Assembly (NCBI RefSeq): GCF_026162645.1
Contig: NZ_JAOTBE010000003.1
Coordinates: forward strand, 62,001 to 126,000
Direction: 5' to 3'
Length of the DNA: 64,000 nt
Origin: Paracoccus rhizosphaerae
GTDB taxonomy: Bacteria; Pseudomonadota; Alphaproteobacteria; Rhodobacterales; Rhodobacteraceae
In this document: in pieces, positions 1-64,000 of the stretch
Position numbering within the stretch: position 1 is the stretch's first letter
Layout of the letters: each line of letters begins with the position of its first letter
Translations under genes and position numbers: made by a program
Notes under the pieces: generated by a model
The model's database searches: none
What the model saw: the letters and a program-made list of their open reading frames with translations, nothing else
What the model was told of the DNA's origin: nothing

Positions 1-1
1 T

Positions 2-664
2 GTCCTGGACGGCGAGGACGACCTGCGCATCGCGCTGTTCAAGACGTTCCACGCGATCTGGCAAAGCTCGGGACAGCCCGTCGAAGAGGCCGAGATGTCG
101 GCCCGCGAACGCCGGGCGCAGGACCACCTGCGCGGCCTGACCCCGAATTCTCGCGAGGCGCTGCTGCTGCGCACCATCGAGGAGCTGCGCACCGACCAGA
201 TCGCCCGCGTCATGCAGATCGACACCGCCGAGGCCGAGGAGCTGGTGCAGATCGCCCTGAACGAGATGGGCAACACGCTGCGCGGCAAGGTCATGGTGAT
301 CGAGGACGAGATGATCATCGCGATGGACCTGAAGGGCATCGTCCAGGCGATGGGCCACGAGGTGACGGGTGTCGCCCGCACCCATACCGCCGCCATCGAA
401 CTGGCCGGCAAGTCGCGGCCGGACCTGATCCTGGCCGATATCCAGCTGGCGGACGGATCGTCGGGCGTCGATGCGGTGAACGAGCTTCTGTCCAGCATGG
501 GAGACATCCCGGTGATCTTCATCACCGCCTTCCCCGAGCGGCTGCTGACCGGCGACCGTCCGGAACCTGCGTTCCTGATCTCGAAGCCCTACAGCGAAGA
601 GCAGGTGCGCTCGGCCGTCAGCCAGGCGATGTTCTTCGCCTCGACCGAGGGGCTGGAGGTCTGA
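2..664 (+). CDS. phyR: PhyR general stress anti-anti-sigma response regulator (5' end missing)
   Basis: Open from the window edge, so the N-terminus lies outside. The visible part begins in an ECF-sigma-like helical domain (LTPNSREALLLRTIEEL resembles sigma region 4) and continues into a receiver domain from about base 280. Receiver landmarks are the acidic pair in VIEDEM, the phospho-acceptor Asp in LILADIQLADG, Thr in FITAF and Lys in ISKPYS. This sigma-like plus receiver order is diagnostic of PhyR. In alphaproteobacteria phosphorylated PhyR sequesters the anti-sigma factor NepR and frees EcfG; that role is family knowledge. nepR and ecfG are not in the window and may lie upstream. The stop abuts the stop of the convergent yihY-like gene. 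Confidence 0.93.
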   Translation, partial: VLDGEDDLRIALFKTFHAIWQSSGQPVEEAEMSARERRAQDHLRGLTPNSREALLLRTIEELRTDQIARVMQIDTAEAEELVQIALNEMGNTLRGKVMVIEDEMIIAMDLKGIVQAMGHEVTGVARTHTAAIELAGKSRPDLILADIQLADGSSGVDAVNELLSSMGDIPVIFITAFPERLLTGDRPEPAFLISKPYSEEQVRSAVSQAMFFASTEGLEV

Positions 665-1555
665 TCAGGTCGATTTCTCGGCCAAAAGCTCGTCGAACCC
701 GCGCCGCGCCTCGCGTGCGGCGCGGAGGCGGCGTCGGCGCGCAAGCTCGACATTGATCAGCGCGCCCAGAAGCACCGAGAAGCCTGCCAGATAGAACCAC
801 ATCAGCAGCGCCACGACCGTCCCGATCGAGCCGTAGATGCGGTTGTAACTGTTGAAGCTGCCCAGATAGGCAGAAAACGCGATCGAGCCTGCTGACCACA
901 GCAGCGCCGCGAACAGCGCCCCCCAGGTGAAGATCGGCGTGCGCGGCGTCTTCACGTTGGGGCCATAGCGGTAGAGGATGCCGATGGTCAGGATGACGAG
1001 CAGAAACATCCCGCCCCAGGGCAAGGCCGTCACCAGAAGCGACCGGACGGGCGCCACGACGAAGAAGTTCAGCACCACCGGCACGATGACGATGGTCGCC
1101 AGCCCCGCGATCGAGATTCCCACGATCACCAGCGTCAGGACATAGGCCAACAGAAATCCGAAGATCGTGGAATGCGACCTGACGCCATAGGCCGAATTCA
1201 GGCCCCGGATCAGCGCATCGACCCCCGCCCGCGCTGCGATCGTGGCGATCAGGAACGAGATGAACGACGTCCAGCCGACCGAGGTCTGGCCATTCTGCGT
1301 CAGGGTGGTCACCTGGTCGTCGACGATGCCCGCGGCGCCTTCGGGCATGAACTCGTGCGCGACGTCCAGATAGGTCATCACGACCGCCGGGTCGAACCAC
1401 AGGCTCCACAGAGCGATGATCGCGGCAAGTCCCGGAAACACGGCGAACATCGCGTAGAAGGCGACGCCTGCGGCGATCAGGGGCATGTGGGTCTTGTCCA
1501 TCCGGTCAAAGACGGCGCCCCAGAATGCCAGGATCTCGTGAAGCCATTTCGGCAT
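665..1555 (-). CDS. YihY/BrkB family inner-membrane protein
   Basis: About 296 residues if started at MPKWLHEI. The frame is open further upstream, but that extension is Pro/Arg-rich and unlike the family, so the inner Met was chosen. The protein shows about six hydrophobic segments and the conserved early block AAGVAFYAMFAVFPGLAAIIAL, with later GLATIVIVP and WFYLAGFSVLLGALINVEL, typical of the YihY/UPF0761 (formerly BrkB or RNase BN) family. It ends in a basic cytoplasmic tail. Family members are integral membrane proteins without a settled function; the old ribonuclease BN name is not supported. It is transcribed alone and converges on phyR. Confidence 0.85.
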   Translation of the reverse strand: MPKWLHEILAFWGAVFDRMDKTHMPLIAAGVAFYAMFAVFPGLAAIIALWSLWFDPAVVMTYLDVAHEFMPEGAAGIVDDQVTTLTQNGQTSVGWTSFISFLIATIAARAGVDALIRGLNSAYGVRSHSTIFGFLLAYVLTLVIVGISIAGLATIVIVPVVLNFFVVAPVRSLLVTALPWGGMFLLVILTIGILYRYGPNVKTPRTPIFTWGALFAALLWSAGSIAFSAYLGSFNSYNRIYGSIGTVVALLMWFYLAGFSVLLGALINVELARRRRLRAAREARRGFDELLAEKST

Positions 1556-1622
1556 GCCGCCCCGCAATTCGTTTGCAGCAGAATGCGGCCCTCGGCCCCT
1601 TGGTGCAAGGCCGGCGTCGAAT

Positions 1623-2324
1623 TCAGCCGTAGCGAGTCCACAGGGCATCATCGCCCAGAGTGGCGACGAAGGCGGTGTGCGCCTCAAGCTCGGTTTCGGT
1701 CAGGCGGGGCGGCAGCGGTCGGGCGCGCGGGCTGCGGGGTCGTACCGTGCCACCTGCCGCCCGCACCTCGTCGCCGCCCGCGGGTGCCCCGTCCAAGACC
1801 AGGTCTGGCTGACGGCCGCCGATCAGTTCGAGATACACTTCGGCCAGCAGTTCGCTGTCCAGAAGCGCGCCGTGCAGTTCTCGGCCCGAGTTGTCGACGC
1901 CGTATCTGCGGCACAACGCGTCCAGCGTTGCCGGTGAGCCCGGGAACTTCTCGCGCGCCAGCATCAGCGTGTCGAGAGCGCGGGAAGCGGGCAGGGTGGG
2001 ATAGCCAGCGCGGCGAAGCTCGGCGTTCAGGAATTTCATGTCGAAGCTGGCGTTATGGATCACCAGCTTGGCATCGGAACCGATGAAATCGATGAAGCCT
2101 GCCGCCACCTCGGCAAAGAGGGGCTTGTCGCGCAGGAAGTCGTCGCCCAGCCCGTGGACGTCGAAAGCCTCTTTCGGCATCGAACGTTCGGGGTTGATAT
2201 AGACGTGGAACGTGCGCCCCGTCGGCAGGTGGTTCATCAGTTCCAGCGCGCCGATCTCGACGATGCGATCGGCACCCTCGGCGTCGAATCCGGTGGTTTC
2301 GGTGTCGAGGACGATCTCACGCAT
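1623..2324 (-). CDS. dnaQ: DNA polymerase III epsilon subunit (3'-5' proofreading exonuclease)
   Basis: About 233 residues from [13 protein letters not shown]; upstream in-frame sequence is rejected because it overlaps coaE coding and lacks family similarity. The DEDDh exonuclease motifs are visible: DTETTG (Exo I), [11 protein letters not shown] (Exo II) and [14 protein letters not shown] (Exo III with the His and Asp). A Pro/Arg-rich linker leads to a short C-terminal tail expected to contact the alpha subunit. It proofreads within the replicative polymerase core. The start overlaps the end of coaE by 8 bases, so it is the last gene of a leftward aroE-coaE-dnaQ operon. Confidence 0.95.
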
Positions 2325-2904
2325 CCGGTATGACCTCACTGATGATCTGGACGACGGCCTGCCGGGCGGCCTCGACGCTGTGGGTCGGGATAACCCAATC
2401 GGCGCGGGCTCGTTTTTCCATATCCGGCATCTGCCGTGCAAGGATCAAACGCAGGATGTCGGGGGTCATGCCCGGACGGGCCAGCACCCGCGCCGCCTGA
2501 GTTTCGGCATCGGTCGACACCACCGCCACCCCGTCGAGTTCGGGTGCGGCAGCACTTTCGAACAGCAACGGAATGTCCAGAACGACAAGCGGCGCTTCGC
2601 GGTGGCTGGACAGGAAAGCCTGCCGATCCTCGGCCACCAGAGGATGGACGATCGCCTCCAGCTGCGCCAGCGCGGCGGGGGCATGGCTGATGACCTGCTT
2701 CAACGCGTCGCGGTCAATGGCACCGCCTTGCAAGGCCGCAGGGAAGGCCGCGGCGACTGGCGCCACAGCCGCACCGTCCTTCGCATAAAGGCGATGAACA
2801 GCCTCGTCGGCGTCCCAGACGGGATGGCCGAGATCGCGGAACAACTGCGCCGTCGTCGACTTGCCCATGCCGATGCTGCCGGTCAGGCCAAGGCGGAAGG
2901 TCAT
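2317..2904 (-). CDS. coaE: Dephospho-CoA kinase
   Basis: 195 residues, the normal length. The P-loop [12 protein letters not shown] lies at residues 6-17, followed by the CoaE-typical [18 protein letters not shown] and [12 protein letters not shown] are also family blocks. It phosphorylates dephospho-CoA at the 3' hydroxyl of the ribose, the last step of coenzyme A synthesis, in the cytoplasm. Its ATG overlaps the stop of aroE by 4 bases and its end overlaps dnaQ, so all three genes appear translationally coupled. This aroE-coaE-dnaQ order is common in Rhodobacterales. Confidence 0.96.
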
Positions 2905-3755
2905 TCCAGCGCGACCCGCCGCGCCTCGTCGTCAACCTCGGGGCGCTGCCCGAACCAGCGCTCGAAGCCGGGGGCTGCCTGGTGCAGCAGCATACCCAAG
3001 CCGTCGACGATGTGACAGCCGCGGGCCTGAGCTTCAGCCAAGAAGGGCGTCATCAGCGGCGTGTAGACGAGGTCGGTCACGACTGCGCCTGGCGACAATG
3101 CGTCCAAGGGGATGCGCAGAGGCTGCTTCCCCTCCATCCCCAGCGATGTGGCGTTCACGACCGTCGTCGCGCCCTCCAGCATGTTGCCGATCTGCGCCCA
3201 GTCATAGACCACCAGCCTTGCGCCAAATTCGGCCTTGATCTGTTCGGCCCGCAGCCGCGTGCGGTTGGTGATCCGCAGCTCGGTAACGCCACTGTCCAAG
3301 AGAGATGCGACGACCGCGCGTGCGGCGCCGCCCGCGCCGATCACTGCGGCGGTGGATTTGTCGGGCGACCACTCCGGTGCGTTCTGCCGCAGATTGGCCA
3401 CGAAGCCATAGCCGTCAGTGTTGTCGGCATGGATCTTTCCGTCCGGGCGGAAGATCAGCGTGTTGGCAGCGCCGATCAGCGCGGCCCGGTCTGTTACCGT
3501 GTCGGCTAGGGTCAGAACGGCTTCCTTGTGCGGGATCGTGACGTTGGCCCCGACAAATCCCATGCGTGGCATGACGCGAAGCACCTCGGCCAAGTGTTCG
3601 GGCATGACCGGGATCGGGACGTAGTGTCCGCGCAGCCCGTATCGTGCCAGCCAATGCGTATGAAGGCGCGGCGAGCGGCTGTGCGCGATCGGCATGCCGA
3701 TGACGCCGGCAAGCGGGGCATGGCTGACATGGCTGGCGGGAAGTTCGGTCGTCAT
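2901..3755 (-). CDS. aroE: Shikimate dehydrogenase (NADP+)
   Basis: 284 residues. Substrate-site motifs HSRSP (about residue 25), NVTIPHKE with the catalytic Lys, and NTDGYGF are followed by the nucleotide-binding glycine loop GAGGAARAV, NRT (NADP phosphate contact) and VNATSLGM. It reduces 3-dehydroshikimate to shikimate in aromatic amino-acid synthesis. It is the first gene of a leftward operon, and its 5' end borders the proposed replication origin. A maf homologue, often found upstream of aroE in related genomes, is absent here; the origin region takes that place. Confidence 0.96.
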   Translation of the reverse strand: MTTELPASHVSHAPLAGVIGMPIAHSRSPRLHTHWLARYGLRGHYVPIPVMPEHLAEVLRVMPRMGFVGANVTIPHKEAVLTLADTVTDRAALIGAANTLIFRPDGKIHADNTDGYGFVANLRQNAPEWSPDKSTAAVIGAGGAARAVVASLLDSGVTELRITNRTRLRAEQIKAEFGARLVVYDWAQIGNMLEGATTVVNATSLGMEGKQPLRIPLDALSPGAVVTDLVYTPLMTPFLAEAQARGCHIVDGLGMLLHQAAPGFERWFGQRPEVDDEARRVALE

Positions 3756-4256
3756 CGAGCTTTCTGACTGGCTGCGGTCCGGCTTAGACTAGGTCGCCAG
3801 CCGCACGGAAAAAAGATCCATCGACCAGATTGGCTAACGTCTGTGACCGATGCGGCTCAGACCTTCAGCGGCAACATTGTGGACAAGTCGCTGAGGGAAT
3901 CGGGCCGGCGTCTGGGTGCAACCGCGTCAAGACCCTGTGTAGACTGGATTCAGCCACAGAACAGACAGGGTACACGAGCTACTTGTTCACATCTGGACAG
4001 TTTCATATGCCGCCTTCGTGAAGCTGTGGAGAAAACTGGCGCAGGATGATTATCCGCAAAATTATCCCCAGGCGATCTATATGTTAACAAAAGACTTTAC
4101 AGACCTGGCACAGATTTTCCCCGGCGTTATCCACAAGCGCTGATTCTGCGGAGATTCCGGTGAGCGGAATCCTTGTCCCTCCGTCCACAGGGCCTACTAC
4201 AACAACATTCCTTTCTTTCTTCTTCTTATTTAAGTGAGCAGGAAACGAGGTTCCCG
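3756..4256. other. oriC: Candidate chromosomal replication origin (oriC)
   Basis: About 500 bases without a credible gene between divergent aroE and hemJ. It holds a perfect DnaA box TTATCCACA (4127-4135) and near-consensus boxes TTATCCGCA (4050-4058), TTATCCCCA (4062-4070), TTCTCCACA on the minus strand (4025-4033) and TTGTCCACA on the minus strand (3878-3886). Weaker candidates sit at 3983-3991 and 4181-4189. An AT-rich stretch around 4072-4100, including GTTAAC, could be the unwinding element. Genes on both sides point away, parAB and two parS sites lie 3-7 kb to the right, and dnaA is elsewhere at 56 kb. No CtrA site was found. The origin call is inference from these features. Confidence 0.75.
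4025..4135. promoter_or_regulatory. Core DnaA-box cluster
   Basis: Four 9-mers within 111 bases: minus-strand TTCTCCACA at 4025-4033, plus-strand TTATCCGCA at 4050-4058, TTATCCCCA at 4062-4070 and the exact consensus TTATCCACA at 4127-4135. The second and third are spaced 12 bases start to start, compatible with cooperative DnaA loading. The sequence between the third and fourth boxes is the most AT-rich part of the region. Confidence 0.75.
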
Positions 4257-4703
4257 ATGCTCGACTGGCTTCTGCTGATCTATCCCTACGTGAAGGCCTT
4301 TCACGTCATGGCGGTAATTTCCTGGATGGCAGGTCTGTTCTATCTGCCGCGACTGTTCGTCTATCATTCCGAGAGACCGGCAGTTTCGGACGAGCCGGCG
4401 GGCAGTTTCGTGATCATGGAGGAGAAGCTTCTGCGGCTGATCATGAATCCGGCGATGATTGCGACCTGGATCAGCGGCCTGACTCTTGTCCTAACGCCAG
4501 GCATCGTCGACTGGTCGCTGGCATGGCCCTGGGTCAAGGCAGGCGCGGTCATCGCGATGACCTGGTTTCACATGTGGTGCGCCAGGGAACGGCGTCAATT
4601 GTCCGGCGGACAGGCCCAAAGTGGGCGGCGCTATCGGATGATGAACGAGGTGCCTACGCTTTTGATGATCGCCGTCGTTTCCGCCGTGATCGTGAAGTTC
4701 TGA
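4257..4703 (+). CDS. hemJ: Protoporphyrinogen IX oxidase HemJ
   Basis: About 148 residues from MLDWLLLIYPY; the ATG follows GGAAACGAGG. Four hydrophobic segments are visible. The conserved HemJ/UPF0093 features are present: the His in KAFHVMAVISWMAGLFYLPRLFVYH and the later LRLIMNPAMIATWISGL. HemJ oxidises protoporphyrinogen IX to protoporphyrin IX at the inner membrane in heme synthesis. hemE, often beside hemJ in relatives, is not here. The 5' leader contains a long pyrimidine tract (about 4208-4230). It is the first gene to the right of the candidate origin and runs towards rho. Confidence 0.9.
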   Translation: MLDWLLLIYPYVKAFHVMAVISWMAGLFYLPRLFVYHSERPAVSDEPAGSFVIMEEKLLRLIMNPAMIATWISGLTLVLTPGIVDWSLAWPWVKAGAVIAMTWFHMWCARERRQLSGGQAQSGRRYRMMNEVPTLLMIAVVSAVIVKF

Positions 4704-4830
4704 CCGAAAAGATTGACTCGTGGCGGCGCGGGCCTTACATGCCCGGCAACCCCTGCCGTCCGGCTTGGGATTCTCCGAACAGAATTCATCCGCTGCCCGA
4801 TCTGTCGTGTGGCCGAAAGTATGCGCTGAT

Positions 4831-6102
4831 ATGACCGAAGAACGCCTCAACCTGTCCGATCTCAAGGCGAAAAGCCCCGCCGACCTGCTGTCCATGGCGG
4901 AAGAGTGGGAAATCGAGAACGCCTCGACCATGCGCAAGGGCGAGATGATGTACTCGATCCTCAAAGAGCATGCCGAAGAGGGTTGGGACATCGGCGGTGA
5001 AGGCGTGCTGGAGGTCGTGCAGGACGGCTTCGGCTTCCTGCGCTCAACCGAGGCGAACTATCTGCCCGGCCCGGACGACATCTATGTCAGCCCGGACATG
5101 ATCCGTCAGCATTCCCTTCGCACGGGTGACACGGTCGAAGGTGTCATTCGCGCACCTGGCGACAATGAGCGTTACTTTGCGCTGACCCGCGTTGAGCGGA
5201 TCAACTTTGAAAATCCGGAAAAGGCACGTCACAAGGTCGCCTTCGACAACCTTACGCCCCTTTATCCCGACGAGCGCCTGAAGATGGAGATCGAGGATCC
5301 AACCATCAAGGATCGCAGCGCGCGGATCATCGACCTGGTGTCGCCGATTGGCAAGGGCCAACGGTCGCTCATCGTCGCGCCGCCGCGGACCGGCAAGACG
5401 GTTCTGCTGCAGAACATTGCTCATTCCATCGAGCGCAACCACCCTGAGTGCTACCTAATCGTCCTGCTGATCGACGAACGCCCCGAAGAAGTAACCGACA
5501 TGCAGCGCAGCGTGCGCGGTGAAGTCGTGTCCTCGACCTTCGACGAACCAGCTAGCCGGCACGTTGCTGTCTCCGAGATGGTCATCGAAAAAGCCAAGAG
5601 ACTTGTTGAGCACAAGCGAGATGTCGTGATCTTGCTGGATTCAATCACAAGACTTGGTAGGGCGTTCAACACCGTCGTCCCGAGTTCTGGTAAAGTTCTT
5701 ACCGGTGGTGTCGACGCGAACGCATTGCAGCGGCCGAAGCGCTTTTTTGGTGCAGCCCGGAACATCGAGGAAGGTGGAAGCCTGACCATCATCGCCACTG
5801 CGCTGATCGACACTGGGTCACGCATGGACGAGGTTATTTTCGAAGAGTTCAAGGGCACCGGCAACAGCGAGATCGTGCTTGACCGGAAGGTGGCCGACAA
5901 GCGGGTCTTCCCGGCAATGGACATCCTCAAGTCCGGTACGCGGAAAGAGGAACTTTTGGTCGACAGCCGCGATCTACAGAAAACCTATCTGCTGCGTCGC
6001 ATCCTGAATCCGATGGGGACGACGGATGCAGTCGAATTCTTGATCTCGAAGCTAAAGCAGACCAAGACGAACTCTGAATTCTTCGACTCGATGAACGCCT
6101 GA
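4831..6102 (+). CDS. rho: Transcription termination factor Rho
   Basis: 423 residues from [14 protein letters not shown], the usual Rho start; upstream in-frame sequence was discarded as unlike Rho. An N-terminal helical domain is followed by the cold-shock-like RNA-binding domain ([23 protein letters not shown]). The ATPase core has Walker A in APPRTGKT and Walker B in [16 protein letters not shown], plus the Q-loop and R-loop sequences [12 protein letters not shown] and RNIEEGGSL. The hexamer terminates transcripts by translocating on RNA. No strong Shine-Dalgarno is visible before the ATG. It lies 10 bases before mnmE. Confidence 0.98.
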
Positions 6103-6112
6103 CGGGGTCTTT

Positions 6113-7378
6113 ATGGAACTGATTTTCGCAGAAGCCACCCCGCCTGGGCGGGGGGGCGTTTCCGTCATTCGTCTTAGCGGCGAGGGCGCCCGTCAAGCCG
6201 CAGAAGCGCTTGTTGGAGACCTGCCAATCGCGCGCATGGCCTATACGCGAAACCTCATTGATCAGGGTGACGTCATCGACCAGGTGCTGGCGTTTCGTTT
6301 TGATGCCGGCGCCAGCTTCACAGGAGAAGAAGTCGCGGAATTGCATCTTCATGGTGCACCGGTGGTTGTGCGGCGGGTTGAGGCAATCTTACTCCGCTCT
6401 GGTGCACGGGTTGCCGAGGCAGGTGAATTTACCAAGCGCGCCTTCTTGAGCGGGCGGATGAATCTTGCAGAGATTGAGGGACTTGGTGATCTTCTTGCTG
6501 CAGAAACAGAAAGTCAAAGGCGCCTTGCAATTCGCGCCGCTGGAGGGGAACTGGCGAAGCGGGCTGCACATTGGCGGGCTCTGCTTGTGGAAGCCGGCGC
6601 GTTGGTCGAAGTCAGTGTCGACTTCGCTGACGAAGACGTTCCGGATGAAGTGCCTCCCCGGGTCTATGAGATCGTTGCGGAGGTCCAAGAAATGCTGGGC
6701 AATGAAATCAGAGGTTTTGCGGCGGCAGAGCAGATCCGTAAAGGGTTCGAAGTTGCGATTGTTGGGCCACCAAATGCCGGTAAGTCTAGCCTTCTCAACC
6801 GACTGGCACAGCGGGACGTAGCGATTACATCAGAGCGCGCGGGAACAACAAGAGATATCTTAGAACTGCGGATGGATCTCAGGGGCCTAGCAGTAACTTT
6901 TCTTGATACAGCGGGATTGCGCGATTCGGATGATGACGTGGAAAGTATCGGGATTCAGAGAGCACGTAGCCGCGCAGAAGCCGCAGATCTGCGCATTCAC
7001 CTTTCCGATGACGGGGCTGTAGAGCAGAGCCTCTGGCGGACAGGAGATATTTCGGCACAAGGCAAGTCCGATCTTCATCCGCGGACGGCCGCGCTTGCAA
7101 TTTCAGCCGTCACCGGCAGTGGCATTGAAGAACTTCTAGATGCGATTCATGGCGAACTTGGTCAGCGTATGGTTGGTGCGGGCATTGTTAGTCACGAGAG
7201 GCAGCGGCAGGAACTCAAAGATGCGGTATTTGCACTACAGGATGTGGAGCATGTTCCAGCAGAGATTGTTGCCGAGGCTTTGCGCCGAGCCAATTTTGCT
7301 CTCGATAGGTTAATTGGCAAGATCGGCGTCGAAGACTATCTAGACACTATCTTCTCTTCCTTCTGTATCGGTAAGTAG
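6113..7378 (+). CDS. mnmE: tRNA uridine-5-carboxymethylaminomethyl modification GTPase MnmE
   Basis: 421 residues. The N-terminal tetrahydrofolate-binding domain starts [22 protein letters not shown]; the central helical domain carries an inserted Ras-like G domain with [12 protein letters not shown] (P-loop) and [10 protein letters not shown] (G3). The protein ends in the catalytic motif FCIGK. With MnmG it modifies U34 of several tRNAs. It is followed after 2 bases by mnmG, the classic partner. Its GC content is visibly lower than that of genes further right. Confidence 0.97.
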
Positions 7379-7380
7379 GA

Positions 7381-9240
7381 ATGTTCCACGTGAAACATTA
7401 CGATATAGCAGTTATCGGCGCGGGTCATGCAGGTCTGGAAGCCGCGACTGCAGCAGCACGCATGGGTGCGTCTGTCGCCCTGCTCACGATGCGTGAAGAT
7501 GACATCGGCACACTGTCATGCAACCCGGCAATCGGAGGCTTGGGAAAGGGTCACCTGGTTCGGGAGGTCGACGCGCTAGATGGCGTGATGGGGGTTCTAG
7601 CCGACTACGCCGGAATCCAATTCAGGATGTTGAACCGGAAAAAAGGCCCTGCCGTTCAGGGGCCGCGTGCGCAAATGGATCGTGCGATCTATCGCGCAGC
7701 CGCGCTTAAAACGATCAGAAACTACAAAAACGTTGATTTAATACTCGCTGAAATTACCGGCCTTCTGTTCAATGGAGACAAAATTACAGGTGTCTATGTT
7801 GCCGGCGATAACGTAGTACGTTCGTCTACTGTGGTCATCACAACCGGCACCTTCCTGAACGGTCGAATTCATGTCGGGAATGAAAGCCGGCCTGCCGGTC
7901 GGTGGGGCAACGACGCTTCATCTGGTCTAGCATCGGATTTGCAGCGTCTTGACCTGCCGATGGGGCGCTTGAAGACCGGAACGCCCCCCCGGCTTGACGG
8001 CCGGACAATTGCTTGGGGGAAGTTGGAAGATCAGAAGGGCGACGATGAACCTGTCATGTTTTCGTACTTGAACGATCGGCCAGTCAATGGGCAAATCTGT
8101 TGCGGAATTACGGAGACTAATGAAGAAACTCACGAGATCATCCGCCGGAACATCGCTAGATCCGCGATGTATGGAGGCCATATTTCAGGGCGAGGTCCCC
8201 GATACTGCCCGTCGATTGAGGACAAAGTGCTGCGTTTCGTGGACAAGTCTTCGCACCAGATATTTTTAGAGCCTGAGGGGTTGCAGGACCACACTGTTTA
8301 CCCCAATGGCATTTCCACTTCTTTGCCGCTTGATGTCCAAGAAGCATATGTCCGGTCGATACGCGGTCTAGAGCACGCCGCACTCCTTCAGCCGGGCTAT
8401 GCCGTCGAATACGACTACATCGACCCCACTGCGTTGACGAGGTCGTTGTCTGTAAAGGGATTCAACGGCCTGTATCTCGCTGGCCAGATAAATGGGACCA
8501 CAGGCTATGAAGAGGCTGCCGCTCAAGGCCTTGTAGCCGGCATAAATGCTGCGCAGATGGCACGAGGAGAAGAGCCGGTGATATTTAGCCGGACTGAGAG
8601 CTATATTGGTGTTCTTATTGACGACCTAGTTACCAAGGGAGTCACGGAGCCGTATCGTATGTTCACGTCACGAGCCGAGTTCCGACTGACATTGCGGGCC
8701 GACAACGCTGATCAACGGCTGACACCGAAGGGAATGCAAATCGGCGTCGTTTCGCCTGCAAGACAGCGCAGCTTCTTGGCGAGGCAAGACGCCTACGTGT
8801 CGGCTCGAGAAGCACTTTCAGTGAAGAGGTTCTCGCCGACCGAACTTCGCCGTGCCGGGGTGGATGTGAGACTCGACGGACAGATGCGGTCTGGTTTCAG
8901 CCTGCTAGGGTACCAGAATCTATCTGAAGCTACATTGACAGAAATCCTGCCTGAACTTCAAGAAATTTCACCGGGGACGAGAACTCAGCTCCGAAACGAC
9001 GCTCTTTATTCGCAGTATGCTGACCGGCAAGAGCGTGATGCAGCTCGTGTAAGGGAGAACGAAGGCCTCTCACTCACTCATGTTAACTATACAACACTCT
9101 CCGGTCTCTCGGGAGAGTTGCGAGATAAGCTCAGACTAAAAGCACCCGCAAATCTTGCGGAAGCTGCAGTTATTGAGGGTATGACGCCTGCTGCCTTGAA
9201 CCTGCTTGTCATCGCTGCTACCGCCCAACGGTCCCGATGA
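7381..9240 (+). CDS. mnmG: tRNA modification enzyme MnmG (GidA), FAD-dependent
   Basis: 619 residues. The Rossmann FAD motif [11 protein letters not shown] lies at residues 12-22, and [20 protein letters not shown] and [11 protein letters not shown] are MnmG signatures. It uses FAD, NADH and folate with MnmE to build the cmnm5 group on U34. The first codons (MFHVKH) are themselves a parS site, which fixes the start. It overlaps rsmG by four bases (ATGA). Codon use is AT-richer than in most of the window. Confidence 0.97.
7382..7397. promoter_or_regulatory. parS: parS centromere site 1 (inside mnmG start)
   Basis: Sixteen bases, TGTTCCACGTGAAACA, differing at one base from the perfect palindromic parS consensus TGTTTCACGTGAAACA. 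It spans the second base of the mnmG start codon through codon 6 and is translated as part of MFHVKH. ParB, encoded 3.2 kb downstream, is expected to load here. Confidence 0.93.
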
Positions 9241-9833
9241 GCAATGTTTCACGTGAAACAGAGGAAAAACTCCAAGAGTTCCTTGCAACTTTATTGAAGT
9301 GGAACCCGAGAATTAACCTTGTTGCACCCGATACACTTCAGCAAGCGCGGTTTCGCCACGTCGACGACTGCCTGCAACTTGCAGATTTAGCATCCAAGCC
9401 AATGGGCGATTGGGTTGATCTTGGAAGCGGCGGTGGATTTCCTGGCCTGATTGTGGCTATAGCGATGCGGGATGAGCCCGTTAAATTCACCTTGGTTGAG
9501 AGCGATACGCGGAAAAGCGCATTTTTACGCACGGTCGCACGGGATTTAGATCTTCCTAATGTCGTGATCAAGGCGGAGCGGGCAGAGAAAATTCCGCCGA
9601 TGCATGCGTCACAAATTTCTGCACGAGCGCTCGCTCCTCTTGATCGTTTGCTGGCCATGGTGGCGCATCATATCAAGCCGAACGGAACCGCTTGGCTGAT
9701 GAAAGGGCGCAGATGGCAAGAGGAATGCGAAGCGGCAAGACGTCTTTGGTCGTTTGATGTTGAACCGTTTCAAAGTAAAACCGACCCAGACGCTGCGATT
9801 CTGAAGATTACCGGAGTATCGGCCCATGGTTGA
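9237..9833 (+). CDS. rsmG: 16S rRNA (guanine527-N7)-methyltransferase RsmG (GidB)
   Basis: 198 residues. The class I methyltransferase SAM-binding motif [18 protein letters not shown] is followed by [17 protein letters not shown] and later [13 protein letters not shown], all typical of RsmG. It methylates G527 of 16S rRNA. The ATG overlaps the mnmG stop (ATGA), and its end overlaps parA by 8 bases. Codons 3-8 (NVSRET) are encoded by the second parS site. Confidence 0.96.
9245..9260. promoter_or_regulatory. parS: parS centromere site 2 (inside rsmG start)
   Basis: Perfect 16-base palindrome TGTTTCACGTGAAACA, identical to the bacterial chromosomal parS consensus. It lies 9 bases after the start of rsmG and encodes part of NVSRET. 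It is 1863 bases from site 1 and about 570 bases upstream of parA. Confidence 0.96.
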
Positions 9834-10611
9834 TCAACAAATCATTGCCATTGCCAACCAGAAGGGCGGAGTGGGTAAGACAACAACTGCCGTCAATCTG
9901 GGCGCAGCCCTTGCGGAAGTCGGCATCCCAACAATTTTGGTTGATCTAGACCCACAAGGCAATGCCTCGACCGGACTGGGTATCGAGGCAGACGAACGTC
10001 ATTTTACTGTCTATGACTTACTAACGGGCGATGTCGATCTTGCGAAGGTGGCTGTTGAAACCGACATCGCCAATCTGAAGTTGGTTCCTTCGACGTCGGA
10101 CCTTGCCTCTGCGGATGTTCAACTGGCGCAGGTCGTGGACCGGACGCGTCTCTTGGAAAAGCAGTTGAAGGCGGCCCCCGAGGGAACGGTCGTTCTGATC
10201 GACTGCCCGCCGGCTTTGGGCCTGCTGACGGTCAATGCCATGGTCGCCGCCACCAGCGTCCTAGTCCCTTTGCAGGCGGAATTTTATGCCTTGGAAGGAC
10301 TGTCGCAGCTTCTTGCGACGGTCAAGCAGGTCCGGCACGGTGCCAACCCGCGCTTGCGGGTGAACGGGATCTTGCTCACTATGTCTGATTATCGCAATAA
10401 CCTGTCTCAGCAGGTCGAGGCCGATGCCCGTGAGACATTGGGTGATCTTGTCTATACGACCGTGATTCCCCGAAATGTGCGGGTGTCCGAGGCACCATCG
10501 CACGCGCAGCCAGTTCTCGCCTATGATCCACTGTCGAAAGGCAGTATTGCTTACCGAAAGTTTGCGTCCGAATTTGTCGGCCGCTTGAAGCTGGTGTCGG
10601 AGAACGCATGA
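9826..10611 (+). CDS. parA: Chromosome partitioning ATPase ParA
   Basis: 261 residues. The deviant Walker A motif NQKGGVGKTTTAVNLG lies near the N-terminus, followed by LVDLDPQGNAST and IDCPPALGLLTVNAM. There is no N-terminal helix-turn-helix, so it is the short chromosomal (Soj-like) type. It binds DNA non-specifically when ATP-bound and positions ParB-parS complexes. Its start overlaps rsmG by 8 bases and its stop overlaps parB by 4, so the segregation genes share the mnmG-rsmG transcript. Confidence 0.97.
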   Translation: MVDQQIIAIANQKGGVGKTTTAVNLGAALAEVGIPTILVDLDPQGNASTGLGIEADERHFTVYDLLTGDVDLAKVAVETDIANLKLVPSTSDLASADVQLAQVVDRTRLLEKQLKAAPEGTVVLIDCPPALGLLTVNAMVAATSVLVPLQAEFYALEGLSQLLATVKQVRHGANPRLRVNGILLTMSDYRNNLSQQVEADARETLGDLVYTTVIPRNVRVSEAPSHAQPVLAYDPLSKGSIAYRKFASEFVGRLKLVSENA

Positions 10612-11504
10612 TGGCTGAAAACAAGGTGGCGAGGCGGGGGCTGGGGCGGGGGCTGTCAGCCTTGATGGCTGATATGGACATGGGGACGGATTCGCAGGCT
10701 GATAAAGCCCGTGATCAGACGATGGTCCCGATCGAACAGATTACTGCCAATCCAGATCAGCCACGGCGCAACTTCGACCCTGAAGCGTTACAGGAACTTG
10801 CTGCTTCATTGAAGCAACGCGGCGTTCTTCAACCATTGATTGTCCGGCCTCATCCTTCGGATCAGGGGCTCTATCAGATCGTCGCGGGCGAGCGTCGCTG
10901 GCGGGCGGCACAAATGGCGCAACTTCACGAGGTGCCCGTCATCATCAGGCAGATGAGCGACAACGAAGTTCTGGAAGTCGCCATCATCGAGAACATCCAG
11001 CGTGCCGATCTCAATGCCATCGAAGAGGCTGCGTCATTCCGGCAACTCATGGATCGCTTCGGGCACACGCAAGAGCGGCTTGCCGAGGCCTTGAACAAGA
11101 GCCGCAGCCACATTGCCAACCTGCTCCGTTTGCTGTCGTTGCCCGATCCTGTCCAGGACATGGTCAAAGACGGCAAGCTGACGGCGGGACATGCTCGCGC
11201 CTTGATCACGGCGCCCAATGCTGCGCAACTGGCACGGAAGGTCTCGGAGAAGGGACTGTCGGTGCGAGAGACCGAAGAGATGGTCCGCAAGTTGGCCCAG
11301 CCGGGTGATGCACAGCCGAAGCGGGCGAACCGCAGTTCTGCCAAGGATGCTGATACACGTGCGCTGGAGGCTGATCTGTCGGCGCATTTGAAGATGGGCG
11401 TCCAGATCGACCACCAAGGGACGGGCGGTGGTCAGATGATCATCTCGTATAAGGATCTTGATCAACTGGATCGACTTTGCCAGATGCTAGGCGGACGCGG
11501 CTGA
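10608..11504 (+). CDS. parB: Chromosome partitioning CTPase ParB
   Basis: 298 residues. After a basic start (RRGLGRGLSALMAD) the ParB/Srx domain shows the CTP-binding blocks NPDQPRRNF and GERRWRAAQ and the motif ENIQRADLNAIEEA. A helix-turn-helix for parS recognition follows (LAEALNKSRSHIANLLRLL), and the C-terminal part is a dimerisation domain. It loads at parS and spreads as a clamp. Two adjacent ATG codons allow a start three bases later. A bidirectional stem-loop follows the stop. Confidence 0.97.
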   Translation: MMAENKVARRGLGRGLSALMADMDMGTDSQADKARDQTMVPIEQITANPDQPRRNFDPEALQELAASLKQRGVLQPLIVRPHPSDQGLYQIVAGERRWRAAQMAQLHEVPVIIRQMSDNEVLEVAIIENIQRADLNAIEEAASFRQLMDRFGHTQERLAEALNKSRSHIANLLRLLSLPDPVQDMVKDGKLTAGHARALITAPNAAQLARKVSEKGLSVRETEEMVRKLAQPGDAQPKRANRSSAKDADTRALEADLSAHLKMGVQIDHQGTGGGQMIISYKDLDQLDRLCQMLGGRG

Positions 11505-11508
11505 TACA

Positions 11509-11542
11509 TGATGTGGTAGTCTTTCGTGAGGCTACCACATCA
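11509..11542. terminator. Bidirectional stem-loop between parB and ybaN-like gene
   Basis: Eleven-base perfect inverted repeat TGATGTGGTAG / CTACCACATCA (11509-11519 and 11532-11542) with a 12-base loop, sitting between two convergent genes. A pyrimidine-rich stretch follows on the right. It is a plausible terminator for both strands, although no strict T-run is present. Confidence 0.7.
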
Positions 11543-11545
11543 GGT

Positions 11546-11902
11546 CTATCTTTCGGGTCTGCTGATCAGGAATAGGGCGACAGCGACGCAAATGGCCGCT
11601 TGAACGGCGACCACCCAATCCGGCATGCCAAGCCACCATGCAATCATGACGCCACCTGTCATGGCGGAGATGGCCCAGATCTTTGCGATCCGTCCCACGA
11701 CTCCGCGTTCCTGCCATGCTCGGACGGGGGGACCATAGGTGGGATGATCCAGGATCTGCTGCTGCAACGCCGGGGATGATCTGGCGAATGCCCCTGCAGC
11801 CACCAGAAGGAACGGAACCGTCGGAAGGACTGGAACGGGAATCCCGATCATGGCGATGATGGTGAACAGCCACCCCACGATCAGCCAGGCCCTGCGTCTC
11901 AT
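11546..11902 (-). CDS. YbaN family (DUF454) small membrane protein
   Basis: 118 residues with three to four hydrophobic segments. The family block GIPVPVLPTVPFLLVAAGAFARSSP is followed by HPTYGPPVRAWQERGVV, both characteristic of YbaN/DUF454 inner-membrane proteins. Function is unknown. It starts one base after the hemW stop, as the last gene of the leftward rph-rdgB-hemW-ybaN run, and ends at a stem-loop shared with parB. Confidence 0.85.
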   Translation of the reverse strand: MRRRAWLIVGWLFTIIAMIGIPVPVLPTVPFLLVAAGAFARSSPALQQQILDHPTYGPPVRAWQERGVVGRIAKIWAISAMTGGVMIAWWLGMPDWVVAVQAAICVAVALFLISRPER

Positions 11903-11903
11903 G

Positions 11904-13091
11904 TCAGACCGCCAATTCGCGAAGGATTGCGTTCAACACCGGTCGACCTTCTGCGGTCGCGATGATGCGGCCACCATGACGACGGATCATTCCCATGTCT
12001 TCCAGCGACACCAGCTTATCCTCGCTGAGGGCGGTACCGGAGACATGCTCAAACCGGACCGTGTCCAGCCCTTCGCTCAGTCGCATCGCCATCAGCAGGT
12101 ATTCCGTCGCCTGTTCGTCACGCGGCAGCAACGCCCGAGGCAACTCTCCCGTTCCTGTGGCCTCGACGGCCGTCAGCCACTCTTCCGGGGCTCGATGCGC
12201 CTCGGTGGCAAAACGGCCATCGGAAAGGGTCAGGCGGCCATGAGCGCCCGGTCCGACCGCGGCCCAATCGCCTTGCCGCCAATATATGAGATTGTGGCGG
12301 CTCTCAGCTCCCGCACGGGCATGGTTCGATATCTCATAGCCCACAAGTCCGGCGGCCTCGCAGATCTCTTGGGTGTCGGCGTACATGTCTGCAGACAGGT
12401 CCTCATCGGGCAGGTCGCGCAATTTTCCAGCGGCTGCACGCGCACCGAAGGCGGTCCCGGGCTCGATCGTCAACTGATAGAGCGACAGGTGATCGACGGC
12501 CATTGCCAGGGCGTCGCGCAGTTCCGCCCGCCAAGCCGCACGGTCCTGGCCCTGTCGCGCATAGATCAGATCGAAGCTGACTCGTGGAAACGCCTCGCGC
12601 GCCACGTCGAAGGCGGCCCGAGCCTCGGCCACGCTGTGCATGCGGCCCAGCTTGCGCAGGTCGTCGTCGTTTAGTGCCTGCACCCCCATCGAAAGTCGGT
12701 TCACTCCGGCCTCGGCAAAGCCGCGGAAGCGGCCGCGCTCAACGCTTGTCGGATTGGCTTCGAGCGAGATCTCGATGTCGTTGGCGAAGCCCCAGCCTTG
12801 TTGCGCCGCACGAATAACCGCATCGACGGTTTCGGGCAGCATCAGCGATGGTGTCCCGCCGCCGAAGAAGATGCTGCCGAGATGCCTGTCAGGCGTCTCG
12901 GCGGCCAGCCGGGCGACCTCGGCCGACAGCGCGGCGGCCCAACGGCGCTGGTCGATCCGATCAGTCACATGGCTGTTGAAGTCGCAATAGGGGCACTTGG
13001 CCGCGCAGAACGGCCAGTGGACGTAGAGCCCGAAGCCACCGGCACGCCAGTCGTCGAGCGTATCCGTTGCAAGGGTTGGGGCGCTATGCAA
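11904..13091 (-). CDS. hemW: Radical-SAM heme chaperone HemW
   Basis: 395 residues. The radical-SAM cluster motif CAAKCPYCDFNSH has the Cys-x3-Cys-x2-Cys spacing followed by x-F, as in the HemN/HemW family. FFGGGTPSLM and EANPT are the next family blocks, and the C-terminal HemN-type domain is present. The absence of the extra N-terminal residues of true HemN favours HemW, which hands heme to apoproteins, over an oxygen-independent coproporphyrinogen oxidase. It overlaps rdgB by 8 bases. Confidence 0.9.
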   Translation of the reverse strand: MHSAPTLATDTLDDWRAGGFGLYVHWPFCAAKCPYCDFNSHVTDRIDQRRWAAALSAEVARLAAETPDRHLGSIFFGGGTPSLMLPETVDAVIRAAQQGWGFANDIEISLEANPTSVERGRFRGFAEAGVNRLSMGVQALNDDDLRKLGRMHSVAEARAAFDVAREAFPRVSFDLIYARQGQDRAAWRAELRDALAMAVDHLSLYQLTIEPGTAFGARAAAGKLRDLPDEDLSADMYADTQEICEAAGLVGYEISNHARAGAESRHNLIYWRQGDWAAVGPGAHGRLTLSDGRFATEAHRAPEEWLTAVEATGTGELPRALLPRDEQATEYLLMAMRLSEGLDTVRFEHVSGTALSEDKLVSLEDMGMIRRHGGRIIATAEGRPVLNAILRELAV

Positions 13092-13692
13092 AGACGCCCT
13101 CGATCATCGCGGCGACGGCGCGGGCGCGGTGGCTGAGGCTGTTCTTCAACTCGGGCGGCATCTGCCCCAGCGTGACGTCATGACCGTCCGGCTGAAAGAT
13201 CGGGTCATAGCCATGGCCTTCCTCGCCGCGCGGCGGCCAGACCACCTGGCCGGGCAGGACGCCTTCGAACACCTCGTCGTGCCCGTCGGGCCACATCAGC
13301 ACCAGCGTGCAGCGGAACTGCGCCGTCCGGGGCATCGGGGCCGAAATGGCCTCAAGCTCACGCCAGGCGCGGGCCATGGCCATCCCGAAGTCTCGGCCGT
13401 TCCCCGTCTCGGCCCAGTCAGCGGTATAGACCCCCGGCGCACCGTCCAGCGCGTCGATGCAGATTCCACTGTCGTCGGCCAGCACCGGCAGTCCAGTCGC
13501 CTCGGCGGCGGCGCGCGCCTTGATGCGGGCGTTGCCAACAAAGGTGGATTCCGTTTCGGCCGGCTCGACAAGTCCGGCCGCGGCGGCGCCCGTAACCTCG
13601 ACGTCATAGGGCGCCAGCAGTGCCCGCATCTCGGCCAGCTTGCCGGCGTTATGCGTGGCGACCAGCAGCCGCCGTTCGTCAAAGCGTCTCAT
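13084..13692 (-). CDS. rdgB: Non-canonical purine NTP pyrophosphatase (RdgB/HAM1)
   Basis: 202 residues. The N-terminal [12 protein letters not shown] is the HAM1 substrate motif (usually A-S-x-N-x-G-K); [22 protein letters not shown] and the C-terminal [12 protein letters not shown] and LSHRARA are diagnostic. It hydrolyses ITP, XTP and their deoxy forms to monophosphates, keeping damaged purines out of nucleic acids. The ATG overlaps the rph stop by four bases. Confidence 0.96.
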
Positions 13693-14402
13693 GCGACGGC
13701 GGCCTTTTGCGCGGCGACAAGATCGGCCATGCCGGCTTCGGCCAGATCCAGCAGCTGGCTCATCTCGTCACGAGAAAACGTCGCGCCCTCGGCCGACATC
13801 TGCACCTCGATCAATCGTCCCGCACGGGTCAAGACGAAGTTGCCGTCGGTCCCGGCCTCGCTGTCCTCGGCATAGTCCAGATCCAGCAGCGGCTGCCCGC
13901 CGTAGATCCCGCAGCTGACGGCCGCGACATGATCGACGATCGGATCGCTGTTCAGGACGCCCGCCTTCAGCAGCTTGTTCACCGCCAGCCGCAGTGCCAC
14001 CCAGCCACCGGTGATCGAGGCGCACCGCGTCCCCCCGTCGGCCTGGATCACATCGCAGTCGATGCTGATCTGGCGTTCGCCCAAGGCGCTGCGGTCGATT
14101 CCAGCGCGAAGGCTGCGGCCGATCAGGCGCTGGATTTCCTGCGTGCGGCCGGACTGCTTGCCCTGCGCGGCCTCTCGCCGGTTGCGGGTGTTGGTGGCGC
14201 GCGGCAGCATCCCGTATTCGGCGGTGACCCAGCCAAGGCCGCTGCCCTTCAGGAACCGCGGCGGATTGTCCTCGATAGTGGCGGTGCACAGGACGTGCGT
14301 GTCGCCGCACTTAATCAGGCACGACCCCTCGGCGTGGCGCATCACCCCGGTTTCAATTGAAATCGGGCGCATTTGGCTTAGATTCCGGCCGGAAGGGCGC
14401 AT
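13689..14402 (-). CDS. rph: Ribonuclease PH
   Basis: 237 residues starting [17 protein letters not shown], the family start. [37 protein letters not shown] and [13 protein letters not shown] are conserved phosphorolytic RNase blocks, with Arg and Asp residues forming the phosphate and RNA sites. It trims tRNA 3' ends by phosphorolysis. It is the first gene of the leftward rph-rdgB-hemW-ybaN operon and divergent from hrcA across about 70 bases. Confidence 0.96.
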
Positions 14403-14473
14403 GGTTCATCCTTTTCATGAGAGTGCCTGCCCAATACCGCCCGAGGGCACCGTCACGCAACCCCACGAGGCCC

Positions 14474-15529
14474 ATGAGCCAGGAATCGCTGCTGAATGAA
14501 TTGAACGACCGGTCCCGCGAGGTGTTTCGCCGCGTGGTCGAAGCGTATTTGGACACCGGTGAACCGGTCGGGTCACGGACGCTGACACGTGCGCTTTCGG
14601 AAAAAGTCAGCGCCGCCACGATCCGCAACGTGATGCAGGACCTGGAGTTCATGGGGCTTCTGGACAGCCCGCACGTCTCGGCCGGGCGCTTGCCGTCGCA
14701 GCTGGGCCTGCGCCTGTTCGTGGACGGCATGATGGAGATCGATGCCGTCAAGCCCGACGACCGCGCCGCCATCGACCAGACCCTCGGCAACGACGATCCA
14801 GATACCGGCGTGCTTCTGGATCGGGTCAGCACCGCGCTGTCGTCCATCACCCGAGGTGCGTCGCTGGTGCTGATGCCCAAGCACGAGGCCCCGATTCGCC
14901 ATATCGAATTCGTCAGCCTGGGGTCTGACCGGGCGCTGGTGGTGCTGGTCTTCGCCGACGGCCATGTCGAGAACCGCATCTTCACCCCGCCGCCGGGACA
15001 GACGCCGTCCTCGATGCGAGAGGCCGGGAATTTCCTGAATGCCATGGCCGAGGGCAAGACGCTGGCAGAACTGCGCGGCCACCTGTCCCAGCAGATCAGA
15101 ACCCGGCGGCAGGAACTGGACATCCTGGCGGCCGAGCTGGTCGAATCGGGCCTCGCGCTTTGGGGCGCCGAGGCAGCCGATCCGCGCCTGATCGTGCGCG
15201 GCCGCGCAAACCTGCTGGACAGCGAACTGGCCGACCTGGACCGCATCCGCGTGCTGTTCGACGACCTGGAACGCAAACGCGATATCGTCGAGTTCCTGGA
15301 ACTTGCCGAAAAAGGCGACGGAGTGCGGATCTTCATCGGCTCGGAGAACAAGCTTTTTTCACTTTCGGGTTCCGCTCTGGTGGTTTCACCCTATATGAAT
15401 GCCGACCGAAAGATTGTAGGCGCCGTTGGCGTCATCGGGCCGACCCGGCTGAACTATGGCAGGATCGTTCCGATCGTCGATTACACCGCGCAGCTGGTCG
15501 GGCGGGTCCTGTCCGGCCGGAAAGGATGA
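14474..15529 (+). CDS. hrcA: Heat-inducible transcription repressor HrcA
   Basis: 351 residues from MSQESLLNELNDRSREVFRR; the longer in-frame start overlaps rph and is unlike the family. The winged-helix region has YLDTGEPVGSRTLTR and SAATIRNVMQDLEFMGLL, followed by the GAF-like domain with RIFIGSEN and the C-terminal VGVIGPTRLNYGRIVPIVDY. HrcA represses groESL and other chaperone genes by binding the CIRCE element. No CIRCE-like sequence was seen in the hrcA leader, so control here may differ. grpE follows 7 bases later. Confidence 0.95.
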   Translation: MSQESLLNELNDRSREVFRRVVEAYLDTGEPVGSRTLTRALSEKVSAATIRNVMQDLEFMGLLDSPHVSAGRLPSQLGLRLFVDGMMEIDAVKPDDRAAIDQTLGNDDPDTGVLLDRVSTALSSITRGASLVLMPKHEAPIRHIEFVSLGSDRALVVLVFADGHVENRIFTPPPGQTPSSMREAGNFLNAMAEGKTLAELRGHLSQQIRTRRQELDILAAELVESGLALWGAEAADPRLIVRGRANLLDSELADLDRIRVLFDDLERKRDIVEFLELAEKGDGVRIFIGSENKLFSLSGSALVVSPYMNADRKIVGAVGVIGPTRLNYGRIVPIVDYTAQLVGRVLSGRKG

Positions 15530-15536
15530 AGTGAGC

Positions 15537-16073
15537 ATGACCGAGCAGAACGAACAGCCGATGGACGAATTTGTCGACGACCCCTTGGCTCAGACCGAAA
15601 CCGATGACGAGATCGCGCGCCTGACGGCCGAGCGGGACGAGTTGCGCGACAAGTGGATGCGCGCCCTGGCCGATGCCGAGAACGCGCGCAAGCGTGCCGA
15701 GAAGGACCGCCGCGACGCCGAGAACTATGGCGGCTCGCGCCTGGCGCGCGATCTGTTGCCGGTGCACGACGCGCTGACGCGGGCACTTGACGCGGCGACC
15801 GAGGATCAGCGCGCCGCAGCCTCGGCCCTGATCGAGGGCGTGGAGCTGACCCTGCGGGAGCTGTCGAACGTCTTCACTAAGCATGGCATCGCGATCATCC
15901 GCCCCGAGCCGGGCGAGAAGTTCGACCCGACTGTCCACGAAGCGATGTTCGAGGCACCTGTGCCCGGCACGCAGGCGGGCAACATCATCCAGGTCATGGA
16001 CAACGGCTTCCAGTTGCACGACCGTCTTCTGCGCCCCGCCAAGGTGGGCGTATCGTCCACACCCGCCAACTGA
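15537..16073 (+). CDS. grpE: GrpE nucleotide-exchange factor for DnaK
   Basis: 178 residues from MTEQNEQPMDEF, preceded by AAAGGA. An acidic N-terminus and long coiled coil (EIARLTAERDELRDKWMRALADAENARKRAEKD) are followed by the beta domain with GVELTLRELSNVFTKHGI, the GEKFDPTVHEAMF signature and the C-terminal RLLRPAKVGV. It releases ADP from DnaK. A GTG two codons earlier is an alternative start. It shares a transcript with hrcA; dnaK and dnaJ are not in the window. Confidence 0.95.
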   Translation: MTEQNEQPMDEFVDDPLAQTETDDEIARLTAERDELRDKWMRALADAENARKRAEKDRRDAENYGGSRLARDLLPVHDALTRALDAATEDQRAAASALIEGVELTLRELSNVFTKHGIAIIRPEPGEKFDPTVHEAMFEAPVPGTQAGNIIQVMDNGFQLHDRLLRPAKVGVSSTPAN

Positions 16074-16076
16074 CCG

Positions 16077-16094
16077 GTCCCGGCGGCCCGGGAC
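16077..16094. terminator. Stem-loop after grpE
   Basis: GTCCCGG / CCGGGAC inverted repeat (7 bp) with a 4-base loop, immediately after the grpE stop. There is no T-run, so it may act as a 3' stabilising hairpin or a weak terminator. Confidence 0.45.
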
Positions 16095-16123
16095 GTCGCC
16101 GGGCTGCTACAACCTTCGGCCGA

Positions 16124-16139
16124 CTTGCCGAATGTTCCC
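16124..16139 (+). promoter_or_regulatory. Candidate C1-regulon operator upstream of gfa
   Basis: CTTGCCG, four bases, TTCCC. The same twelve fixed bases with the same four-base gap occur upstream of xoxF at 20051-20066. It lies about 47 bases before the gfa start. A response regulator such as FlhR is a possible binder, by inference only. Confidence 0.45.
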
Positions 16140-16185
16140 TGCAGCGCGACGTTAGGCCCTGTCCTGTCATGTGGAGGAGGGGGCC

Positions 16186-16770
16186 ATGACCAGCACTGAC
16201 GGGGTGAGCATTCACCCGGCCGTAGACCACGGTACAAAGCCAGCCAGCCCGGGATTCTCGGGCGGCGTTCTGACCTGCCATTGCGCCAGCGACCCGGTCA
16301 AGGTCCGCGTCAGCGCGCAGACCGCACACAACCATGTCTGCGGCTGCACCAAGTGCTGGAAGCCCGAAGGGGCAACGTTCAGCCAGATCGCCGTCGTCTC
16401 GCGCGATGCGGTCGAGGTGATCGAGAACGGCGACAAGCTTCAGGTTGTCAATGCCGATGCACCAATCCAGCGCTATGCTTGCCGCGTCTGTGGTGTCCAT
16501 ATGTACGGCCGGATCGAAAACAAGGACCACCCGTTCTACGGCCTCGACTTCGTCCATACCGAACTGTCGCCCGAGGACGGCTGGTCGGCGCCCGAATTTG
16601 CCGCCTTCGTCAGTTCGGTCATCGAGACCGGCGTGGATCCATCCCAGATGGACGCTATCAGGGCGCGACTGCGCGAACTGGGGCTGGAGCCTTATGATGC
16701 GCTGTCGCCGCCTCTTATGGACGCGATTGCGACCCATGTGGCCAAGCGTTCGGGCGCACTTGCGGCTTGA
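16186..16770 (+). CDS. gfa: S-(hydroxymethyl)glutathione synthase (Gfa)
   Basis: 194 residues from [11 protein letters not shown], chosen because GGAGGAGG ends five bases before this ATG. The GFA-family zinc ligands are visible: CHC near residue 32, CGCTKCW near 55 and [10 protein letters not shown] near 100. The Paracoccus enzyme was described as accelerating adduct formation between formaldehyde and glutathione, feeding FlhA; whether it is a catalyst or a glutathione carrier has been debated. It begins the C1-oxidation island. The hairpin downstream suggests it can be transcribed apart from flhA. Confidence 0.93.
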
Positions 16771-16802
16771 CCTGACCTGCCACGAATTCCAAGAAATGCC
16801 AG

Positions 16803-16823
16803 AGGGCCGCACGTCGGCCCTTT
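16803..16823 (+). terminator. Terminator between gfa and flhA
   Basis: Seven-base stem AGGGCCG / CGGCCCT with a five-base loop, followed by TT and then GG. It lies 33 bases after the gfa stop and 40 bases before flhA. A modest intrinsic terminator or attenuator. Confidence 0.55.
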
Positions 16824-16864
16824 GGTCCTGATCGAGAGCCCACCGAGGCGATAGGAGACAAGAG

Positions 16865-17995
16865 ATGAGAACCCGTGCCGCCGTAGCCCTCGAGGCTGGC
16901 AAACCGCTGGAAGTGATGGAGGTCAACCTCGAAGGCCCGAAAGCCGGCGAAGTCATGATCGAGATCAAGGCCACCGGCATCTGCCACACCGACGAGTTCA
17001 CCCGCTCGGGCGCGGATCCGGAAGGCATCTTCCCGGCGATCCTGGGTCACGAAGGTGCTGGCGTCGTGGTCGAGGTCGGGCCGGGCGTCACCTCGGTCAA
17101 GCCGGGCGACCACGTGATCCCGCTCTATACGCCTGAATGCCGCGAATGCGCGTCCTGCCTGTCGGGCAAGACGAACCTCTGCACGCGCATCCGCGCCACG
17201 CAGGGCCAGGGCTTGATGCCCGACGGGACCAGCCGTTTCAGCATGCTGGATGGCACGCCGATCTATCACTACATGGGCTGCTCGACCTTCTCGAACTATA
17301 CCGTGCTGCCCGAGATTGCTGTGGCGAAGGTGCGTGAGGACGCGCCCTTCGACAAGATCTGCTACATCGGCTGCGGCGTCACTACCGGCATCGGCGCGGT
17401 GATCAACACCGCCAAGGTGGAAATCGGCGCGAAGGCGGTCGTGTTCGGCCTGGGCGGCATCGGCCTGAACGTGATCCAGGGCCTGCGCCTGGCGGGAGCC
17501 GACATGATCATCGGTGTCGACCTGAACAACGACAAGAAGGAAATGGCCGAGCGTTTCGGCATGACCCACTTCGTCAACCCGAAGGAAATCGACGGCTCGA
17601 TCGTCCAGCACATTGTCGAGATGACCAAGACGCCCTTCGACCAGATCGGTGGCGCCGACTACAGTTTCGATGCGACTGGCAGCACCAAGGTGATGCGCGA
17701 CGCGCTAGAATGCACCCATCGCGGCTGGGGCCAGTCGGTCATCATCGGCGTCGCGGCCGCCGGTGCCGAAATCAACACCCGGCCGTTCCAGCTGGTTACC
17801 GGCCGCGTCTGGAAGGGCACGGCCTTCGGCGGCGCCCGCGGCCGGACCGACGTCCCGAAGATCGTCGACTGGTACATGGAGGGCAAGATCGAGATCGACC
17901 CGATGATCACCCACACGATGCCGCTGGACGACATCAACAAGGGCTTCGACCTGATGCACCACGGTGAATCGATCCGCTCGGTCGTCCTTTACTGA
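16865..17995 (+). CDS. flhA: S-(hydroxymethyl)glutathione dehydrogenase, class III alcohol dehydrogenase
   Basis: 376 residues, preceded by AGGAGACAAGAG. Catalytic zinc ligands are the Cys in GICHTDEFT and the His in GHEGAGVV; the structural zinc lobe [15 protein letters not shown] is complete. The NAD-binding loop is [14 protein letters not shown]. It oxidises S-hydroxymethylglutathione to S-formylglutathione, the central cytoplasmic step of formaldehyde oxidation. It sits between gfa and fghA, giving the whole glutathione-linked pathway in one island. The name flhA follows Paracoccus usage and is unrelated to the flagellar gene; adhI/adhC are equivalents. Confidence 0.95.
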
Positions 17996-18021
17996 TCCTT
18001 CACGGCTGCTTAGGTAAAAGA

Positions 18022-18045
18022 ACGGCGGGGCCCCGGTCCCGCCGT
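18022..18045 (+). terminator. Stem-loop after flhA
   Basis: ACGGCGGG / CCCGCCGT (8 bp) with an 8-base loop, 27 bases after the flhA stop and 30 bases before the clpP-like start. No T-run follows; possible partial terminator or mRNA-stabilising hairpin. Confidence 0.5.
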
Positions 18046-18075
18046 CGCCATGAGAGAGAACGAAGGAGCAGGCGC

Positions 18076-18705
18076 ATGCGTCACCAGTGGCTGGACGACG
18101 ACGACGAACCCGAAGAAGAGGACCGCCGCCACAAGGAAGACGGCGGCCTGGGCCTGCCCGAAGGCGACAAGATCGGCAAGCTGTACTTCAAGTCGCGCAC
18201 GGTGATCGTCGCCGGCGCGATCAATGACAAGCTGGCGCAGCGCACCGTCGCCCACCTGCTGGCCTTGGCCGAAGACAGCGACGCGCCGATCAACATGCTG
18301 ATCTCGTCGCCCGGCGGGCACGTAGAATCGGGCGACATGATCCACGACGTGGTCAAGTTCATCCGTCCTACGGTGCGCACCATCGGTTCGGGCTGGGTGG
18401 CATCGGCCGGTGCGCTGATCTTCGTCGCGGCGAAGAAGGAAAACCGCTACTGCCTGCCCAACACGCGCTTCCTGATCCACCAGCCCTCGGGCGGGATCGG
18501 CGGCACGTCGTCCGACATGATGATCCAGGCAGAGCAGGTGCGCCTGATGCGCGACCGTCTGAACCAGATTTTCGCCGACGCCACCGGCCAGAGCGTCGAG
18601 CGGATCGAGAAGGACACGCAGCGCGACTTCTGGCTGAATACGCGAGAGGCGCTGGACTATGGCCTGCTGGGCCAGGTCATCCGCAGCGTGGACGACCTGA
18701 AATGA
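18076..18705 (+). CDS. ClpP-family serine protease paralogue
   Basis: 209 residues with an acidic/charged N-terminal arm (DDDDEPEEEDRRHKED) in place of a normal ClpP propeptide. The fold core is recognisable: LISSPGGHVESGDMIHD, the nucleophile Ser in GWVASAGALIF, the His in RFLIHQPSGG and the Asp in EKDTQRDFWLNTREALDYGLLG. All three triad positions appear present. No ATPase partner gene is adjacent. Its place between flhA and fghA suggests co-expression with formaldehyde oxidation, but the substrate is unknown. A catalytically divergent ClpP-like assembly subunit is an alternative. Confidence 0.82.
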   Translation: MRHQWLDDDDEPEEEDRRHKEDGGLGLPEGDKIGKLYFKSRTVIVAGAINDKLAQRTVAHLLALAEDSDAPINMLISSPGGHVESGDMIHDVVKFIRPTVRTIGSGWVASAGALIFVAAKKENRYCLPNTRFLIHQPSGGIGGTSSDMMIQAEQVRLMRDRLNQIFADATGQSVERIEKDTQRDFWLNTREALDYGLLGQVIRSVDDLK

Positions 18706-19223
18706 GCGGACCTGGCGGGGTGAAGATCCGCCCCGCCACCGCCACCGACCACGATGCCATCTGGGACATCCTGCGCCCCATCTACCGTGCCGGAGAGACC
18801 TATTGCATCCCACGCGACATCGACCGGGACGAGGCGTTGGCGGATTGGTTTGCCGCGCCGTTTACGGCCTTCGTGGCCGAGGTCGATGGCCGGATCCTGG
18901 GGACCAGCCATGTGGGCGCGAACCGGCCGGCGGGGGGGTTTCATGTCAGCAACGCCTCGTTCGCGACGCATCCCGATGCCAGGGGCAGGGGAATCGCCCG
19001 CGCGCTTGGCGAACATGCGAAGGCCTGGGCAAGGTCGCAGGGCTTTCGCGCCATGCAGTTCAACTTCGTCGTCTCGACGAATGAGGATGCCGTCCATTTG
19101 TGGCAGAAGCTTGGATTTACCATTGCAGGTCGCCTGCCGGGTGCGTTTGTTCACCCCGGCAAAGGGCCGGTGGATGCGCTGGTCATGTTCCAGAACTTGA
19201 AGGGAGAGACGAATGAGCCTTGA
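18702..19223 (+). CDS. GNAT family N-acetyltransferase
   Basis: 173 residues. The acetyl-CoA binding signature ARGRGIARALGEHAKAWA is in the middle, preceded by FVAEVDGRILGTSHV and followed by FNFVVSTNEDAVHLWQKLGF, the normal GNAT beta4-alpha4 order. The substrate cannot be read from the sequence. The start overlaps the ClpP-like stop (ATGA) and the end overlaps fghA by 11 bases, so it is translated within the C1 operon. Confidence 0.85.
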   Translation: MSGPGGVKIRPATATDHDAIWDILRPIYRAGETYCIPRDIDRDEALADWFAAPFTAFVAEVDGRILGTSHVGANRPAGGFHVSNASFATHPDARGRGIARALGEHAKAWARSQGFRAMQFNFVVSTNEDAVHLWQKLGFTIAGRLPGAFVHPGKGPVDALVMFQNLKGETNEP

Positions 19224-20046
19224 AACCCTGTCCGAAACCCGCAGCTTCGGCGGCACCCAGGGCGTCTATCGCCACAAGTCCCAGTCGACTGGTACCGACA
19301 TGACGTTTGCGGTCTTCCTGCCGGAACTGGCGCAGCATGGCCGCGTGCCGGTGCTGTGGTACCTGTCCGGGCTGACCTGCACGCACGAAAACGCGATGAC
19401 CAAGGCCGCCGCTCAGCAATGGTGCGACGAGGCCGGCATCGCCATCGTCTTTCCCGACACCTCGCCCCGCGGCGAGGGTGTGGCCAATGACGACGCCTAT
19501 GACTTGGGGCAGGGTGCCGGCTTTTACGTCAACGCGACCCGGGACCCGTGGAAGCCGCATTTCCAGATGTGGCAGTATGTCGTCCACGAGCTGCCCGAGC
19601 TTGTCAGCGACAACTTCGCCATCGACCGCGATGCCATGGGGATCACCGGTCATTCCATGGGTGGTCACGGCGCGCTGACCATTGCGATGACGCATCCTGA
19701 CCTCTATCGGTCCGTCTCGGCCTTCTCGCCCATCGCGAACCCGACCGAATCCGACTGGGGACGCAAGCAGCTGACGGCCTATCTGGGCGATGACCAAGAT
19801 GCATGGCGAGCGCACGATTCGACCCTGCTGATGACCGAACGCGGCTATCCCGGCGAGGTTCTGATCGATCAGGGCAGCGCCGACCAGTTCCTCGACCTGC
19901 TTAAGCCCGAATCGTTGGCACATGCCATGATGGCCCGGCGCCAGCCCGGCCAGTTCCGAATGCAGCCCGGCTATGACCACAGCTACTTCTTCGTGCAGAG
20001 CTTCATGGCGGATCACGTTTTCTGGCATGCGGAACGTCTGGCCTGA
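19213..20046 (+). CDS. fghA: S-formylglutathione hydrolase
   Basis: 277 residues of the esterase D family. The nucleophile elbow is GHSMGGHGAL; LSGLTCTHENA forms the oxyanion region, and the acid and His of the triad are in IDQGSADQFL and PGYDHSYFF. It hydrolyses S-formylglutathione to formate and glutathione, completing the Gfa-FlhA-FghA route. It overlaps the acetyltransferase gene and precedes xoxF by about 170 bases of regulatory sequence. Confidence 0.96.
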   Translation: MSLETLSETRSFGGTQGVYRHKSQSTGTDMTFAVFLPELAQHGRVPVLWYLSGLTCTHENAMTKAAAQQWCDEAGIAIVFPDTSPRGEGVANDDAYDLGQGAGFYVNATRDPWKPHFQMWQYVVHELPELVSDNFAIDRDAMGITGHSMGGHGALTIAMTHPDLYRSVSAFSPIANPTESDWGRKQLTAYLGDDQDAWRAHDSTLLMTERGYPGEVLIDQGSADQFLDLLKPESLAHAMMARRQPGQFRMQPGYDHSYFFVQSFMADHVFWHAERLA

Positions 20047-20050
20047 AGGG

Positions 20051-20097
20051 CTTGCCGTAAATTCCCGGTGATCTTGCCGTTTGCCCATAAGACTTTA
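20051..20097 (+). promoter_or_regulatory. Candidate xoxF control region with repeated motif
   Basis: CTTGCCGT occurs twice (20051-20058 and 20073-20080), 22 bases start to start, about two helical turns. The first copy is part of CTTGCCG-N4-TTCCC, shared with the gfa leader. CCATAAGACTTTA (20085-20097) follows; its first nine bases recur at 26199-26207 in the divergent accessory-gene promoter. The position, 120-165 bases before the xoxF start, suits an activator site. The binder is unknown. Confidence 0.5.
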
Positions 20098-20215
20098 GGG
20101 GCATGCGGCATCAGCCCGAATTGACGTGCGGAGACGCCCGACCAACACTTAGACATGGGTCGCCGCGGGAGGAGGAAACCTGCGGCGCGATATCCAGGGA
20201 GCGGAGGAGCATTCG

Positions 20216-22081
20216 ATGAAACATCTCTTGAACAGCGCGGCTGTCGCGCTGCTGCTGACGGTGACGTCGGCACATGCCAATGAGAGCGTCCTGACCGAAA
20301 CGGCCAAACCCGAACAGTGGGCCATTCAGACCGGCGACTACGCCAACCAGCGCTATTCGGAACTGGACCAGATCAACCGCGACAACGTGGGCGACCTGCG
20401 GGTGGCCTGGACATTCTCGACTGGCGTGCTGCGCGGCCACGAAGGCGGACCGCTGGTAATCGGCGACATGATGTATGTCCACACGCCGTTCCCGAACAAC
20501 ATTTTCGCGCTTGACCTGTCCGACAACGGGCGCATCGTGTGGCGCCACACCCCGCAGCAGGACCCCGACGTGATCGCGGTCATGTGCTGTGACACCGTTT
20601 ATCGCGGCGTGGCCTATGCCGATGGGATGATCCTGACGCACCAGGCAGACACGACGCTGACGGCGCTGGACGCCATGACCGGCGAAGTGAAGTGGTCGGT
20701 GAAGACGGGCGATCCGGCCATCGGCGAAACGAACACGGCAACCGTTCTGCCAGTGGGTGACAAGGTCCTGGTCGGCGTGTCGGGTGGCGAATACGGCGTT
20801 CGCGGCCGCATGACGGCCTACAATCTTGCCGACGGCACCGAGGTCTGGAAGGCCTATTCGACCGGCCCGGACGAGGAGATGCTGGTCAATCCCGAAACCA
20901 CGATGCACCTGGGCAAGCCCATCGGCGCGGACAGCTCGCTCAACAGCTGGGAAGGCGACCAGTGGAAAATTGGTGGCGGTTCGACCTGGGGCTGGTATTC
21001 CTATGACCCCGAATTGAACCTGGTCTACTATGGCACCGGGAACCCCTCGACCTGGAACCCTTCGCAGCGTCCAGGCGACAACAAGTGGTCGATGACCATC
21101 ATGGCCCGCGATGCCGACACCGGCGAGGCGAAATGGTTCTACCAGAAGACGCCGCACGACGAATGGGACTATGACGGCGTGAACGAGAACATCCTCGTCG
21201 ACAAGGAGATCGACGGAGAGATGCGCAAGCTGCTGGTCAACTTCGACCGCAACGGCTTTGCTTATACTCTGGACCGCGAAACCGGCGAACTTCTGGTTGC
21301 GGAAAAGTTCGACCCGGCCGTGAACTGGGCAACCGAAGTCGACATGGATCCGGAATCCGAAACCTATGGCCGTCCGCAGGTCGTTGCGGAATATTCGACC
21401 GCACAGAACGGCGAAGACACCAACACCACTGGCGTCTGCCCGGCAGCCCTGGGTTCGAAAGACCAGCAGCCGGCATCCTACTCGCCCAAGACCGGCCTGT
21501 TCTACGTTCCGACCAACCACGTCTGCATGGACTATGAGCCGTTCCGCGTCGCCTATACCGCGGGCCAGCCCTATGTTGGTGCGACCCTGTCGATGTATCC
21601 GGCCCCGGACAGCCACGGCGGCATGGGCAACTTCATCGCCTGGGACGCTGTCAACGGCGAGATCAAGTGGTCCCTGCCCGAGCAGTTCTCGGTCTGGTCG
21701 GGCGCCCTGGCCACTGCGGGCGACGTGGTTTTCTACGGTACGCTGGAAGGTTACCTGAAGGCGGTCGATGCAGAAACCGGTGAGGAGCTCTACAGCTTCA
21801 AGACGCCCTCGGGCATCATCGGCAACGTCATGACCTACGAACACGACGGCAAGCAGTATATCGGCGTCCTGTCGGGTGTCGGTGGCTGGGCCGGCATCGG
21901 TCTGGCGGCCGGTCTGACCAACCCGAACGACGGTCTGGGCGCCGTGGGCGGCTATGCCGCGCTCAGCGACTATACCGAACTGGGTGGCCAGCTGACCGTG
22001 TTCGAACTGCCGGGCGATGCCAGCGCATCGGCCACGCCGACCGAAGGCGAGGCGCCCGCGGAAGGCACGACGAACGGCTAA
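20216..22081 (+). CDS. xoxF: PQQ-dependent methanol dehydrogenase XoxF (lanthanide type)
   Basis: 621 residues. A signal peptide (about residues 1-21, ending SAHA) is followed by an eight-bladed quinoprotein propeller with repeated tryptophan-docking W-motifs. The vicinal disulfide C124-C125 (MCCDTVYRG) lies against PQQ. The catalytic Asp318 in [10 protein letters not shown] is followed two residues later by Asp320, the extra ligand that marks XoxF lanthanide enzymes; MxaF has a small residue there. It oxidises methanol, and possibly formaldehyde, in the periplasm and passes electrons to the adjacent cytochrome. A short Ala/Thr/Glu/Pro-rich tail after FELPG is unusual. The start is preceded by GGAGGAG. 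Confidence 0.96.
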
Positions 22082-22121
22082 TACTTTCGTTCCGCTAGAG
22101 CGAAGTTGATCTGTGAAGGGG

Positions 22122-22147
22122 CCGCCCCAAGGTTAGACTTGGGGCGG
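22122..22147 (+). terminator. Stem-loop between xoxF and its cytochrome gene
   Basis: Perfect ten-base stem CCGCCCCAAG / CTTGGGGCGG with a six-base loop, followed by TTC. It lies 41 bases after the xoxF stop and 23 bases before the cytochrome start. It may attenuate read-through or protect the xoxF 3' end, giving more dehydrogenase than cytochrome. Confidence 0.65.
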
Positions 22148-22170
22148 TTCTGTCTGAGGAGAGCAGGCAG

Positions 22171-22845
22171 ATGCGAAATGGGAGGATATCCACGATGGAA
22201 GCCATCACCGGTCTGACGGCGCTGGTTCTGGGCGCGTCACTGGCCACAATGGCCCTGGCGCAATCCAATGCGACAACCGAGACCCCTCCGGCAGATGCCG
22301 GAGCAGGCGCGGCCGCGGCCGTGTCCGGCAGCACCCAGCCCGCCGCCGCCGGCGATGCCGCGATGCCCGAGGAAGAACCCGCGGAACTGGCCGAGGGCGA
22401 GACCGTCCTGCCGAACGGCATGGACATCACCCCGGTCGAGATGCTGGACGGGCGCTGGCGCAACGCTGAAGGTATCCCAACCTTTAAGGTTGAGGATGGC
22501 GTCGTCGACTTTGCCACCTTCAACGGCTTCCGCCGCTATCATGCCGAATGCCACGTCTGCCACGGACCCGACGGCGAAGGTTCGACTTATGCCCCGGCGT
22601 TGAAGGAGTCCGTCCTGCGCATGGACTACTATGACTTCATGGAAACCGTGGCCTCTGGTCGCCAGGGCAGCAACTCGGTGATGCCGGCCTTCGGGACGAA
22701 CAAGAACGTTTGGTGCTATATCGACGACATCTACGTCTATCTTTTGGCGCATGGCACTGGCGAGATCGGCCGCGGCCGCCCAGCAGAGCGCGCCGACAAG
22801 CCCGAAGAATATACGGCGCTGGAAGATTCATGCATGTCCAGTTGA
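22171..22845 (+). CDS. xoxG: Periplasmic c-type cytochrome, electron acceptor of XoxF (XoxG / c553i-like)
   Basis: 224 residues. A signal segment ends near ATMALAQ, followed by an Ala/Pro/Glu-rich linker to about residue 75 and one heme site C127-H-V-C130-H131. The axial Met is likely in NSVMPAFG. It corresponds in place to the Paracoccus cycB gene for cytochrome c553i. It should carry electrons from reduced PQQ to the respiratory chain. Starts at 22171 and 22195 are both preceded by purine-rich sites; the longer was kept because it supplies a basic n-region. Its end overlaps xoxJ by 16 bases. Confidence 0.9.
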   Translation: MRNGRISTMEAITGLTALVLGASLATMALAQSNATTETPPADAGAGAAAAVSGSTQPAAAGDAAMPEEEPAELAEGETVLPNGMDITPVEMLDGRWRNAEGIPTFKVEDGVVDFATFNGFRRYHAECHVCHGPDGEGSTYAPALKESVLRMDYYDFMETVASGRQGSNSVMPAFGTNKNVWCYIDDIYVYLLAHGTGEIGRGRPAERADKPEEYTALEDSCMSS

Positions 22846-23654
22846 TCTGCCTGGCGACCGCGCTGGCCTTGGTGGCGGGGTTCGCCGGACCGGGTGCGTC
22901 GCAGGTCGCCGATCTGCGTTCGGCGACAGAATTCCGGGTCTGCGCGGACCCGGCGAACGCGCCGATGTCGTCGCAGGACGGCACCGGCTTCGAAAACCGT
23001 TTGGCCGATTATTTCGGCGAACTGCTGGGCCTGCCCGTCACCTACAGCTGGTTTCCGTCGGGGATGGGGTTCATCACCCGCACCCTGCGTGCAGGCACAT
23101 GCGATGTCGTGATGGGTTATGCCCAAGGCGACGAACTGGTGCAGAACACCAATCATTACTACACCTCGGTCTACGGCATCGTGACGCGGCGCGATGGGCC
23201 GCTGGCTTTGGTCGACCATCTGACCGATCCCGCGTTGAAGGACGCAGATATCGGCGTGGTGGCAGGTACGCCTCCGGCGTCGCATCTGGCGCGGGCCGGT
23301 CTGGCCAAGAACATGCGCGGCGCCGACCTGTTCGTCGATCGCCGAGTCGAGGATCCGTTGGGCGACATGATCGAGGGCGTCCGCAGCGGCGAACTGGAGG
23401 CGGCCGTGCTGTGGGGACCTTTGGTTGGGCCGAGGATCAAGGATGATCCCGACCTGCAGTTCACCCCGCTGCTGAAGGAAGAGGGCGGGCCGAAGCTGTT
23501 CTATCGCATCACGATGGGCGTCCGGCTTGAAGAGCAAGAATGGAAGCGCCAGCTGAACAGCCTGATCCGCCGGAACCAGGACGGCATCAACCAGATCCTC
23601 CACGAGGCCGGCGTTCCATTGGTGGACGATTACGGCAAGGAGATCTTGCCATGA
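22830..23654 (+). CDS. xoxJ: XoxJ, periplasmic binding-protein-like MDH accessory
   Basis: 274 residues from MHVQLICLATALALVAGF, a clear signal peptide. The body is a family-3 solute-binding fold: FRVCADPANAPMS, GFENRLADYFGELLGLPVTYSW, LRAGTCDVVMGYA and IGVVAGTPPASHL. XoxJ/MxaJ proteins are thought to assist assembly or activation of the dehydrogenase; the exact role is unsettled. The start lies inside the cytochrome gene, and the stop overlaps the next gene (ATGA), indicating tight coupling. Confidence 0.92.
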   Translation: MHVQLICLATALALVAGFAGPGASQVADLRSATEFRVCADPANAPMSSQDGTGFENRLADYFGELLGLPVTYSWFPSGMGFITRTLRAGTCDVVMGYAQGDELVQNTNHYYTSVYGIVTRRDGPLALVDHLTDPALKDADIGVVAGTPPASHLARAGLAKNMRGADLFVDRRVEDPLGDMIEGVRSGELEAAVLWGPLVGPRIKDDPDLQFTPLLKEEGGPKLFYRITMGVRLEEQEWKRQLNSLIRRNQDGINQILHEAGVPLVDDYGKEILP

Positions 23655-24187
23655 TCCGGGTTCTGGCGCTGTTGCTGGCCATCGCGACACCCGCGATGGC
23701 AGATACGGTGCCGGAACCCGGCACGTATCGAGGTGAGCCCTATCGTGCTCCGGTTCCGGCGACGTTGTCTGGGGCCGAGGTGATCGACGCCGATGCGGCC
23801 ATCGCGCTGCAGCGGCAAGGGCGAGCGGCGTTCATTGACGTGCTGCCACGGACGACCCGCCCCGAAGGTCTGCCGGAGGGGACGATCTGGCACGAAAAGC
23901 TGCACCAGACCATTCCGGGTTCGGTCTGGCTGTGGAACACCGGCTATCAGGCCCTGTCCGCCGCCGAGGAGGCGCGGCTGCGGACGGGTCTCGACCGCCT
24001 GCGTCAGGATGATCCCGGACGGCCGCTGGTGTTCTTCTGCCGCCCAGACTGCTGGATGAGCTGGAACGCCGCCCGTCGCGCCATCGAATGGGGATATCAG
24101 CCGGTGCTGTGGTTTCCCGGCGGCGCCGATGCCTGGGCAGAGGCGGGCGGACCGGCACTGGTTACGGCTGAACCTGTCGACCCGTGA
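23651..24187 (+). CDS. PQQ-associated CXXCW-motif rhodanese-like periplasmic protein
   Basis: 178 residues from MIRVLALLLAIATPAMA, a signal peptide. A rhodanese-like domain follows with AAFIDVLPR, the CRPDCWMSWNAARRAIEWGY signature and VLWFPGGADAWAEAGG. The motif (Cys-x3-Cys-Trp) defines a family found beside PQQ alcohol dehydrogenases; its biochemical role is unknown, and thiol relay or sulfur transfer in the periplasm is a guess. The 3' end overlaps the convergent beta-propeller gene by 26 bases, so the two transcripts are antisense at their tails. Confidence 0.88.
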   Translation: MIRVLALLLAIATPAMADTVPEPGTYRGEPYRAPVPATLSGAEVIDADAAIALQRQGRAAFIDVLPRTTRPEGLPEGTIWHEKLHQTIPGSVWLWNTGYQALSAAEEARLRTGLDRLRQDDPGRPLVFFCRPDCWMSWNAARRAIEWGYQPVLWFPGGADAWAEAGGPALVTAEPVDP

Positions 24188-25097
24188 AGCTGCCAAAGGC
24201 GCGTGGACCGGACGGCATGTCAATGCTGTCCCTGACGGTCAGGTCGGACGCATCGAGGATGACCAGGCTGTCCGAGTCCCAATTCGCCACGGCGACGCCG
24301 CTGCCATCGGGCAGGGCTGCGATGCCTTCGGGATAATCGCCGACCTCGACCTCGGCCACGGCCTGGAGGGTTGCCGGATCGAAGACGGTGACGCTGCTGT
24401 CATACTGGTTCGTCACGAAGCCCCGGCCGCCGGCGAAGGCCACGGCATAGGGATGGCTGCCCGTGGAGATGTCTCCAACCAGTTCGCCGGTGCTGGCGTC
24501 GATGACCGACACGCTGTCACCCTGCACGTCGGCCGTATATAGCAGGCCGTCATGGAAGGTGATCCCGAACGGATGGGATCCTGCCGTCGGAACTTGATAA
24601 AGCCGCCGCCCGTCGTCGGCGTCATAGATGCTGACGGCGTCGTCGTCGCGATCCGCCGTCGCCACAAGCGTGCCGTCGCCACTGACGGCAACGCCTGCGG
24701 GCGCGGCCCCGGTCTTGCTTTGCCAAATGGGCTGAAGGTCGGAATCCAGCCGGGTCAGCATGCCGCCGTACCAGTCGGTCACGAAAACCCCGCCGCCCGG
24801 CGCGACGGCAAGCCCGAAGGCCCCTTCGCCTAGATCCGCCTGCGCCACGACCGTGGCCTCTTCATCGACCACGTGCAGCCGACCCGTGTCCGCCGCCACG
24901 ACATAGGCGCGCCGCCCCGCCGGATCATAGGCAACGGGGGCGGGCGCACCTTCGATCCTTGTGCTGGCCACGATCCTGCCCTGTCCGAGGTCGACGACGC
25001 TGAGCGCGTCGCCGTGCTGAGATGTCACGAAGGCCAGATCTCCGGCCAGGGCCGGAGATGCCAGTGCGACAAGCGCGAGCAGGGGCCAGCGGATCAC
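24162..25097 (-). CDS. Periplasmic YncE-like beta-propeller protein
   Basis: 311 residues with signal peptide MIRWPLLALVALASPALA. About seven propeller repeats of the YVTN/YncE type follow (AFVTSQHGDALSVVDL, GLLYTADVQGDSVSVIDAST, GFVTNQYDSSVTVFDPAT). No catalytic or PQQ-contact motif is evident. It is the last gene of a leftward set of three, divergent from the ABC operon. A second propeller gene lies at 27.5 kb. A scaffold or ligand-sensing role near methanol dehydrogenase is plausible but unproven. Confidence 0.85.
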   Translation of the reverse strand: MIRWPLLALVALASPALAGDLAFVTSQHGDALSVVDLGQGRIVASTRIEGAPAPVAYDPAGRRAYVVAADTGRLHVVDEEATVVAQADLGEGAFGLAVAPGGGVFVTDWYGGMLTRLDSDLQPIWQSKTGAAPAGVAVSGDGTLVATADRDDDAVSIYDADDGRRLYQVPTAGSHPFGITFHDGLLYTADVQGDSVSVIDASTGELVGDISTGSHPYAVAFAGGRGFVTNQYDSSVTVFDPATLQAVAEVEVGDYPEGIAALPDGSGVAVANWDSDSLVILDASDLTVRDSIDMPSGPRAFGSFTGRQVQP

Positions 25098-25654
25098 TCT
25101 ACCTTGCCGAAGCGTTCCGCCAGCGCGTCGAGGCCCGCGGAATAGACGCCGTTCACGGCCTCAATGGCGGCATCGTCATTCAACTCGGCCGGGGGATCGT
25201 TGTTCGGAAAGCCGCGGTAGAAACCGCCCTTCCACATTACCTCTGCCTTCCCGTCCTTGTCGCTGACCTGCAGCGTCGAGGAATAGTTGGTGACCGGCAG
25301 AACGGCCGTGTCCACCTCGGTGATCATGTACTTGTAGCGCATCTTCTCGGGGTCGATGGCCATAAGCTGTTCAGTGATCGTCGGCGTACCGCTGTCGGAC
25401 CTCAGCGTCAGCACCCGCGTCGATTCATCCGGGACATCCGCCGGTGCCCCTTCGGGCACCATTTCGGTCGAGACGATCGCGGGGTGCCAGCTCATGTCGT
25501 CGAACTTGCCGATCACCTCCCAGACCTCGGCCGGGGTCGCGTCCAGCACGACCGTCTGCTCGGTCTTCAGCCGCGAGGGGCCATGCGCCGCGGCCGCGCC
25601 CGAAAAGGCCACGACCGCGCCAAGCGCCACGGCAAGAACCTGCGTCTTCATCAT
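25094..25654 (-). CDS. Exported SRPBCC (START-like) protein, MxaD-like
   Basis: 186 residues with signal peptide ending GAAAAHG. The helix-grip fold opening is recognisable: VVLDATPAEVWEVIGKFDDMSWHPAIVSTE, followed by TRVLTLRSD and the C-terminal helix AIEAVNGVYSAGLDALAERF. MxaD of methylotrophs is a periplasmic protein of this type that affects coupling between methanol dehydrogenase and cytochrome; this may be its XoxF counterpart (inference). Four-base overlaps join it to both neighbours. Confidence 0.82.
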   Translation of the reverse strand: MMKTQVLAVALGAVVAFSGAAAAHGPSRLKTEQTVVLDATPAEVWEVIGKFDDMSWHPAIVSTEMVPEGAPADVPDESTRVLTLRSDSGTPTITEQLMAIDPEKMRYKYMITEVDTAVLPVTNYSSTLQVSDKDGKAEVMWKGGFYRGFPNNDPPAELNDDAAIEAVNGVYSAGLDALAERFGKVE

Positions 25655-26166
25655 TCCTTTTTGTCCTCCCGAAAGATGATGTTCCTCAGCAAATAGCTGT
25701 AGCCACGCCGATAGGCGTCATCGGTGTTGCCCCGGATCTCGACCGATCCGGCCCGGATCGTCCGACCCGTTTCGGCATCGCGCAGATGCAGGTTCACCGA
25801 CTGGATCAGGTTCGACACCTTCTGCGCCTCGCCAGCGATGGCATAGTCCGAGCCCATTTCGCGGGCGATCCGTGTGTCGGCGCCGTTGGAATGCACCGGG
25901 TTCAGGATGCCTTCCACCGCCTCCTCGGGCGGGCTGGACATCGTGAAGCCGCGCGCGGTCAGGTCGGCGGCGATGAAGTCCTCGATCATGGCAAGACGCA
26001 CAGTCTCGTCCTCGCGCACGCCGTTGATCGCGCCCTCGGTCGAAGTGTCGATGTAGTGGATGCCGAACCACGTTGCCGGTCCCGGTTCCGGTGCGGCTTG
26101 CGCAAGAGCTGCGGCGGGTGCGGCAAGCGCAAGGCCCAGGGCCGCTATCAGGCTGTTCTTCGACAT
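25651..26166 (-). CDS. Exported DUF3280/DUF2380-like protein of unknown function
   Basis: 171 residues from MSKNSLIAALGLALAAPAAALA; an upstream Met was passed over because the signal peptide begins here. The mature part has FGIHYIDTSTEGAINGVREDE, MIEDFIAADLTARGF and YRRGYSYLLRNIIF, the pattern of DUF3280/DUF2380 proteins seen in methanol-oxidation clusters. No catalytic site is apparent. It is the first gene of the leftward accessory operon and divergent from the ABC binding-protein gene. Confidence 0.72.
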   Translation of the reverse strand: MSKNSLIAALGLALAAPAAALAQAAPEPGPATWFGIHYIDTSTEGAINGVREDETVRLAMIEDFIAADLTARGFTMSSPPEEAVEGILNPVHSNGADTRIAREMGSDYAIAGEAQKVSNLIQSVNLHLRDAETGRTIRAGSVEIRGNTDDAYRRGYSYLLRNIIFREDKKE

Positions 26167-26324
26167 GCCCCGACCATGCGCCCGCTGCCGGGGGCCGTCC
26201 ATAAGACAAAAGACTTACGCCGTCCCACCTTTGTCGCAGCCAAATCTTCCCGCCCATGCCGGGAACATTAAACGGCTTGCCGCAAGGGTCTTCACTCAGC
26301 ACCATGGCGTGAGGGAGAAGATAG
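26167..26324. promoter_or_regulatory. Divergent promoter region of the XoxF accessory operons
   Basis: 158 bases between divergent operons. It contains CCATAAGAC (26199-26207), shared with the xoxF upstream region, closely followed by AAGACTTA (26210-26217). An inverted repeat TTCCCG / CGGGAA with a 7-base spacer occupies 26247-26265, and CTTGCCG (26276-26282) is the half-motif seen at gfa and xoxF. The shared elements suggest one regulator for both directions; this is inference. Confidence 0.5.
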
Positions 26325-27524
26325 ATGCTCAAGGGAATCATGGGACTTCTGGCCGGTACCGTGGCGCTGGCCCAGCCCGCTGCGGCCCAGACACAGGACC
26401 CCGTCCTGATCCGGGCGGCGGTGCTGCGGGTGGACGATCCGGGCCTGCCGCCGATCTCTCGGCTGGACCTGCCGCCCGAGGATCTCGGCTTTGCCGGCGC
26501 GCGACTGGCAATCGAGGACAACGACACCACCGGCCGATTCATGGGCCAGGACTTCGAGGCGACCGAGGTCGCCGCAAGTCCCGACACCGCCGCCGCCGAG
26601 ATGGCGAAGCTGCTAGAGGACGGGATGGAATTTATCGTCGTCCTGGCGGATGACGCGGTGACGCTGGAACTGGCCGACCAGGTGGGCGACCAGGCCATGC
26701 TGCTGAACGCCCGCGCCCGCGGCGACAACCTTCGCGGAAAGGACTGCCGCTTCAACACCATTCACGTTGCCCCCAGCAGGGCCATGCTGGCCGACGGCCT
26801 GACGCAGTTCCTGATGTGGAAGAATTGGCCGCGCTGGTTCCTGATCCATGGCAGCCACCCCGAGGATCTGGCAATGGCCGAGGCTTATCGCAACGCGGCC
26901 AACAAATTCGGCGCGCGCATCGTTGAAGAGCGTGAGTACGAGGATACCGGCGGCGCCCGGCGCACCGACAGCGGCCATGTGCAGGTTCAGGCCCAGATGC
27001 CCGTCTTCACGCAGCGCGCCGCAGACCACGACATCGTCATTACCGCTGACGAGGCCGATGTCTTCGCGGCCTACATGCCCTATCTGACCTGGGACCCGCG
27101 GCCCGTGGCCGGATCGGCGGGACTGGTTCCGCGAAGCTGGCATCCCGCGATGGAGGCCTGGGGCGGCACGCAGTTCCAGAACCGCTTCGAAAGCCTTGCC
27201 GACCGGCAGATCCGCGAGGACGATTACCAGACCTGGCTGGCCCTGCGGATCATCGGAGAAGCCGCCACCCGCACCCAGTCCGGCGACCCCGAGGTGCTGA
27301 AGAAGTTCATCCTTTCGCCGGAGTTCGACGTCGCCGGCTTCAAGGGCCAGGCGCTGACGGTCCGCGACTGGGATCACCAGGTGCGCCAGCCCATCCTGTT
27401 GACGACGGGCGTCGTGACCACCTCGGTCAGCCCGCAGGATCAGTACCTGCACCAGACAAGCCAGCTCGACACGCTTGGCGTAGACCGGCCCGAAACCCAA
27501 TGCCAGTTCCAAGAGGCGTCATGA
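26325..27524 (+). CDS. PQQ-associated ABC transporter substrate-binding protein
   Basis: 399 residues with signal peptide ending QPAAAQ. The body resembles type I (branched-chain amino-acid-like) periplasmic receptors: DPVLIRAAVLRVDDP, FIVVLADDAVTLELADQVG, NTIHVAPSRAMLADGLTQFLMWKNWPRWFLIHG and AAYMPYLTWDPRPVAGSAGLVPRSWHP. The family occurs beside PQQ alcohol dehydrogenases. The ligand is unknown; the operon's permease resembles exporters rather than importers, which makes a classical uptake role uncertain. ATGA overlap with the next gene. Confidence 0.82.
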   Translation: MLKGIMGLLAGTVALAQPAAAQTQDPVLIRAAVLRVDDPGLPPISRLDLPPEDLGFAGARLAIEDNDTTGRFMGQDFEATEVAASPDTAAAEMAKLLEDGMEFIVVLADDAVTLELADQVGDQAMLLNARARGDNLRGKDCRFNTIHVAPSRAMLADGLTQFLMWKNWPRWFLIHGSHPEDLAMAEAYRNAANKFGARIVEEREYEDTGGARRTDSGHVQVQAQMPVFTQRAADHDIVITADEADVFAAYMPYLTWDPRPVAGSAGLVPRSWHPAMEAWGGTQFQNRFESLADRQIREDDYQTWLALRIIGEAATRTQSGDPEVLKKFILSPEFDVAGFKGQALTVRDWDHQVRQPILLTTGVVTTSVSPQDQYLHQTSQLDTLGVDRPETQCQFQEAS

Positions 27525-28492
27525 AACACCTGCTTTCCGCGACCACCGGGCTTGCGCTGCTGATTTCGGCCGATACCGCGCTGGCGAACCGCGTCTTCGT
27601 CACGAACGAACGCAGCAACGACGTGACCGTCATCGACGGCGAGACCTTCGAGGTGATCGGGACCTATCCCGTCGGCAACCGCCCGCGCGGCATCACCATC
27701 AGCCCGGATGGGTCGGAACTCTACGTCTGCGTCTCGGACGACAACCTGGTCCGCGTCTTCGATCCGAACACGATGGAAGAGCTGCACACGCTGCCGTCGG
27801 GGCCGGACCCCGAACTCTTCGTGTTGCACCCCTCGGGCAACCCCCTGTTCATTGCCAACGAGGATGACAACATCGTCACGGTGGTGGACACCGAAACCCA
27901 CCAGATGCTGGCCGAGGTCCCGGTTGGGGTCGAGCCAGAGGGCATGGGCGTCAGCCCCGATGGAGCCGTCGTCATCAACACGTCGGAAACGACGAACATG
28001 GCGCATTTCATCGACACCGAAACCTATGAGATCACCGCGAACGTGCTGGTCGACAGCCGCCCCCGTTTTGCCCAATACACGGCCGACGGATCGAAGCTTT
28101 ACGTGACATCGGAAATCGGCGGCACGGTCAGCGTCATCGACCCCGCCACGCAGCAGATCACCAAGAAGATCAGCTTCGAGATTCCCGGTGTCCTGCCCGA
28201 GGCGATCCAGCCGGTCGGCGCCCGCGTGACCTCGGACGGCTCGAAACTGTTCGTGGCGCTTGGCCCCGCCAACCGGGTCGCCGTCGTGGACGCGGAAACC
28301 GACGAGGTGATCGACTATCTTCTGGTCGGCCAGCGGGTCTGGCAGTTGGCCTTCTCGCCCGACGAAAAGTGGCTCTACACCACCAACGGCAATTCCAACG
28401 ACGTCTCGATCATCGATGTCGAGGCGAACGAGGTCGTCCGCTCGGTTCAGGTCGGGCAGCAGCCTTGGGGCGTCGTGGTCGCCCCCGACTGA
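27521..28492 (+). CDS. YVTN-family beta-propeller protein of the PQQ-ABC operon
   Basis: 323 residues from MKHLLSATTGLALLISADTALA, a signal peptide. Seven YVTN repeats are clear: RVFVTNERSNDVTVIDGETFEV, SELYVCVSDDNLVRVFDPNTM, PLFIANEDDNIVTVVDTET and KLYVTSEIGGTVSVIDPAT. It belongs to the propeller type conserved next to PQQ-associated ABC transporters. No enzyme motif is seen. It probably sits in the periplasm as part of the transport or maturation system. Confidence 0.87.
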   Translation: MKHLLSATTGLALLISADTALANRVFVTNERSNDVTVIDGETFEVIGTYPVGNRPRGITISPDGSELYVCVSDDNLVRVFDPNTMEELHTLPSGPDPELFVLHPSGNPLFIANEDDNIVTVVDTETHQMLAEVPVGVEPEGMGVSPDGAVVINTSETTNMAHFIDTETYEITANVLVDSRPRFAQYTADGSKLYVTSEIGGTVSVIDPATQQITKKISFEIPGVLPEAIQPVGARVTSDGSKLFVALGPANRVAVVDAETDEVIDYLLVGQRVWQLAFSPDEKWLYTTNGNSNDVSIIDVEANEVVRSVQVGQQPWGVVVAPD

Positions 28493-28515
28493 TTTCAGGC
28501 ACAAAGGAGTTTTTC

Positions 28516-29094
28516 ATGACGACACTGACCAAGCTGATGTCCGGCGCCGCGCTGGCCCTGATCCTGGCGCTTCCCGCGACCGCGCAAGAGGCGCAGCCCG
28601 AGGAGTCCCCTGCCGCCGACACCACCACGGGTGACACGGCCAGCGAAGCCTCGGCGCCGGAAGATGACGACGATGACGACGAGGAGGCCGCGGGCGACGG
28701 CGTCTATGAGGCAAGCGGTCAGTTCGAATATGGCTTCGCGGGCGTTCTGGCGCGGGAAAACCGGACCGATCTTGCGCCTCTGACGCTGGCCTCGGGCCAG
28801 CCGGTCGCGGGGGGCGAGTACACAATCAAGTCCGGCGGTTACTACCGCATCGAGATCACTGCCGACGGCAGCCAGGAACTGGCGCTGTCGGGCGGCGACT
28901 TCTTCCGGGCCATCTGGATCAACGAGATCGTGGTCGACGACATCGAGGTCCGCCCGATGGGTGTCCACAGCATCGAGTTCGACAGCGCCGGGACCGCGAC
29001 GCTCAGCTTCGTGGCGATCTTGCCGGGGCGGTATACGCTTTCGGTGCCGGGATCGTCGGGCGACAGCCTGCAGGCGGTGTTCAACATCCAGTGA
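28516..29094 (+). CDS. Exported acidic-linker protein of unknown function in the XoxF island
   Basis: 192 residues from MTTLTKLMSGAALALILALPATAQ, preceded by AAAGGAG. After the signal peptide a Pro/Glu/Thr-rich segment runs into an uninterrupted acidic stretch, DDDDDDEE (about residues 50-57). A compact beta-rich domain follows (GQFEYGFAGVLARENRTDLAPL, FFRAIWINEIVVDDIEVRPMG, FVAILPGRYTLSVPGS). The domain looks cupredoxin-like, but no Cys and few His are present, so no copper site. An acidic cluster in a lanthanide-enzyme island could bind cations; this is speculation. It overlaps the ABC ATPase start (GTGA). Confidence 0.75.
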   Translation: MTTLTKLMSGAALALILALPATAQEAQPEESPAADTTTGDTASEASAPEDDDDDDEEAAGDGVYEASGQFEYGFAGVLARENRTDLAPLTLASGQPVAGGEYTIKSGGYYRIEITADGSQELALSGGDFFRAIWINEIVVDDIEVRPMGVHSIEFDSAGTATLSFVAILPGRYTLSVPGSSGDSLQAVFNIQ

Positions 29095-29813
29095 CGGCGG
29101 CGCTTGAAATCGACCATGTCAGCCACAGCTTCGGCGCCGTGCAGGCGCTGAGGGACGTGTCCTTGACGGTACCGAAGGGCGGGTTCACCGCCCTTTTGGG
29201 CGTGAACGGGGCCGGCAAGACCACGCTCTTTTCGCTGATCACGCGGCTTTACAACAACCGGTCCGGCACGATCAGGGTCGGCGGGCATGACCTGCGGCGC
29301 GAACCGTCGCAGGCGCTGGCCCGTCTGGGTGTCGTCTTCCAGAGCCGAGCGATGGACGCCGACCTGACCATCCGGCAGAATCTGATGTATCACGCTAGCC
29401 TGCATGGGATCCCCGGTCGGCGGGCCCGCCCGCGGATCGACCAGGTGCTGGCCCAGGTCGATCTGGCCGACCGCGCCGATGCGCGTGTCACGGCGCTGTC
29501 GGGCGGCCAGTCCCGCCGGGCCGAGATCGCGCGCGCATTGCTGCACCGTCCCGAACTGCTGCTGCTGGACGAGGCGACGGTGGGTCTGGACGTCAAGTCG
29601 CGGGCCGAGGTGCTGGCCCTGACCCGCCGCCTGATCGCCGATGAAAACGTGTCTGCCCTCTGGGCCACGCATATCATGGACGAGATCGAGCCTGGCGACG
29701 ATCTGGTCGTCCTGCACCGGGGGCAGGTCCTGCGGCAGGGCAGCGCCGCCGACATCGCCGGGGGCGACGGTCTGACACAGGCATTCCTGGACCTGACGGG
29801 GGTGGCGCCATGA
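29091..29813 (+). CDS. ABC transporter ATP-binding protein (PQQ-associated)
   Basis: 240 residues with a GTG start overlapping the previous stop. Walker A is GVNGAGKTTL, the signature LSGGQSRRAEIARALL and Walker B LLLLDEATVGLD, with the H-loop in WATHIMDE. The architecture is that of DRR/NodI-type drug or polysaccharide exporters. It powers the permease encoded next. The family is found with PQQ-dependent alcohol oxidation; the cargo is unknown. Confidence 0.93.
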   Translation: MTAALEIDHVSHSFGAVQALRDVSLTVPKGGFTALLGVNGAGKTTLFSLITRLYNNRSGTIRVGGHDLRREPSQALARLGVVFQSRAMDADLTIRQNLMYHASLHGIPGRRARPRIDQVLAQVDLADRADARVTALSGGQSRRAEIARALLHRPELLLLDEATVGLDVKSRAEVLALTRRLIADENVSALWATHIMDEIEPGDDLVVLHRGQVLRQGSAADIAGGDGLTQAFLDLTGVAP

Positions 29814-30631
29814 GCGCCACGTCATCGGTGCGCGGTTGGCTGACGGCCTTCGCGGGAATCTCGCGGCGCGAGACCCTGCGCTTCGTCAACCAGCGCGGCC
29901 GCTTCCTCGCGGCGCTGGTGCGGCCGCTGGTCTGGCTGTTCATCTTCGCCGCCGGATTCCGGGCGGTGCTGGGCCTGTCGATCACGCCACCCTACCAGAC
30001 CTACATCCTCTACGAGGTCTATGTCACGCCGGGCCTTGTCGCGATGATCCAGCTGTTCAACGGCATGCAGTCGTCCCTGTCGATGGTCTATGATCGTGAA
30101 ACCGGTGCCATGCGGACGCTGCTGGTCAGCCCGTTCCCGCGCTGGTTCCTGCTGGGGTCGAAACTGGTCGCGGGTGTCGTCGTGTCGATCATCCAGGTCT
30201 ATACCTTCCTGGCCATCGCCTGGTTCTGGGGGATCGAACCGCCGCTGTGGGGCTATGTCGCCGTGATCCCCGCGCTGATCCTGTCGGGGCTGATGCTGGG
30301 GGCGATGGGGCTGTTCCTCTCCAGCGCTATCCGGCAGCTGGAAAACTTCGCCGGAGTCATGAACTTCGTGATCTTCCCGATGTTCTTCGCGTCCTCGGCG
30401 CTTTATCCACTGTGGCGGATGAACGAAAGCTCACCCCTGCTGCACGACATCTGCGTGGTGAACCCGTTCACGCATGCAGTCGAGCTGATCCGGTTCGCGC
30501 TCTATCTGCAGGTCAACTGGACGGCGCTGGCGGTCGTCCTAGGATGTTTGGCGGGGTTCTTCGGCGCCGCCGTCTTCATGTATGATCCGCAAAAGGGCCT
30601 CTGGGCCCGCCGGAAAGGAGGTCCCGGATGA
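29810..30631 (+). CDS. ABC-2 type transporter permease (PQQ-associated)
   Basis: 273 residues with six hydrophobic segments. ABC-2 landmarks include the N-terminal FVNQRGRFLAALVRPLVWLF, the middle block MIQLFNGMQSSLSMVYDRETGAMRTLLVSPF and NPFTHAVELIRFALY near the end. It forms the membrane channel for the ATPase encoded just upstream (ATGA overlap). ABC-2 permeases usually export; the co-operonic binding protein makes the direction of transport an open question. Confidence 0.92.
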   Translation: MSATSSVRGWLTAFAGISRRETLRFVNQRGRFLAALVRPLVWLFIFAAGFRAVLGLSITPPYQTYILYEVYVTPGLVAMIQLFNGMQSSLSMVYDRETGAMRTLLVSPFPRWFLLGSKLVAGVVVSIIQVYTFLAIAWFWGIEPPLWGYVAVIPALILSGLMLGAMGLFLSSAIRQLENFAGVMNFVIFPMFFASSALYPLWRMNESSPLLHDICVVNPFTHAVELIRFALYLQVNWTALAVVLGCLAGFFGAAVFMYDPQKGLWARRKGGPG

Positions 30632-31218
30632 TCCGCCTGTCACTGCTGCTGGCGCTGCTGGCCGCGCCTGCATCTGCCGCGACCGGCACCGATCCCGATT
30701 GGCCCTGCATCCAGCGCAAGCAGCCGCACCTGTCGCTGGGGCAGGTCTGGACCGGGCCGCAGCCCGACGACCGCACATCAGAACTGGTGCGCGACCCGCA
30801 AATCGAACGGCTGGCCGCGCGTCTGGAACAGCGTCGCCTGCCGCTGGAAGAGGCCGAGGCCGACATTGCAGACTTTGCCGAAGACGCGGATGACGCCCAG
30901 TTGGTGGCGCTGATGCAGGCGATCTTCCAGAAGGTGGAAAGCGACCGGGGCGCCATCATCGGCGGCATCGCACGCTATGGCCGCTCGCAAGTGGAAATGG
31001 CCGACCGCATCGCCGAACGCCGCAGCCGCATGGCCGAGTTGGAAGATGCGGCGGAACCCGACTTCGACGCCATCGACGCCGAGGAAGAGGCGCTGGACTG
31101 GGACAGCCGCATCTTTACCGAACGCCAGCAGTCGCTGACCTATGTCTGCGAAACGCCGGTGATCCTGGAACAGCGCCTGTTCGCCTTGGGCCGCGCCATC
31201 GCCAGCCACCTGGACTGA
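30628..31218 (+). CDS. Exported helical protein of unknown function closing the ABC operon
   Basis: 196 residues with signal peptide ending APASAAT. The mature protein begins TDPDWPCIQRKQPHLSLGQVWTGP and then becomes strongly charged and helical (RLAARLEQRRLPLEEAEADIADFAED; later RRSRMAELEDAAEPDFDAIDAEEE), likely a coiled coil. Two cysteines, one near each end, could form a disulfide. No known motif was recognised. Its start overlaps the permease stop, so it is the last gene of the operon. Confidence 0.72.
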   Translation: MIRLSLLLALLAAPASAATGTDPDWPCIQRKQPHLSLGQVWTGPQPDDRTSELVRDPQIERLAARLEQRRLPLEEAEADIADFAEDADDAQLVALMQAIFQKVESDRGAIIGGIARYGRSQVEMADRIAERRSRMAELEDAAEPDFDAIDAEEEALDWDSRIFTERQQSLTYVCETPVILEQRLFALGRAIASHLD

Positions 31219-31221
31219 CGC

Positions 31222-32202
31222 CTAGTCCTTGCGGGACAGCGCCACCACCTGGTCATGCGGCCGGTCCAGCCGGGACGCCAGCCCGTCGCGCACCGCGACG
31301 TCCAGTACCTTGCGGAACAGCGCCGCATCGTCACCATAATCGGCGGCCTTGCCCCGCCACTTGTGCAGCAGCACCGGCACCAGCGGCCAGAACCACGGCC
31401 CCGCCGCAACGCGATAGGCGATCAGCGCGTTTCGATACATGTAGAACACCTTCCACATTGGCCGCAGCACCAGACCGGTATTTCCCTGCAGGGCGGCGGT
31501 GTCGTGGTCGAACCGCAACTGCGGCGCGAAACCGATGCGCAGCCCCGCGCGCCGCATCCGCAGCGTGAAAAGCTGGTCGTCGCCATAGATGAACAGCTTG
31601 GGATCGGGCAGGCCCGCACGGTCCAGTGCCGGCTTCGACAGGAAGAAGCCGACGAAGCTGGTCATGTCGACGGCCCGCATCGGGGCGTCGGGCCGATAAT
31701 CCTCGTCCGACAGGTGAAAGCCCTTGCGCCCCCGGCCCTGTGGCATGCGCGCCAGCGTCCGCAGGAACGTGCCGGGATGCCAGAACGGGTTGCAATAGGG
31801 GCGGTTCATCTCGCACACGCGGCCGTCGGGGTGAAAGACCGCCGCGCCGATGGCGTCCCATCCGCTGACGTCCATGCGGCGGAACGTATCAATCGCGCCG
31901 GGCTGTGGGCGGCCGTCATCGTCCATCAGCACGAACCAGTCAGCCGGGGTGCGATCCCGTGCGATTTCCAACGCGGCCGAGAACCCGCCAGCGCCGCCCA
32001 GGTTAGCCGTGCTGTGGTGGACGATCAGGCGCGGGTCCTTCTGCGCCGCAAGCCAGGCCGCCGTGCCATCGGTCGAGGCGTTGTCGACGACGACGACATG
32101 GTCCACCCGCTGCGACAGCAGCCGCTGAACCGTCACGATCAGCTTGTCGAGCCGGTCGTGCGTCACCACGGCGGCGCAGAGTGTAAGATGCGTGTCGGCC
32201 AT
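31222..32202 (-). CDS. Family 2 glycosyltransferase
   Basis: 326 residues from MADTHLTLCAAVVTHDR; upstream in-frame sequence is Arg/Cys-rich and unlike the family. GT-A features: VVVVDNASTDGTAAWL, NLGGAGGFSAALEIA, the metal-binding DDDGRP, and a later IYGDDQLFTLRMRRAGL with the catalytic-region acidic residues. The GLGG..F block resembles galactofuranosyl/rhamnosyl transferases. Acceptor unknown. It converges on the ABC operon with a 3-base gap and is divergent from the next gene. Confidence 0.85.
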   Translation of the reverse strand: MADTHLTLCAAVVTHDRLDKLIVTVQRLLSQRVDHVVVVDNASTDGTAAWLAAQKDPRLIVHHSTANLGGAGGFSAALEIARDRTPADWFVLMDDDGRPQPGAIDTFRRMDVSGWDAIGAAVFHPDGRVCEMNRPYCNPFWHPGTFLRTLARMPQGRGRKGFHLSDEDYRPDAPMRAVDMTSFVGFFLSKPALDRAGLPDPKLFIYGDDQLFTLRMRRAGLRIGFAPQLRFDHDTAALQGNTGLVLRPMWKVFYMYRNALIAYRVAAGPWFWPLVPVLLHKWRGKAADYGDDAALFRKVLDVAVRDGLASRLDRPHDQVVALSRKD

Positions 32203-32348
32203 GCCTGCGCGATGTTTCCAAGGGTGCCGGATCGCCCGGCAGGTCCGCCCGAATAGCATGGCGCGGGGCCGCCCGGCAACTGGTCGGCAAAGCTTGAACC
32301 CCGCGCCCATGATCCTAGAGTGGCGGCAGAACGGGGGACAGGACGACC

Positions 32349-33257
32349 ATGACGACAAGGATGATCGGACCCGAGGCCGAGGCGAGGCTGGACTGGATCG
32401 CGTTGACCGATGCTCTGGCGGCGGGCCATGCGCTGCCGCGGGCGACGGTGGCAGACACGTTCCTCTATCGCGGCGATGACACGCTGCTGACGCGGTCGGC
32501 CTGGATCGACGGGCTGGGGCTGGCGGTCAAGGCGGCCTCGGTCTTCCCAGGCAATCCGGCGGGCGGAGAAGAGATGGTCAACGGCGTCGTGAACCTGCTG
32601 GACGACAGGACGGGCCGGCTTGAGGCCATCGTCGATTTCCACCTGGTCACCCGCTGGAAGACGGCTGGCGACAGCCTGCTGTCGGCGCGGCGCCTGGCGC
32701 GCAAGGACGCGCGTCGGGTGCTGATCGTCGGCGCGGGCAAGGTGGCGGCCAGCATGATCGACGCCTATCGCGCGCTGTTCCCCGACGCGCAGGTCAGCAT
32801 CTGGAACCGCAGCCCGCAGGCCGCGCGCGATCTGGCGGCCCGCACGGGCGCGACGGCGACCGAGGATCTGGAGCGTGCCGTGCGCGAGGCCGAGGTCATC
32901 GCGACCACCACCATGGCTCGCGACTCTATCATCCGCGGTGCCTGGCTGCAGCCCGGCACGCATCTGGACCTGATCGGCGCCTATCGCCCCGACATGCGCG
33001 AAGTCGACGACGAGGCGATATCACGCGCGGCGCTGTTCGTGGACAGCCGCCAGACGACCATCGGCCATATCGGCGAAATCCAGATTCCGCTGGACAACGG
33101 CACGATTTGCGAAAGCGACATCCGCGCCGATTTCTATGACCTGCCCTTGGGCGCCTATGCCCGGCCCGACGACGACGCGATCACCATCGCCAAAAACGGC
33201 GGCGGGGCGCATCTGGACCTGATGACCGCGCGCCACATCCTTCAGGTGGCGGGGTAG
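32349..33257 (+). CDS. Ornithine cyclodeaminase / mu-crystallin family protein
   Basis: 302 residues. The N-terminal substrate domain has LAVKAASVFPGN and VVNLLDDRTGRLEAIVD; the NAD-binding loop is VLIVGAGKVAASMIDAY, and later come DLIGAYRPDMREVDDE and AKNGGGAHLDLMTARHI. The family includes ornithine cyclodeaminase, ketimine reductases and alanine dehydrogenase, so the substrate is not fixed by sequence. Its end overlaps the convergent phosphatase gene by 16 bases. Confidence 0.85.
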   Translation: MTTRMIGPEAEARLDWIALTDALAAGHALPRATVADTFLYRGDDTLLTRSAWIDGLGLAVKAASVFPGNPAGGEEMVNGVVNLLDDRTGRLEAIVDFHLVTRWKTAGDSLLSARRLARKDARRVLIVGAGKVAASMIDAYRALFPDAQVSIWNRSPQAARDLAARTGATATEDLERAVREAEVIATTTMARDSIIRGAWLQPGTHLDLIGAYRPDMREVDDEAISRAALFVDSRQTTIGHIGEIQIPLDNGTICESDIRADFYDLPLGAYARPDDDAITIAKNGGGAHLDLMTARHILQVAG

Positions 33258-33925
33258 GGGGCGGTCCAGGGACGCAGCTCGGCCTCCATCCAGGTGCCGT
33301 GGGCGGCGTTCGGGAAGACGATCCAGTCCTGCCCGAAGCGGTGGGCGTTCTCGCCGGTCAGGCGGTGCTGGTCGTCCAGCGTCGCACCAGCGAAGCAGCC
33401 GTCAAAATCGTGCAGCGTGTCGCCCAGGTGCAGCACGACGCGGTGGTCGCGCTCGACGGCGGCGCGGCGTTCGGCCTTGGGCGGCCCGAACAGCAGCACC
33501 TGTTCGGCGCGGACCTGCGGCAGGCCAAGGCGCGACAACGTGGCGATGGTCGCCAGCTTGTTTTCATCGAAGCGGTCCGAGACGTAGAAGATCGTGACAC
33601 CCAGGCTGTCGGCCAAAGCGAAGAACTCGGCCGCGCCGGGGATCAGGTGGGGATCGCCCTCACGCTCCCACAGCTTCCAGGCGTCGGCGCTGTGGAAGGC
33701 GCCGTTGTGGTGCATGGCCATCGCCATGACCGCGCTATTGTCCAGGATCGTCTCGTCGATGTCGCTGACCACAGCAAGACCCGCGCCGCCGCCCGCCTGT
33801 TCGACCGCCTCGCGCAGGCGCAGGGTCGCCAGCGCATAGCATTGCCGTTGCAGCGCCTTCACCTCGGCCGAGGCCTGCTGATAGCGGACGGCGATGGCGT
33901 GGTCGTGGGGTGTGCGGTCGGTCAT
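33242..33925 (-). CDS. HAD-superfamily class C acid-phosphatase-like protein
   Basis: 227 residues. HAD motif I is VVSDIDETILDNS, motif II includes FYVSDRFDENK, and GDTLHDFDGCF is motif IV; this arrangement is the class C acid phosphatase / lipoprotein e(P4) type. Unlike those exported enzymes it has no signal peptide or lipobox: the N-terminus MTDRTPHDHAIAVRYQQ is hydrophilic. A cytoplasmic 5'-nucleotidase-like role is possible. It lies 43 bases after the MFS gene on the same strand. Confidence 0.82.
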   Translation of the reverse strand: MTDRTPHDHAIAVRYQQASAEVKALQRQCYALATLRLREAVEQAGGGAGLAVVSDIDETILDNSAVMAMAMHHNGAFHSADAWKLWEREGDPHLIPGAAEFFALADSLGVTIFYVSDRFDENKLATIATLSRLGLPQVRAEQVLLFGPPKAERRAAVERDHRVVLHLGDTLHDFDGCFAGATLDDQHRLTGENAHRFGQDWIVFPNAAHGTWMEAELRPWTAPYPAT

Positions 33926-33968
33926 GGCGGCTCCTTCGCGGGCAGGCTAGGCTGCCCGCCAGCGAAGG

Positions 33969-35213
33969 TCAAACCGCCGCCGGGACCGGGATCCGCACCG
34001 GCGCCTCGCGCACGGGCAGGTGGATCAGCGCGCTGAAGGCGCCGACGCCCACGCCGATCCACCAGACCAGCAGATAGTCGCCCGACACGTCATAGAGCCA
34101 GCCGCCCAGCCAGACGCCCATGAAGGAGCCAATCTGGTGCGACAGGAACACGAAGCCGTAAAGCGTCGCCATGTAGCGCAGCCCATAGATATACGCCACC
34201 AGCCCCGAGGTCAGCGGCACCGTCGCCAGCCACAGCCCGCCCATGACCAGCGAGAAGACGATGACCGTCCCCGGCGTCATCGGCGTCAGGATGAAGGCGG
34301 CGGCAGCAATGGTGCGCAGCGTATAGATGCCGGCCAGCAGGTATTTCTTGGTGTAGCGCTTGCCCAGGTACCCCGCCAGGATCGCCCCGCCGATATTGGC
34401 CAGCCCGATCAGGGAGATGGCGATGGCCCCCAGGGCCGATGTCGTGGTGATGCTCAGGTCCGCCAACATGCCAGTCGGGTCGATGGGGCCGCACATCTCG
34501 GTGATCATGGCGGGGAAGTGCGCGGTGATGAATCCCAGTTGATAGCCGCAGGAAAAGAAGCCGGCGAAGATCATCAGATAGGACGGGTCGCGGAAGGCGC
34601 GCTTCAGGACCGTGCCCATGCTGTCCTCCAGCTCTGACCGGGTGGCGGGGCGGCCGTCGCCCAGCATCGGCAGGAACAGCAGCGTGGCCAGGACGATCAC
34701 GCCGAAGATGATGAACACCGACTGCCAGTGATAGAAGCCCAGCAGGATCTCGGCCAAGGGCGCGCCGAAGACCTGCCCCGCCGAACCGGCGGCGGTGGCG
34801 ATGCCCAGGGCCAGGCTGCGGTTTTCGTCGCTGGCGGCGCGGCCGACGACGGCCAGGATGACGCCGAAGCCGGTGCCGGCGATGCCGAAGCCCACCATGA
34901 TCTCCAGCAGCTGGACGCCGGCCGGCGTTGTCGCGAAGGCCGTCAGGATCAGGCCGAGGCTGTAGAGGATCGCGCCCAGGATGATCGCCCAACGATCGCC
35001 CCAGCGTTCCGCCAGCGCGCCGAAGATCGGCTGCCCGATGCCCCAGGCCAGGTTCTGGATGGCGATGGCCAGGCTGAATTCGGCGCGCGGCCAGCCGAAG
35101 TCCTCGGCCACGGGAATCTGGAATACGCCGAAGCTTGCGCGCAGGGCGAAGTTGATCAGCAGGATCAGCGAACCGCCGATCAGGACCGGCGTGAAGATGC
35201 GGGCTTGGGTCAT
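33969..35213 (-). CDS. MFS transporter
   Basis: 414 residues with about twelve transmembrane segments. The loop 2-3 motif reads GALAERWGDRWAI, the usual MFS signature position, and a long central loop (GDGRPATRSELEDSMGTVLKRAF) separates the halves. The opening resembles monocarboxylate/oxalate-formate type carriers. The substrate cannot be stated. Hairpins upstream (35217-35268) separate it from lolA, although it could still be co-transcribed with the phosphatase gene downstream. Confidence 0.88.
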   Translation of the reverse strand: MTQARIFTPVLIGGSLILLINFALRASFGVFQIPVAEDFGWPRAEFSLAIAIQNLAWGIGQPIFGALAERWGDRWAIILGAILYSLGLILTAFATTPAGVQLLEIMVGFGIAGTGFGVILAVVGRAASDENRSLALGIATAAGSAGQVFGAPLAEILLGFYHWQSVFIIFGVIVLATLLFLPMLGDGRPATRSELEDSMGTVLKRAFRDPSYLMIFAGFFSCGYQLGFITAHFPAMITEMCGPIDPTGMLADLSITTTSALGAIAISLIGLANIGGAILAGYLGKRYTKKYLLAGIYTLRTIAAAAFILTPMTPGTVIVFSLVMGGLWLATVPLTSGLVAYIYGLRYMATLYGFVFLSHQIGSFMGVWLGGWLYDVSGDYLLVWWIGVGVGAFSALIHLPVREAPVRIPVPAAV

Positions 35214-35243
35214 GTCAGGGCCTTGGGAAGATCAGGCCCTCAG

Positions 35244-35268
35244 CGTTGCCCCCGGTCGGGGACAACGT
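35244..35268 (-). terminator. Hairpin downstream of lolA
   Basis: CGTTG-CCCC / GGGG-CAACG, a nine-pair stem with one internal mismatch, 33 bases beyond the lolA stop on the minus strand. A second repeat, AGGGCCT / AGGCCCT (35217-35240), follows before the MFS start. Probable lolA terminator; T-runs are absent. Confidence 0.5.
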
Positions 35269-35300
35269 CAATCACGCAATTGTATGGGCGCAATCGCGCC

Positions 35301-35891
35301 TCAGCGACGGTTCAACTCGTTCTGGATCGAGAAACGTGACGCCGGCATTGAGCCACCCTTGCGCATCTCGCCCAGGATCACCGTGGTCTTCTGGCCGCTG
35401 TCGTCGGTCACGACCCACTGGCGAAGCTCGGTCGGGCTGGTGAAGACCATCTGGATGTTGCCGTTCTGCGGGCGCTGAGGGTCCTGGGCTGTGACGACCG
35501 TCGCATTGTCGCGTTCGGAATGGCCCACGACCATGCCCTGCCGGCCAAGGTTCACGTTCGCGTCCAAAATGATCGACAGCGGCGTTTCGGACAGCGGGTA
35601 TTGCTGCGGGCCGCCGTTCGACTTCGGGTCAAAAATCGCCACGTTCCCGCCCGAGGCCAGCACCAGCGTCGGGTCGTTATTGTATTCGAACCGCACCCGA
35701 CCGGGGCGCTGGATATAGACTGTGCCGGTGGACACGGTCCCGTCGGGGTTCACCTGCGTGAATTCGGACGTGACGGTCGTCAGGCTGTTGAGATAGCGCG
35801 AGATCTCGTTCAGCGAGATCCGCTCTGCCAGCGCCGGGAAGGCGAGGGCAAGGACCAGGGCGGGCGCAAGGGCGAGTGAGCGTATGTTCAT
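35301..35891 (-). CDS. lolA: Outer-membrane lipoprotein carrier protein LolA
   Basis: 196 residues with signal peptide MNIRSLALAPALVLALAFPALA. The mature part matches LolA: ISRYLNSLTTVTSEFTQVNPDG, TGTVYIQRPGRVRFEY and VASGGNVAIFDPKSN. It receives lipoproteins from LolCDE and shuttles them across the periplasm to the outer membrane. In most alphaproteobacteria no LolB is recognised, so LolA may deliver directly. It is divergent from the radical-SAM gene across about 150 bases. Confidence 0.93.
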   Translation of the reverse strand: MNIRSLALAPALVLALAFPALAERISLNEISRYLNSLTTVTSEFTQVNPDGTVSTGTVYIQRPGRVRFEYNNDPTLVLASGGNVAIFDPKSNGGPQQYPLSETPLSIILDANVNLGRQGMVVGHSERDNATVVTAQDPQRPQNGNIQMVFTSPTELRQWVVTDDSGQKTTVILGEMRKGGSMPASRFSIQNELNRR

Positions 35892-36042
35892 GGGTTCGAT
35901 CTTATCCTTTCGCCGCGGACTTGCACATCACGTCTGCCGGATGGACGCGGCGGGGAACGATCGCGCCGCCGTGACGGTTCCGGCCGGATTGTTTCAAAAT
36001 GACGCACTTGCCCAGAACACACAGGGAACATATCTTTCAGCC

Positions 36043-37275
36043 ATGGCACAGCGCACCCTTCAGCAGAAGCTGGCGATCCTGTCGGACGCGGCGAAATACG
36101 ACGCCTCCTGCGCATCCAGCGGGACCGACAGGCGCGATTCGCGCAGCGGCGGGATCGGCTCGGCAGGTGGCACCGGCATCTGCCACGCCTATACGCCCGA
36201 CGGGCGCTGCATCAGCTTGCTGAAGATCCTGATGACGAATTTCTGCATCTATGACTGCGCCTATTGCATCAACCGGGTCAGCAGCAACGTCGAACGCGCG
36301 CGCTTTTCGCCCGAAGAGGTCGTCAGGCTGACGCTGGAATTTTATCGCCGCAACATGATCGAGGGGCTGTTCCTGTCGTCCGGCATCATCCGCAGCCCCG
36401 ATCAGACGATGGGCGACATGGTCCGCATCGCGCGGATGCTGCGGGTGGACCATGGGTTCAAGGGCTATATCCACCTGAAGACCATTCCCGACGCCGCCCC
36501 CGACCTGGTGGCCGAGGCGGGGCTTTACGCCGACCGCCTGTCGGTGAACATCGAACTGCCGCAGGACGCCAGCCTGCGCCACCTGGCACCGGAAAAGCGG
36601 CCCGAGACGATCCGCGCCGCCATGGCCGACGTACGCCTGAACCGCGAGGCCGCCAAGGAGCGCAGCCATACCGGAAAGCGCCCGCCACGGTTCGCGCCCG
36701 CCGGCCAGTCGACGCAGATGATCGTGGGGGCCGATGCGGCGACGGACCGCGACATCCTGAAGACCTCAGCCAATCTCTATTCTGGCTATCGGCTCAAGCG
36801 GGTTTATTATTCGGCTTTCAGCCCGATTCCGGACAGTTCCTCGGCCCTGCCGCTGATCAAGCCGCCGCTGATGCGGGAACATCGGCTTTATCAGGCCGAC
36901 TGGCTGATGCGCTTCTACGGGTTTGAGGCGGACGAGATCGGCGCGGCGCATCCGTCTGGCAATCTCGACCTGGCAATCGACCCCAAGCTGGCTTGGGCCT
37001 TGGCGAACCGGGCGCAGTTCCCTGTGGACGTGACCCGCGCCACGCGCGAGATGCTGCTGCGCGTGCCGGGCTTCGGGACGAAGACTGTCGACCGGATCCT
37101 GGCGGCGCGGCGCAGTGGGGCGGTCCGCTATGGCGATCTGCTGCGCATGGGGGCGATCATGTCGAAGGCGCAGCCCTTCGTGACGCTGCCCGACTGGCGT
37201 CCGGGCGGGTTGACCGATAGCGACAGCCTGCGCGCCAGGTTCGCCCCCGCGCCAGAACAGCTGAGCCTGTTCTGA
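36043..37275 (+). CDS. Putative DNA modification/repair radical-SAM protein (UDG-linked)
   Basis: 410 residues from MAQRTLQQKLAILSDAAKYDASC. The SAM-cluster cysteines are C68, C72 and C75 in FCIYDCAYC. Further family blocks are GLFLSSGIIRSPDQTMGDMV, GYIHLKTIPDA, SVNIELPQ and STQMIVGADAATDRDIL. A helix-hairpin-helix-like element near the end (LLRVPGFGTKTVDRILAARR) suggests DNA binding. The family is nearly always next to a uracil-DNA-glycosylase-like gene, as here (one-base overlap). The reaction is unknown. The longer frame upstream lacks similarity and was not used. Confidence 0.9.
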   Translation: MAQRTLQQKLAILSDAAKYDASCASSGTDRRDSRSGGIGSAGGTGICHAYTPDGRCISLLKILMTNFCIYDCAYCINRVSSNVERARFSPEEVVRLTLEFYRRNMIEGLFLSSGIIRSPDQTMGDMVRIARMLRVDHGFKGYIHLKTIPDAAPDLVAEAGLYADRLSVNIELPQDASLRHLAPEKRPETIRAAMADVRLNREAAKERSHTGKRPPRFAPAGQSTQMIVGADAATDRDILKTSANLYSGYRLKRVYYSAFSPIPDSSSALPLIKPPLMREHRLYQADWLMRFYGFEADEIGAAHPSGNLDLAIDPKLAWALANRAQFPVDVTRATREMLLRVPGFGTKTVDRILAARRSGAVRYGDLLRMGAIMSKAQPFVTLPDWRPGGLTDSDSLRARFAPAPEQLSLF

Positions 37276-38696
37276 TGATCCGGATTACGTTGCCGCGCTT
37301 TGGTCGTTTCGACGCTTGGCGCGATGCGGCCCGCGACCTGGCCCGCAGCCGGGTCCTACCCGAAAGCGTGGCCTGGGCAGACGCAGATACCCCCGCCGAC
37401 CTGTTCGGGTCCCAGGCTGCGCCGCCGCCCGGCGATTATCCCGTCACCGCCACCAAGGATTTCCTGCAGCTGGCGCGGCAGGTCGCCAGCCACTCGGACG
37501 CTGAACGCTGGTCGCTGCTTTACGGGGCGCTGATGCGGGCGCAGACGGACCGCGCGTTCCTGTCGAACCCCGCCGACCCGATGCTGGACCGTCTGACCCG
37601 CATGGCCAAGTCCGTGCGCCGCGACATCCACAAGATGCACGCCTTTGTGCGCTTCCACGAACTGCCCTCGGACGGCCCACGCCGACGCTTCGGCGCCTGG
37701 TTCGAGCCGGAGCATCCGGTCCTCGAGGCTGCCACGCCCTTCTTCGCCAAGCGCTTCGCCGACATGGACTGGGCCATCGCCACGCCCGAAGGTGTCGGCA
37801 CCTTCACCGGAGGCGACATCACCTATGATCCGCCGGGCCCACGGCCAGACCTGCCTGACGATGCCAGCCATGAGCTGTGGCAGACCTATTTCGCCAACAT
37901 CTTCAACCCCGCCCGCATCAAGACCGACGCCATGCGGTCCGAGATGCCGAGGAAATACTGGAAGAACCTGCCCGAGACGCGGCTGATCCCCGAGATGCTG
38001 GCCGATGCGCCGCGCCGCGTGCAGGCCATGCGGGACGCCGGCGCGACCGAGGCCCCGGCCTTCGCCCCCCGCGTCACCGCCCGCATCCGCCAGCAGCCGG
38101 ACGACACCGTGCCCGACAGCCTGGAACAGGCGGCGGCCCAGGCCGCCCGCTGCACGCGGTGCGAACTGTGTCACGCGGCCACCCAGACCGTCTTCGGCCA
38201 GGGCGATCCTGGATCAGGCTTGATGATCGTGGGCGAGGTTCCGGGCGACCAGGAGGATCTGGCCGGCAAACCCTTCGTTGGCCCGGCGGGCCAGCTGCTG
38301 CGCCGGACGATGTCCGAGGTCGGGCTCGACCCCGGCCGCGCCTGGCTGACCAACGCGGTCAAGCATTTCCGCTTCACGCCGCGCGGCAAGCGGCGAATCC
38401 ACCAGACGCCCGACCGGTCCCATGTCGACCAGTGCCGCTGGTGGCTGGACCTGGAACGCAAGTTCGTCGCGCCCAGGCTGACGGTCGCCATGGGGGCGAC
38501 AGCGGCTCTTGCACTGACCGGGAATCGCGCGGCCTTGACGCCTCGCCGCGGCGGGGTCGAGCCTGCCCGCGACGGCGGCCCGGTGCTGATCACCTGGCAC
38601 CCCAGCCTGATCCTGCGCCTGCCGGATGACCGCGCCCCGGCGGCGCTGGCCGAACTGCGCGGCGATCTGGCCCGCGCGGCCGAGATGGTCGCATGA
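37275..38696 (+). CDS. DUF4130-UdgX fusion, uracil-DNA-binding glycosylase-like protein
   Basis: 473 residues. The N-terminal half (about 85-250) fits DUF4130 (FLQLARQVASHSD, HKMHAFVRFHEL, FWFEP-like and YFANIFNPARI). The C-terminal half is a family-4-like UDG with Fe-S cysteines in CTRCELC, the active-site loop GEVPGDQED (320-328) and the UdgX insertion KRRIH with His376. In characterised UdgX this His forms a covalent bond to the abasic sugar after uracil excision. TWHPS is the usual C-terminal motif. The TGATG overlap couples it to the radical-SAM gene. Confidence 0.92.
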   Translation: MIRITLPRFGRFDAWRDAARDLARSRVLPESVAWADADTPADLFGSQAAPPPGDYPVTATKDFLQLARQVASHSDAERWSLLYGALMRAQTDRAFLSNPADPMLDRLTRMAKSVRRDIHKMHAFVRFHELPSDGPRRRFGAWFEPEHPVLEAATPFFAKRFADMDWAIATPEGVGTFTGGDITYDPPGPRPDLPDDASHELWQTYFANIFNPARIKTDAMRSEMPRKYWKNLPETRLIPEMLADAPRRVQAMRDAGATEAPAFAPRVTARIRQQPDDTVPDSLEQAAAQAARCTRCELCHAATQTVFGQGDPGSGLMIVGEVPGDQEDLAGKPFVGPAGQLLRRTMSEVGLDPGRAWLTNAVKHFRFTPRGKRRIHQTPDRSHVDQCRWWLDLERKFVAPRLTVAMGATAALALTGNRAALTPRRGGVEPARDGGPVLITWHPSLILRLPDDRAPAALAELRGDLARAAEMVA

Positions 38697-38876
38697 CCTT
38701 CGATCCGTCTCCACTCCTGATGAATAAGGCAAGCGACCCGGCTGCGGCGCAAGCTGCAGGCGCTGCTGGTGAAGATTCATCCCTGACAACCCGAGCTTCG
38801 CCGAATCGCTGACGCGCGGTTCCGGCTGGCGTGATCAGCAACCTGCTCAGCCGGTGGCTGCGCGAAGGCCTTCGGC
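38697..38876 (+). pseudogene. Possible decayed gene remnant between udgX and ubiH
   Basis: 180 bases without an intact gene. Read across frames, it gives RLRRKLQALLVKIHP, then after a +1 shift DNPSFAESLTR, and in another frame VISNLLSRWLREGLR. The pieces look protein-like but are split by stops and shifts. The family was not identified. It could equally be chance coding-like sequence in GC-rich DNA. Confidence 0.25.
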
Positions 38877-40100
38877 CTATAGCGGCCGGCCGGTCAGCAG
38901 GCGCGGCATCGGATCGACCGACAGCCCCGCCGCCTGGCGCATGAAGCCCCGCCGCAGGCCGGGGATGCCCGTGACCAGCCCCATGCCCAGCCCGCGCATG
39001 GCCGAGATCAGGCCGTTGTCGGTCCCGAACATCCGGTTGACGCCATCCATTCCCAACGCCAGCGAAGTCGCATCGAAGCGCCGCCAACCCTGGTAGCGTT
39101 CCAGCACAAGCTCGCTGCCGATATCCTCGCCGCGCCGTGCGGCCTCGACCACGACCTCGGCCAGGGCCGCCACGTCGCGAAGGCCCAGGTTTAGGCCCTG
39201 GCCCGCAATCGGGTGGACGCCATGCGCGGCATCGCCCACCAGCGCCACGCGCGGCGCGGCATACCGTTCGGCCAGTGACAGGCTGAGCGGGTAGGTGAAG
39301 CGCGGTCCGGCCAGCGAGATGTCGCCCAGGAAGTCTCCGAAGCGGGGGCGCAGGACCGATAGGAAGCCGGCGTCATCCAGCGTGGCGATGGCGCGGGCAT
39401 TGGCGTTTGTTTCCGACCAGACGACGCTGCTGCGATTTCCCGGCAGGGGCAGGATCGCCAGCGGGCCGGTGGACATGAAATACTGATGCGCGATGCCTTG
39501 GTGCGGCCGGGCATGGTCGATCGCCGCCACCAGCGCCGTCTGCCCATAATCCCACCCCTGCCGTCGGATACCGGCACGCGCCGCCACGCCGGACCGGCGA
39601 CCGTCGGCGCCGACAAGCAGACGCGCCGTCAGGCTGCGCCCGTCCGACAAGGATACGGTCACCCCGGCCGGGCCCGCCGCCTGGTCGGTCACCGCGACGC
39701 CCGGCATGTGGGTGACCTTTCCCTCCATCGCCGCCAACAGCCCGCGATAGAGGAAGCGGTCCTCGAGCATATGGCCCACGGGGCCTTCCTCGGTCTCGGC
39801 GCTGTCGAAATGGAGGAAGAAGGGCGCGGCACCCTCACCGGGCTGGCCCTGCGACGCTTTCACCTGGCGGATCGGCTGGCTGTCCTCGGCCAGGCCGGAC
39901 CACAACCCCAAGGCGCCCAGCAGTCGCACCGATGCCACCGCCAGCGCATAGGCGCGCCCGTCGAAGACATCGCCGGACCGTGCCGCCAGCGGGCGCGGGT
40001 CGACCACCGCAACCTGCAGGCCCGCCTGCGCCAGAGCCAGCGCCAAGGTCGGACCGTTGAGGCCGCCGCCGGCGATCAGGACGTCGAAATCGTGTTTCAT
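38877..40100 (-). CDS. ubiH: UbiH/Coq6-type FAD-dependent ubiquinone hydroxylase
   Basis: 407 residues from MKHDFDVLIAGGGLNGPTLALALA (FAD dinucleotide loop). Further motifs are DGRAYALAVAS, LLVGADGRRSGVAARAG and the second FAD site VALVGDAAHGVHPIAGQGLNLGLRD, the UbiH/UbiF/VisC signature. It hydroxylates the ubiquinone ring; alphaproteobacterial members can be less position-specific, so UbiH versus UbiL cannot be fixed by eye. It lies 25 bases after the SDR gene on the same strand. Confidence 0.88.
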   Translation of the reverse strand: MKHDFDVLIAGGGLNGPTLALALAQAGLQVAVVDPRPLAARSGDVFDGRAYALAVASVRLLGALGLWSGLAEDSQPIRQVKASQGQPGEGAAPFFLHFDSAETEEGPVGHMLEDRFLYRGLLAAMEGKVTHMPGVAVTDQAAGPAGVTVSLSDGRSLTARLLVGADGRRSGVAARAGIRRQGWDYGQTALVAAIDHARPHQGIAHQYFMSTGPLAILPLPGNRSSVVWSETNANARAIATLDDAGFLSVLRPRFGDFLGDISLAGPRFTYPLSLSLAERYAAPRVALVGDAAHGVHPIAGQGLNLGLRDVAALAEVVVEAARRGEDIGSELVLERYQGWRRFDATSLALGMDGVNRMFGTDNGLISAMRGLGMGLVTGIPGLRRGFMRQAAGLSVDPMPRLLTGRPL

Positions 40101-40125
40101 GCGGGGATCAATGCACGGGCGGGCG

Positions 40126-40995
40126 TCAATGGCAATGCGACGCAGGGTCCTCGGCCGCCAGAAGCGCGGCAAGGCCGGTGCGATAGTCCGGATAGCGCAG
40201 GCTGACGCCCAAGTCGCGCTTGATGCGGTCGTTCCGCACGCGTTTGCTGTCGCCATAGAAGGACCGCGCCATCGGTGACATCTGCGCCTGATCGAAGGGA
40301 ACCGCCGGCGGGACGGGCAGGTCCAGCAGACGTGCGGCATGTTCGATGACGTCCTGCGGCGGGGCTGGGTCGTCGTCGCAGACGTTGTAGATCCCGACCG
40401 GTGCCGGCGACAGGATCGACGCCAGAAGAACCTGGGCGATGTCTTCGACATGGATGCGCGAAAATACCTGTCCCGGCTTGATGATCCGCCGCGCGGTCCC
40501 GTCGCGGACCTTCTGGAACGGCCCTCGGCCAGGGCCATAGATGCCGGCCAGCCGAAAGATGTGCAGCGGCAGGTCATGGGCGCGGGCCAGGGTTTGCCAG
40601 TCAGCCTCGGCCCTGATGCGGGCCTGGCCGCGCGGGCCGGACCCGTCCAGCACGCTGCCCTCGTCCACCCAGCCGCCCTGCCGATCGCCATAGACGCCAG
40701 TGGTTGACAGATAGCCGACCCAGGCGGGGCGGGCGCGCGCCAAGTCGTCGCGAAAGGCGGCCAGCACCGGATCTCCGCCCTCGGCCGGCGCGGTCGAGAC
40801 CAGGATCGCGTCGGCCCGCGCGATCGCGGCGCGCACCTCGTCCTCCTGTCCCGGCCATCGGAGGGGATGGGCGCCGGCTGCGGCCACGCGGTCCGGGTCG
40901 CCACGCGTGGTGCCGGTGACGCGCCAGCCCCGTGCCGTCAGCAGGGGCGTCAGATAGCCGGCCGAATAGCCGTGACCGAAGACGAGCAATTCCAT
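40126..40995 (-). CDS. NAD(P)-binding SDR-like epimerase (YeeZ-type)
   Basis: 289 residues from MELLVFGHGYSAGYLTPLL; the longer frame upstream runs into the divergent amn leader. The glycine loop FGHGYSAGY replaces the canonical GxxGxxG, then LVSTAPAEGGDP, GYLSTTGVYGDRQGGWVDE (Ser/Tyr region), FRLAGIYGPGR and FSRIHVEDIAQVL. This is the extended-SDR pattern seen in YeeZ-like sugar-nucleotide epimerase homologues. Substrate unknown. It probably forms a transcript with ubiH. Confidence 0.8.
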   Translation of the reverse strand: MELLVFGHGYSAGYLTPLLTARGWRVTGTTRGDPDRVAAAGAHPLRWPGQEDEVRAAIARADAILVSTAPAEGGDPVLAAFRDDLARARPAWVGYLSTTGVYGDRQGGWVDEGSVLDGSGPRGQARIRAEADWQTLARAHDLPLHIFRLAGIYGPGRGPFQKVRDGTARRIIKPGQVFSRIHVEDIAQVLLASILSPAPVGIYNVCDDDPAPPQDVIEHAARLLDLPVPPAVPFDQAQMSPMARSFYGDSKRVRNDRIKRDLGVSLRYPDYRTGLAALLAAEDPASHCH

Positions 40996-41092
40996 GGCGG
41001 CACCGTAACGGCCCCCGCGTCCGGGCGCCAGACGCTTGCCTGCGCTGCCGCCTGCTGGCAGGGTCTGTGCCATGCAGCAAGGACATGACCAG

Positions 41093-42574
41093 ATGACGGA
41101 TTGCCGTTTCCTGCCGGTCGAGACTCCGCCGGCCCTCGACCGCCGCGATTATGCCGACGCCACCGAAGCCGTGGCACGACTGCGCGCCCTCTATGACCAG
41201 GCGACGGGCTTCCTGCTGGAAAATTTCACGCGCGTCCTGCATGGCGCGGCACCCCAGGCGCGGTACCGGGCGTTCTATCCCGACATCCGGCTGATCATCC
41301 CCACGCATGGCAAGGTCGACAGCCGCCTGTCCTTCGGCCATGTCGTGGCGCCTGGCGTCTATTCTGCGACCATCACCCGGCCGGACCTGTTCCAGAACTA
41401 TCTGACCGAGCAGGTCGGCTTGCTGATGAGGAACCACGGGGTTTCGGTGTCGGTCGGCGTCAGCGACACCCCGATGCCGGTGCATTTCGCCGTGGCCGCG
41501 CAGAGCGACCTGGCCGTGCCGCAAGAGGGCGTGCTGGATTTCAGCCTGCGCGACGTCTTCGACGTGCCCGACCTGAACACCATGAACGACGACATCGTGA
41601 ACGGCGTCGCAGGGCCGATGCCAGACGGCAGCCAGCATCTGGCCGCCTTCACCGCGCAGCGCATCGACTATTCGCTGGCGCGGCTGGCCCATTACACCGC
41701 CACCGCGGCCGAGCATTTCCAGAATTTCGTGCTGTTCACCAACTATCAGTTCTATGTCGACGAATTCGAGGCCTTCGCCCGCCGCGTCCTGGCCGAGCCC
41801 GACCTGGGCTATACCGAGTTCGTGGCGCCGGGGAACCAGGTCATCCACGGGCCGCAGGACAGCATCGATGTGCTGTCGAAGATGCCGCAGATGCCGGCCT
41901 ATCACCTCAAGCGGGCGAACGGGCAGGGCATCACACTGGTCAATATCGGTGTGGGGCCGTCGAACGCCAAGACGGCGACCGACCACATCGCGGTTCTGCG
42001 CCCGCATGCCTGGCTGATGGTCGGCCATTGCGCGGGGCTGAGAAACAGCCAGTCATTGGGAGATTTCGTGCTGGCCCATGCCTATCTGCGCGAGGATCAC
42101 GTCCTGGACGACGACCTGCCGGTCTGGGTGCCGATTCCTGCGTTGGCCGAGGTGCAGGTAGCCTTGCAGGAGGCCGTGGCCGAGGTGACCCGGCTGGACG
42201 GGTACGAGCTGAAGCGCATCATGCGAACGGGCACCGTCGCCACCATCGACAACCGCAACTGGGAGTTGCGCGACCAGTCAGGCCCCGTCCACCGCCTGTC
42301 TCTGTCCCGCGCTGTGGCGCTGGATATGGAAAGCGCGACCATCGCCGCCAACGGTTTCCGCTTCCGGGTGCCATACGGCACGCTTCTCTGCGTCAGCGAC
42401 AAGCCGCTGCACGGTGAATTGAAGCTGCCGGGGATGGCCACGGACTTCTATCGCACCCAGGTCGCCAACCACCTGCTGATCGGCATCCGGGCGATGGAGA
42501 AGCTGCGCGACATGCCGCTCGAACGCATCCATTCGCGCAAGCTGCGGTCATTCAGCGAGACGGCCTTCCTGTGA
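41093..42574 (+). CDS. amn: AMP nucleosidase
   Basis: 493 residues from MTDCRFLPVETPP, with AAGGA about nine bases upstream; an ATG seven codons earlier is possible. The N-terminal regulatory domain includes FYPDIRLIIPTHGKVDSRLSFGHV. The C-terminal nucleoside phosphorylase-like domain has NIGVGPSNAKTATDHIAVLRP, MVGHCAGLRNSQSLGDFVLAHAYLREDHVLD and ALDMESATIAANGFRFRVPYGTLLCVSDKP. It splits AMP into adenine and ribose 5-phosphate. Monocistronic, divergent from the SDR gene. Confidence 0.95.
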   Translation: MTDCRFLPVETPPALDRRDYADATEAVARLRALYDQATGFLLENFTRVLHGAAPQARYRAFYPDIRLIIPTHGKVDSRLSFGHVVAPGVYSATITRPDLFQNYLTEQVGLLMRNHGVSVSVGVSDTPMPVHFAVAAQSDLAVPQEGVLDFSLRDVFDVPDLNTMNDDIVNGVAGPMPDGSQHLAAFTAQRIDYSLARLAHYTATAAEHFQNFVLFTNYQFYVDEFEAFARRVLAEPDLGYTEFVAPGNQVIHGPQDSIDVLSKMPQMPAYHLKRANGQGITLVNIGVGPSNAKTATDHIAVLRPHAWLMVGHCAGLRNSQSLGDFVLAHAYLREDHVLDDDLPVWVPIPALAEVQVALQEAVAEVTRLDGYELKRIMRTGTVATIDNRNWELRDQSGPVHRLSLSRAVALDMESATIAANGFRFRVPYGTLLCVSDKPLHGELKLPGMATDFYRTQVANHLLIGIRAMEKLRDMPLERIHSRKLRSFSETAFL

Positions 42575-42721
42575 TGCGGCTTTGAATCCCCAGCAAACGC
42601 AGGTTTTCGCGCTAAAGCCGAAAAAGGCTTGATCTGCCCGTCAAAACCGTGTGTAGCAGGCGATATGCCGCAAAAGGCGCAATTTGTGGGCCCGGTGGAA
42701 CAGGGCAAGAGGAGACAGACC

Positions 42722-43021
42722 ATGGCTACGGCTTCTGCCAAACCGATGACCAAGACCCAGCTGGTGGCGACCCTCGCCGAGGAAATGGGCTCGGACAAGA
42801 AAACCGCGACGGCGGCTCTGGACGCGATCACCGCCATCGTCACGCGCGAAGTCGCCGGTGGCGGCGCCGTGACCCTGCCGGGCATCGGCAAGGTCGCCTG
42901 CCGCGCCCGCCCCGAGCGTCAGGTCCGCAACCCGCAGACCCAGGAAATGATGACCAAGGCCGCCGACAAGCAGGTGAAGGTCACGATCGCCAAGGCCCTG
43001 AAGGACAGCGTCAACAGCTGA
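42722..43021 (+). CDS. hup: HU-family DNA-binding protein
   Basis: 99 residues from MATASAKPMTKTQLVATLAEEMGSDKKTA, preceded by AGAGGAGACAGACC. The fold is HU/IHF-like: AALDAITAIVTREVAGGGAVTLPGIGKV, then the arm region RARPERQVRNPQTQEMM. The C-terminal VKVTIAKALKDSVNS is short and basic. It is slightly longer at the N-terminus than typical HU (90 residues). It bends and compacts DNA. A hairpin terminator follows. Confidence 0.93.
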   Translation: MATASAKPMTKTQLVATLAEEMGSDKKTATAALDAITAIVTREVAGGGAVTLPGIGKVACRARPERQVRNPQTQEMMTKAADKQVKVTIAKALKDSVNS

Positions 43022-43045
43022 TCCTGCCGGTATCCGGACATGATG

Positions 43046-43071
43046 GGGGTCGTGCCTGCGGGCGCGGCCCC
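43046..43071 (+). terminator. Terminator after hup
   Basis: Stem from GGGGTCGTGCC to GGGCGCGGCCCC (about 11 pairs, two of them G-T) with a 3-base loop, followed by TTTGCTTTG. It lies 24 bases after the hup stop. Good intrinsic terminator candidate. Confidence 0.7.
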
Positions 43072-43144
43072 TTTGCTTTGCGGCTTCACGCGGGCGTGAC
43101 GGTCTGCTAGCCGTCTTGCATCACCTGCAAGAAAGGCCCGCCAC

Positions 43145-44038
43145 ATGGACATTCGTGCGATCCTGATGGGATTGGGCTTTGCGGTGATGTGGGCCTCGGC
43201 CTTCACCTCGACCCGGATGATCGTGACCGAGGCGCCGCCCCTGATGTCGCTGGCGCTGCGCTTTGCGCTGTCGGGCGTGGCGGGGGTGCTGATCGCGCTG
43301 ATGATGGGCCAGACCTGGCGCGGGCTGACGCGCGGCCAGTGGCGGGCCGTGGTCGTGCTGGGGCTTTGCCAGAACGCCCTTTATCTGGGGCTGAACTGGA
43401 CGGCGATGCAGTGGATCGAGGCCGGTCTGGCGTCCATCATCGCCGCGACCATGCCGCTGATGGTCGCCTTCCTCGGCTGGACGCTGATGGGGGAACGCCT
43501 GCGCCGCATGGGCGTCGCGGGCCTGTTCCTAGGCGTGCTCGGGGTCGGGATCATCATGGGCGCGCGGCTGCAGGGCGGCAGCGACCTCACCGGGATCGCC
43601 ATGTGCTTTGCCGCGGCTCTGGCCCTGGCCGTCGCTACGCTGACCGTGCGCGGCGCCAGTTCGGGCGGCAACGTCATGATGGTCGTGGGCCTGCAGATGC
43701 TGGTGGGCTCGCTGACCCTGGGCCTGATCGCCCCGTGGTTCGAGACCTGGGACGTCACCTACAGCCCGCGCCTGGTCTGGGCGTTCCTCTATACCGTGAT
43801 CGTGCCGGGGCTGGCGGCGACCTGGGTCTGGTTCCTGCTGGTCGGCCGCATCGGGGCGGTCCGTGCGGCGACGTTCCACTTCCTGACGCCGTTCTTCGGG
43901 GTGGCAGTCGCGGCCCTTCTTCTGGGCGAAGATCTGGGGGCGGGCGATGTGATCGGCGTCGCGATCATCATGATCGGCATCCTGGCGGTGCAGCTGTCCA
44001 AGGCGCCGCTTCCGGTCAAACGTCCACCGCCCAGCTGA
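43145..44038 (+). CDS. EamA/DMT-family membrane transporter
   Basis: 297 residues with ten hydrophobic segments in two EamA repeats. MWASAFTSTRMIVTEAPPLMSLALRF opens the first, and GLNWTAMQWIEAGLASIIAATMPLMVAFLGW and FHFLTPFFGVAVAALLLGEDL are typical DMT motifs. The family exports or takes up small metabolites; the substrate is not predictable. Monocistronic by spacing. Confidence 0.9.
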   Translation: MDIRAILMGLGFAVMWASAFTSTRMIVTEAPPLMSLALRFALSGVAGVLIALMMGQTWRGLTRGQWRAVVVLGLCQNALYLGLNWTAMQWIEAGLASIIAATMPLMVAFLGWTLMGERLRRMGVAGLFLGVLGVGIIMGARLQGGSDLTGIAMCFAAALALAVATLTVRGASSGGNVMMVVGLQMLVGSLTLGLIAPWFETWDVTYSPRLVWAFLYTVIVPGLAATWVWFLLVGRIGAVRAATFHFLTPFFGVAVAALLLGEDLGAGDVIGVAIIMIGILAVQLSKAPLPVKRPPPS

Positions 44039-44133
44039 GGTGGATCCAGCGCGCGCGCTGCCGCGTTGGTCGTGAAGGGTCCGCGACGCTTTGCCGTCGT
44101 TGATTTTCACGAAATGTTCGCCATCTTGGTTTC

Positions 44134-45126
44134 ATGCGCGCCGACCAGATCCTTCACCCGACCGAGGCTGGACTTTACTGCCCGCCCGGAGATTTTCACA
44201 TCGACCCGGTCCGCCCGGTCCCCCGCGCGCTGATCACGCATGGGCATGGCGATCATGCCCGTGCGGGCCATGGCGCGGTCATGGCCACGCAGCAAACGCT
44301 GGACATCATGGCCATCCGCTATGGCGAGGATTTCACCCGGACCCGTCAGGCCGCTGATGGCGTGACCCGGGTCGGGAACGTCGAGGTCAGTTTCCACCCC
44401 GCCGGGCACATCCTGGGATCGGCACAGATCGCGATCACGCCCGACAAGGGGCCGAAGATCGTCGTGTCCGGCGACTATTGTCGTGCGCCGAACCCCGTCT
44501 GCGCGTCCTATGAACCCGTGCCCTGCGACATCTTCGTGACCGAGGCGACCTTCGGCCTGCCGGTGTTCCGCCACCCCGACCCGCTGGCCGAAATGACGCG
44601 CCTCATCGCCAGCATGGCCGAGTTTCCAGAACGGCCACACCTGATCGGCGCCTATGCCCTGGGCAAGGCGCAACGTGTCATTGCGCTGGCGCGGCAGGCG
44701 GGCATCGATGGGCCGATCGCCATTCACGGCGCGCTGCAGCGGCTGTGCGATTTTCACGTGGAACAGGGGATCGACCTCGGCCCGTTGGTTCCCGCCACGG
44801 CCAAGGAGGTGGACGCGCAATTGGTCATCGCGCCGCCCTCGGCCTTCGCCAGCGCCTGGGTGCAGCGGTTCCAGGACCCGGTGATCGGCTTTGCCTCGGG
44901 GTGGATGGCCGTCCGCGCCCGCGCCCGACAGCGCGGGGTCGAGCTGCCGCTGGTCATCAGCGATCATGTGGACTGGCCGCAGGTGACCCAAACTATTCGC
45001 GAACTGTCCCCCGACGAGGTCTGGATCACCCACGGGACCGAGGATGGCTTGATGCGCTGGTGCGAGATGGAGGGCTTTGCCGCCCGCCCCCTGCGCCTTG
45101 TCGGCTACGAGGACGAGCCCGAATGA
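44134..45126 (+). CDS. Ligase-associated DNA exonuclease, metallo-beta-lactamase fold
   Basis: 330 residues. The MBL metal motif THGHGDHARAGH is near residue 35; HPAGHILGSAQI and VVSGDYCRAPN follow, then the beta-CASP-like region and a late SDHVDWPQV and THGTEDGL. It is the SNM1/Pso2-like nuclease that starts the exonuclease-ligase-helicase-phosphoesterase repair operon. Substrate in vivo is unknown. ATGA overlap with the ligase. Confidence 0.92.
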   Translation: MRADQILHPTEAGLYCPPGDFHIDPVRPVPRALITHGHGDHARAGHGAVMATQQTLDIMAIRYGEDFTRTRQAADGVTRVGNVEVSFHPAGHILGSAQIAITPDKGPKIVVSGDYCRAPNPVCASYEPVPCDIFVTEATFGLPVFRHPDPLAEMTRLIASMAEFPERPHLIGAYALGKAQRVIALARQAGIDGPIAIHGALQRLCDFHVEQGIDLGPLVPATAKEVDAQLVIAPPSAFASAWVQRFQDPVIGFASGWMAVRARARQRGVELPLVISDHVDWPQVTQTIRELSPDEVWITHGTEDGLMRWCEMEGFAARPLRLVGYEDEPE

Positions 45127-46673
45127 AGGCCTTTGCCCACCTGCTGGAACGGCTGGCCTTCACCGCCGCGCGCAATGCCAAGCTGCGCCTGCTGCGGCAT
45201 TACCTGGAACAGACCCCGGATCCCGACCGCGGCTATGCCCTGGCAGCGCTGACTGGCGATCTGAAGCTGCGGGCAGTCACGCCGGCCCTGCTGCGCGGCC
45301 TGATGGCCGAGCGCGTGGACGCGCAGCTGTTCGCCCTGTCCTATGATTTCGTGGGCGATCTGGCCGAAACCATCGCCCTTCTGTGGGACACGGACCAGGA
45401 TCAGGACGTGCCGCTGCACCAAGCCGTCGCACTTTTGTCCAACACGGGCAAGGCGGGCCTGCCGGCCGCGATCGCCGACATGCTGGACAGGCTGGGGCCG
45501 TCGCAGCGCCTGGCGTTTCTCAAGCTGGCGACGGGCAACATGCGCGTCGGACTGTCGGCGCGCATGGCCCGCATCGCTCTGGCCGACATGGGCCCGCCCG
45601 AGGTCAAGGACATCGAGGAGATCTGGCACGGCCTGACGCCCCCATATCAGCCGCTTTTCGACTGGATCGGAGGCGGCGCGCGCCCCGAACATGCCGCACG
45701 CGCGCCGTTCCGCCCGGTGATGCTGTCGACGCCGGTCGATCTGGACCAGCTGCGCGCTTTCGATCCCACGGATTATACCGCCGAGTGGAAATGGGACGGC
45801 ATTCGCGTGCAGGCCATCAACGACGGGAATACGCGCAGGCTCTATTCCCGGACCGGAGAGGATATCGGCAAGGCCTTTCCCGACCTGCTGGACGCGTTGA
45901 ACTTTGACGGTGCCCTGGACGGAGAGCTGTTGGTCAGGCGCGGGGAAGATGTCGCGCCCTTCGGAGACTTACAGAAGCGCCTTGGCCGCAAGGCAGTAGG
46001 TCGCGCCATGCTGGAGAGCCATCCGGCAGGGCTGCGGGTCTATGACGCAATGATCTGGCAGGGTCGCGACCTGCGCGACCTGCCCCACCAGGACCGCCGT
46101 GCCGTGCTCGAGACCGCGGATTTCGGCAGCGACCGGATCGACCTGTCGCCGCTGTTGCCGTTCGCGACCTGGGACGACTTGGCGGCCCTGCGGGCCGACC
46201 CGCCAAGCGTGGTCATCGAGGGCGTGATGATCAAGCGCCGCGACAGCGCTTACGTCGGCGGCCGGCCGCGCGGCCCCTGGTTCAAGTGGAAGCGCGACCC
46301 GATGGTGGTCGATGCCGTGATGCTCTATGCGCAACGCGGGCACGGCAAGCGGTCGGGATTCTACAGCGACTTCACCTTTGGCCTCTGGGACGGGCCGCAG
46401 CTGGTGCCGGTGGGCAAGGCCTATTTCGGCTTCACCGACGAGGAACTGCGCGAGCTGGACCGCTTCGTCAGGAACAACACGACGGAGCGCTTCGGCCCCG
46501 TACGCGCCGTCGCGCCCAAGCTGGTGCTGGAGGTCGCGTTCGAAGGGCTGAATGCCTCGCCCCGCCACAAGTCGGGCGTCGCGATGCGGTTCCCGCGCAT
46601 CAGCCGCATCCGCTGGGACAAGCCTGTGGCCGAGGCCGACCGGCTGGAGACGCTGAAAGACATGATTCCGTGA
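45123..46673 (+). CDS. ATP-dependent DNA ligase (repair-operon type)
   Basis: 516 residues. An N-terminal helical DNA-binding domain (GYALAALTGDLKLRAVTPALLRGL, LLSNTGKAGLPAAIADM) precedes the nucleotidyltransferase core with the adenylated Lys223 in EWKWDGIRVQ, then LDGELLV, VIEGVMIKRRDSAYVGG and WFKWKRDPM. The OB-fold domain ends with VLEVAFEGLNASPRHKSGVAMRFPRI. It seals nicks using ATP, unlike the NAD-dependent replicative LigA. The second gene of a four-gene operon, overlapping both neighbours. Confidence 0.95.
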   Translation: MKAFAHLLERLAFTAARNAKLRLLRHYLEQTPDPDRGYALAALTGDLKLRAVTPALLRGLMAERVDAQLFALSYDFVGDLAETIALLWDTDQDQDVPLHQAVALLSNTGKAGLPAAIADMLDRLGPSQRLAFLKLATGNMRVGLSARMARIALADMGPPEVKDIEEIWHGLTPPYQPLFDWIGGGARPEHAARAPFRPVMLSTPVDLDQLRAFDPTDYTAEWKWDGIRVQAINDGNTRRLYSRTGEDIGKAFPDLLDALNFDGALDGELLVRRGEDVAPFGDLQKRLGRKAVGRAMLESHPAGLRVYDAMIWQGRDLRDLPHQDRRAVLETADFGSDRIDLSPLLPFATWDDLAALRADPPSVVIEGVMIKRRDSAYVGGRPRGPWFKWKRDPMVVDAVMLYAQRGHGKRSGFYSDFTFGLWDGPQLVPVGKAYFGFTDEELRELDRFVRNNTTERFGPVRAVAPKLVLEVAFEGLNASPRHKSGVAMRFPRISRIRWDKPVAEADRLETLKDMIP

Positions 46674-49048
46674 ACCTGCCGCAGGACTTCCAGGACTGGT
46701 TCGCCGCGCAGGGCTGGCAGCCGCATCCCCACCAGATCGACCTGCTGAACGCCACGGGCGACAGCCTGCTGATCGCGCCGACCGGTGGCGGCAAGACGCT
46801 GGCCGGGTTCCTGCCCAGCCTGGTCGAATTGCGCGATCCGCCGGGCGGGCTGCACACGCTCTATGTCTCGCCGCTGAAGGCGCTGACGGCAGACATCGCG
46901 CGCAACCTGTCGCGTCCGGTTGCGGATCTGAACCTGAAGATCCGGATCGAGGACCGGACCGGCGACACAAGGTCCAGCCAGCGGGCGCGGCAGCGCATCG
47001 ATCCGCCCGACATCCTGCTGACGACGCCCGAATCCCTGGCGCTGATGCTGTCCTATGAACAGGCACCGGCAATCTTCGGCAGCCTGCGCCGCGTGGTTCT
47101 GGACGAGCTGCATGCCCTGGCCGAAAACAAGCGCGGCGACCAGCTGATGCTGTGCCTGTCGCGGCTGAAGGCGCTGGCCCCCCGGCTGATCGTCACTGGC
47201 CTGTCGGCCACGGTCGAGGACCCTGATCGCCTGGCCCGCTTCATGGGCAGCGCGACCGTGATCCACGCCGATCCCGGACCAGACCCCGACATCGCCATGC
47301 TGCCGACCACGCGTCCCGCGCCCTGGGCCGGGGGAGGCGGCCATTACTCGGTGCCCGATGTCCTGACCGAGGTCGCGCGCGCCAACACGACCATCATCTT
47401 CATCAACACCCGCGCGCAGGCCGAGCTGTTCTTTCAGGCGATCTGGGCCGCGAACGACGCAAACCTGCCCATTGGCCTGCATCACGGCAGCCTGTCCCGC
47501 GAGGCGCGCCAGCGGGTCGAGGCAGCCATGGCCGCGGGCGAACTGCGGGCCGTGGTGGCCACCGGCAGCTTGGATCTGGGCATCGACTGGGGATCGGTCG
47601 ATCTGGTGATCCAAGTCGGCGCACCCAAGAACGTCAAGCGGCTGGTCCAGCGGATCGGGCGGGCCAACCACCGCTACAACGCCCCCAGCCGCGCCCGCAT
47701 CGTTCCCGCCAACCGGTTCGAGGTCATCGAATGCGTCGCGGCCCTGCAGGCCGTGCGCGAGCGCGACCTTGATGGTGACGACCGTGGGCCGGGGCCGCTG
47801 GACGTCCTCTGCCAGCATATCCTCTTGACCGCCTGCGCGGGCCCCTTCGATGCCGACGACCTGTTCAGAGAGGTGCGCGAGGCCGGGCCCTATCGGAACC
47901 TGGACAGGGAGGATTTCGATGCCTGTCTGGATTTCGCGGCCACCGGCGGCTATGCGCTGCGGGCCTATGACCGCTGGCAGCGGCTGATGCTTCGCGACGG
48001 GCTGTGGCGGCTGCGCGACCCGCGGGCCGCGCGCGACCTTCGCATGAACATCGGCACCATCGTCGAGGCCGAGATGCTGAAGGTCCGCCTGCGCGGCCGC
48101 GGCGGCACGCCCTTGGGCGAGGTGGAAGAGAGCTTTGCATCATCCCTGGTCCGTGGCGACACCTTCCTGATCGGTGGGCAGACTGTCCGCTACGATGCGC
48201 TGCGAGAGATGGTGGTCGAGGTTACCAGGCAGCCGACGAAGGAACCTCGGATTGCCGTCTATTCCGGGCTGAAGCTTGCAACCTCGACCCAGCTGTCGCA
48301 CAGGGTGCTGGCGCTGGTTGGCGATCCGGCGGCGCATGCGGGACTGCCCGAGGACACGCGCCGCTGGCTGGCCCTGCAGGCCAGGGTCAGCACGTTGCCG
48401 CGCCCCGGGGTGCTGGTCACCGAAAGTTTCGAGCATCACGGCCGCTGGCACTTCGTCCTCTATGGCTTTGCCGGCCGGCATGCATTGCAGACCCTGGGCC
48501 TTTTGATGACCCGGACGATGGAGATCGGCGGGCTGGGTCCGATCGGCTTTCTGGCGACCGACTATGCGCTGCTGATCACGTCGCTGGACGCGGTAACCGA
48601 TCCGGCGCCGCTTCTGGACCTGGACGGGCTGCGCGGAGGCCTCGGCGACTGGCTGGCCAGCAATGCAGTCATGAAGCGAACGTTCCGCAATGTGGCGGTC
48701 ATATCCGGTCTGATCCAGCGCAACCTGCCGGGCCAGCGGAAATCCGGGCGGCAGGCGACATTTTCCAGCGACATCCTGTATGATACTTTGCGCAGGTATG
48801 ATCCCGACCATCTGTTGCTGCGCATCACCGCCGATGAAGCGCGGCGGGGGCTTGTGGATTTCGACCGAATCGAGGAAATGCTGGGCCGCACCGACCGCAT
48901 CGACCACCGGATGCTGGACCGCGTTTCGCCCCTCGCCGCGCCGCTGATGCTCGAGAAAGGACGCGTTCCCATTGCCGGCCAGGCACAAGAGCGGATGGCC
49001 GAGGCCGAGGCGGCGGCGTTGATGGCAGAGGCGGGATTGACGACGTGA
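46670..49048 (+). CDS. Ligase-associated DEXH-box helicase (Lhr-like)
   Basis: 792 residues from a GTG start overlapping the ligase stop (GTGA). Q-motif HPHQIDLLNA, Walker A APTGGGKTLAGFLPSL, DELH in VVLDELHALAENKRGDQL, SATVEDP (motif III) and IGRANHRYNAPSRA (motif VI) are all present. A winged-helix region and large C-terminal Lhr-core domain follow. It is a 3'-5' single-stranded-DNA translocase of the Lhr-Core type, about half the length of full Lhr. The operon context implies DNA repair. Confidence 0.94.
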   Translation: MNLPQDFQDWFAAQGWQPHPHQIDLLNATGDSLLIAPTGGGKTLAGFLPSLVELRDPPGGLHTLYVSPLKALTADIARNLSRPVADLNLKIRIEDRTGDTRSSQRARQRIDPPDILLTTPESLALMLSYEQAPAIFGSLRRVVLDELHALAENKRGDQLMLCLSRLKALAPRLIVTGLSATVEDPDRLARFMGSATVIHADPGPDPDIAMLPTTRPAPWAGGGGHYSVPDVLTEVARANTTIIFINTRAQAELFFQAIWAANDANLPIGLHHGSLSREARQRVEAAMAAGELRAVVATGSLDLGIDWGSVDLVIQVGAPKNVKRLVQRIGRANHRYNAPSRARIVPANRFEVIECVAALQAVRERDLDGDDRGPGPLDVLCQHILLTACAGPFDADDLFREVREAGPYRNLDREDFDACLDFAATGGYALRAYDRWQRLMLRDGLWRLRDPRAARDLRMNIGTIVEAEMLKVRLRGRGGTPLGEVEESFASSLVRGDTFLIGGQTVRYDALREMVVEVTRQPTKEPRIAVYSGLKLATSTQLSHRVLALVGDPAAHAGLPEDTRRWLALQARVSTLPRPGVLVTESFEHHGRWHFVLYGFAGRHALQTLGLLMTRTMEIGGLGPIGFLATDYALLITSLDAVTDPAPLLDLDGLRGGLGDWLASNAVMKRTFRNVAVISGLIQRNLPGQRKSGRQATFSSDILYDTLRRYDPDHLLLRITADEARRGLVDFDRIEEMLGRTDRIDHRMLDRVSPLAAPLMLEKGRVPIAGQAQERMAEAEAAALMAEAGLTT

Positions 49049-49734
49049 CGGCCCATTCCTTCGATTTCAACGGCCAGCGCCTTGACGCACGGGCCTCGGG
49101 CGCGCTGTTCTGGCCGGCGCGGCGCTGTCTGGTCGTGTCTGACCTGCACCTGGGCAAGTCCGAGCGGATGGCGCGGCGCGGCGGCGCCCTGCTGCCGCCC
49201 TACGAGACCGAGGCGACCCTGGACAGGCTCGAGGCGGAGATCGCCGCGACCGATCCCGACATCGTCGTCAGCCTGGGCGACGGGTTCGACGACGATGCGG
49301 CGGGACGCGGCTTGCCCGATGCCGTCTGCCAGCGCCTGCGCACGATGGCGGACGGGCGGCGCTGGATCTGGATCAGCGGCAACCACGACCCCGGTGCGAT
49401 CTGCCCCAGAATGCCGGGACAGTCGGTGGATGCGCTGCATGACGGGCTGGTCCTGCGGCACGAGGCCGGGCAGGGACCGGACGTGTCGGGGCATTACCAT
49501 CCCTGCGTGACGCTGGCAGGGCAGCGGCTGCGTTGCTTTCTGGTCGGGCGGGATCACCTGATCCTGCCTGCCTTCGGAACCTATACAGGCGGATTGCCGG
49601 TGACGGATGCGGCGCTGGCGCGGCTTGTGCCGCAAGGCATCGCCATCGCCTGTGGCGGGCGCCCCTTCGTGCTTCCGGTGGGCCTTCAGCGTCAGCCACG
49701 TAAAAAGGCCGGCGGATGGCGCCGGCCCTTCTGA
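49045..49734 (+). CDS. pdeM: Ligase-associated metallophosphoesterase PdeM
   Basis: 229 residues from a GTG start overlapping the helicase stop. Calcineurin-like motifs: VVSDLHLGKSERMARRGGALLPPYE, VSLGDGFDDD, ISGNHDP and SGHYHPCV, then LPAFGTYTGG. It is the fourth gene of the conserved repair operon; the family is predicted to have nuclease or phosphodiesterase activity. Its last codons form a hairpin that also serves as terminator for the opposing outer-membrane gene. Confidence 0.92.
   Translation: MTAHSFDFNGQRLDARASGALFWPARRCLVVSDLHLGKSERMARRGGALLPPYETEATLDRLEAEIAATDPDIVVSLGDGFDDDAAGRGLPDAVCQRLRTMADGRRWIWISGNHDPGAICPRMPGQSVDALHDGLVLRHEAGQGPDVSGHYHPCVTLAGQRLRCFLVGRDHLILPAFGTYTGGLPVTDAALARLVPQGIAIACGGRPFVLPVGLQRQPRKKAGGWRRPF
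49701..49730 (-). terminator. Intrinsic terminator of the outer-membrane protein gene, inside pdeM
   Basis: Eight-base perfect stem GGCCGGCG / CGCCGGCC with a 5-base loop (49707-49727). Read on the minus strand the stem is followed by five T residues (plus-strand AAAAA at 49702-49706), a textbook terminator about 20 bases beyond the stop of the minus-strand gene. It lies entirely in the 3' coding end of pdeM. Confidence 0.85.
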
Positions 49735-49749
49735 GATCTGCAAGGCGGT

Positions 49750-50502
49750 TCAGAACCGGAAGTTCACGCCGACCTTGACGTTGCTGTGCGTCGGCGTCGC
49801 CCGCGTCGCGACCGAGGTATCGCCGTCGGTGTCGAATTCGACCGTGGTTTCGCCGAAGTCGCGATACTGGTATTCCGCGAAGACCGACATCCGTTCCGAC
49901 ATCTGGCGTTCCAGCCCTAGGCCGAGGGCATAGCCGGTGTTTGAATAGCCGACGGTCTCCGAGCTGTCGTCCTGGCTGCCGATATAGTCGAATTCGCCAT
50001 GCGCGACGCCGGCGGTGCCGTAGACGAGCGTGCCGGGCGAAACCTCGTATCCGGTCTTCATGACCAGCGTGGCCACATATTTGACCTCGCTTTCAAGGGT
50101 GCCGTCGAAATCGAACGCGGCGACAGGGTCGCTACCGTCAACGCTGCCGCCTTCGATGCCCAGCTCGGGTCCGAAGACCCACTTGTTGCGCTGCCAGCGA
50201 TAGCCGACATGCAGGCCGCCGGTGATGCCCTTGATGTCGGCCTCGCCCAGGTCGGTGGCCCGGCGGGGGGGTTCGTCGCCGGACAACTCTTCGAAGCCGA
50301 TCTCGTCATCGCCACTGAAGGAATAACCCAATGATCCGCCGACATAGCCGCCGGCCCAGTTGCTGACCGCCACGGGCGCGACCACGACGGGCGCCACGTC
50401 GACCACCGGCGCGACGACCGGTTCCCCTGCCAACGCGGCTTGGCTGCCGATGAAGACCGCGGATGAGACGGCGAGTGCCGTCGCAATTCGAACTGCGTGC
50501 AT
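49750..50502 (-). CDS. Outer-membrane beta-barrel protein (OmpA/opacity-like porin family)
   Basis: 250 residues from MHAVRIATALAVSSAVFIGSQAALA, preceded by CAGGAG on the minus strand. After a Val/Pro-rich linker (EPVVAPVVDVAPVVVAPVAV) comes an eight-stranded barrel pattern: WAGGYVGGSLGYSFSG, GGLHVGYRWQRNKWVFGPELGIEGG, GYALGLGLERQMSERMSVFAEYQYRDFG. It ends in NVKVGVNFRF, the aromatic C-terminus recognised by BAM. Role unspecified; a surface barrel like Omp25/31 of relatives. It has a strong terminator and is isolated from gyrB. Confidence 0.87.
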   Translation of the reverse strand: MHAVRIATALAVSSAVFIGSQAALAGEPVVAPVVDVAPVVVAPVAVSNWAGGYVGGSLGYSFSGDDEIGFEELSGDEPPRRATDLGEADIKGITGGLHVGYRWQRNKWVFGPELGIEGGSVDGSDPVAAFDFDGTLESEVKYVATLVMKTGYEVSPGTLVYGTAGVAHGEFDYIGSQDDSSETVGYSNTGYALGLGLERQMSERMSVFAEYQYRDFGETTVEFDTDGDTSVATRATPTHSNVKVGVNFRF

Positions 50503-51006
50503 GATGGACTCCTGGTGACTGCGGCCGGAGGGCGGCCAGATAGCAAAAGCTTCCTTCAACTAATGCAGAACGAGGAGGGGCGGATCAAATGAAAGGGCAG
50601 ACTTGGCGGCAGATCCGGCCAATGTCAGGCCGGCCGTGGTCTTTCTGCAACAACCTGAAGCTGTGTTGGTGCGGGCCGACCCCGCGGGTATGAGCGGGTC
50701 AGCCCAAGGGCAGGGAGCCGGACGATCTGCGCACTCTCCAGAATGTCTGCACCTCGACCCGCGTCCGCTCCTGCTTTGCCTGCTGCATGTGGCCACACGC
50801 TGCCGGTTCGGGAAGGCGTATCAGATTGAGAGCCGCAGGCGTCGTCCCCTACGTGCCGCCGCGATGCATCCTACACCAACAGCGACAAGGCCTGCGCACG
50901 GGGACGGGTATCGCCTCAATGTATCAGTCATCATGATTTGAACTGCAGGAAGACTCATCCACTTCCCCACGGGCGCGCGGATACCGCGCACCCGCCGAAG
51001 CGCCGG
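50503..51006. other. Intergenic region without recognised gene
   Basis: About 500 bases between the outer-membrane gene's start and the gyrB stop. It should hold the promoter of the barrel gene near 50503-50600 and the gyrB 3' end near 50940-51006. Open frames exist on both strands but have low-complexity, Arg/Pro-rich translations unlike any family. No tRNA, repeat or strong hairpin was found; a small RNA cannot be excluded. Confidence 0.4.
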
Positions 51007-53628
<2,622 letters not shown>

Positions 53629-54702
53629 TCATGCGACCTCCTCGGCCACTGAAAGACCGTCAGTCTTCGTGACCGACAGGAGGCGTGCACGCGGCCCGAA
53701 GGCGGTAAACAATTCCGCCCCGGTGCCGGTCAGCAGGCTCTGCGCGGGCAGCGCGATGATCCGGTCATAGAGCGCGGCCCGGCGATCGGCATCCAGGTGG
53801 GCGGCCACCTCGTCCAGCAGCAGCAGGACCGGCTGGTCGGACAGCGCACGGGCATTGGCCAGGATCAGGGACAGCAGCAGCGCCTTCTGCTCTCCGGTCG
53901 AGGAAAGGGCCGCCGGCATGTCCTGCGAGCCCCAGGTCGCGCCAAGATCGGCGCGGTGCGGGCCGGTCAGCGTCCGCCCCGCCGCCAGGTCGCGGGGGCG
54001 CGTGGCGGCCATCCGGCCTGCGATGCTGTCGGCGTCCATGTCGTCGGCCGCGCCTTCACCGGGCAGGAGGGTCAGCCGCGCGGCCGGAAAATCCCCGCCA
54101 TCCTGGGCCGCGGTGATCGCCTCCAGCGCCGCCAGCCGGTTGCGGGTCAAGGCGCTGCCGGCCTCGGCCATCTGCCCTTCCAAAGCGCGGTACCAGCCGG
54201 CGTCGTGGATCTGGTCCCGCAGCAGGCGGTTCCGTTCACGCATGGCCTTGTCATAGGCCAGCGCCAGATCGGCATGGTCGGGCATCAGCGACAGGGTCAC
54301 CCGATCCAGGAAGCGCCGTCGTGACTCGGGGGCATCGGACCACAGCCGGTCCATCGCGGGAACCAGCCAGATGACCCGCACCAGGCGTGCCAGCTGCGTC
54401 TGGGGGGCAGGCTTGTCGTCGATGATCACGCCGCGGGTCTGCCCCGGCGGCGCGGCTGTCTCGACCGCGTGATCCCCAAGCGTCGCGCGGATGCGCCAGC
54501 CGGCGTCGGGACCCTGCCGCGCCTGTTCGACCGCCGGCGCCGCGCGCAGCCCGCGGCCCGGTGCCAGCATCGACACGGCCTCAAGGATGTTGGTCTTGCC
54601 GGACCCGTTCGGCCCGAAGATCGCCAGCGGCCGCACGTCCAGCCCAAGCTCCAGCCGAGGCCAGGACCTGAACTGCGCCAGCCGCAGCGACGTCAGCGTC
54701 AC
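53629..54702 (-). CDS. recF: DNA replication/repair ATPase RecF
   Basis: 357 residues. The SMC-like ATPase has Walker A FGPNGSGKTNILEAVSML, the family block WLVPAMDRLWSDAPESRRRFLDRV, the signature ALSSTGEQKALLLSLILA and Walker B LLLLDEVAAHLDADRR. RecF with RecO and RecR loads RecA at gaps. Its start overlaps dnaN by 4 bases, giving the common dnaA-dnaN-recF-gyrB order. Confidence 0.95.
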   Translation of the reverse strand: MTLTSLRLAQFRSWPRLELGLDVRPLAIFGPNGSGKTNILEAVSMLAPGRGLRAAPAVEQARQGPDAGWRIRATLGDHAVETAAPPGQTRGVIIDDKPAPQTQLARLVRVIWLVPAMDRLWSDAPESRRRFLDRVTLSLMPDHADLALAYDKAMRERNRLLRDQIHDAGWYRALEGQMAEAGSALTRNRLAALEAITAAQDGGDFPAARLTLLPGEGAADDMDADSIAGRMAATRPRDLAAGRTLTGPHRADLGATWGSQDMPAALSSTGEQKALLLSLILANARALSDQPVLLLLDEVAAHLDADRRAALYDRIIALPAQSLLTGTGAELFTAFGPRARLLSVTKTDGLSVAEEVA

Positions 54703-55817
54703 ACGCGCATCGGCATGACGACATAGACCGCCGTCTGGTCGCTGCCCTCACGGATCAGCGCCGCATCGCCGGAACCGTTGAACATGAAGACCGCATTGTC
54801 GCGGTCGACCTGGCTGGCAATTTCCTGCAGGTACTTGGCGTTGAAGCCGATCTCCAGCGGATCGTCGGCATAGGCCACGATCAGCTCCTCTTCGGCGGCC
54901 CCGGCATCGGGGGCGTTCACCGACAGGACCAGCCGGTCCTGGTCCAGCGACAGCTTAACGGCGCGGGACCGTTCGCTGCTGACGGTGGCGACGCGGTCGA
55001 CGGCACGGGCAAAGTCGGTGGCGTCCACCTCCAGCTTGCGGGCATTGCCCTGCGGGATCACGCGGCTGTAGTCGGGGAAGGTCCCGTCGATCACCTTCGA
55101 GGTCAGCGTGATCGTCGGCGTGGCGAAGCGGACCTTGGTTTCGCTAACGGACACGGCGATCTCTGCCTCGTCGTCGTCCAGAAGCTTCCGCAACTCTCCG
55201 ACGGTCTTACGCGGGACGATGACACCCGGCATGTCGTCGGCGCCGACGGGCAGGGGCGCGTCGATGCGCGCCAGACGGTGGCCGTCGGTCGCCACGCAGC
55301 GAAGCATCGGCCCGTCCTCGGCCTTGGCGACATGCATGTAGACGCCGTTCAGGTAATAGCGCGTCTCCTCGGTCGAGATCGCGAACTTGGACTTGTCGAA
55401 CAGCCGCCGCAGCACGCCCGCCGATGCCCGGAAGTTGGCGCTGTATTCGCTGGAGGCCATGACCGGGAAATCCTCCCGCGGCAGGGTCGCCAGGCTGAAG
55501 GACGACCGGCCGGCCTGTACGGACAGGCGTCCGGCCGCGTCGTCGCTGGCGATCTGCACCAGCGCGCCGTCTGGCAGCTTGCGTGCGATCTCGTTCAGCA
55601 TGACGGCGCTGACGGTGGTCGCTCCTGGGCGTTCCACCTGCGCGGCGGCGCTGTCCACGACCTCGGTATCCAGGTCGGTCGCGCGGAAGCTGACGCCCTC
55701 GGCCGAGGCCTCGATCAGGACGTTGGCCAGGATCGGAATGGTGTTGCGACGCTCGACAACGGACTGGGCCTGCGACACGGCCTTGACCAGAACGGCGCGT
55801 TCGATCGAGAATTTCAT
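54699..55817 (-). CDS. dnaN: DNA polymerase III beta sliding clamp
   Basis: 372 residues from MKFSIERAVLVKAVSQAQSVVERRNTIPIL; a Met six codons upstream in MGQGKP is less typical. Three repeated clamp domains are present, with NGVYMHVAKAEDGPMLRCVATDGHRLA in the second and NAKYLQEIASQVDRDNAVF in the third, ending in VVMPMRV. It is the processivity ring for Pol III. dnaA lies 87 bases upstream with hairpins between, and recF overlaps its end. Confidence 0.97.
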   Translation of the reverse strand: MKFSIERAVLVKAVSQAQSVVERRNTIPILANVLIEASAEGVSFRATDLDTEVVDSAAAQVERPGATTVSAVMLNEIARKLPDGALVQIASDDAAGRLSVQAGRSSFSLATLPREDFPVMASSEYSANFRASAGVLRRLFDKSKFAISTEETRYYLNGVYMHVAKAEDGPMLRCVATDGHRLARIDAPLPVGADDMPGVIVPRKTVGELRKLLDDDEAEIAVSVSETKVRFATPTITLTSKVIDGTFPDYSRVIPQGNARKLEVDATDFARAVDRVATVSSERSRAVKLSLDQDRLVLSVNAPDAGAAEEELIVAYADDPLEIGFNAKYLQEIASQVDRDNAVFMFNGSGDAALIREGSDQTAVYVVMPMRV

Positions 55818-55836
55818 CGGTTTTCCCTGTCCCATA

Positions 55837-55849
55837 GGGCCTTCGGCCC
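55837..55849. terminator. Short GNRA-like hairpin between dnaA and dnaN
   Basis: GGGCC / GGCCC with a 3-base TTC loop (GAA on the minus strand), 20 bases before the dnaN start. A second imperfect stem lies nearer the dnaA end. They may attenuate dnaA read-through into dnaN; no T-run on the minus strand. Confidence 0.35.
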
Positions 55850-55904
55850 GTTTGTCGGACCTGATGTGTAACCGCGTGCGCAGGCGGTCACAAGATTTTC
55901 GTGA

Positions 55905-57269
55905 TCAGGCTTCCAGCATGCGCTTGAGGACGGCGATATCCTCGACCATGCTGCTGTCCTCGACCAGCAGCTCCTCGATCTTGCGGACGCCGTGCATGAT
56001 CGTGGTGTGGTCGCGACCCCCGAAGCGGCGGCCGATCTCCGGAAGGCTGCGGCTCGTCAGCTGCTTGGACAGGTACATGGCGATCTGGCGCGGGCGGGCG
56101 ACGTTGCGGGCGCGCTTGGGGCCGATCATGTCGGCCAGGCGGATGTTGTAATGTTCCGCCACCCGGCGCTGGATGTCGTCGATGTTGATCTTGCGGTCGT
56201 TGGTGCGCAGGATGTCGGCCAGGCATTCCTGCGCGACCTCAAGCGTGATCTCGCGGCGCAGAAGGCTGGCATGGGCGAACAGACGCTGCAGCGCGCCTTC
56301 CAGCACGCGGACGTTGGTGGTGATGCGATGGGCCAGGAATTCCAGCACGCCTGCGCCGATCTCGAGGTCCGGCTGCTGGGCGCGGAACGCTTCGGTCTTG
56401 GACTGCAGGATGCCAAGGCGCAGCTCGTAAGTGGTCGGGTGCACGTCGACGATCAGGCCGCAGGACAGGCGCGACTTGATGCGCTCCTCGAGGCCCTTGA
56501 TCTCGGCCGGGGCGCGGTCGGCTGATATGACGATCTGCTTGCCCTGGTCGACCAGCGCGTTGAAGGTGTGGAAGAATTCTTCCTGGGTGCTGTCCTTGCC
56601 GGCGATGAACTGCACGTCGTCGACCATCAGCATGTTCACGTTCCGGAACATCCCCTTGAAGTCCATGATCGTGCTTTCCCGCAGGGCCTGCACGAAGCGG
56701 TACATGAACTGCTCGGCCGAGAGATAGAGAACCTGCGCCGACGGATGGCGGGCCTGATAGTCATGCGCGATGGCGTGCATCAGGTGGGTTTTGCCCAAGC
56801 CCACGCCGCCATAGAGGAACAGCGGGTTGAAGCCCACCGGCCCGCCTTCGGCCACGCGGCGCGCGGCAGCATGGGCCAGCTCGTTCGGTTTGCCGACGAC
56901 GAAGTTGCTGAACGTATAACGCGGGTCCAGCGGAGCGCCCAGGTCGGCGCGGGGGGCGCGGGTGGTCGGCGCCTCGGGGGCGTGGCTGGCGGGGGCGGCG
57001 GCCTGCGCGGCGGGACGCGGGGCCTGGCTGCCGATGTCGAAGCGCAGACGCTCGACCGTGGCGCCGGCGCGGGTCAGGACCGCCATGATGTCCTTGGCGA
57101 AGTGCCGGTTCACCCAGTCAGAGATGAAGCGCGTCGGGCTGACGAAATGCGCGGCACCGTCATCGATGGCTGCAAGGTGCAGGGGCTTGATCCAGTGGTT
57201 GTAGTTGTTCGGCCCGACGCTCTTTTCCAATTCGGCGCATGCCTGACCCCAGATCCTGTCCATCATCAT
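55905..57269 (-). CDS. dnaA: Chromosomal replication initiator DnaA
   Basis: 454 residues from the first of three tandem Met codons (57269, 57266, 57263); the third is best spaced from CAGG. Domain I is DRIWGQACAELEKSVGPNNYNHWIKPL, then an Ala/Pro-rich domain II to about residue 115. The AAA+ core has GGVGLGKTHLMHAIAHD and MLMVDDVQFIAGKDSTQEEFFHTFNAL, and domain IV has ARPRQIAMYLSKQLTSRSLPEIGRRFGGRDHTTI, the DnaA-box-binding signature. It opens oriC. Here it lies about 52 kb from the candidate origin and has no DnaA box in its upstream region by eye. Confidence 0.98.
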   Translation of the reverse strand: MMMDRIWGQACAELEKSVGPNNYNHWIKPLHLAAIDDGAAHFVSPTRFISDWVNRHFAKDIMAVLTRAGATVERLRFDIGSQAPRPAAQAAAPASHAPEAPTTRAPRADLGAPLDPRYTFSNFVVGKPNELAHAAARRVAEGGPVGFNPLFLYGGVGLGKTHLMHAIAHDYQARHPSAQVLYLSAEQFMYRFVQALRESTIMDFKGMFRNVNMLMVDDVQFIAGKDSTQEEFFHTFNALVDQGKQIVISADRAPAEIKGLEERIKSRLSCGLIVDVHPTTYELRLGILQSKTEAFRAQQPDLEIGAGVLEFLAHRITTNVRVLEGALQRLFAHASLLRREITLEVAQECLADILRTNDRKINIDDIQRRVAEHYNIRLADMIGPKRARNVARPRQIAMYLSKQLTSRSLPEIGRRFGGRDHTTIMHGVRKIEELLVEDSSMVEDIAVLKRMLEA

Positions 57270-57701
57270 CCTGTTTCCCGTGCCTGTCCCCACCCCCGCC
57301 GGTTGATCCGACGGGCCAGGATTCGCGCGGCTTGGCGGCGTGAAGACAGAAACAGCGCCACCCTGCGGCCAAAATGGCCGCATGAGGGGCGTCAGCCCGT
57401 TTCCGATCACAGACACAGATCCAGGCACGCCGATGGCAGTCGGCATTCATGAACCCGAAGGCGAAGATGTTCGCCCGGCCGTTTCCTGAAGGATCGCAAG
57501 ATCCGTTCATGAGGTCCGGCCCGTCCCCCAAGCGACGTGAATCGCAAGGAGCAAACTAGCGCCAGCAGCGCGCGCCCCGCAACCGAACTATGCGCTTGAC
57601 AGCGACTTGCCTAAATCGAATCTGCGATGCCTTTGACTCGATTGTCAAAAATACCAACTCGCTGAATTCGTGCCATTTTCCTGTCTCGCAGGCGCAGAAA
57701 G
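57270..57701 (-). promoter_or_regulatory. dnaA upstream region
   Basis: About 430 bases between dnaA and the rpsT terminator, without a credible gene. The AT-richer part around 57590-57665 contains, on the minus strand, TTGACA at 57648-57643, a possible -35 element; the -10 candidates 17-18 bases on are weak. No TTATCCACA-type box was seen, so autoregulation by DnaA at this promoter is not supported. Confidence 0.4.
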
Positions 57702-57736
57702 AAAAATCGGGCGCGGCTTTGTCAGCCACACCCGAT
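57702..57736 (-). terminator. Intrinsic terminator of rpsT
   Basis: On the minus strand a 12-pair stem (ATCGGGTGTGGC with GCCGCGCCCGAT, two G-T pairs) with a 7-base loop is followed directly by TTTTTC. It lies 55 bases beyond the rpsT stop. An additional stem TCCTGCGG / CCGCAGGA (57755-57779) sits closer to the gene. It separates rpsT from dnaA. Confidence 0.88.
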
Positions 57737-57790
57737 GCGGTGTTTTCAAGCACTTCCTGCGGATGATGCAGCCGCAGGATCGACCGTGTT

Positions 57791-58060
57791 TCAGGCCGCC
57801 GACAGCGCCTTCACGCGGGCCGCCAGGCGCGAGATCTTGCGCGATGCAGTGTTCTTGTGAACGACGCCCTTGGTGACGCCACGCATCAGCTCGGGCTGGG
57901 CGTTCCGCAGGGCTTCTTTCGCGGCGTCGGCATTGCCCGAGGCGATCGCCTCTTCGACCTTGCGCAGGAACGTGCGGATGCGCGAGCGGCGGGCCTTGTT
58001 GACATCGGTGCGACGTTCGATCTGGCGGGCGCGTTTCTTGGACTGGGGCGTGTTGGCCAT
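57791..58060 (-). CDS. rpsT: 30S ribosomal protein S20
   Basis: 89 residues, highly basic. The N-terminal [25 protein letters not shown] and the C-terminal [22 protein letters not shown] are S20 hallmarks. It binds 16S rRNA helices 9 and 44. The rpsT-dnaA adjacency is widespread in alphaproteobacteria. It ends at a strong terminator, and the 157-base upstream gap should hold its promoter. Confidence 0.97.
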
Positions 58061-58180
58061 GGGTGTCTTCCTATCGGGTCGGTTGCATGTCTAAATTTCG
58101 AACGTGCAAAAGCCCCATGACGCCGTTCCTATCGGGAACGGACATGATTCTTGCCAAAGCGGGCCCACACGCATGTAAGG

Positions 58181-58204
58181 CTGCGCCTATAATGCAAGGC
58201 GCAG
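58181..58204 (-). terminator. Hairpin after the enoyl-CoA hydratase gene
   Basis: Perfect eight-base stem CTGCGCCT / AGGCGCAG with an 8-base AT-rich loop, 14 bases beyond the stop of the minus-strand hydratase gene. No T-run; a likely 3' end structure. Confidence 0.5.
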
Positions 58205-58217
58205 CGGAAGGAAACCC

Positions 58218-58994
58218 TTATCTGTCGCGGAACTGGGCTTCGCGCTTTTCCAGGAAGGCGGCCATGCCTTCCTTCTGATCCTCGGTCGCGAACAGCGCGT
58301 GGAAGGACCGGCGCTCGAACAGCAGCCCCTCGCGCAGGGTCGTCTCATAGGCGCGGTTGACGGCCTCCTTGACGGTCTTGGTGGCGATCTGGGACTTCTC
58401 GGCGATCTTGCGGGCGGCGGTCAGCGCCTCGGGGATCAGCTTTGCGGTCGGCACGACGCGGCTGACAAGGCCGGAACGTTCGGCTTCGGCCGCGTCCATG
58501 AACCGGCCGGTCAGGTTCATATCCATGGCCTTGGACTTGCCGACGAAGCGGGTCAGGCGCTGTGTGCCGCCGATGCCGGCGACGACGCCCAGGTTGATCT
58601 CGGGCTGGCCGAACTTGGCATTCTCAGCGCAAATGATGAAGTCGCAGACCATCGCCAGTTCGCAGCCGCCGCCCAGGGCATAGCCGCTGACGGCCGCGAT
58701 GATCGGCTTGCGCACCCGACCGATCGCCTCGATCTGGGCGCCGAACAGGTCTTGGCTATAGACTTCGACGAAGGATTTCTGCGACATCTCCTTGATGTCG
58801 GCGCCCGCGGCGAAGGCCTTTTCGCTGCCGGTCAGGACGATGCATCGGATCTTGTCGTTGCGGTCGGCCTCGGTCATGGCGGCAGACAGCTCGTCCAGAA
58901 GCGTGGCGTTCAGCGCGTTCAGCGCCTCGGGACGGTTTAGCCGGATCAGGGCGACCTCGTCCTCGACTTCCACGATGATGGTTTCGTAAGCCAT
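58218..58994 (-). CDS. Enoyl-CoA hydratase
   Basis: 258 residues from [29 protein letters not shown]; upstream in-frame sequence overlaps the mutM end and is unlike the family. Crotonase features: [59 protein letters not shown] with the two catalytic-region Glu residues. This matches short-chain (FadB1x/EchA-like) hydratases of beta-oxidation. It lies 71 bases after mutM on the same strand. Confidence 0.93.
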
Positions 58995-59065
58995 AGGCTT
59001 GGACCTCGTTGCCAATTTGCATTGGCTGCGACTCCTAGCAGCACGGCGCGCAAAAATCCAAGGGT

Positions 59066-59911
59066 TCAGCGCTGGCAGCCCGGGCACCAGAAGCTGGACC
59101 GCCCCGACTGCACGATCCGGCGCAGCGTTCCGCCGCATCCGTCGCGCAGGCAAGGCTGGCCTTCGCGGTCATAGGCGCGGAAGCTGTGCTGGAAATAGCC
59201 CAACTCTCCGCTGGCCTGCCGGTGGTCGCGCAGCGACGATCCGCCGGCGGCGATCGCGTCTGCCAGGACATCGCGGATGTGGCCCACCAGCGCGGCAATT
59301 CGGGCGGCGCCGATTCGTCCTGCCGCCCGGCGCGGATCGATCCCCGCCCGCCACAGCGCTTCGCTGACATAGATGTTGCCCAGCCCCGCCACGATCCGCT
59401 GGTCCAGCAGCGCCTGCTTGACCGGCACCCGGCGCCCGGCAAAGGCCGCGGCCAGATAAGCGGGCGTGAAGGCTGCATCGAAGGGTTCGGGCCCCAGGTG
59501 GTCCAGCAGCGGGTGGCTGGTTCCTTCGCGGATCAGGTCCACCATGCCGAAGCGGCGGGCGTCGTTGAAGGTGATCGTCGTCCCGGCCTGGGTCGTCAGC
59601 ACCACATGGTCGTGACGCGCGATGATGCCGGGGTCGCGGTGAAAGCCCGCCAGCCCCGCACCCTCGACCAGCATCCGGCCCGACATGCCCAGGTGCCACA
59701 GGACCGTCCCGCCCCGGTCCAGATCCGCCAGCAGGTATTTCGACCGGCGCCGCAGCTGCGTCACGGTCGCGCCCGTCAGCACCTGCACCAGGTCCACCGG
59801 CATCGGCCAGCGCAGGTCCGGTCGGCGGACCTCGACCCGCGCGATGCGCGCGCCCTCCAGATGGGGCAGCAGTCCGCGGCGGACGGTTTCGACTTCGGGC
59901 AGTTCTGGCAC
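59066..59911 (-). CDS. mutM: Formamidopyrimidine-DNA glycosylase
   Basis: 281 residues from a GTG start giving [14 protein letters not shown]; Pro2 is the catalytic nucleophile, so this start is required although upstream frame is open. KYLL (catalytic Lys region), [16 protein letters not shown] and [12 protein letters not shown] follow. The C-terminal zinc finger has cysteines in [11 protein letters not shown] and FWCPGCQR. It removes 8-oxoguanine and Fapy lesions. It is divergent from ubiE across about 100 bases that hold a palindrome. Confidence 0.96.
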
Positions 59912-59931
59912 GGGGTTCCCTTTCGTCGCAT

Positions 59932-59946
59932 TGCACCCAGGGTGCA
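59932..59946. promoter_or_regulatory. Palindrome between mutM and ubiE, candidate operator
   Basis: Perfect inverted repeat TGCACCC-A-GGGTGCA of 15 bases, 20 bases upstream of the mutM start and 65 bases before the chosen ubiE start. Its size and position suit a dimeric repressor site controlling one or both divergent genes. The protein is unknown. Confidence 0.4.
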
Positions 59947-60011
59947 TCGCGGTCATTGTGCCCACGGCAGGCCGGACATATCTGGCAATGGAACAGGCAA
60001 ACGGCAAGCGC

Positions 60012-60758
60012 ATGACGGACAGCAGACAGACCCATTTCGGCTTCCAGACCGTGGACGAGGATCAGAAGGCCGGAATGGTGCATCAGGTCTTCTCCAGCGT
60101 CGCATCGCGTTACGACGTCATGAACGACCTGATGAGCGTGGGCATCCACCGCATCTGGAAGACGGCGCTGATGGACTGGCTGGCGCCGCGCAACGGGCAG
60201 CACCTTCTGGACGTGGCGGGCGGCACCGGCGACGTGGCGTTCCGGTTCCTGGACCGCGCGCCGCAGGGCCGCGTCACCGTCTGCGACATGACCGAATCCA
60301 TGCTGGTCGAGGGGCGAAAGCGTGCCGAGGCCGCCGCAAAGGCCGACCGCCTGTCTTGGGTCACCGGCGACGCCATGGCGCTGCCCTTCGCTGACAACAG
60401 CTTCGACCGCTATACGATCAGCTTCGGCATTCGCAACGTGACACGGATCCCCGATGCTTTGTCCGAGGCTTATCGCGTCCTGCGTCCCGGCGGCCGGCTG
60501 ATGGTGCTGGAGTTCAGCCAGATCCCGGTCCCCGCCATGCAATGGGCCTATGATCGCTACAGCTTCAACGTGATCCCGGCGATGGGGCAGGCGGTGACGG
60601 GCGACCGCGACAGCTATCAGTATCTGGTCGAATCGATCCGCCGCTTCCCCGACCAGGAGACGTTCGCCCAGATGATCCGCGACGCAAGCTTCGACCGCGT
60701 GCAGTGGCGCAACCTGTCGATGGGCATAGCCGCGCTGCATTCCGGCTGGAAGCTCTGA
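60012..60758 (+). CDS. ubiE: Ubiquinone/menaquinone biosynthesis C-methyltransferase UbiE
   Basis: 248 residues from [35 protein letters not shown], the usual UbiE opening; an ATG eight codons upstream is possible and neither has a strong Shine-Dalgarno. SAM-binding [27 protein letters not shown] and the later [26 protein letters not shown] are signatures. It C-methylates the demethoxy-quinone ring. ubiB follows after 3 bases. Confidence 0.95.
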
Positions 60759-60761
60759 CGC

Positions 60762-62297
60762 GTGCGCGGCCCACACAACATCCTGCGGCTGATCCGCACC
60801 GGCGCCACGTTCGAACGGACGGGCGCCATGGCCGCTGTCCTGGATGCGGTCGATGCGCCCGTGCGTCTGCGGCTGGCGGCGCGCGTGCTGGGCTGGCCGT
60901 TCCGCTGGCTGGGCTATCGCGGCGACCCGTCGCTGCCGCCGATCACGCGGGCGATCACCGCGCTGGGGCCGGCCTACATCAAGTTCGGGCAGATCCTCTC
61001 GACCCGCGCCGACGTGGTGGGGCCGGAACTTGCGGGGCAGCTGCGGATGCTGCAGGACCGCCTGCCGCCCTTCCCGACGCATGTCGCGAAAGAGGCCGTG
61101 GCCCTGGAACTGCGCGCCCCGGTCGATCAGCTGTTCTCGGAATTCTCGGAACCCGTCGCGGCGGCATCCATTGCCCAGGTCCATCGCGCTCGCGTGCGGG
61201 AAACGGGGCGCGAGGTTGCCGTCAAGGTCGTGCGCCCCGGCATCGGCCCCGCCTTCAAGCGCGACATCGACGCCTTCCACTTCGGCGCCCGCCTGATCGA
61301 GATCCTGTCGCCCTCGACCCGCCGCCTGCGGCCGCGCGATGTCGTGCGCCATTTCGAACAGACCGTCACCGGCGAGCAGGACCTGCGCCTCGAAGCCGCC
61401 GCCGCGTCTGAATTCGCCGAGAACACGGCCCGCGACACGGGCTTCCAGGTGCCGCTGCCGCACTGGACCCTGTCCAGCCGCCGGGTGCTGACCGCCGACT
61501 GGGCCGAGGGGCTGCCAATGGGCGACCGCGACGCGTTGATCGCGGCGGGCCACGACGTGACCGACCTGGCCCGCCGGGTGATCCAGCTGTTCCTGTCCCA
61601 TGCCCTGCGCGACGGGTTCTTCCATGCCGACATGCATCACGGCAACCTGAAGGTGGCCGCGAACGGCAACATCATCGCCTATGACTTCGGCATCATGGGA
61701 GAGATCGACGACTATACCCGACGGGTCTATGCGCAGATCATCTATGGCTTCATCCAGCGCGATTACCGCATGGTGGCCCGCGTCCATTTCGAGGCGGGCT
61801 ACGTCCCCCGCGACCGCGACGAGGCCGCCTTCGCCCGCGCACTGCGCGCTGTGGGCGAACCGATCTTCGGTGCCGATGCCAGCCGCATCAGCATGGCCAA
61901 CCTGCTGTCCTACCTGTTCGAGGTGACCGAGCGTTTCGGCATGCCCACCCGGACCGAGCTGATCCTGCTGCAGCGCACCATGGTCGTGGTCGAGGGCGTG
62001 GCCCGGTCGCTGGACCCGCAGCTGAACATCTGGGAAGCCGCCAAGCCCGTCGTCTCGGACTATATCAAGGCGGGCGTCGGTCCCAAGGCCGCCCTGACCG
62101 ACCTGACCCATGTGGCGCAGACGGTCGGCCGCTTCGGACCGCTGCTGCCCGCCATCGTCGAACAGATGCTGTGGGAGCGCGCCCACCCCGAGGAGGCGCG
62201 CCTGACCCTGATCCAGCCGCGCCCCGCCCTGCCGCTGTGGCTTGTCACCGTTCTGGCGCTGGCGGCAGGCACGGGAATCGGGCTGGCGCTGGCCTGA
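60762..62297 (+). CDS. ubiB: UbiB atypical kinase/ATPase for ubiquinone synthesis
   Basis: 511 residues from a GTG start (MRGPHNILRLIRTGATFERTGAM in translation). The ABC1/ADCK fold shows GPAYIKFGQILSTRADVVG (KxGQ motif), ASIAQVHRARV, EVAVKVVRPGI with the invariant Lys, FFHADMHHGNL and YDFGIMG. Two C-terminal hydrophobic segments (LPLWLVTVLALAAGTGIGLALA) anchor it in the membrane. It supports lipid-intermediate handling in ubiquinone synthesis. Its stop touches the convergent gene's stop. Confidence 0.95.
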   Translation: MRGPHNILRLIRTGATFERTGAMAAVLDAVDAPVRLRLAARVLGWPFRWLGYRGDPSLPPITRAITALGPAYIKFGQILSTRADVVGPELAGQLRMLQDRLPPFPTHVAKEAVALELRAPVDQLFSEFSEPVAAASIAQVHRARVRETGREVAVKVVRPGIGPAFKRDIDAFHFGARLIEILSPSTRRLRPRDVVRHFEQTVTGEQDLRLEAAAASEFAENTARDTGFQVPLPHWTLSSRRVLTADWAEGLPMGDRDALIAAGHDVTDLARRVIQLFLSHALRDGFFHADMHHGNLKVAANGNIIAYDFGIMGEIDDYTRRVYAQIIYGFIQRDYRMVARVHFEAGYVPRDRDEAAFARALRAVGEPIFGADASRISMANLLSYLFEVTERFGMPTRTELILLQRTMVVVEGVARSLDPQLNIWEAAKPVVSDYIKAGVGPKAALTDLTHVAQTVGRFGPLLPAIVEQMLWERAHPEEARLTLIQPRPALPLWLVTVLALAAGTGIGLALA

Positions 62298-62645
62298 TCA
62301 GAAGCAGAGGATCTCGGCCTCGGCCTCGGCCCGGCGCAGGGTGGCGACGGTTTCCGTCAGCGCGGCCATGCCCCGGAACATGCCCGAACGCTCGCCCGTC
62401 GTCTGGCGCATCCGCAGCACGGTCTCGGCGCTGACGTAATCCTTGTAGGGCAGCACCTCGGCGATGCGGTCGATCGCGCAGGAACAGCGGTCCAGCATGT
62501 CGCGCGTCTGGCCGTTCGCCGCCATGCAGGCGAAGACGTATTCGGCGCGCGCATTGGTCGGATAGTCATTGACGGCCTGCGCATGGACCGGCGCCGCCAG
62601 CAGCGCAAGCACCGCCAGCGAGGCCGCCCGAAGCGGGCGGGTCAT
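62298..62645 (-). CDS. Small exported cysteine-containing protein of unknown function
   Basis: 115 residues with signal peptide MTRPLRAASLAVLALLAAPVHAQ. The mature part has VFACMAANGQTRDMLDRCSCAIDRIAEVLPYKDYVSAETVLRM and ends EAEILCF, so four cysteines could form two disulfides. No family was recognised. It overlaps the upstream exported-protein gene by 4 bases; the pair probably acts together in the periplasm. The nearby hybrid kinase on the same strand may belong to the same unit. Confidence 0.7.
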   Translation of the reverse strand: MTRPLRAASLAVLALLAAPVHAQAVNDYPTNARAEYVFACMAANGQTRDMLDRCSCAIDRIAEVLPYKDYVSAETVLRMRQTTGERSGMFRGMAALTETVATLRRAEAEAEILCF

Positions 62646-63253
62646 TCCAGCACCAGTTCGTTGCGATAGCCGGGCGTGTCCCCGGTGTCGGCGCGCAACT
62701 CTCGGATCGGGTCCGTGGGATCGCCCATCACGAAGGTCAGGGTCAGGGACTGAAAGCCGTTCATGCGCTCGGCGTTCGGGTCCTCCTCGAACGGGTGGAA
62801 GGTGGCGGTGGTGACATCACCGTCGTGCGCGATCTCTCCGCCGCGGAACAGCGCGTCCTTCATCCGGTTGCGGATATAGTGCGGGCTGCCGCCGGTCAGC
62901 GTCGCCATGTCCCGCGCGGTCTGTTCCAGAAAGAAGGTCAGCACCGGATCGCCGCCCGAGATCGGGAACGGCCCGATCTTGCGATCACGGCTTTCGGTCG
63001 TCTGGGTCAGTTCCAGCACCGGCTGCCCGTCGCTGGGGTCGACCCCTTCGGCCAGGATCAGGGCGCCATCGGCGGTGGGGCTGAAGCCCTCGGCGGCGGG
63101 ACCCTCGACCGTCATGCGATAGTCCAGCCGGTCGTCGCCCAGGTCCCAGGGGCCGCGTTCGGCGAAGACGGCGTCGCCGGCCTCGGCCGCCAGGACGGGC
63201 AGCGGCGACAGGGTGGCAAGTCCCAGCCAGCAGGCTGCAATGGCGCGTTTCAT
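62642..63253 (-). CDS. Exported protein of unknown function
   Basis: 203 residues from MKRAIAACWLGLATLSPLPVLAAEAG, a signal peptide, with GGGAGGACC before it on the minus strand. Visible blocks are FAERGPWDLGDDRLDYRMTVEGP, LELTQTTESRDRKIGPFPISGGDPVLTFFLEQTARDMATLTGGSPHYIRNRMKDALF and FQSLTLTFVMGDP. It has no cysteine in the mature part and a mixed beta composition. No known family was recognised. It forms a two-gene unit with the small Cys-containing protein. Confidence 0.7.
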   Translation of the reverse strand: MKRAIAACWLGLATLSPLPVLAAEAGDAVFAERGPWDLGDDRLDYRMTVEGPAAEGFSPTADGALILAEGVDPSDGQPVLELTQTTESRDRKIGPFPISGGDPVLTFFLEQTARDMATLTGGSPHYIRNRMKDALFRGGEIAHDGDVTTATFHPFEEDPNAERMNGFQSLTLTFVMGDPTDPIRELRADTGDTPGYRNELVLE

Positions 63254-63340
63254 CTCAGGTCCTCCCAAATTCTCCGGGGGCATGATGCGTGGTGCCGCCC
63301 CCGGCGCAAGCCCCGCCAGGAGACGCATCCTCCCTTGGTC

Positions 63341-64000
63341 TTAGGCCATCAGGCGGCCCAGCATGTCGGCCAGCTCGGTCGGTCGGACGGGCTTTTCCAG
63401 AAGGTGCACGTCCATCGCGGCGCAGACGCGGGCGATGGCCGGGTCGCGATGCGCGGTGATCATCACCGCCGGCACCGGCCGGTCCGAGGCTGCCCGCAAC
63501 GCCTCGACGGCGGCAAAGCCGGTTTCTCCGTTCTCAAGGTGATAGTCCGCCAGGATCACGTCCGGCGGCTCTTCGCCCATGGTGGCCAGTGCCTCGGCCG
63601 TGTCGCCGGCGATGCGGGGCACCATGCCAAGGCGGTCGCGCAGGATCATCTCGTATCCGCGGCGCATGTCGGAGTCGTTCTCGACCACCAGAGCCACACG
63701 TCCGCGCAACGCCAGCATCGCCACGTCGACCGTCCGAAGCGCCGGATCGGGTCCGCCGTCGATCAGCGGCAGGCCGACGCGGAACGCGGTGCCGCGCATT
63801 GCCTCGGAGTTCAGGCTGAGCGGATGGCCAAGCTTGGCGCAGGCGCGGCGCACGATCGACAGCCCCAGCCCCATGCCGGGCGTGGCAGCATCGCTGGACA
63901 GGCGCTGAAACTCATCGAAGATGCGGTTGCGGTCCACGGCGGGAATGCCCACCCCGGTGTCATAGACGCACAGCCAGCACATCCCGCCCCGGCGCCGCGC
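63341..64000 (-). CDS. Hybrid sensor histidine kinase, C-terminal part (cut by window edge)
   Basis: The frame runs to the window edge, so the sensor, dimerisation and first ATPase blocks are missing. Visible are the G1 box in VYDTGVGIPAVDRNRIFDEFQRL, the G2 box in GMGLGLSIVRRACAKLGH, and a C-terminal receiver with VVENDSDMRRGYEMIL, the phospho-Asp in VILADYHLENGETG and Lys in LLEKPVRP. This ATPase-plus-receiver layout is that of FlhS, NahK and ErcS'-type kinases; a link to methanol regulation is possible but cannot be shown from this piece. Confidence 0.88.
   Translation of the reverse strand, partial: ARRRGGMCWLCVYDTGVGIPAVDRNRIFDEFQRLSSDAATPGMGLGLSIVRRACAKLGHPLSLNSEAMRGTAFRVGLPLIDGGPDPALRTVDVAMLALRGRVALVVENDSDMRRGYEMILRDRLGMVPRIAGDTAEALATMGEEPPDVILADYHLENGETGFAAVEALRAASDRPVPAVMITAHRDPAIARVCAAMDVHLLEKPVRPTELADMLGRLMA

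Follow-up and report, generated by a model that had tools for sequence, protein, structure and literature searches.

The window, i.e., the whole 64,000-nucleotide stretch of DNA analysed here, corresponds to bases 62001–126000 of contig C125 (145,865 bp) in a draft Paracoccus genome of 4.06 Mb in 191 contigs; the best named relatives of its HemJ are from this genus. Near its left end, the divergent genes aroE and hemJ bound an intergenic gap which the first-pass annotation had proposed to be the chromosomal origin of replication, oriC. Besides these two genes, rho and genes for a ParA-like ATPase, ParB, and DnaA were named within the window in an NCBIfam search, the HemJ score of 137.5 bits being below the cut-off of 138.05; no hits were obtained in Rfam and tRNA scans of the window. 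The features discussed below are listed in Table 1.

Table 1. Features at and around the aroE/hemJ gap (window positions, except for hemE)
Feature	Position	Strand	Remarks
Proposed oriC region, divergent aroE/hemJ intergenic gap	3756..4256		proposed
aroE, left boundary gene	2901..3755	-	start at 3755; NCBIfam
DnaA box TTGTCCACA	3878..3886	-	1 mismatch
Weak DnaA box TTGTTCACA	3983..3991	+	2 mismatches; alignment consensus TCCACA at same place
DnaA box TTCTCCACA	4025..4033	-	1 mismatch
DnaA box TTATCCGCA	4050..4058	+	1 mismatch
DnaA box TTATCCCCA	4062..4070	+	1 mismatch; alignment consensus TTATcCACA
DnaA box TTATCCACA	4127..4135	+	perfect
Trio-proximal DnaA box CCGTCCACA	4181..4189	+	3 mismatches; core TCCACA intact
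GC spacer GGGC	4190..4193	+	4 bp
Repeat CTA-CTA-CAA-CAA-CAT	4194..4208	+	proposed variant DnaA-trio; trio strand would be minus
Least stable 45-mer duplex	4194..4238		proposed DNA unwinding element; predicted stability
hemJ, right boundary gene	4257..4703	+	NCBIfam
parS-like site	7382..7397		1 mismatch
parS TGTTTCACGTGAAACA	9245..9260		perfect
ParA-like partition ATPase gene	9826..10611	+	no NCBIfam model over its cut-off
parB	10608..11504	+	NCBIfam
dnaA	55905..57446	-	NCBIfam
hemE, own genome (G000)	C102:17763-18773		distant from origin

One perfect and four one-mismatch DnaA boxes had been reported in the first-pass annotation within a gene-free, AT-richer gap between divergent genes; all five were confirmed in place, and the GC content of the gap is 52.5% versus 65.0%. 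The 64-kb window contains six boxes with at most one mismatch, the sixth being located at 30403, outside the gap. This total is not unusual, since shuffled sequences had 3.98 boxes on average and 21 of 100 reached six; the clustering is beyond chance, with a maximum of two boxes per 258 bp in 200 simulated first-order Markov windows. Six perfect boxes are present in the 4.06-Mb draft, and only the one in the window lies in a 3-kb locus with a further box of at most one mismatch. No second box cluster was found on contig C125. The gap region, searched as DNA against the own genome, matched itself and a single 37-base stretch of 84% identity on another contig (C169:90018-90054), corresponding to query positions 86–122.

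The gap also carries five GANTC sites within its 501 bp (at 3897, 3947, 4142, 4153, and 4167), versus 90 in the 64-kb window, and the 80 hemJ loci described below have on average 2.5 such sites per 500 bp upstream of hemJ versus 0.85 elsewhere in these loci. GANTC is presumably a CcrM-type site, and methylation control of initiation may be possible.

The conservation of this arrangement was analysed in the best 80 of 486 HemJ loci confirmed in a scan of genome contigs; these loci are related, so that the counts given for them are not independent. At least one box with at most one mismatch occurs within 800 nt upstream of hemJ in all 80 of these best 80 of 486 loci, and at least three boxes in 67 of them, with only a single box in L069, L095, L110, and L111. 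In 76 of the 80 fetched loci (best 80 of 486), the gap upstream of hemJ is strictly the densest 500 bp for boxes, and the other four (L069, L095, L111, and L119) are ties. An alignment of 55 Paracoccus rows, comprising 54 of the 80 loci and the window, revealed that the best conserved block adjoins hemJ (approximately 4183–4213) and that positions 4136–4160 are poorly conserved. At the leftmost box, TGTGGA on the plus strand is retained in at least 95% of the rows.

Next to hemJ, a degenerate DnaA box, which reads CTATCCACA or TTATCCACA in several relatives, is followed by a short GC spacer and a trinucleotide repeat. The 45-mer beginning exactly at the repeat ranks first among 63,956 in the window for predicted weakness of the duplex, so that a thermally weak element, as judged by predicted stability only, lies beside the boxes. 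The 25-base block of box, spacer, and repeat occurs once in the own genome when up to three mismatches are allowed. A run of at least five C[A/T]N units was found 130–30 nt before hemJ in 43 of 81 Rhodobacteraceae regions versus 0.9% of shuffles, and among the remaining regions nine have four units, 12 have three, and 17 only two. Of the 43 regions with at least five units, 36 begin the run with CTA, 32 have CAA as the third unit, and 39 have CAT as the fifth. The idea of a strict CTA trio was discarded, as 1 of the 81 regions has a run of at least three CTA units next to a box.

To the right of hemJ, a perfect parS and a one-mismatch site lie close to parAB. In all six relatives searched, parS sites with at most one mismatch are confined to about 22 kb around hemJ, G007 having four such sites and every other relative two. 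A weak parS-like palindrome with three mismatches was also observed at window position 44750. The dnaA gene is located 52 kb from the box cluster, and none of the six boxes of the window is near it. The distance between hemJ and dnaA in relatives is 334 kb in G007, 418 kb in G006, 629 kb in G013, and 871 kb in G011.

The proposal of an oriC between aroE and hemJ is thus supported by the intergenic clustering of DnaA boxes, the weakest predicted duplex of the window, the nearby parS and parAB, and conservation in 80 of 80 loci (best 80 of 486). On these sequence features, it is very probable that positions 3756–4256 are the chromosomal oriC of this Paracoccus. The following way of opening is proposed for it. 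DnaA-ATP would bind the boxes at 3878–4135 and the weaker site adjoining hemJ; from the last box, at 4181–4189, a DnaA filament would grow across the GC spacer and along the repeat at 4194–4208, on its minus strand; the segment 4194–4238 would then melt, and helicase would be loaded there for two forks. ParB bound to parS 3–5 kb away would subsequently separate the new origins. The step in which a DnaA filament forms on the 4194–4208 repeat appears reasonably likely.

The repeat departs from the published rule for DnaA-trios, in which the BUS program looks for a box with at most two mismatches and at least three trios with a middle A, as described in the available text of PMC8287927. The better of the two boxes before the repeat, at 4181–4189, has three mismatches, and the other, at 4173–4181, has four; the GGGC spacer of 4 bp lies within the permitted 0–16 bp; and two CTA units at 4194–4199 are followed by CAA CAA CAT rather than by a third consecutive middle-A trio. 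An arrangement that follows the rule occurs instead at 4127–4148, where TTATCCACA is followed after 4 nt by CTG-ATT-CTG, and such arrangements are present somewhere in the 500-bp regions of 56 of 81 loci versus 13% of shuffles.

The origin could be located here and be unwound elsewhere, for example at 4127–4148, with the repeat at 4194 being a spacer or leader feature. We regard this alternative as unlikely, albeit a serious one: it accords with the published rule and with the three mismatches of the trio-proximal box, but the poor conservation of 4136–4160, the position of the best conserved block at about 4183–4213, and the start of the weakest duplex at 4194 speak against it. The analysis of the class Alphaproteobacteria, in which a related repeat was looked for upstream of hemE, bears on the same question from both sides.

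A family search identified hemE in 121 of 144 class genomes, evenly drawn. The set analysed consisted of 117 hemE loci, namely 30 from the family search, 80 fetched upstream regions, and seven further loci, six of them from genomes of the family search and one from G058, outside that search; the matched genomes G054, G067, G081, G125, and G164 were left out. All but L298 and L306 could be anchored on the HemE N-terminal motif, and of the resulting 115 loci 66 have at least two DnaA boxes upstream of hemE. Of these 66 loci, 15 contain A-C-N runs (equivalent in phase to C-N-A) of four or more units, compared to 0.2 expected from block shuffles, which is the largest excess among 16 classes; the classes AA. 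(12 observed versus 4.3 expected), CA. (7 versus 0.1), TT. (9 versus 2.6), and TA. (8 versus 1.9) are also raised. C-N-A runs of at least four units were found in 16 of the 66 loci, versus 1 of 66 for their reverse complements and 0 of 66 for both one shuffle and far-upstream stretches, so that the repeat exceeds its controls class-wide, which again argues against unwinding elsewhere. The other 50 loci lack a C-N-A run of four units, many of them having, by eye, shorter or out-of-phase versions. Two AT-rich class genomes, with 25% and 31% GC in these loci (L200 and L202), carry CAACAACAACAACAA before hemE.

The repeat did not become clearer when the loci were divided according to their number of boxes. 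Of the 49 hemE loci with fewer than two boxes, 6 also have C-N-A runs of at least four units, and runs of at least three units are present in 30 of 66 loci with at least two boxes, 10 of 21 with one box, and 10 of 28 with none. The near-equal frequency of runs of three with and without boxes speaks for the alternative of unwinding elsewhere; either divergent origins escape the box threshold, or the link between repeat and boxes is looser than supposed.

The units in the 16 loci with C-N-A runs of at least four are CAA (45), CTA (22), CCA (10), and CGA (1); therefore, the base that is fixed in the Bacillus subtilis trio is the free one in this class. Upstream of hemE in three Rhodobacteraceae genomes, including the own genome, neither boxes nor the repeat were found, and since hemE is bare upstream in all three Rhodobacteraceae looked at, the element appears to follow the origin rather than hemE.

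The initiator protein differs at the corresponding contact. Alignment of the Paracoccus DnaA to the solved chain 8btg, which we take to be the B. subtilis DnaA of PMC10721633, since it fits the numbering of that work, placed a Tyr (FMYRF) in the column of B. subtilis Asn187, the position being counted by hand along the alignment. Among 27 class genomes searched, 25 had a dnaA locus and 23 of the encoded proteins were readable at this column, which holds Tyr in 20 (including three Paracoccus, the own one among them), Phe in two, and Leu in one, with no Asn or Gln among the 23. Other solved DnaA chains have Asn (2z4r, presumably from T. maritima) or Gln (1l8q, presumably from A. aeolicus) in this column. 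In B. subtilis, Asn187 contacts the middle base of the trio, at which cytosine works better than G or T, according to the available text of PMC10721633. One could hypothesise that residue and repeat changed together, the trio register being set by analogy and only three DnaAs being exceptions, too few for a test of covariation.

A tentative reading of these data is that the DnaA-trio of alphaproteobacteria has been re-coded to 3'-GNT-5', in which the outer bases are fixed and the middle one is free, with Tyr in DnaA in place of Asn187. As part of this reading, and put forward with equal caution, the initiator and the origin could have changed their single-stranded DNA code together. If true, current BUS finders would miss such origins or misplace them. 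The variant repeat is the part worth following, because deviant trios had been suspected (PMC8287927) and the middle base had been tied to Asn187 (PMC10721633), as far as the available portions of these papers go; the location of the origin is ordinary for the class, in which origins bordering on a heme gene are to be expected.

Whether replication starts at this locus or elsewhere was further assessed from strand polarity. The GC skew is near zero along contig C125 of the 191-contig draft, and its cumulative minimum falls at -40.7 kb in window coordinates, about 45 kb to the left of the region. No clear switch was observed for GC and AT skew along C125, or for GC, AT, and third-codon-position skew in sampled stretches of G007 and G013. 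GC skew is also insufficient in several alphaproteobacteria, as reported in the available text of PMC1914354. Because GC skew cannot decide on the own contig, relatives in which dnaA lies far from hemJ were used. When octamers were compared between the two sides of hemJ in sampled stretches of G007 and G013, GGGCAGGG ranked first in both genomes, and we take this octamer to be the KOPS sequence of FtsK. The KOPS counts and fits in relatives rest on the matches listed, at most 100 sites per genome, and G023 is not among them.

Among the matches listed for G007, 20 KOPS are forward and 96 reverse to the left of hemJ (780 kb), and 30 are forward and 10 reverse between hemJ and dnaA (1114 kb). A binomial fit to these matches gave -75.8 for a break at hemJ, -96.7 for one beside dnaA, and -67.1 for the best point, so that hemJ outperforms dnaA by about 21 log units. 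When both strands are fitted, the listed matches change polarity best at 955 kb (923–983 kb within 3 log units), at a distance of 175 kb from hemJ and of 159 kb from dnaA; the signed counts reach their minimum at 823–847 kb. A change point at 983 kb obtained from one-strand KOPS density was replaced by these two-strand fits, which still do not coincide with hemJ. To the right of hemJ, at 822–1002 kb (L316–L324), KOPS polarity is lost, with 10 forward and seven reverse sites up to 1000 kb among the matches listed.

The listed matches of G011 comprise two forward and 22 reverse KOPS to the left of hemJ (211 kb), and 98 forward and 22 reverse from there to 883 kb, where the forward listing ends. 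Their best two-strand change point is at 359 kb (224–361 kb within 3 log units), 148 kb from hemJ, with a fit of -59.7 for this point versus -64.1 for hemJ; dnaA, at 1082 kb, is more than 700 kb from the polarity change. A zone of lost polarity similar to that of G007 was observed at 211–360 kb, again among the matches listed. In G013, for which only samples were counted, the KOPS counts turn at about 1.07–1.2 Mb, with hemJ at 1.22 Mb and dnaA at 1.85 Mb.

On the own contig, three forward and 13 reverse KOPS are located to the left of the boxes and eight forward and two reverse to the right, and the cumulative minimum of these 26 sites lies at -14.3 to -11 kb, 15–18 kb to the left of the boxes. 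In pooled Paracoccus loci, forward KOPS outnumber reverse ones already from 5.6 kb to the left of hemJ, and in a pooled test of the 10 kb flanking hemJ on each side, the switch did not coincide with the boxes. KOPS polarity therefore speaks against dnaA as the origin, but next to hemJ there is a mixed zone extending over up to about 175 kb, and the polarity does not position the origin at the boxes. The precise location is assigned on account of the clustered boxes, the weak duplex, the parS sites, and conservation.

It is very unlikely that replication starts at dnaA or elsewhere within about 200 kb, with the cluster serving DnaA titration or regulation. Outside this class, origins are commonly found beside dnaA, and the polarity changes displaced from hemJ in G007 and G011 and from the boxes on the own contig would suit such a start, but dnaA lacks boxes with at most one mismatch nearby in the window, explains the G007 polarity far worse than hemJ, and lies far from the change in G011, while parS is found at hemJ and the weakest duplex in the only box cluster of C125. 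The claim of the first-pass annotation that replication starts here rather than at dnaA 52 kb away is accordingly supported, the KOPS polarity of G007 fitting hemJ far better among the matches listed. It is still less likely that the gap is a promoter region under DnaA control, serving hemJ/rho or aroE, and not an origin: it does lie between divergent genes, and DnaA regulates promoters in other bacteria, but boxes and repeat are found upstream of hemE in the class and of hemJ in Rhodobacteraceae, following the locus and not one gene, and parS agrees with an origin.

The oriC proposed here resembles Caulobacter Cori and the Rickettsia origin, which are described at the hemE–COG1806 boundary in the available text of PMC1914354, in having DnaA boxes and an AT-rich stretch at a heme-gene boundary. 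Unlike Caulobacter Cori, it is bounded by aroE and hemJ instead of hemE and COG1806, the own hemE being on another contig, and no CtrA sites of the TTAA-N7-TTAA type, a feature of Cori, were found in the window. Within the same family as Paracoccus, Ori-Finder predictions of oriC have been made for 101 Rhodobacteraceae on the basis of the GC-disparity minimum, the local GC minimum, proximity to parAB, and DnaA boxes (PMC6699656); the available text of that work does not mention aroE or hem, and its supplements may list the same site. OriC1 of Rhodobacter sphaeroides was located by cumulative GC skew together with replication and partition loci, and is marked in cells by ParB1, the boundary genes not being given in the text compared (PMC6315104).

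A description of the repeat was not found among the papers listed from the open-licence literature on oriC, DnaA-trios, or the basal unwinding system of alphaproteobacteria, Caulobacter, Rhodobacter, and Paracoccus, in so far as its text was available, and the class predictions of PMC8287927 may contain it. According to the text available, that work did not detect trios in 15% of genomes and suspected that deviant ones lacking the middle adenine exist. The layout in B. subtilis and H. pylori is a box, a GC-rich motif, and 5'-CTA-3' complementing 3'-GAT-5', with GGCC between DnaA box 7 and the unwinding element in B. subtilis (PMC8235120, available text). The Paracoccus locus is similar to these trio systems, as far as they are described in the portions compared of PMC8287927, PMC10721633, PMC8235120, and PMC6669920, in the succession of a box, a GC spacer, a trinucleotide repeat in the same orientation, and an AT-rich unwinding element. 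It differs from the B. subtilis trio in that the middle base on the trio strand is not fixed as A, with CNA runs in the class and mostly CAA or CAT after the first unit in Rhodobacteraceae, and in that the class DnaA has Tyr where Asn187 of B. subtilis contacts this base. In a class with such a relaxed middle base and an altered contact residue, the rules of origin opening would become directly testable by swaps of residue and repeat.
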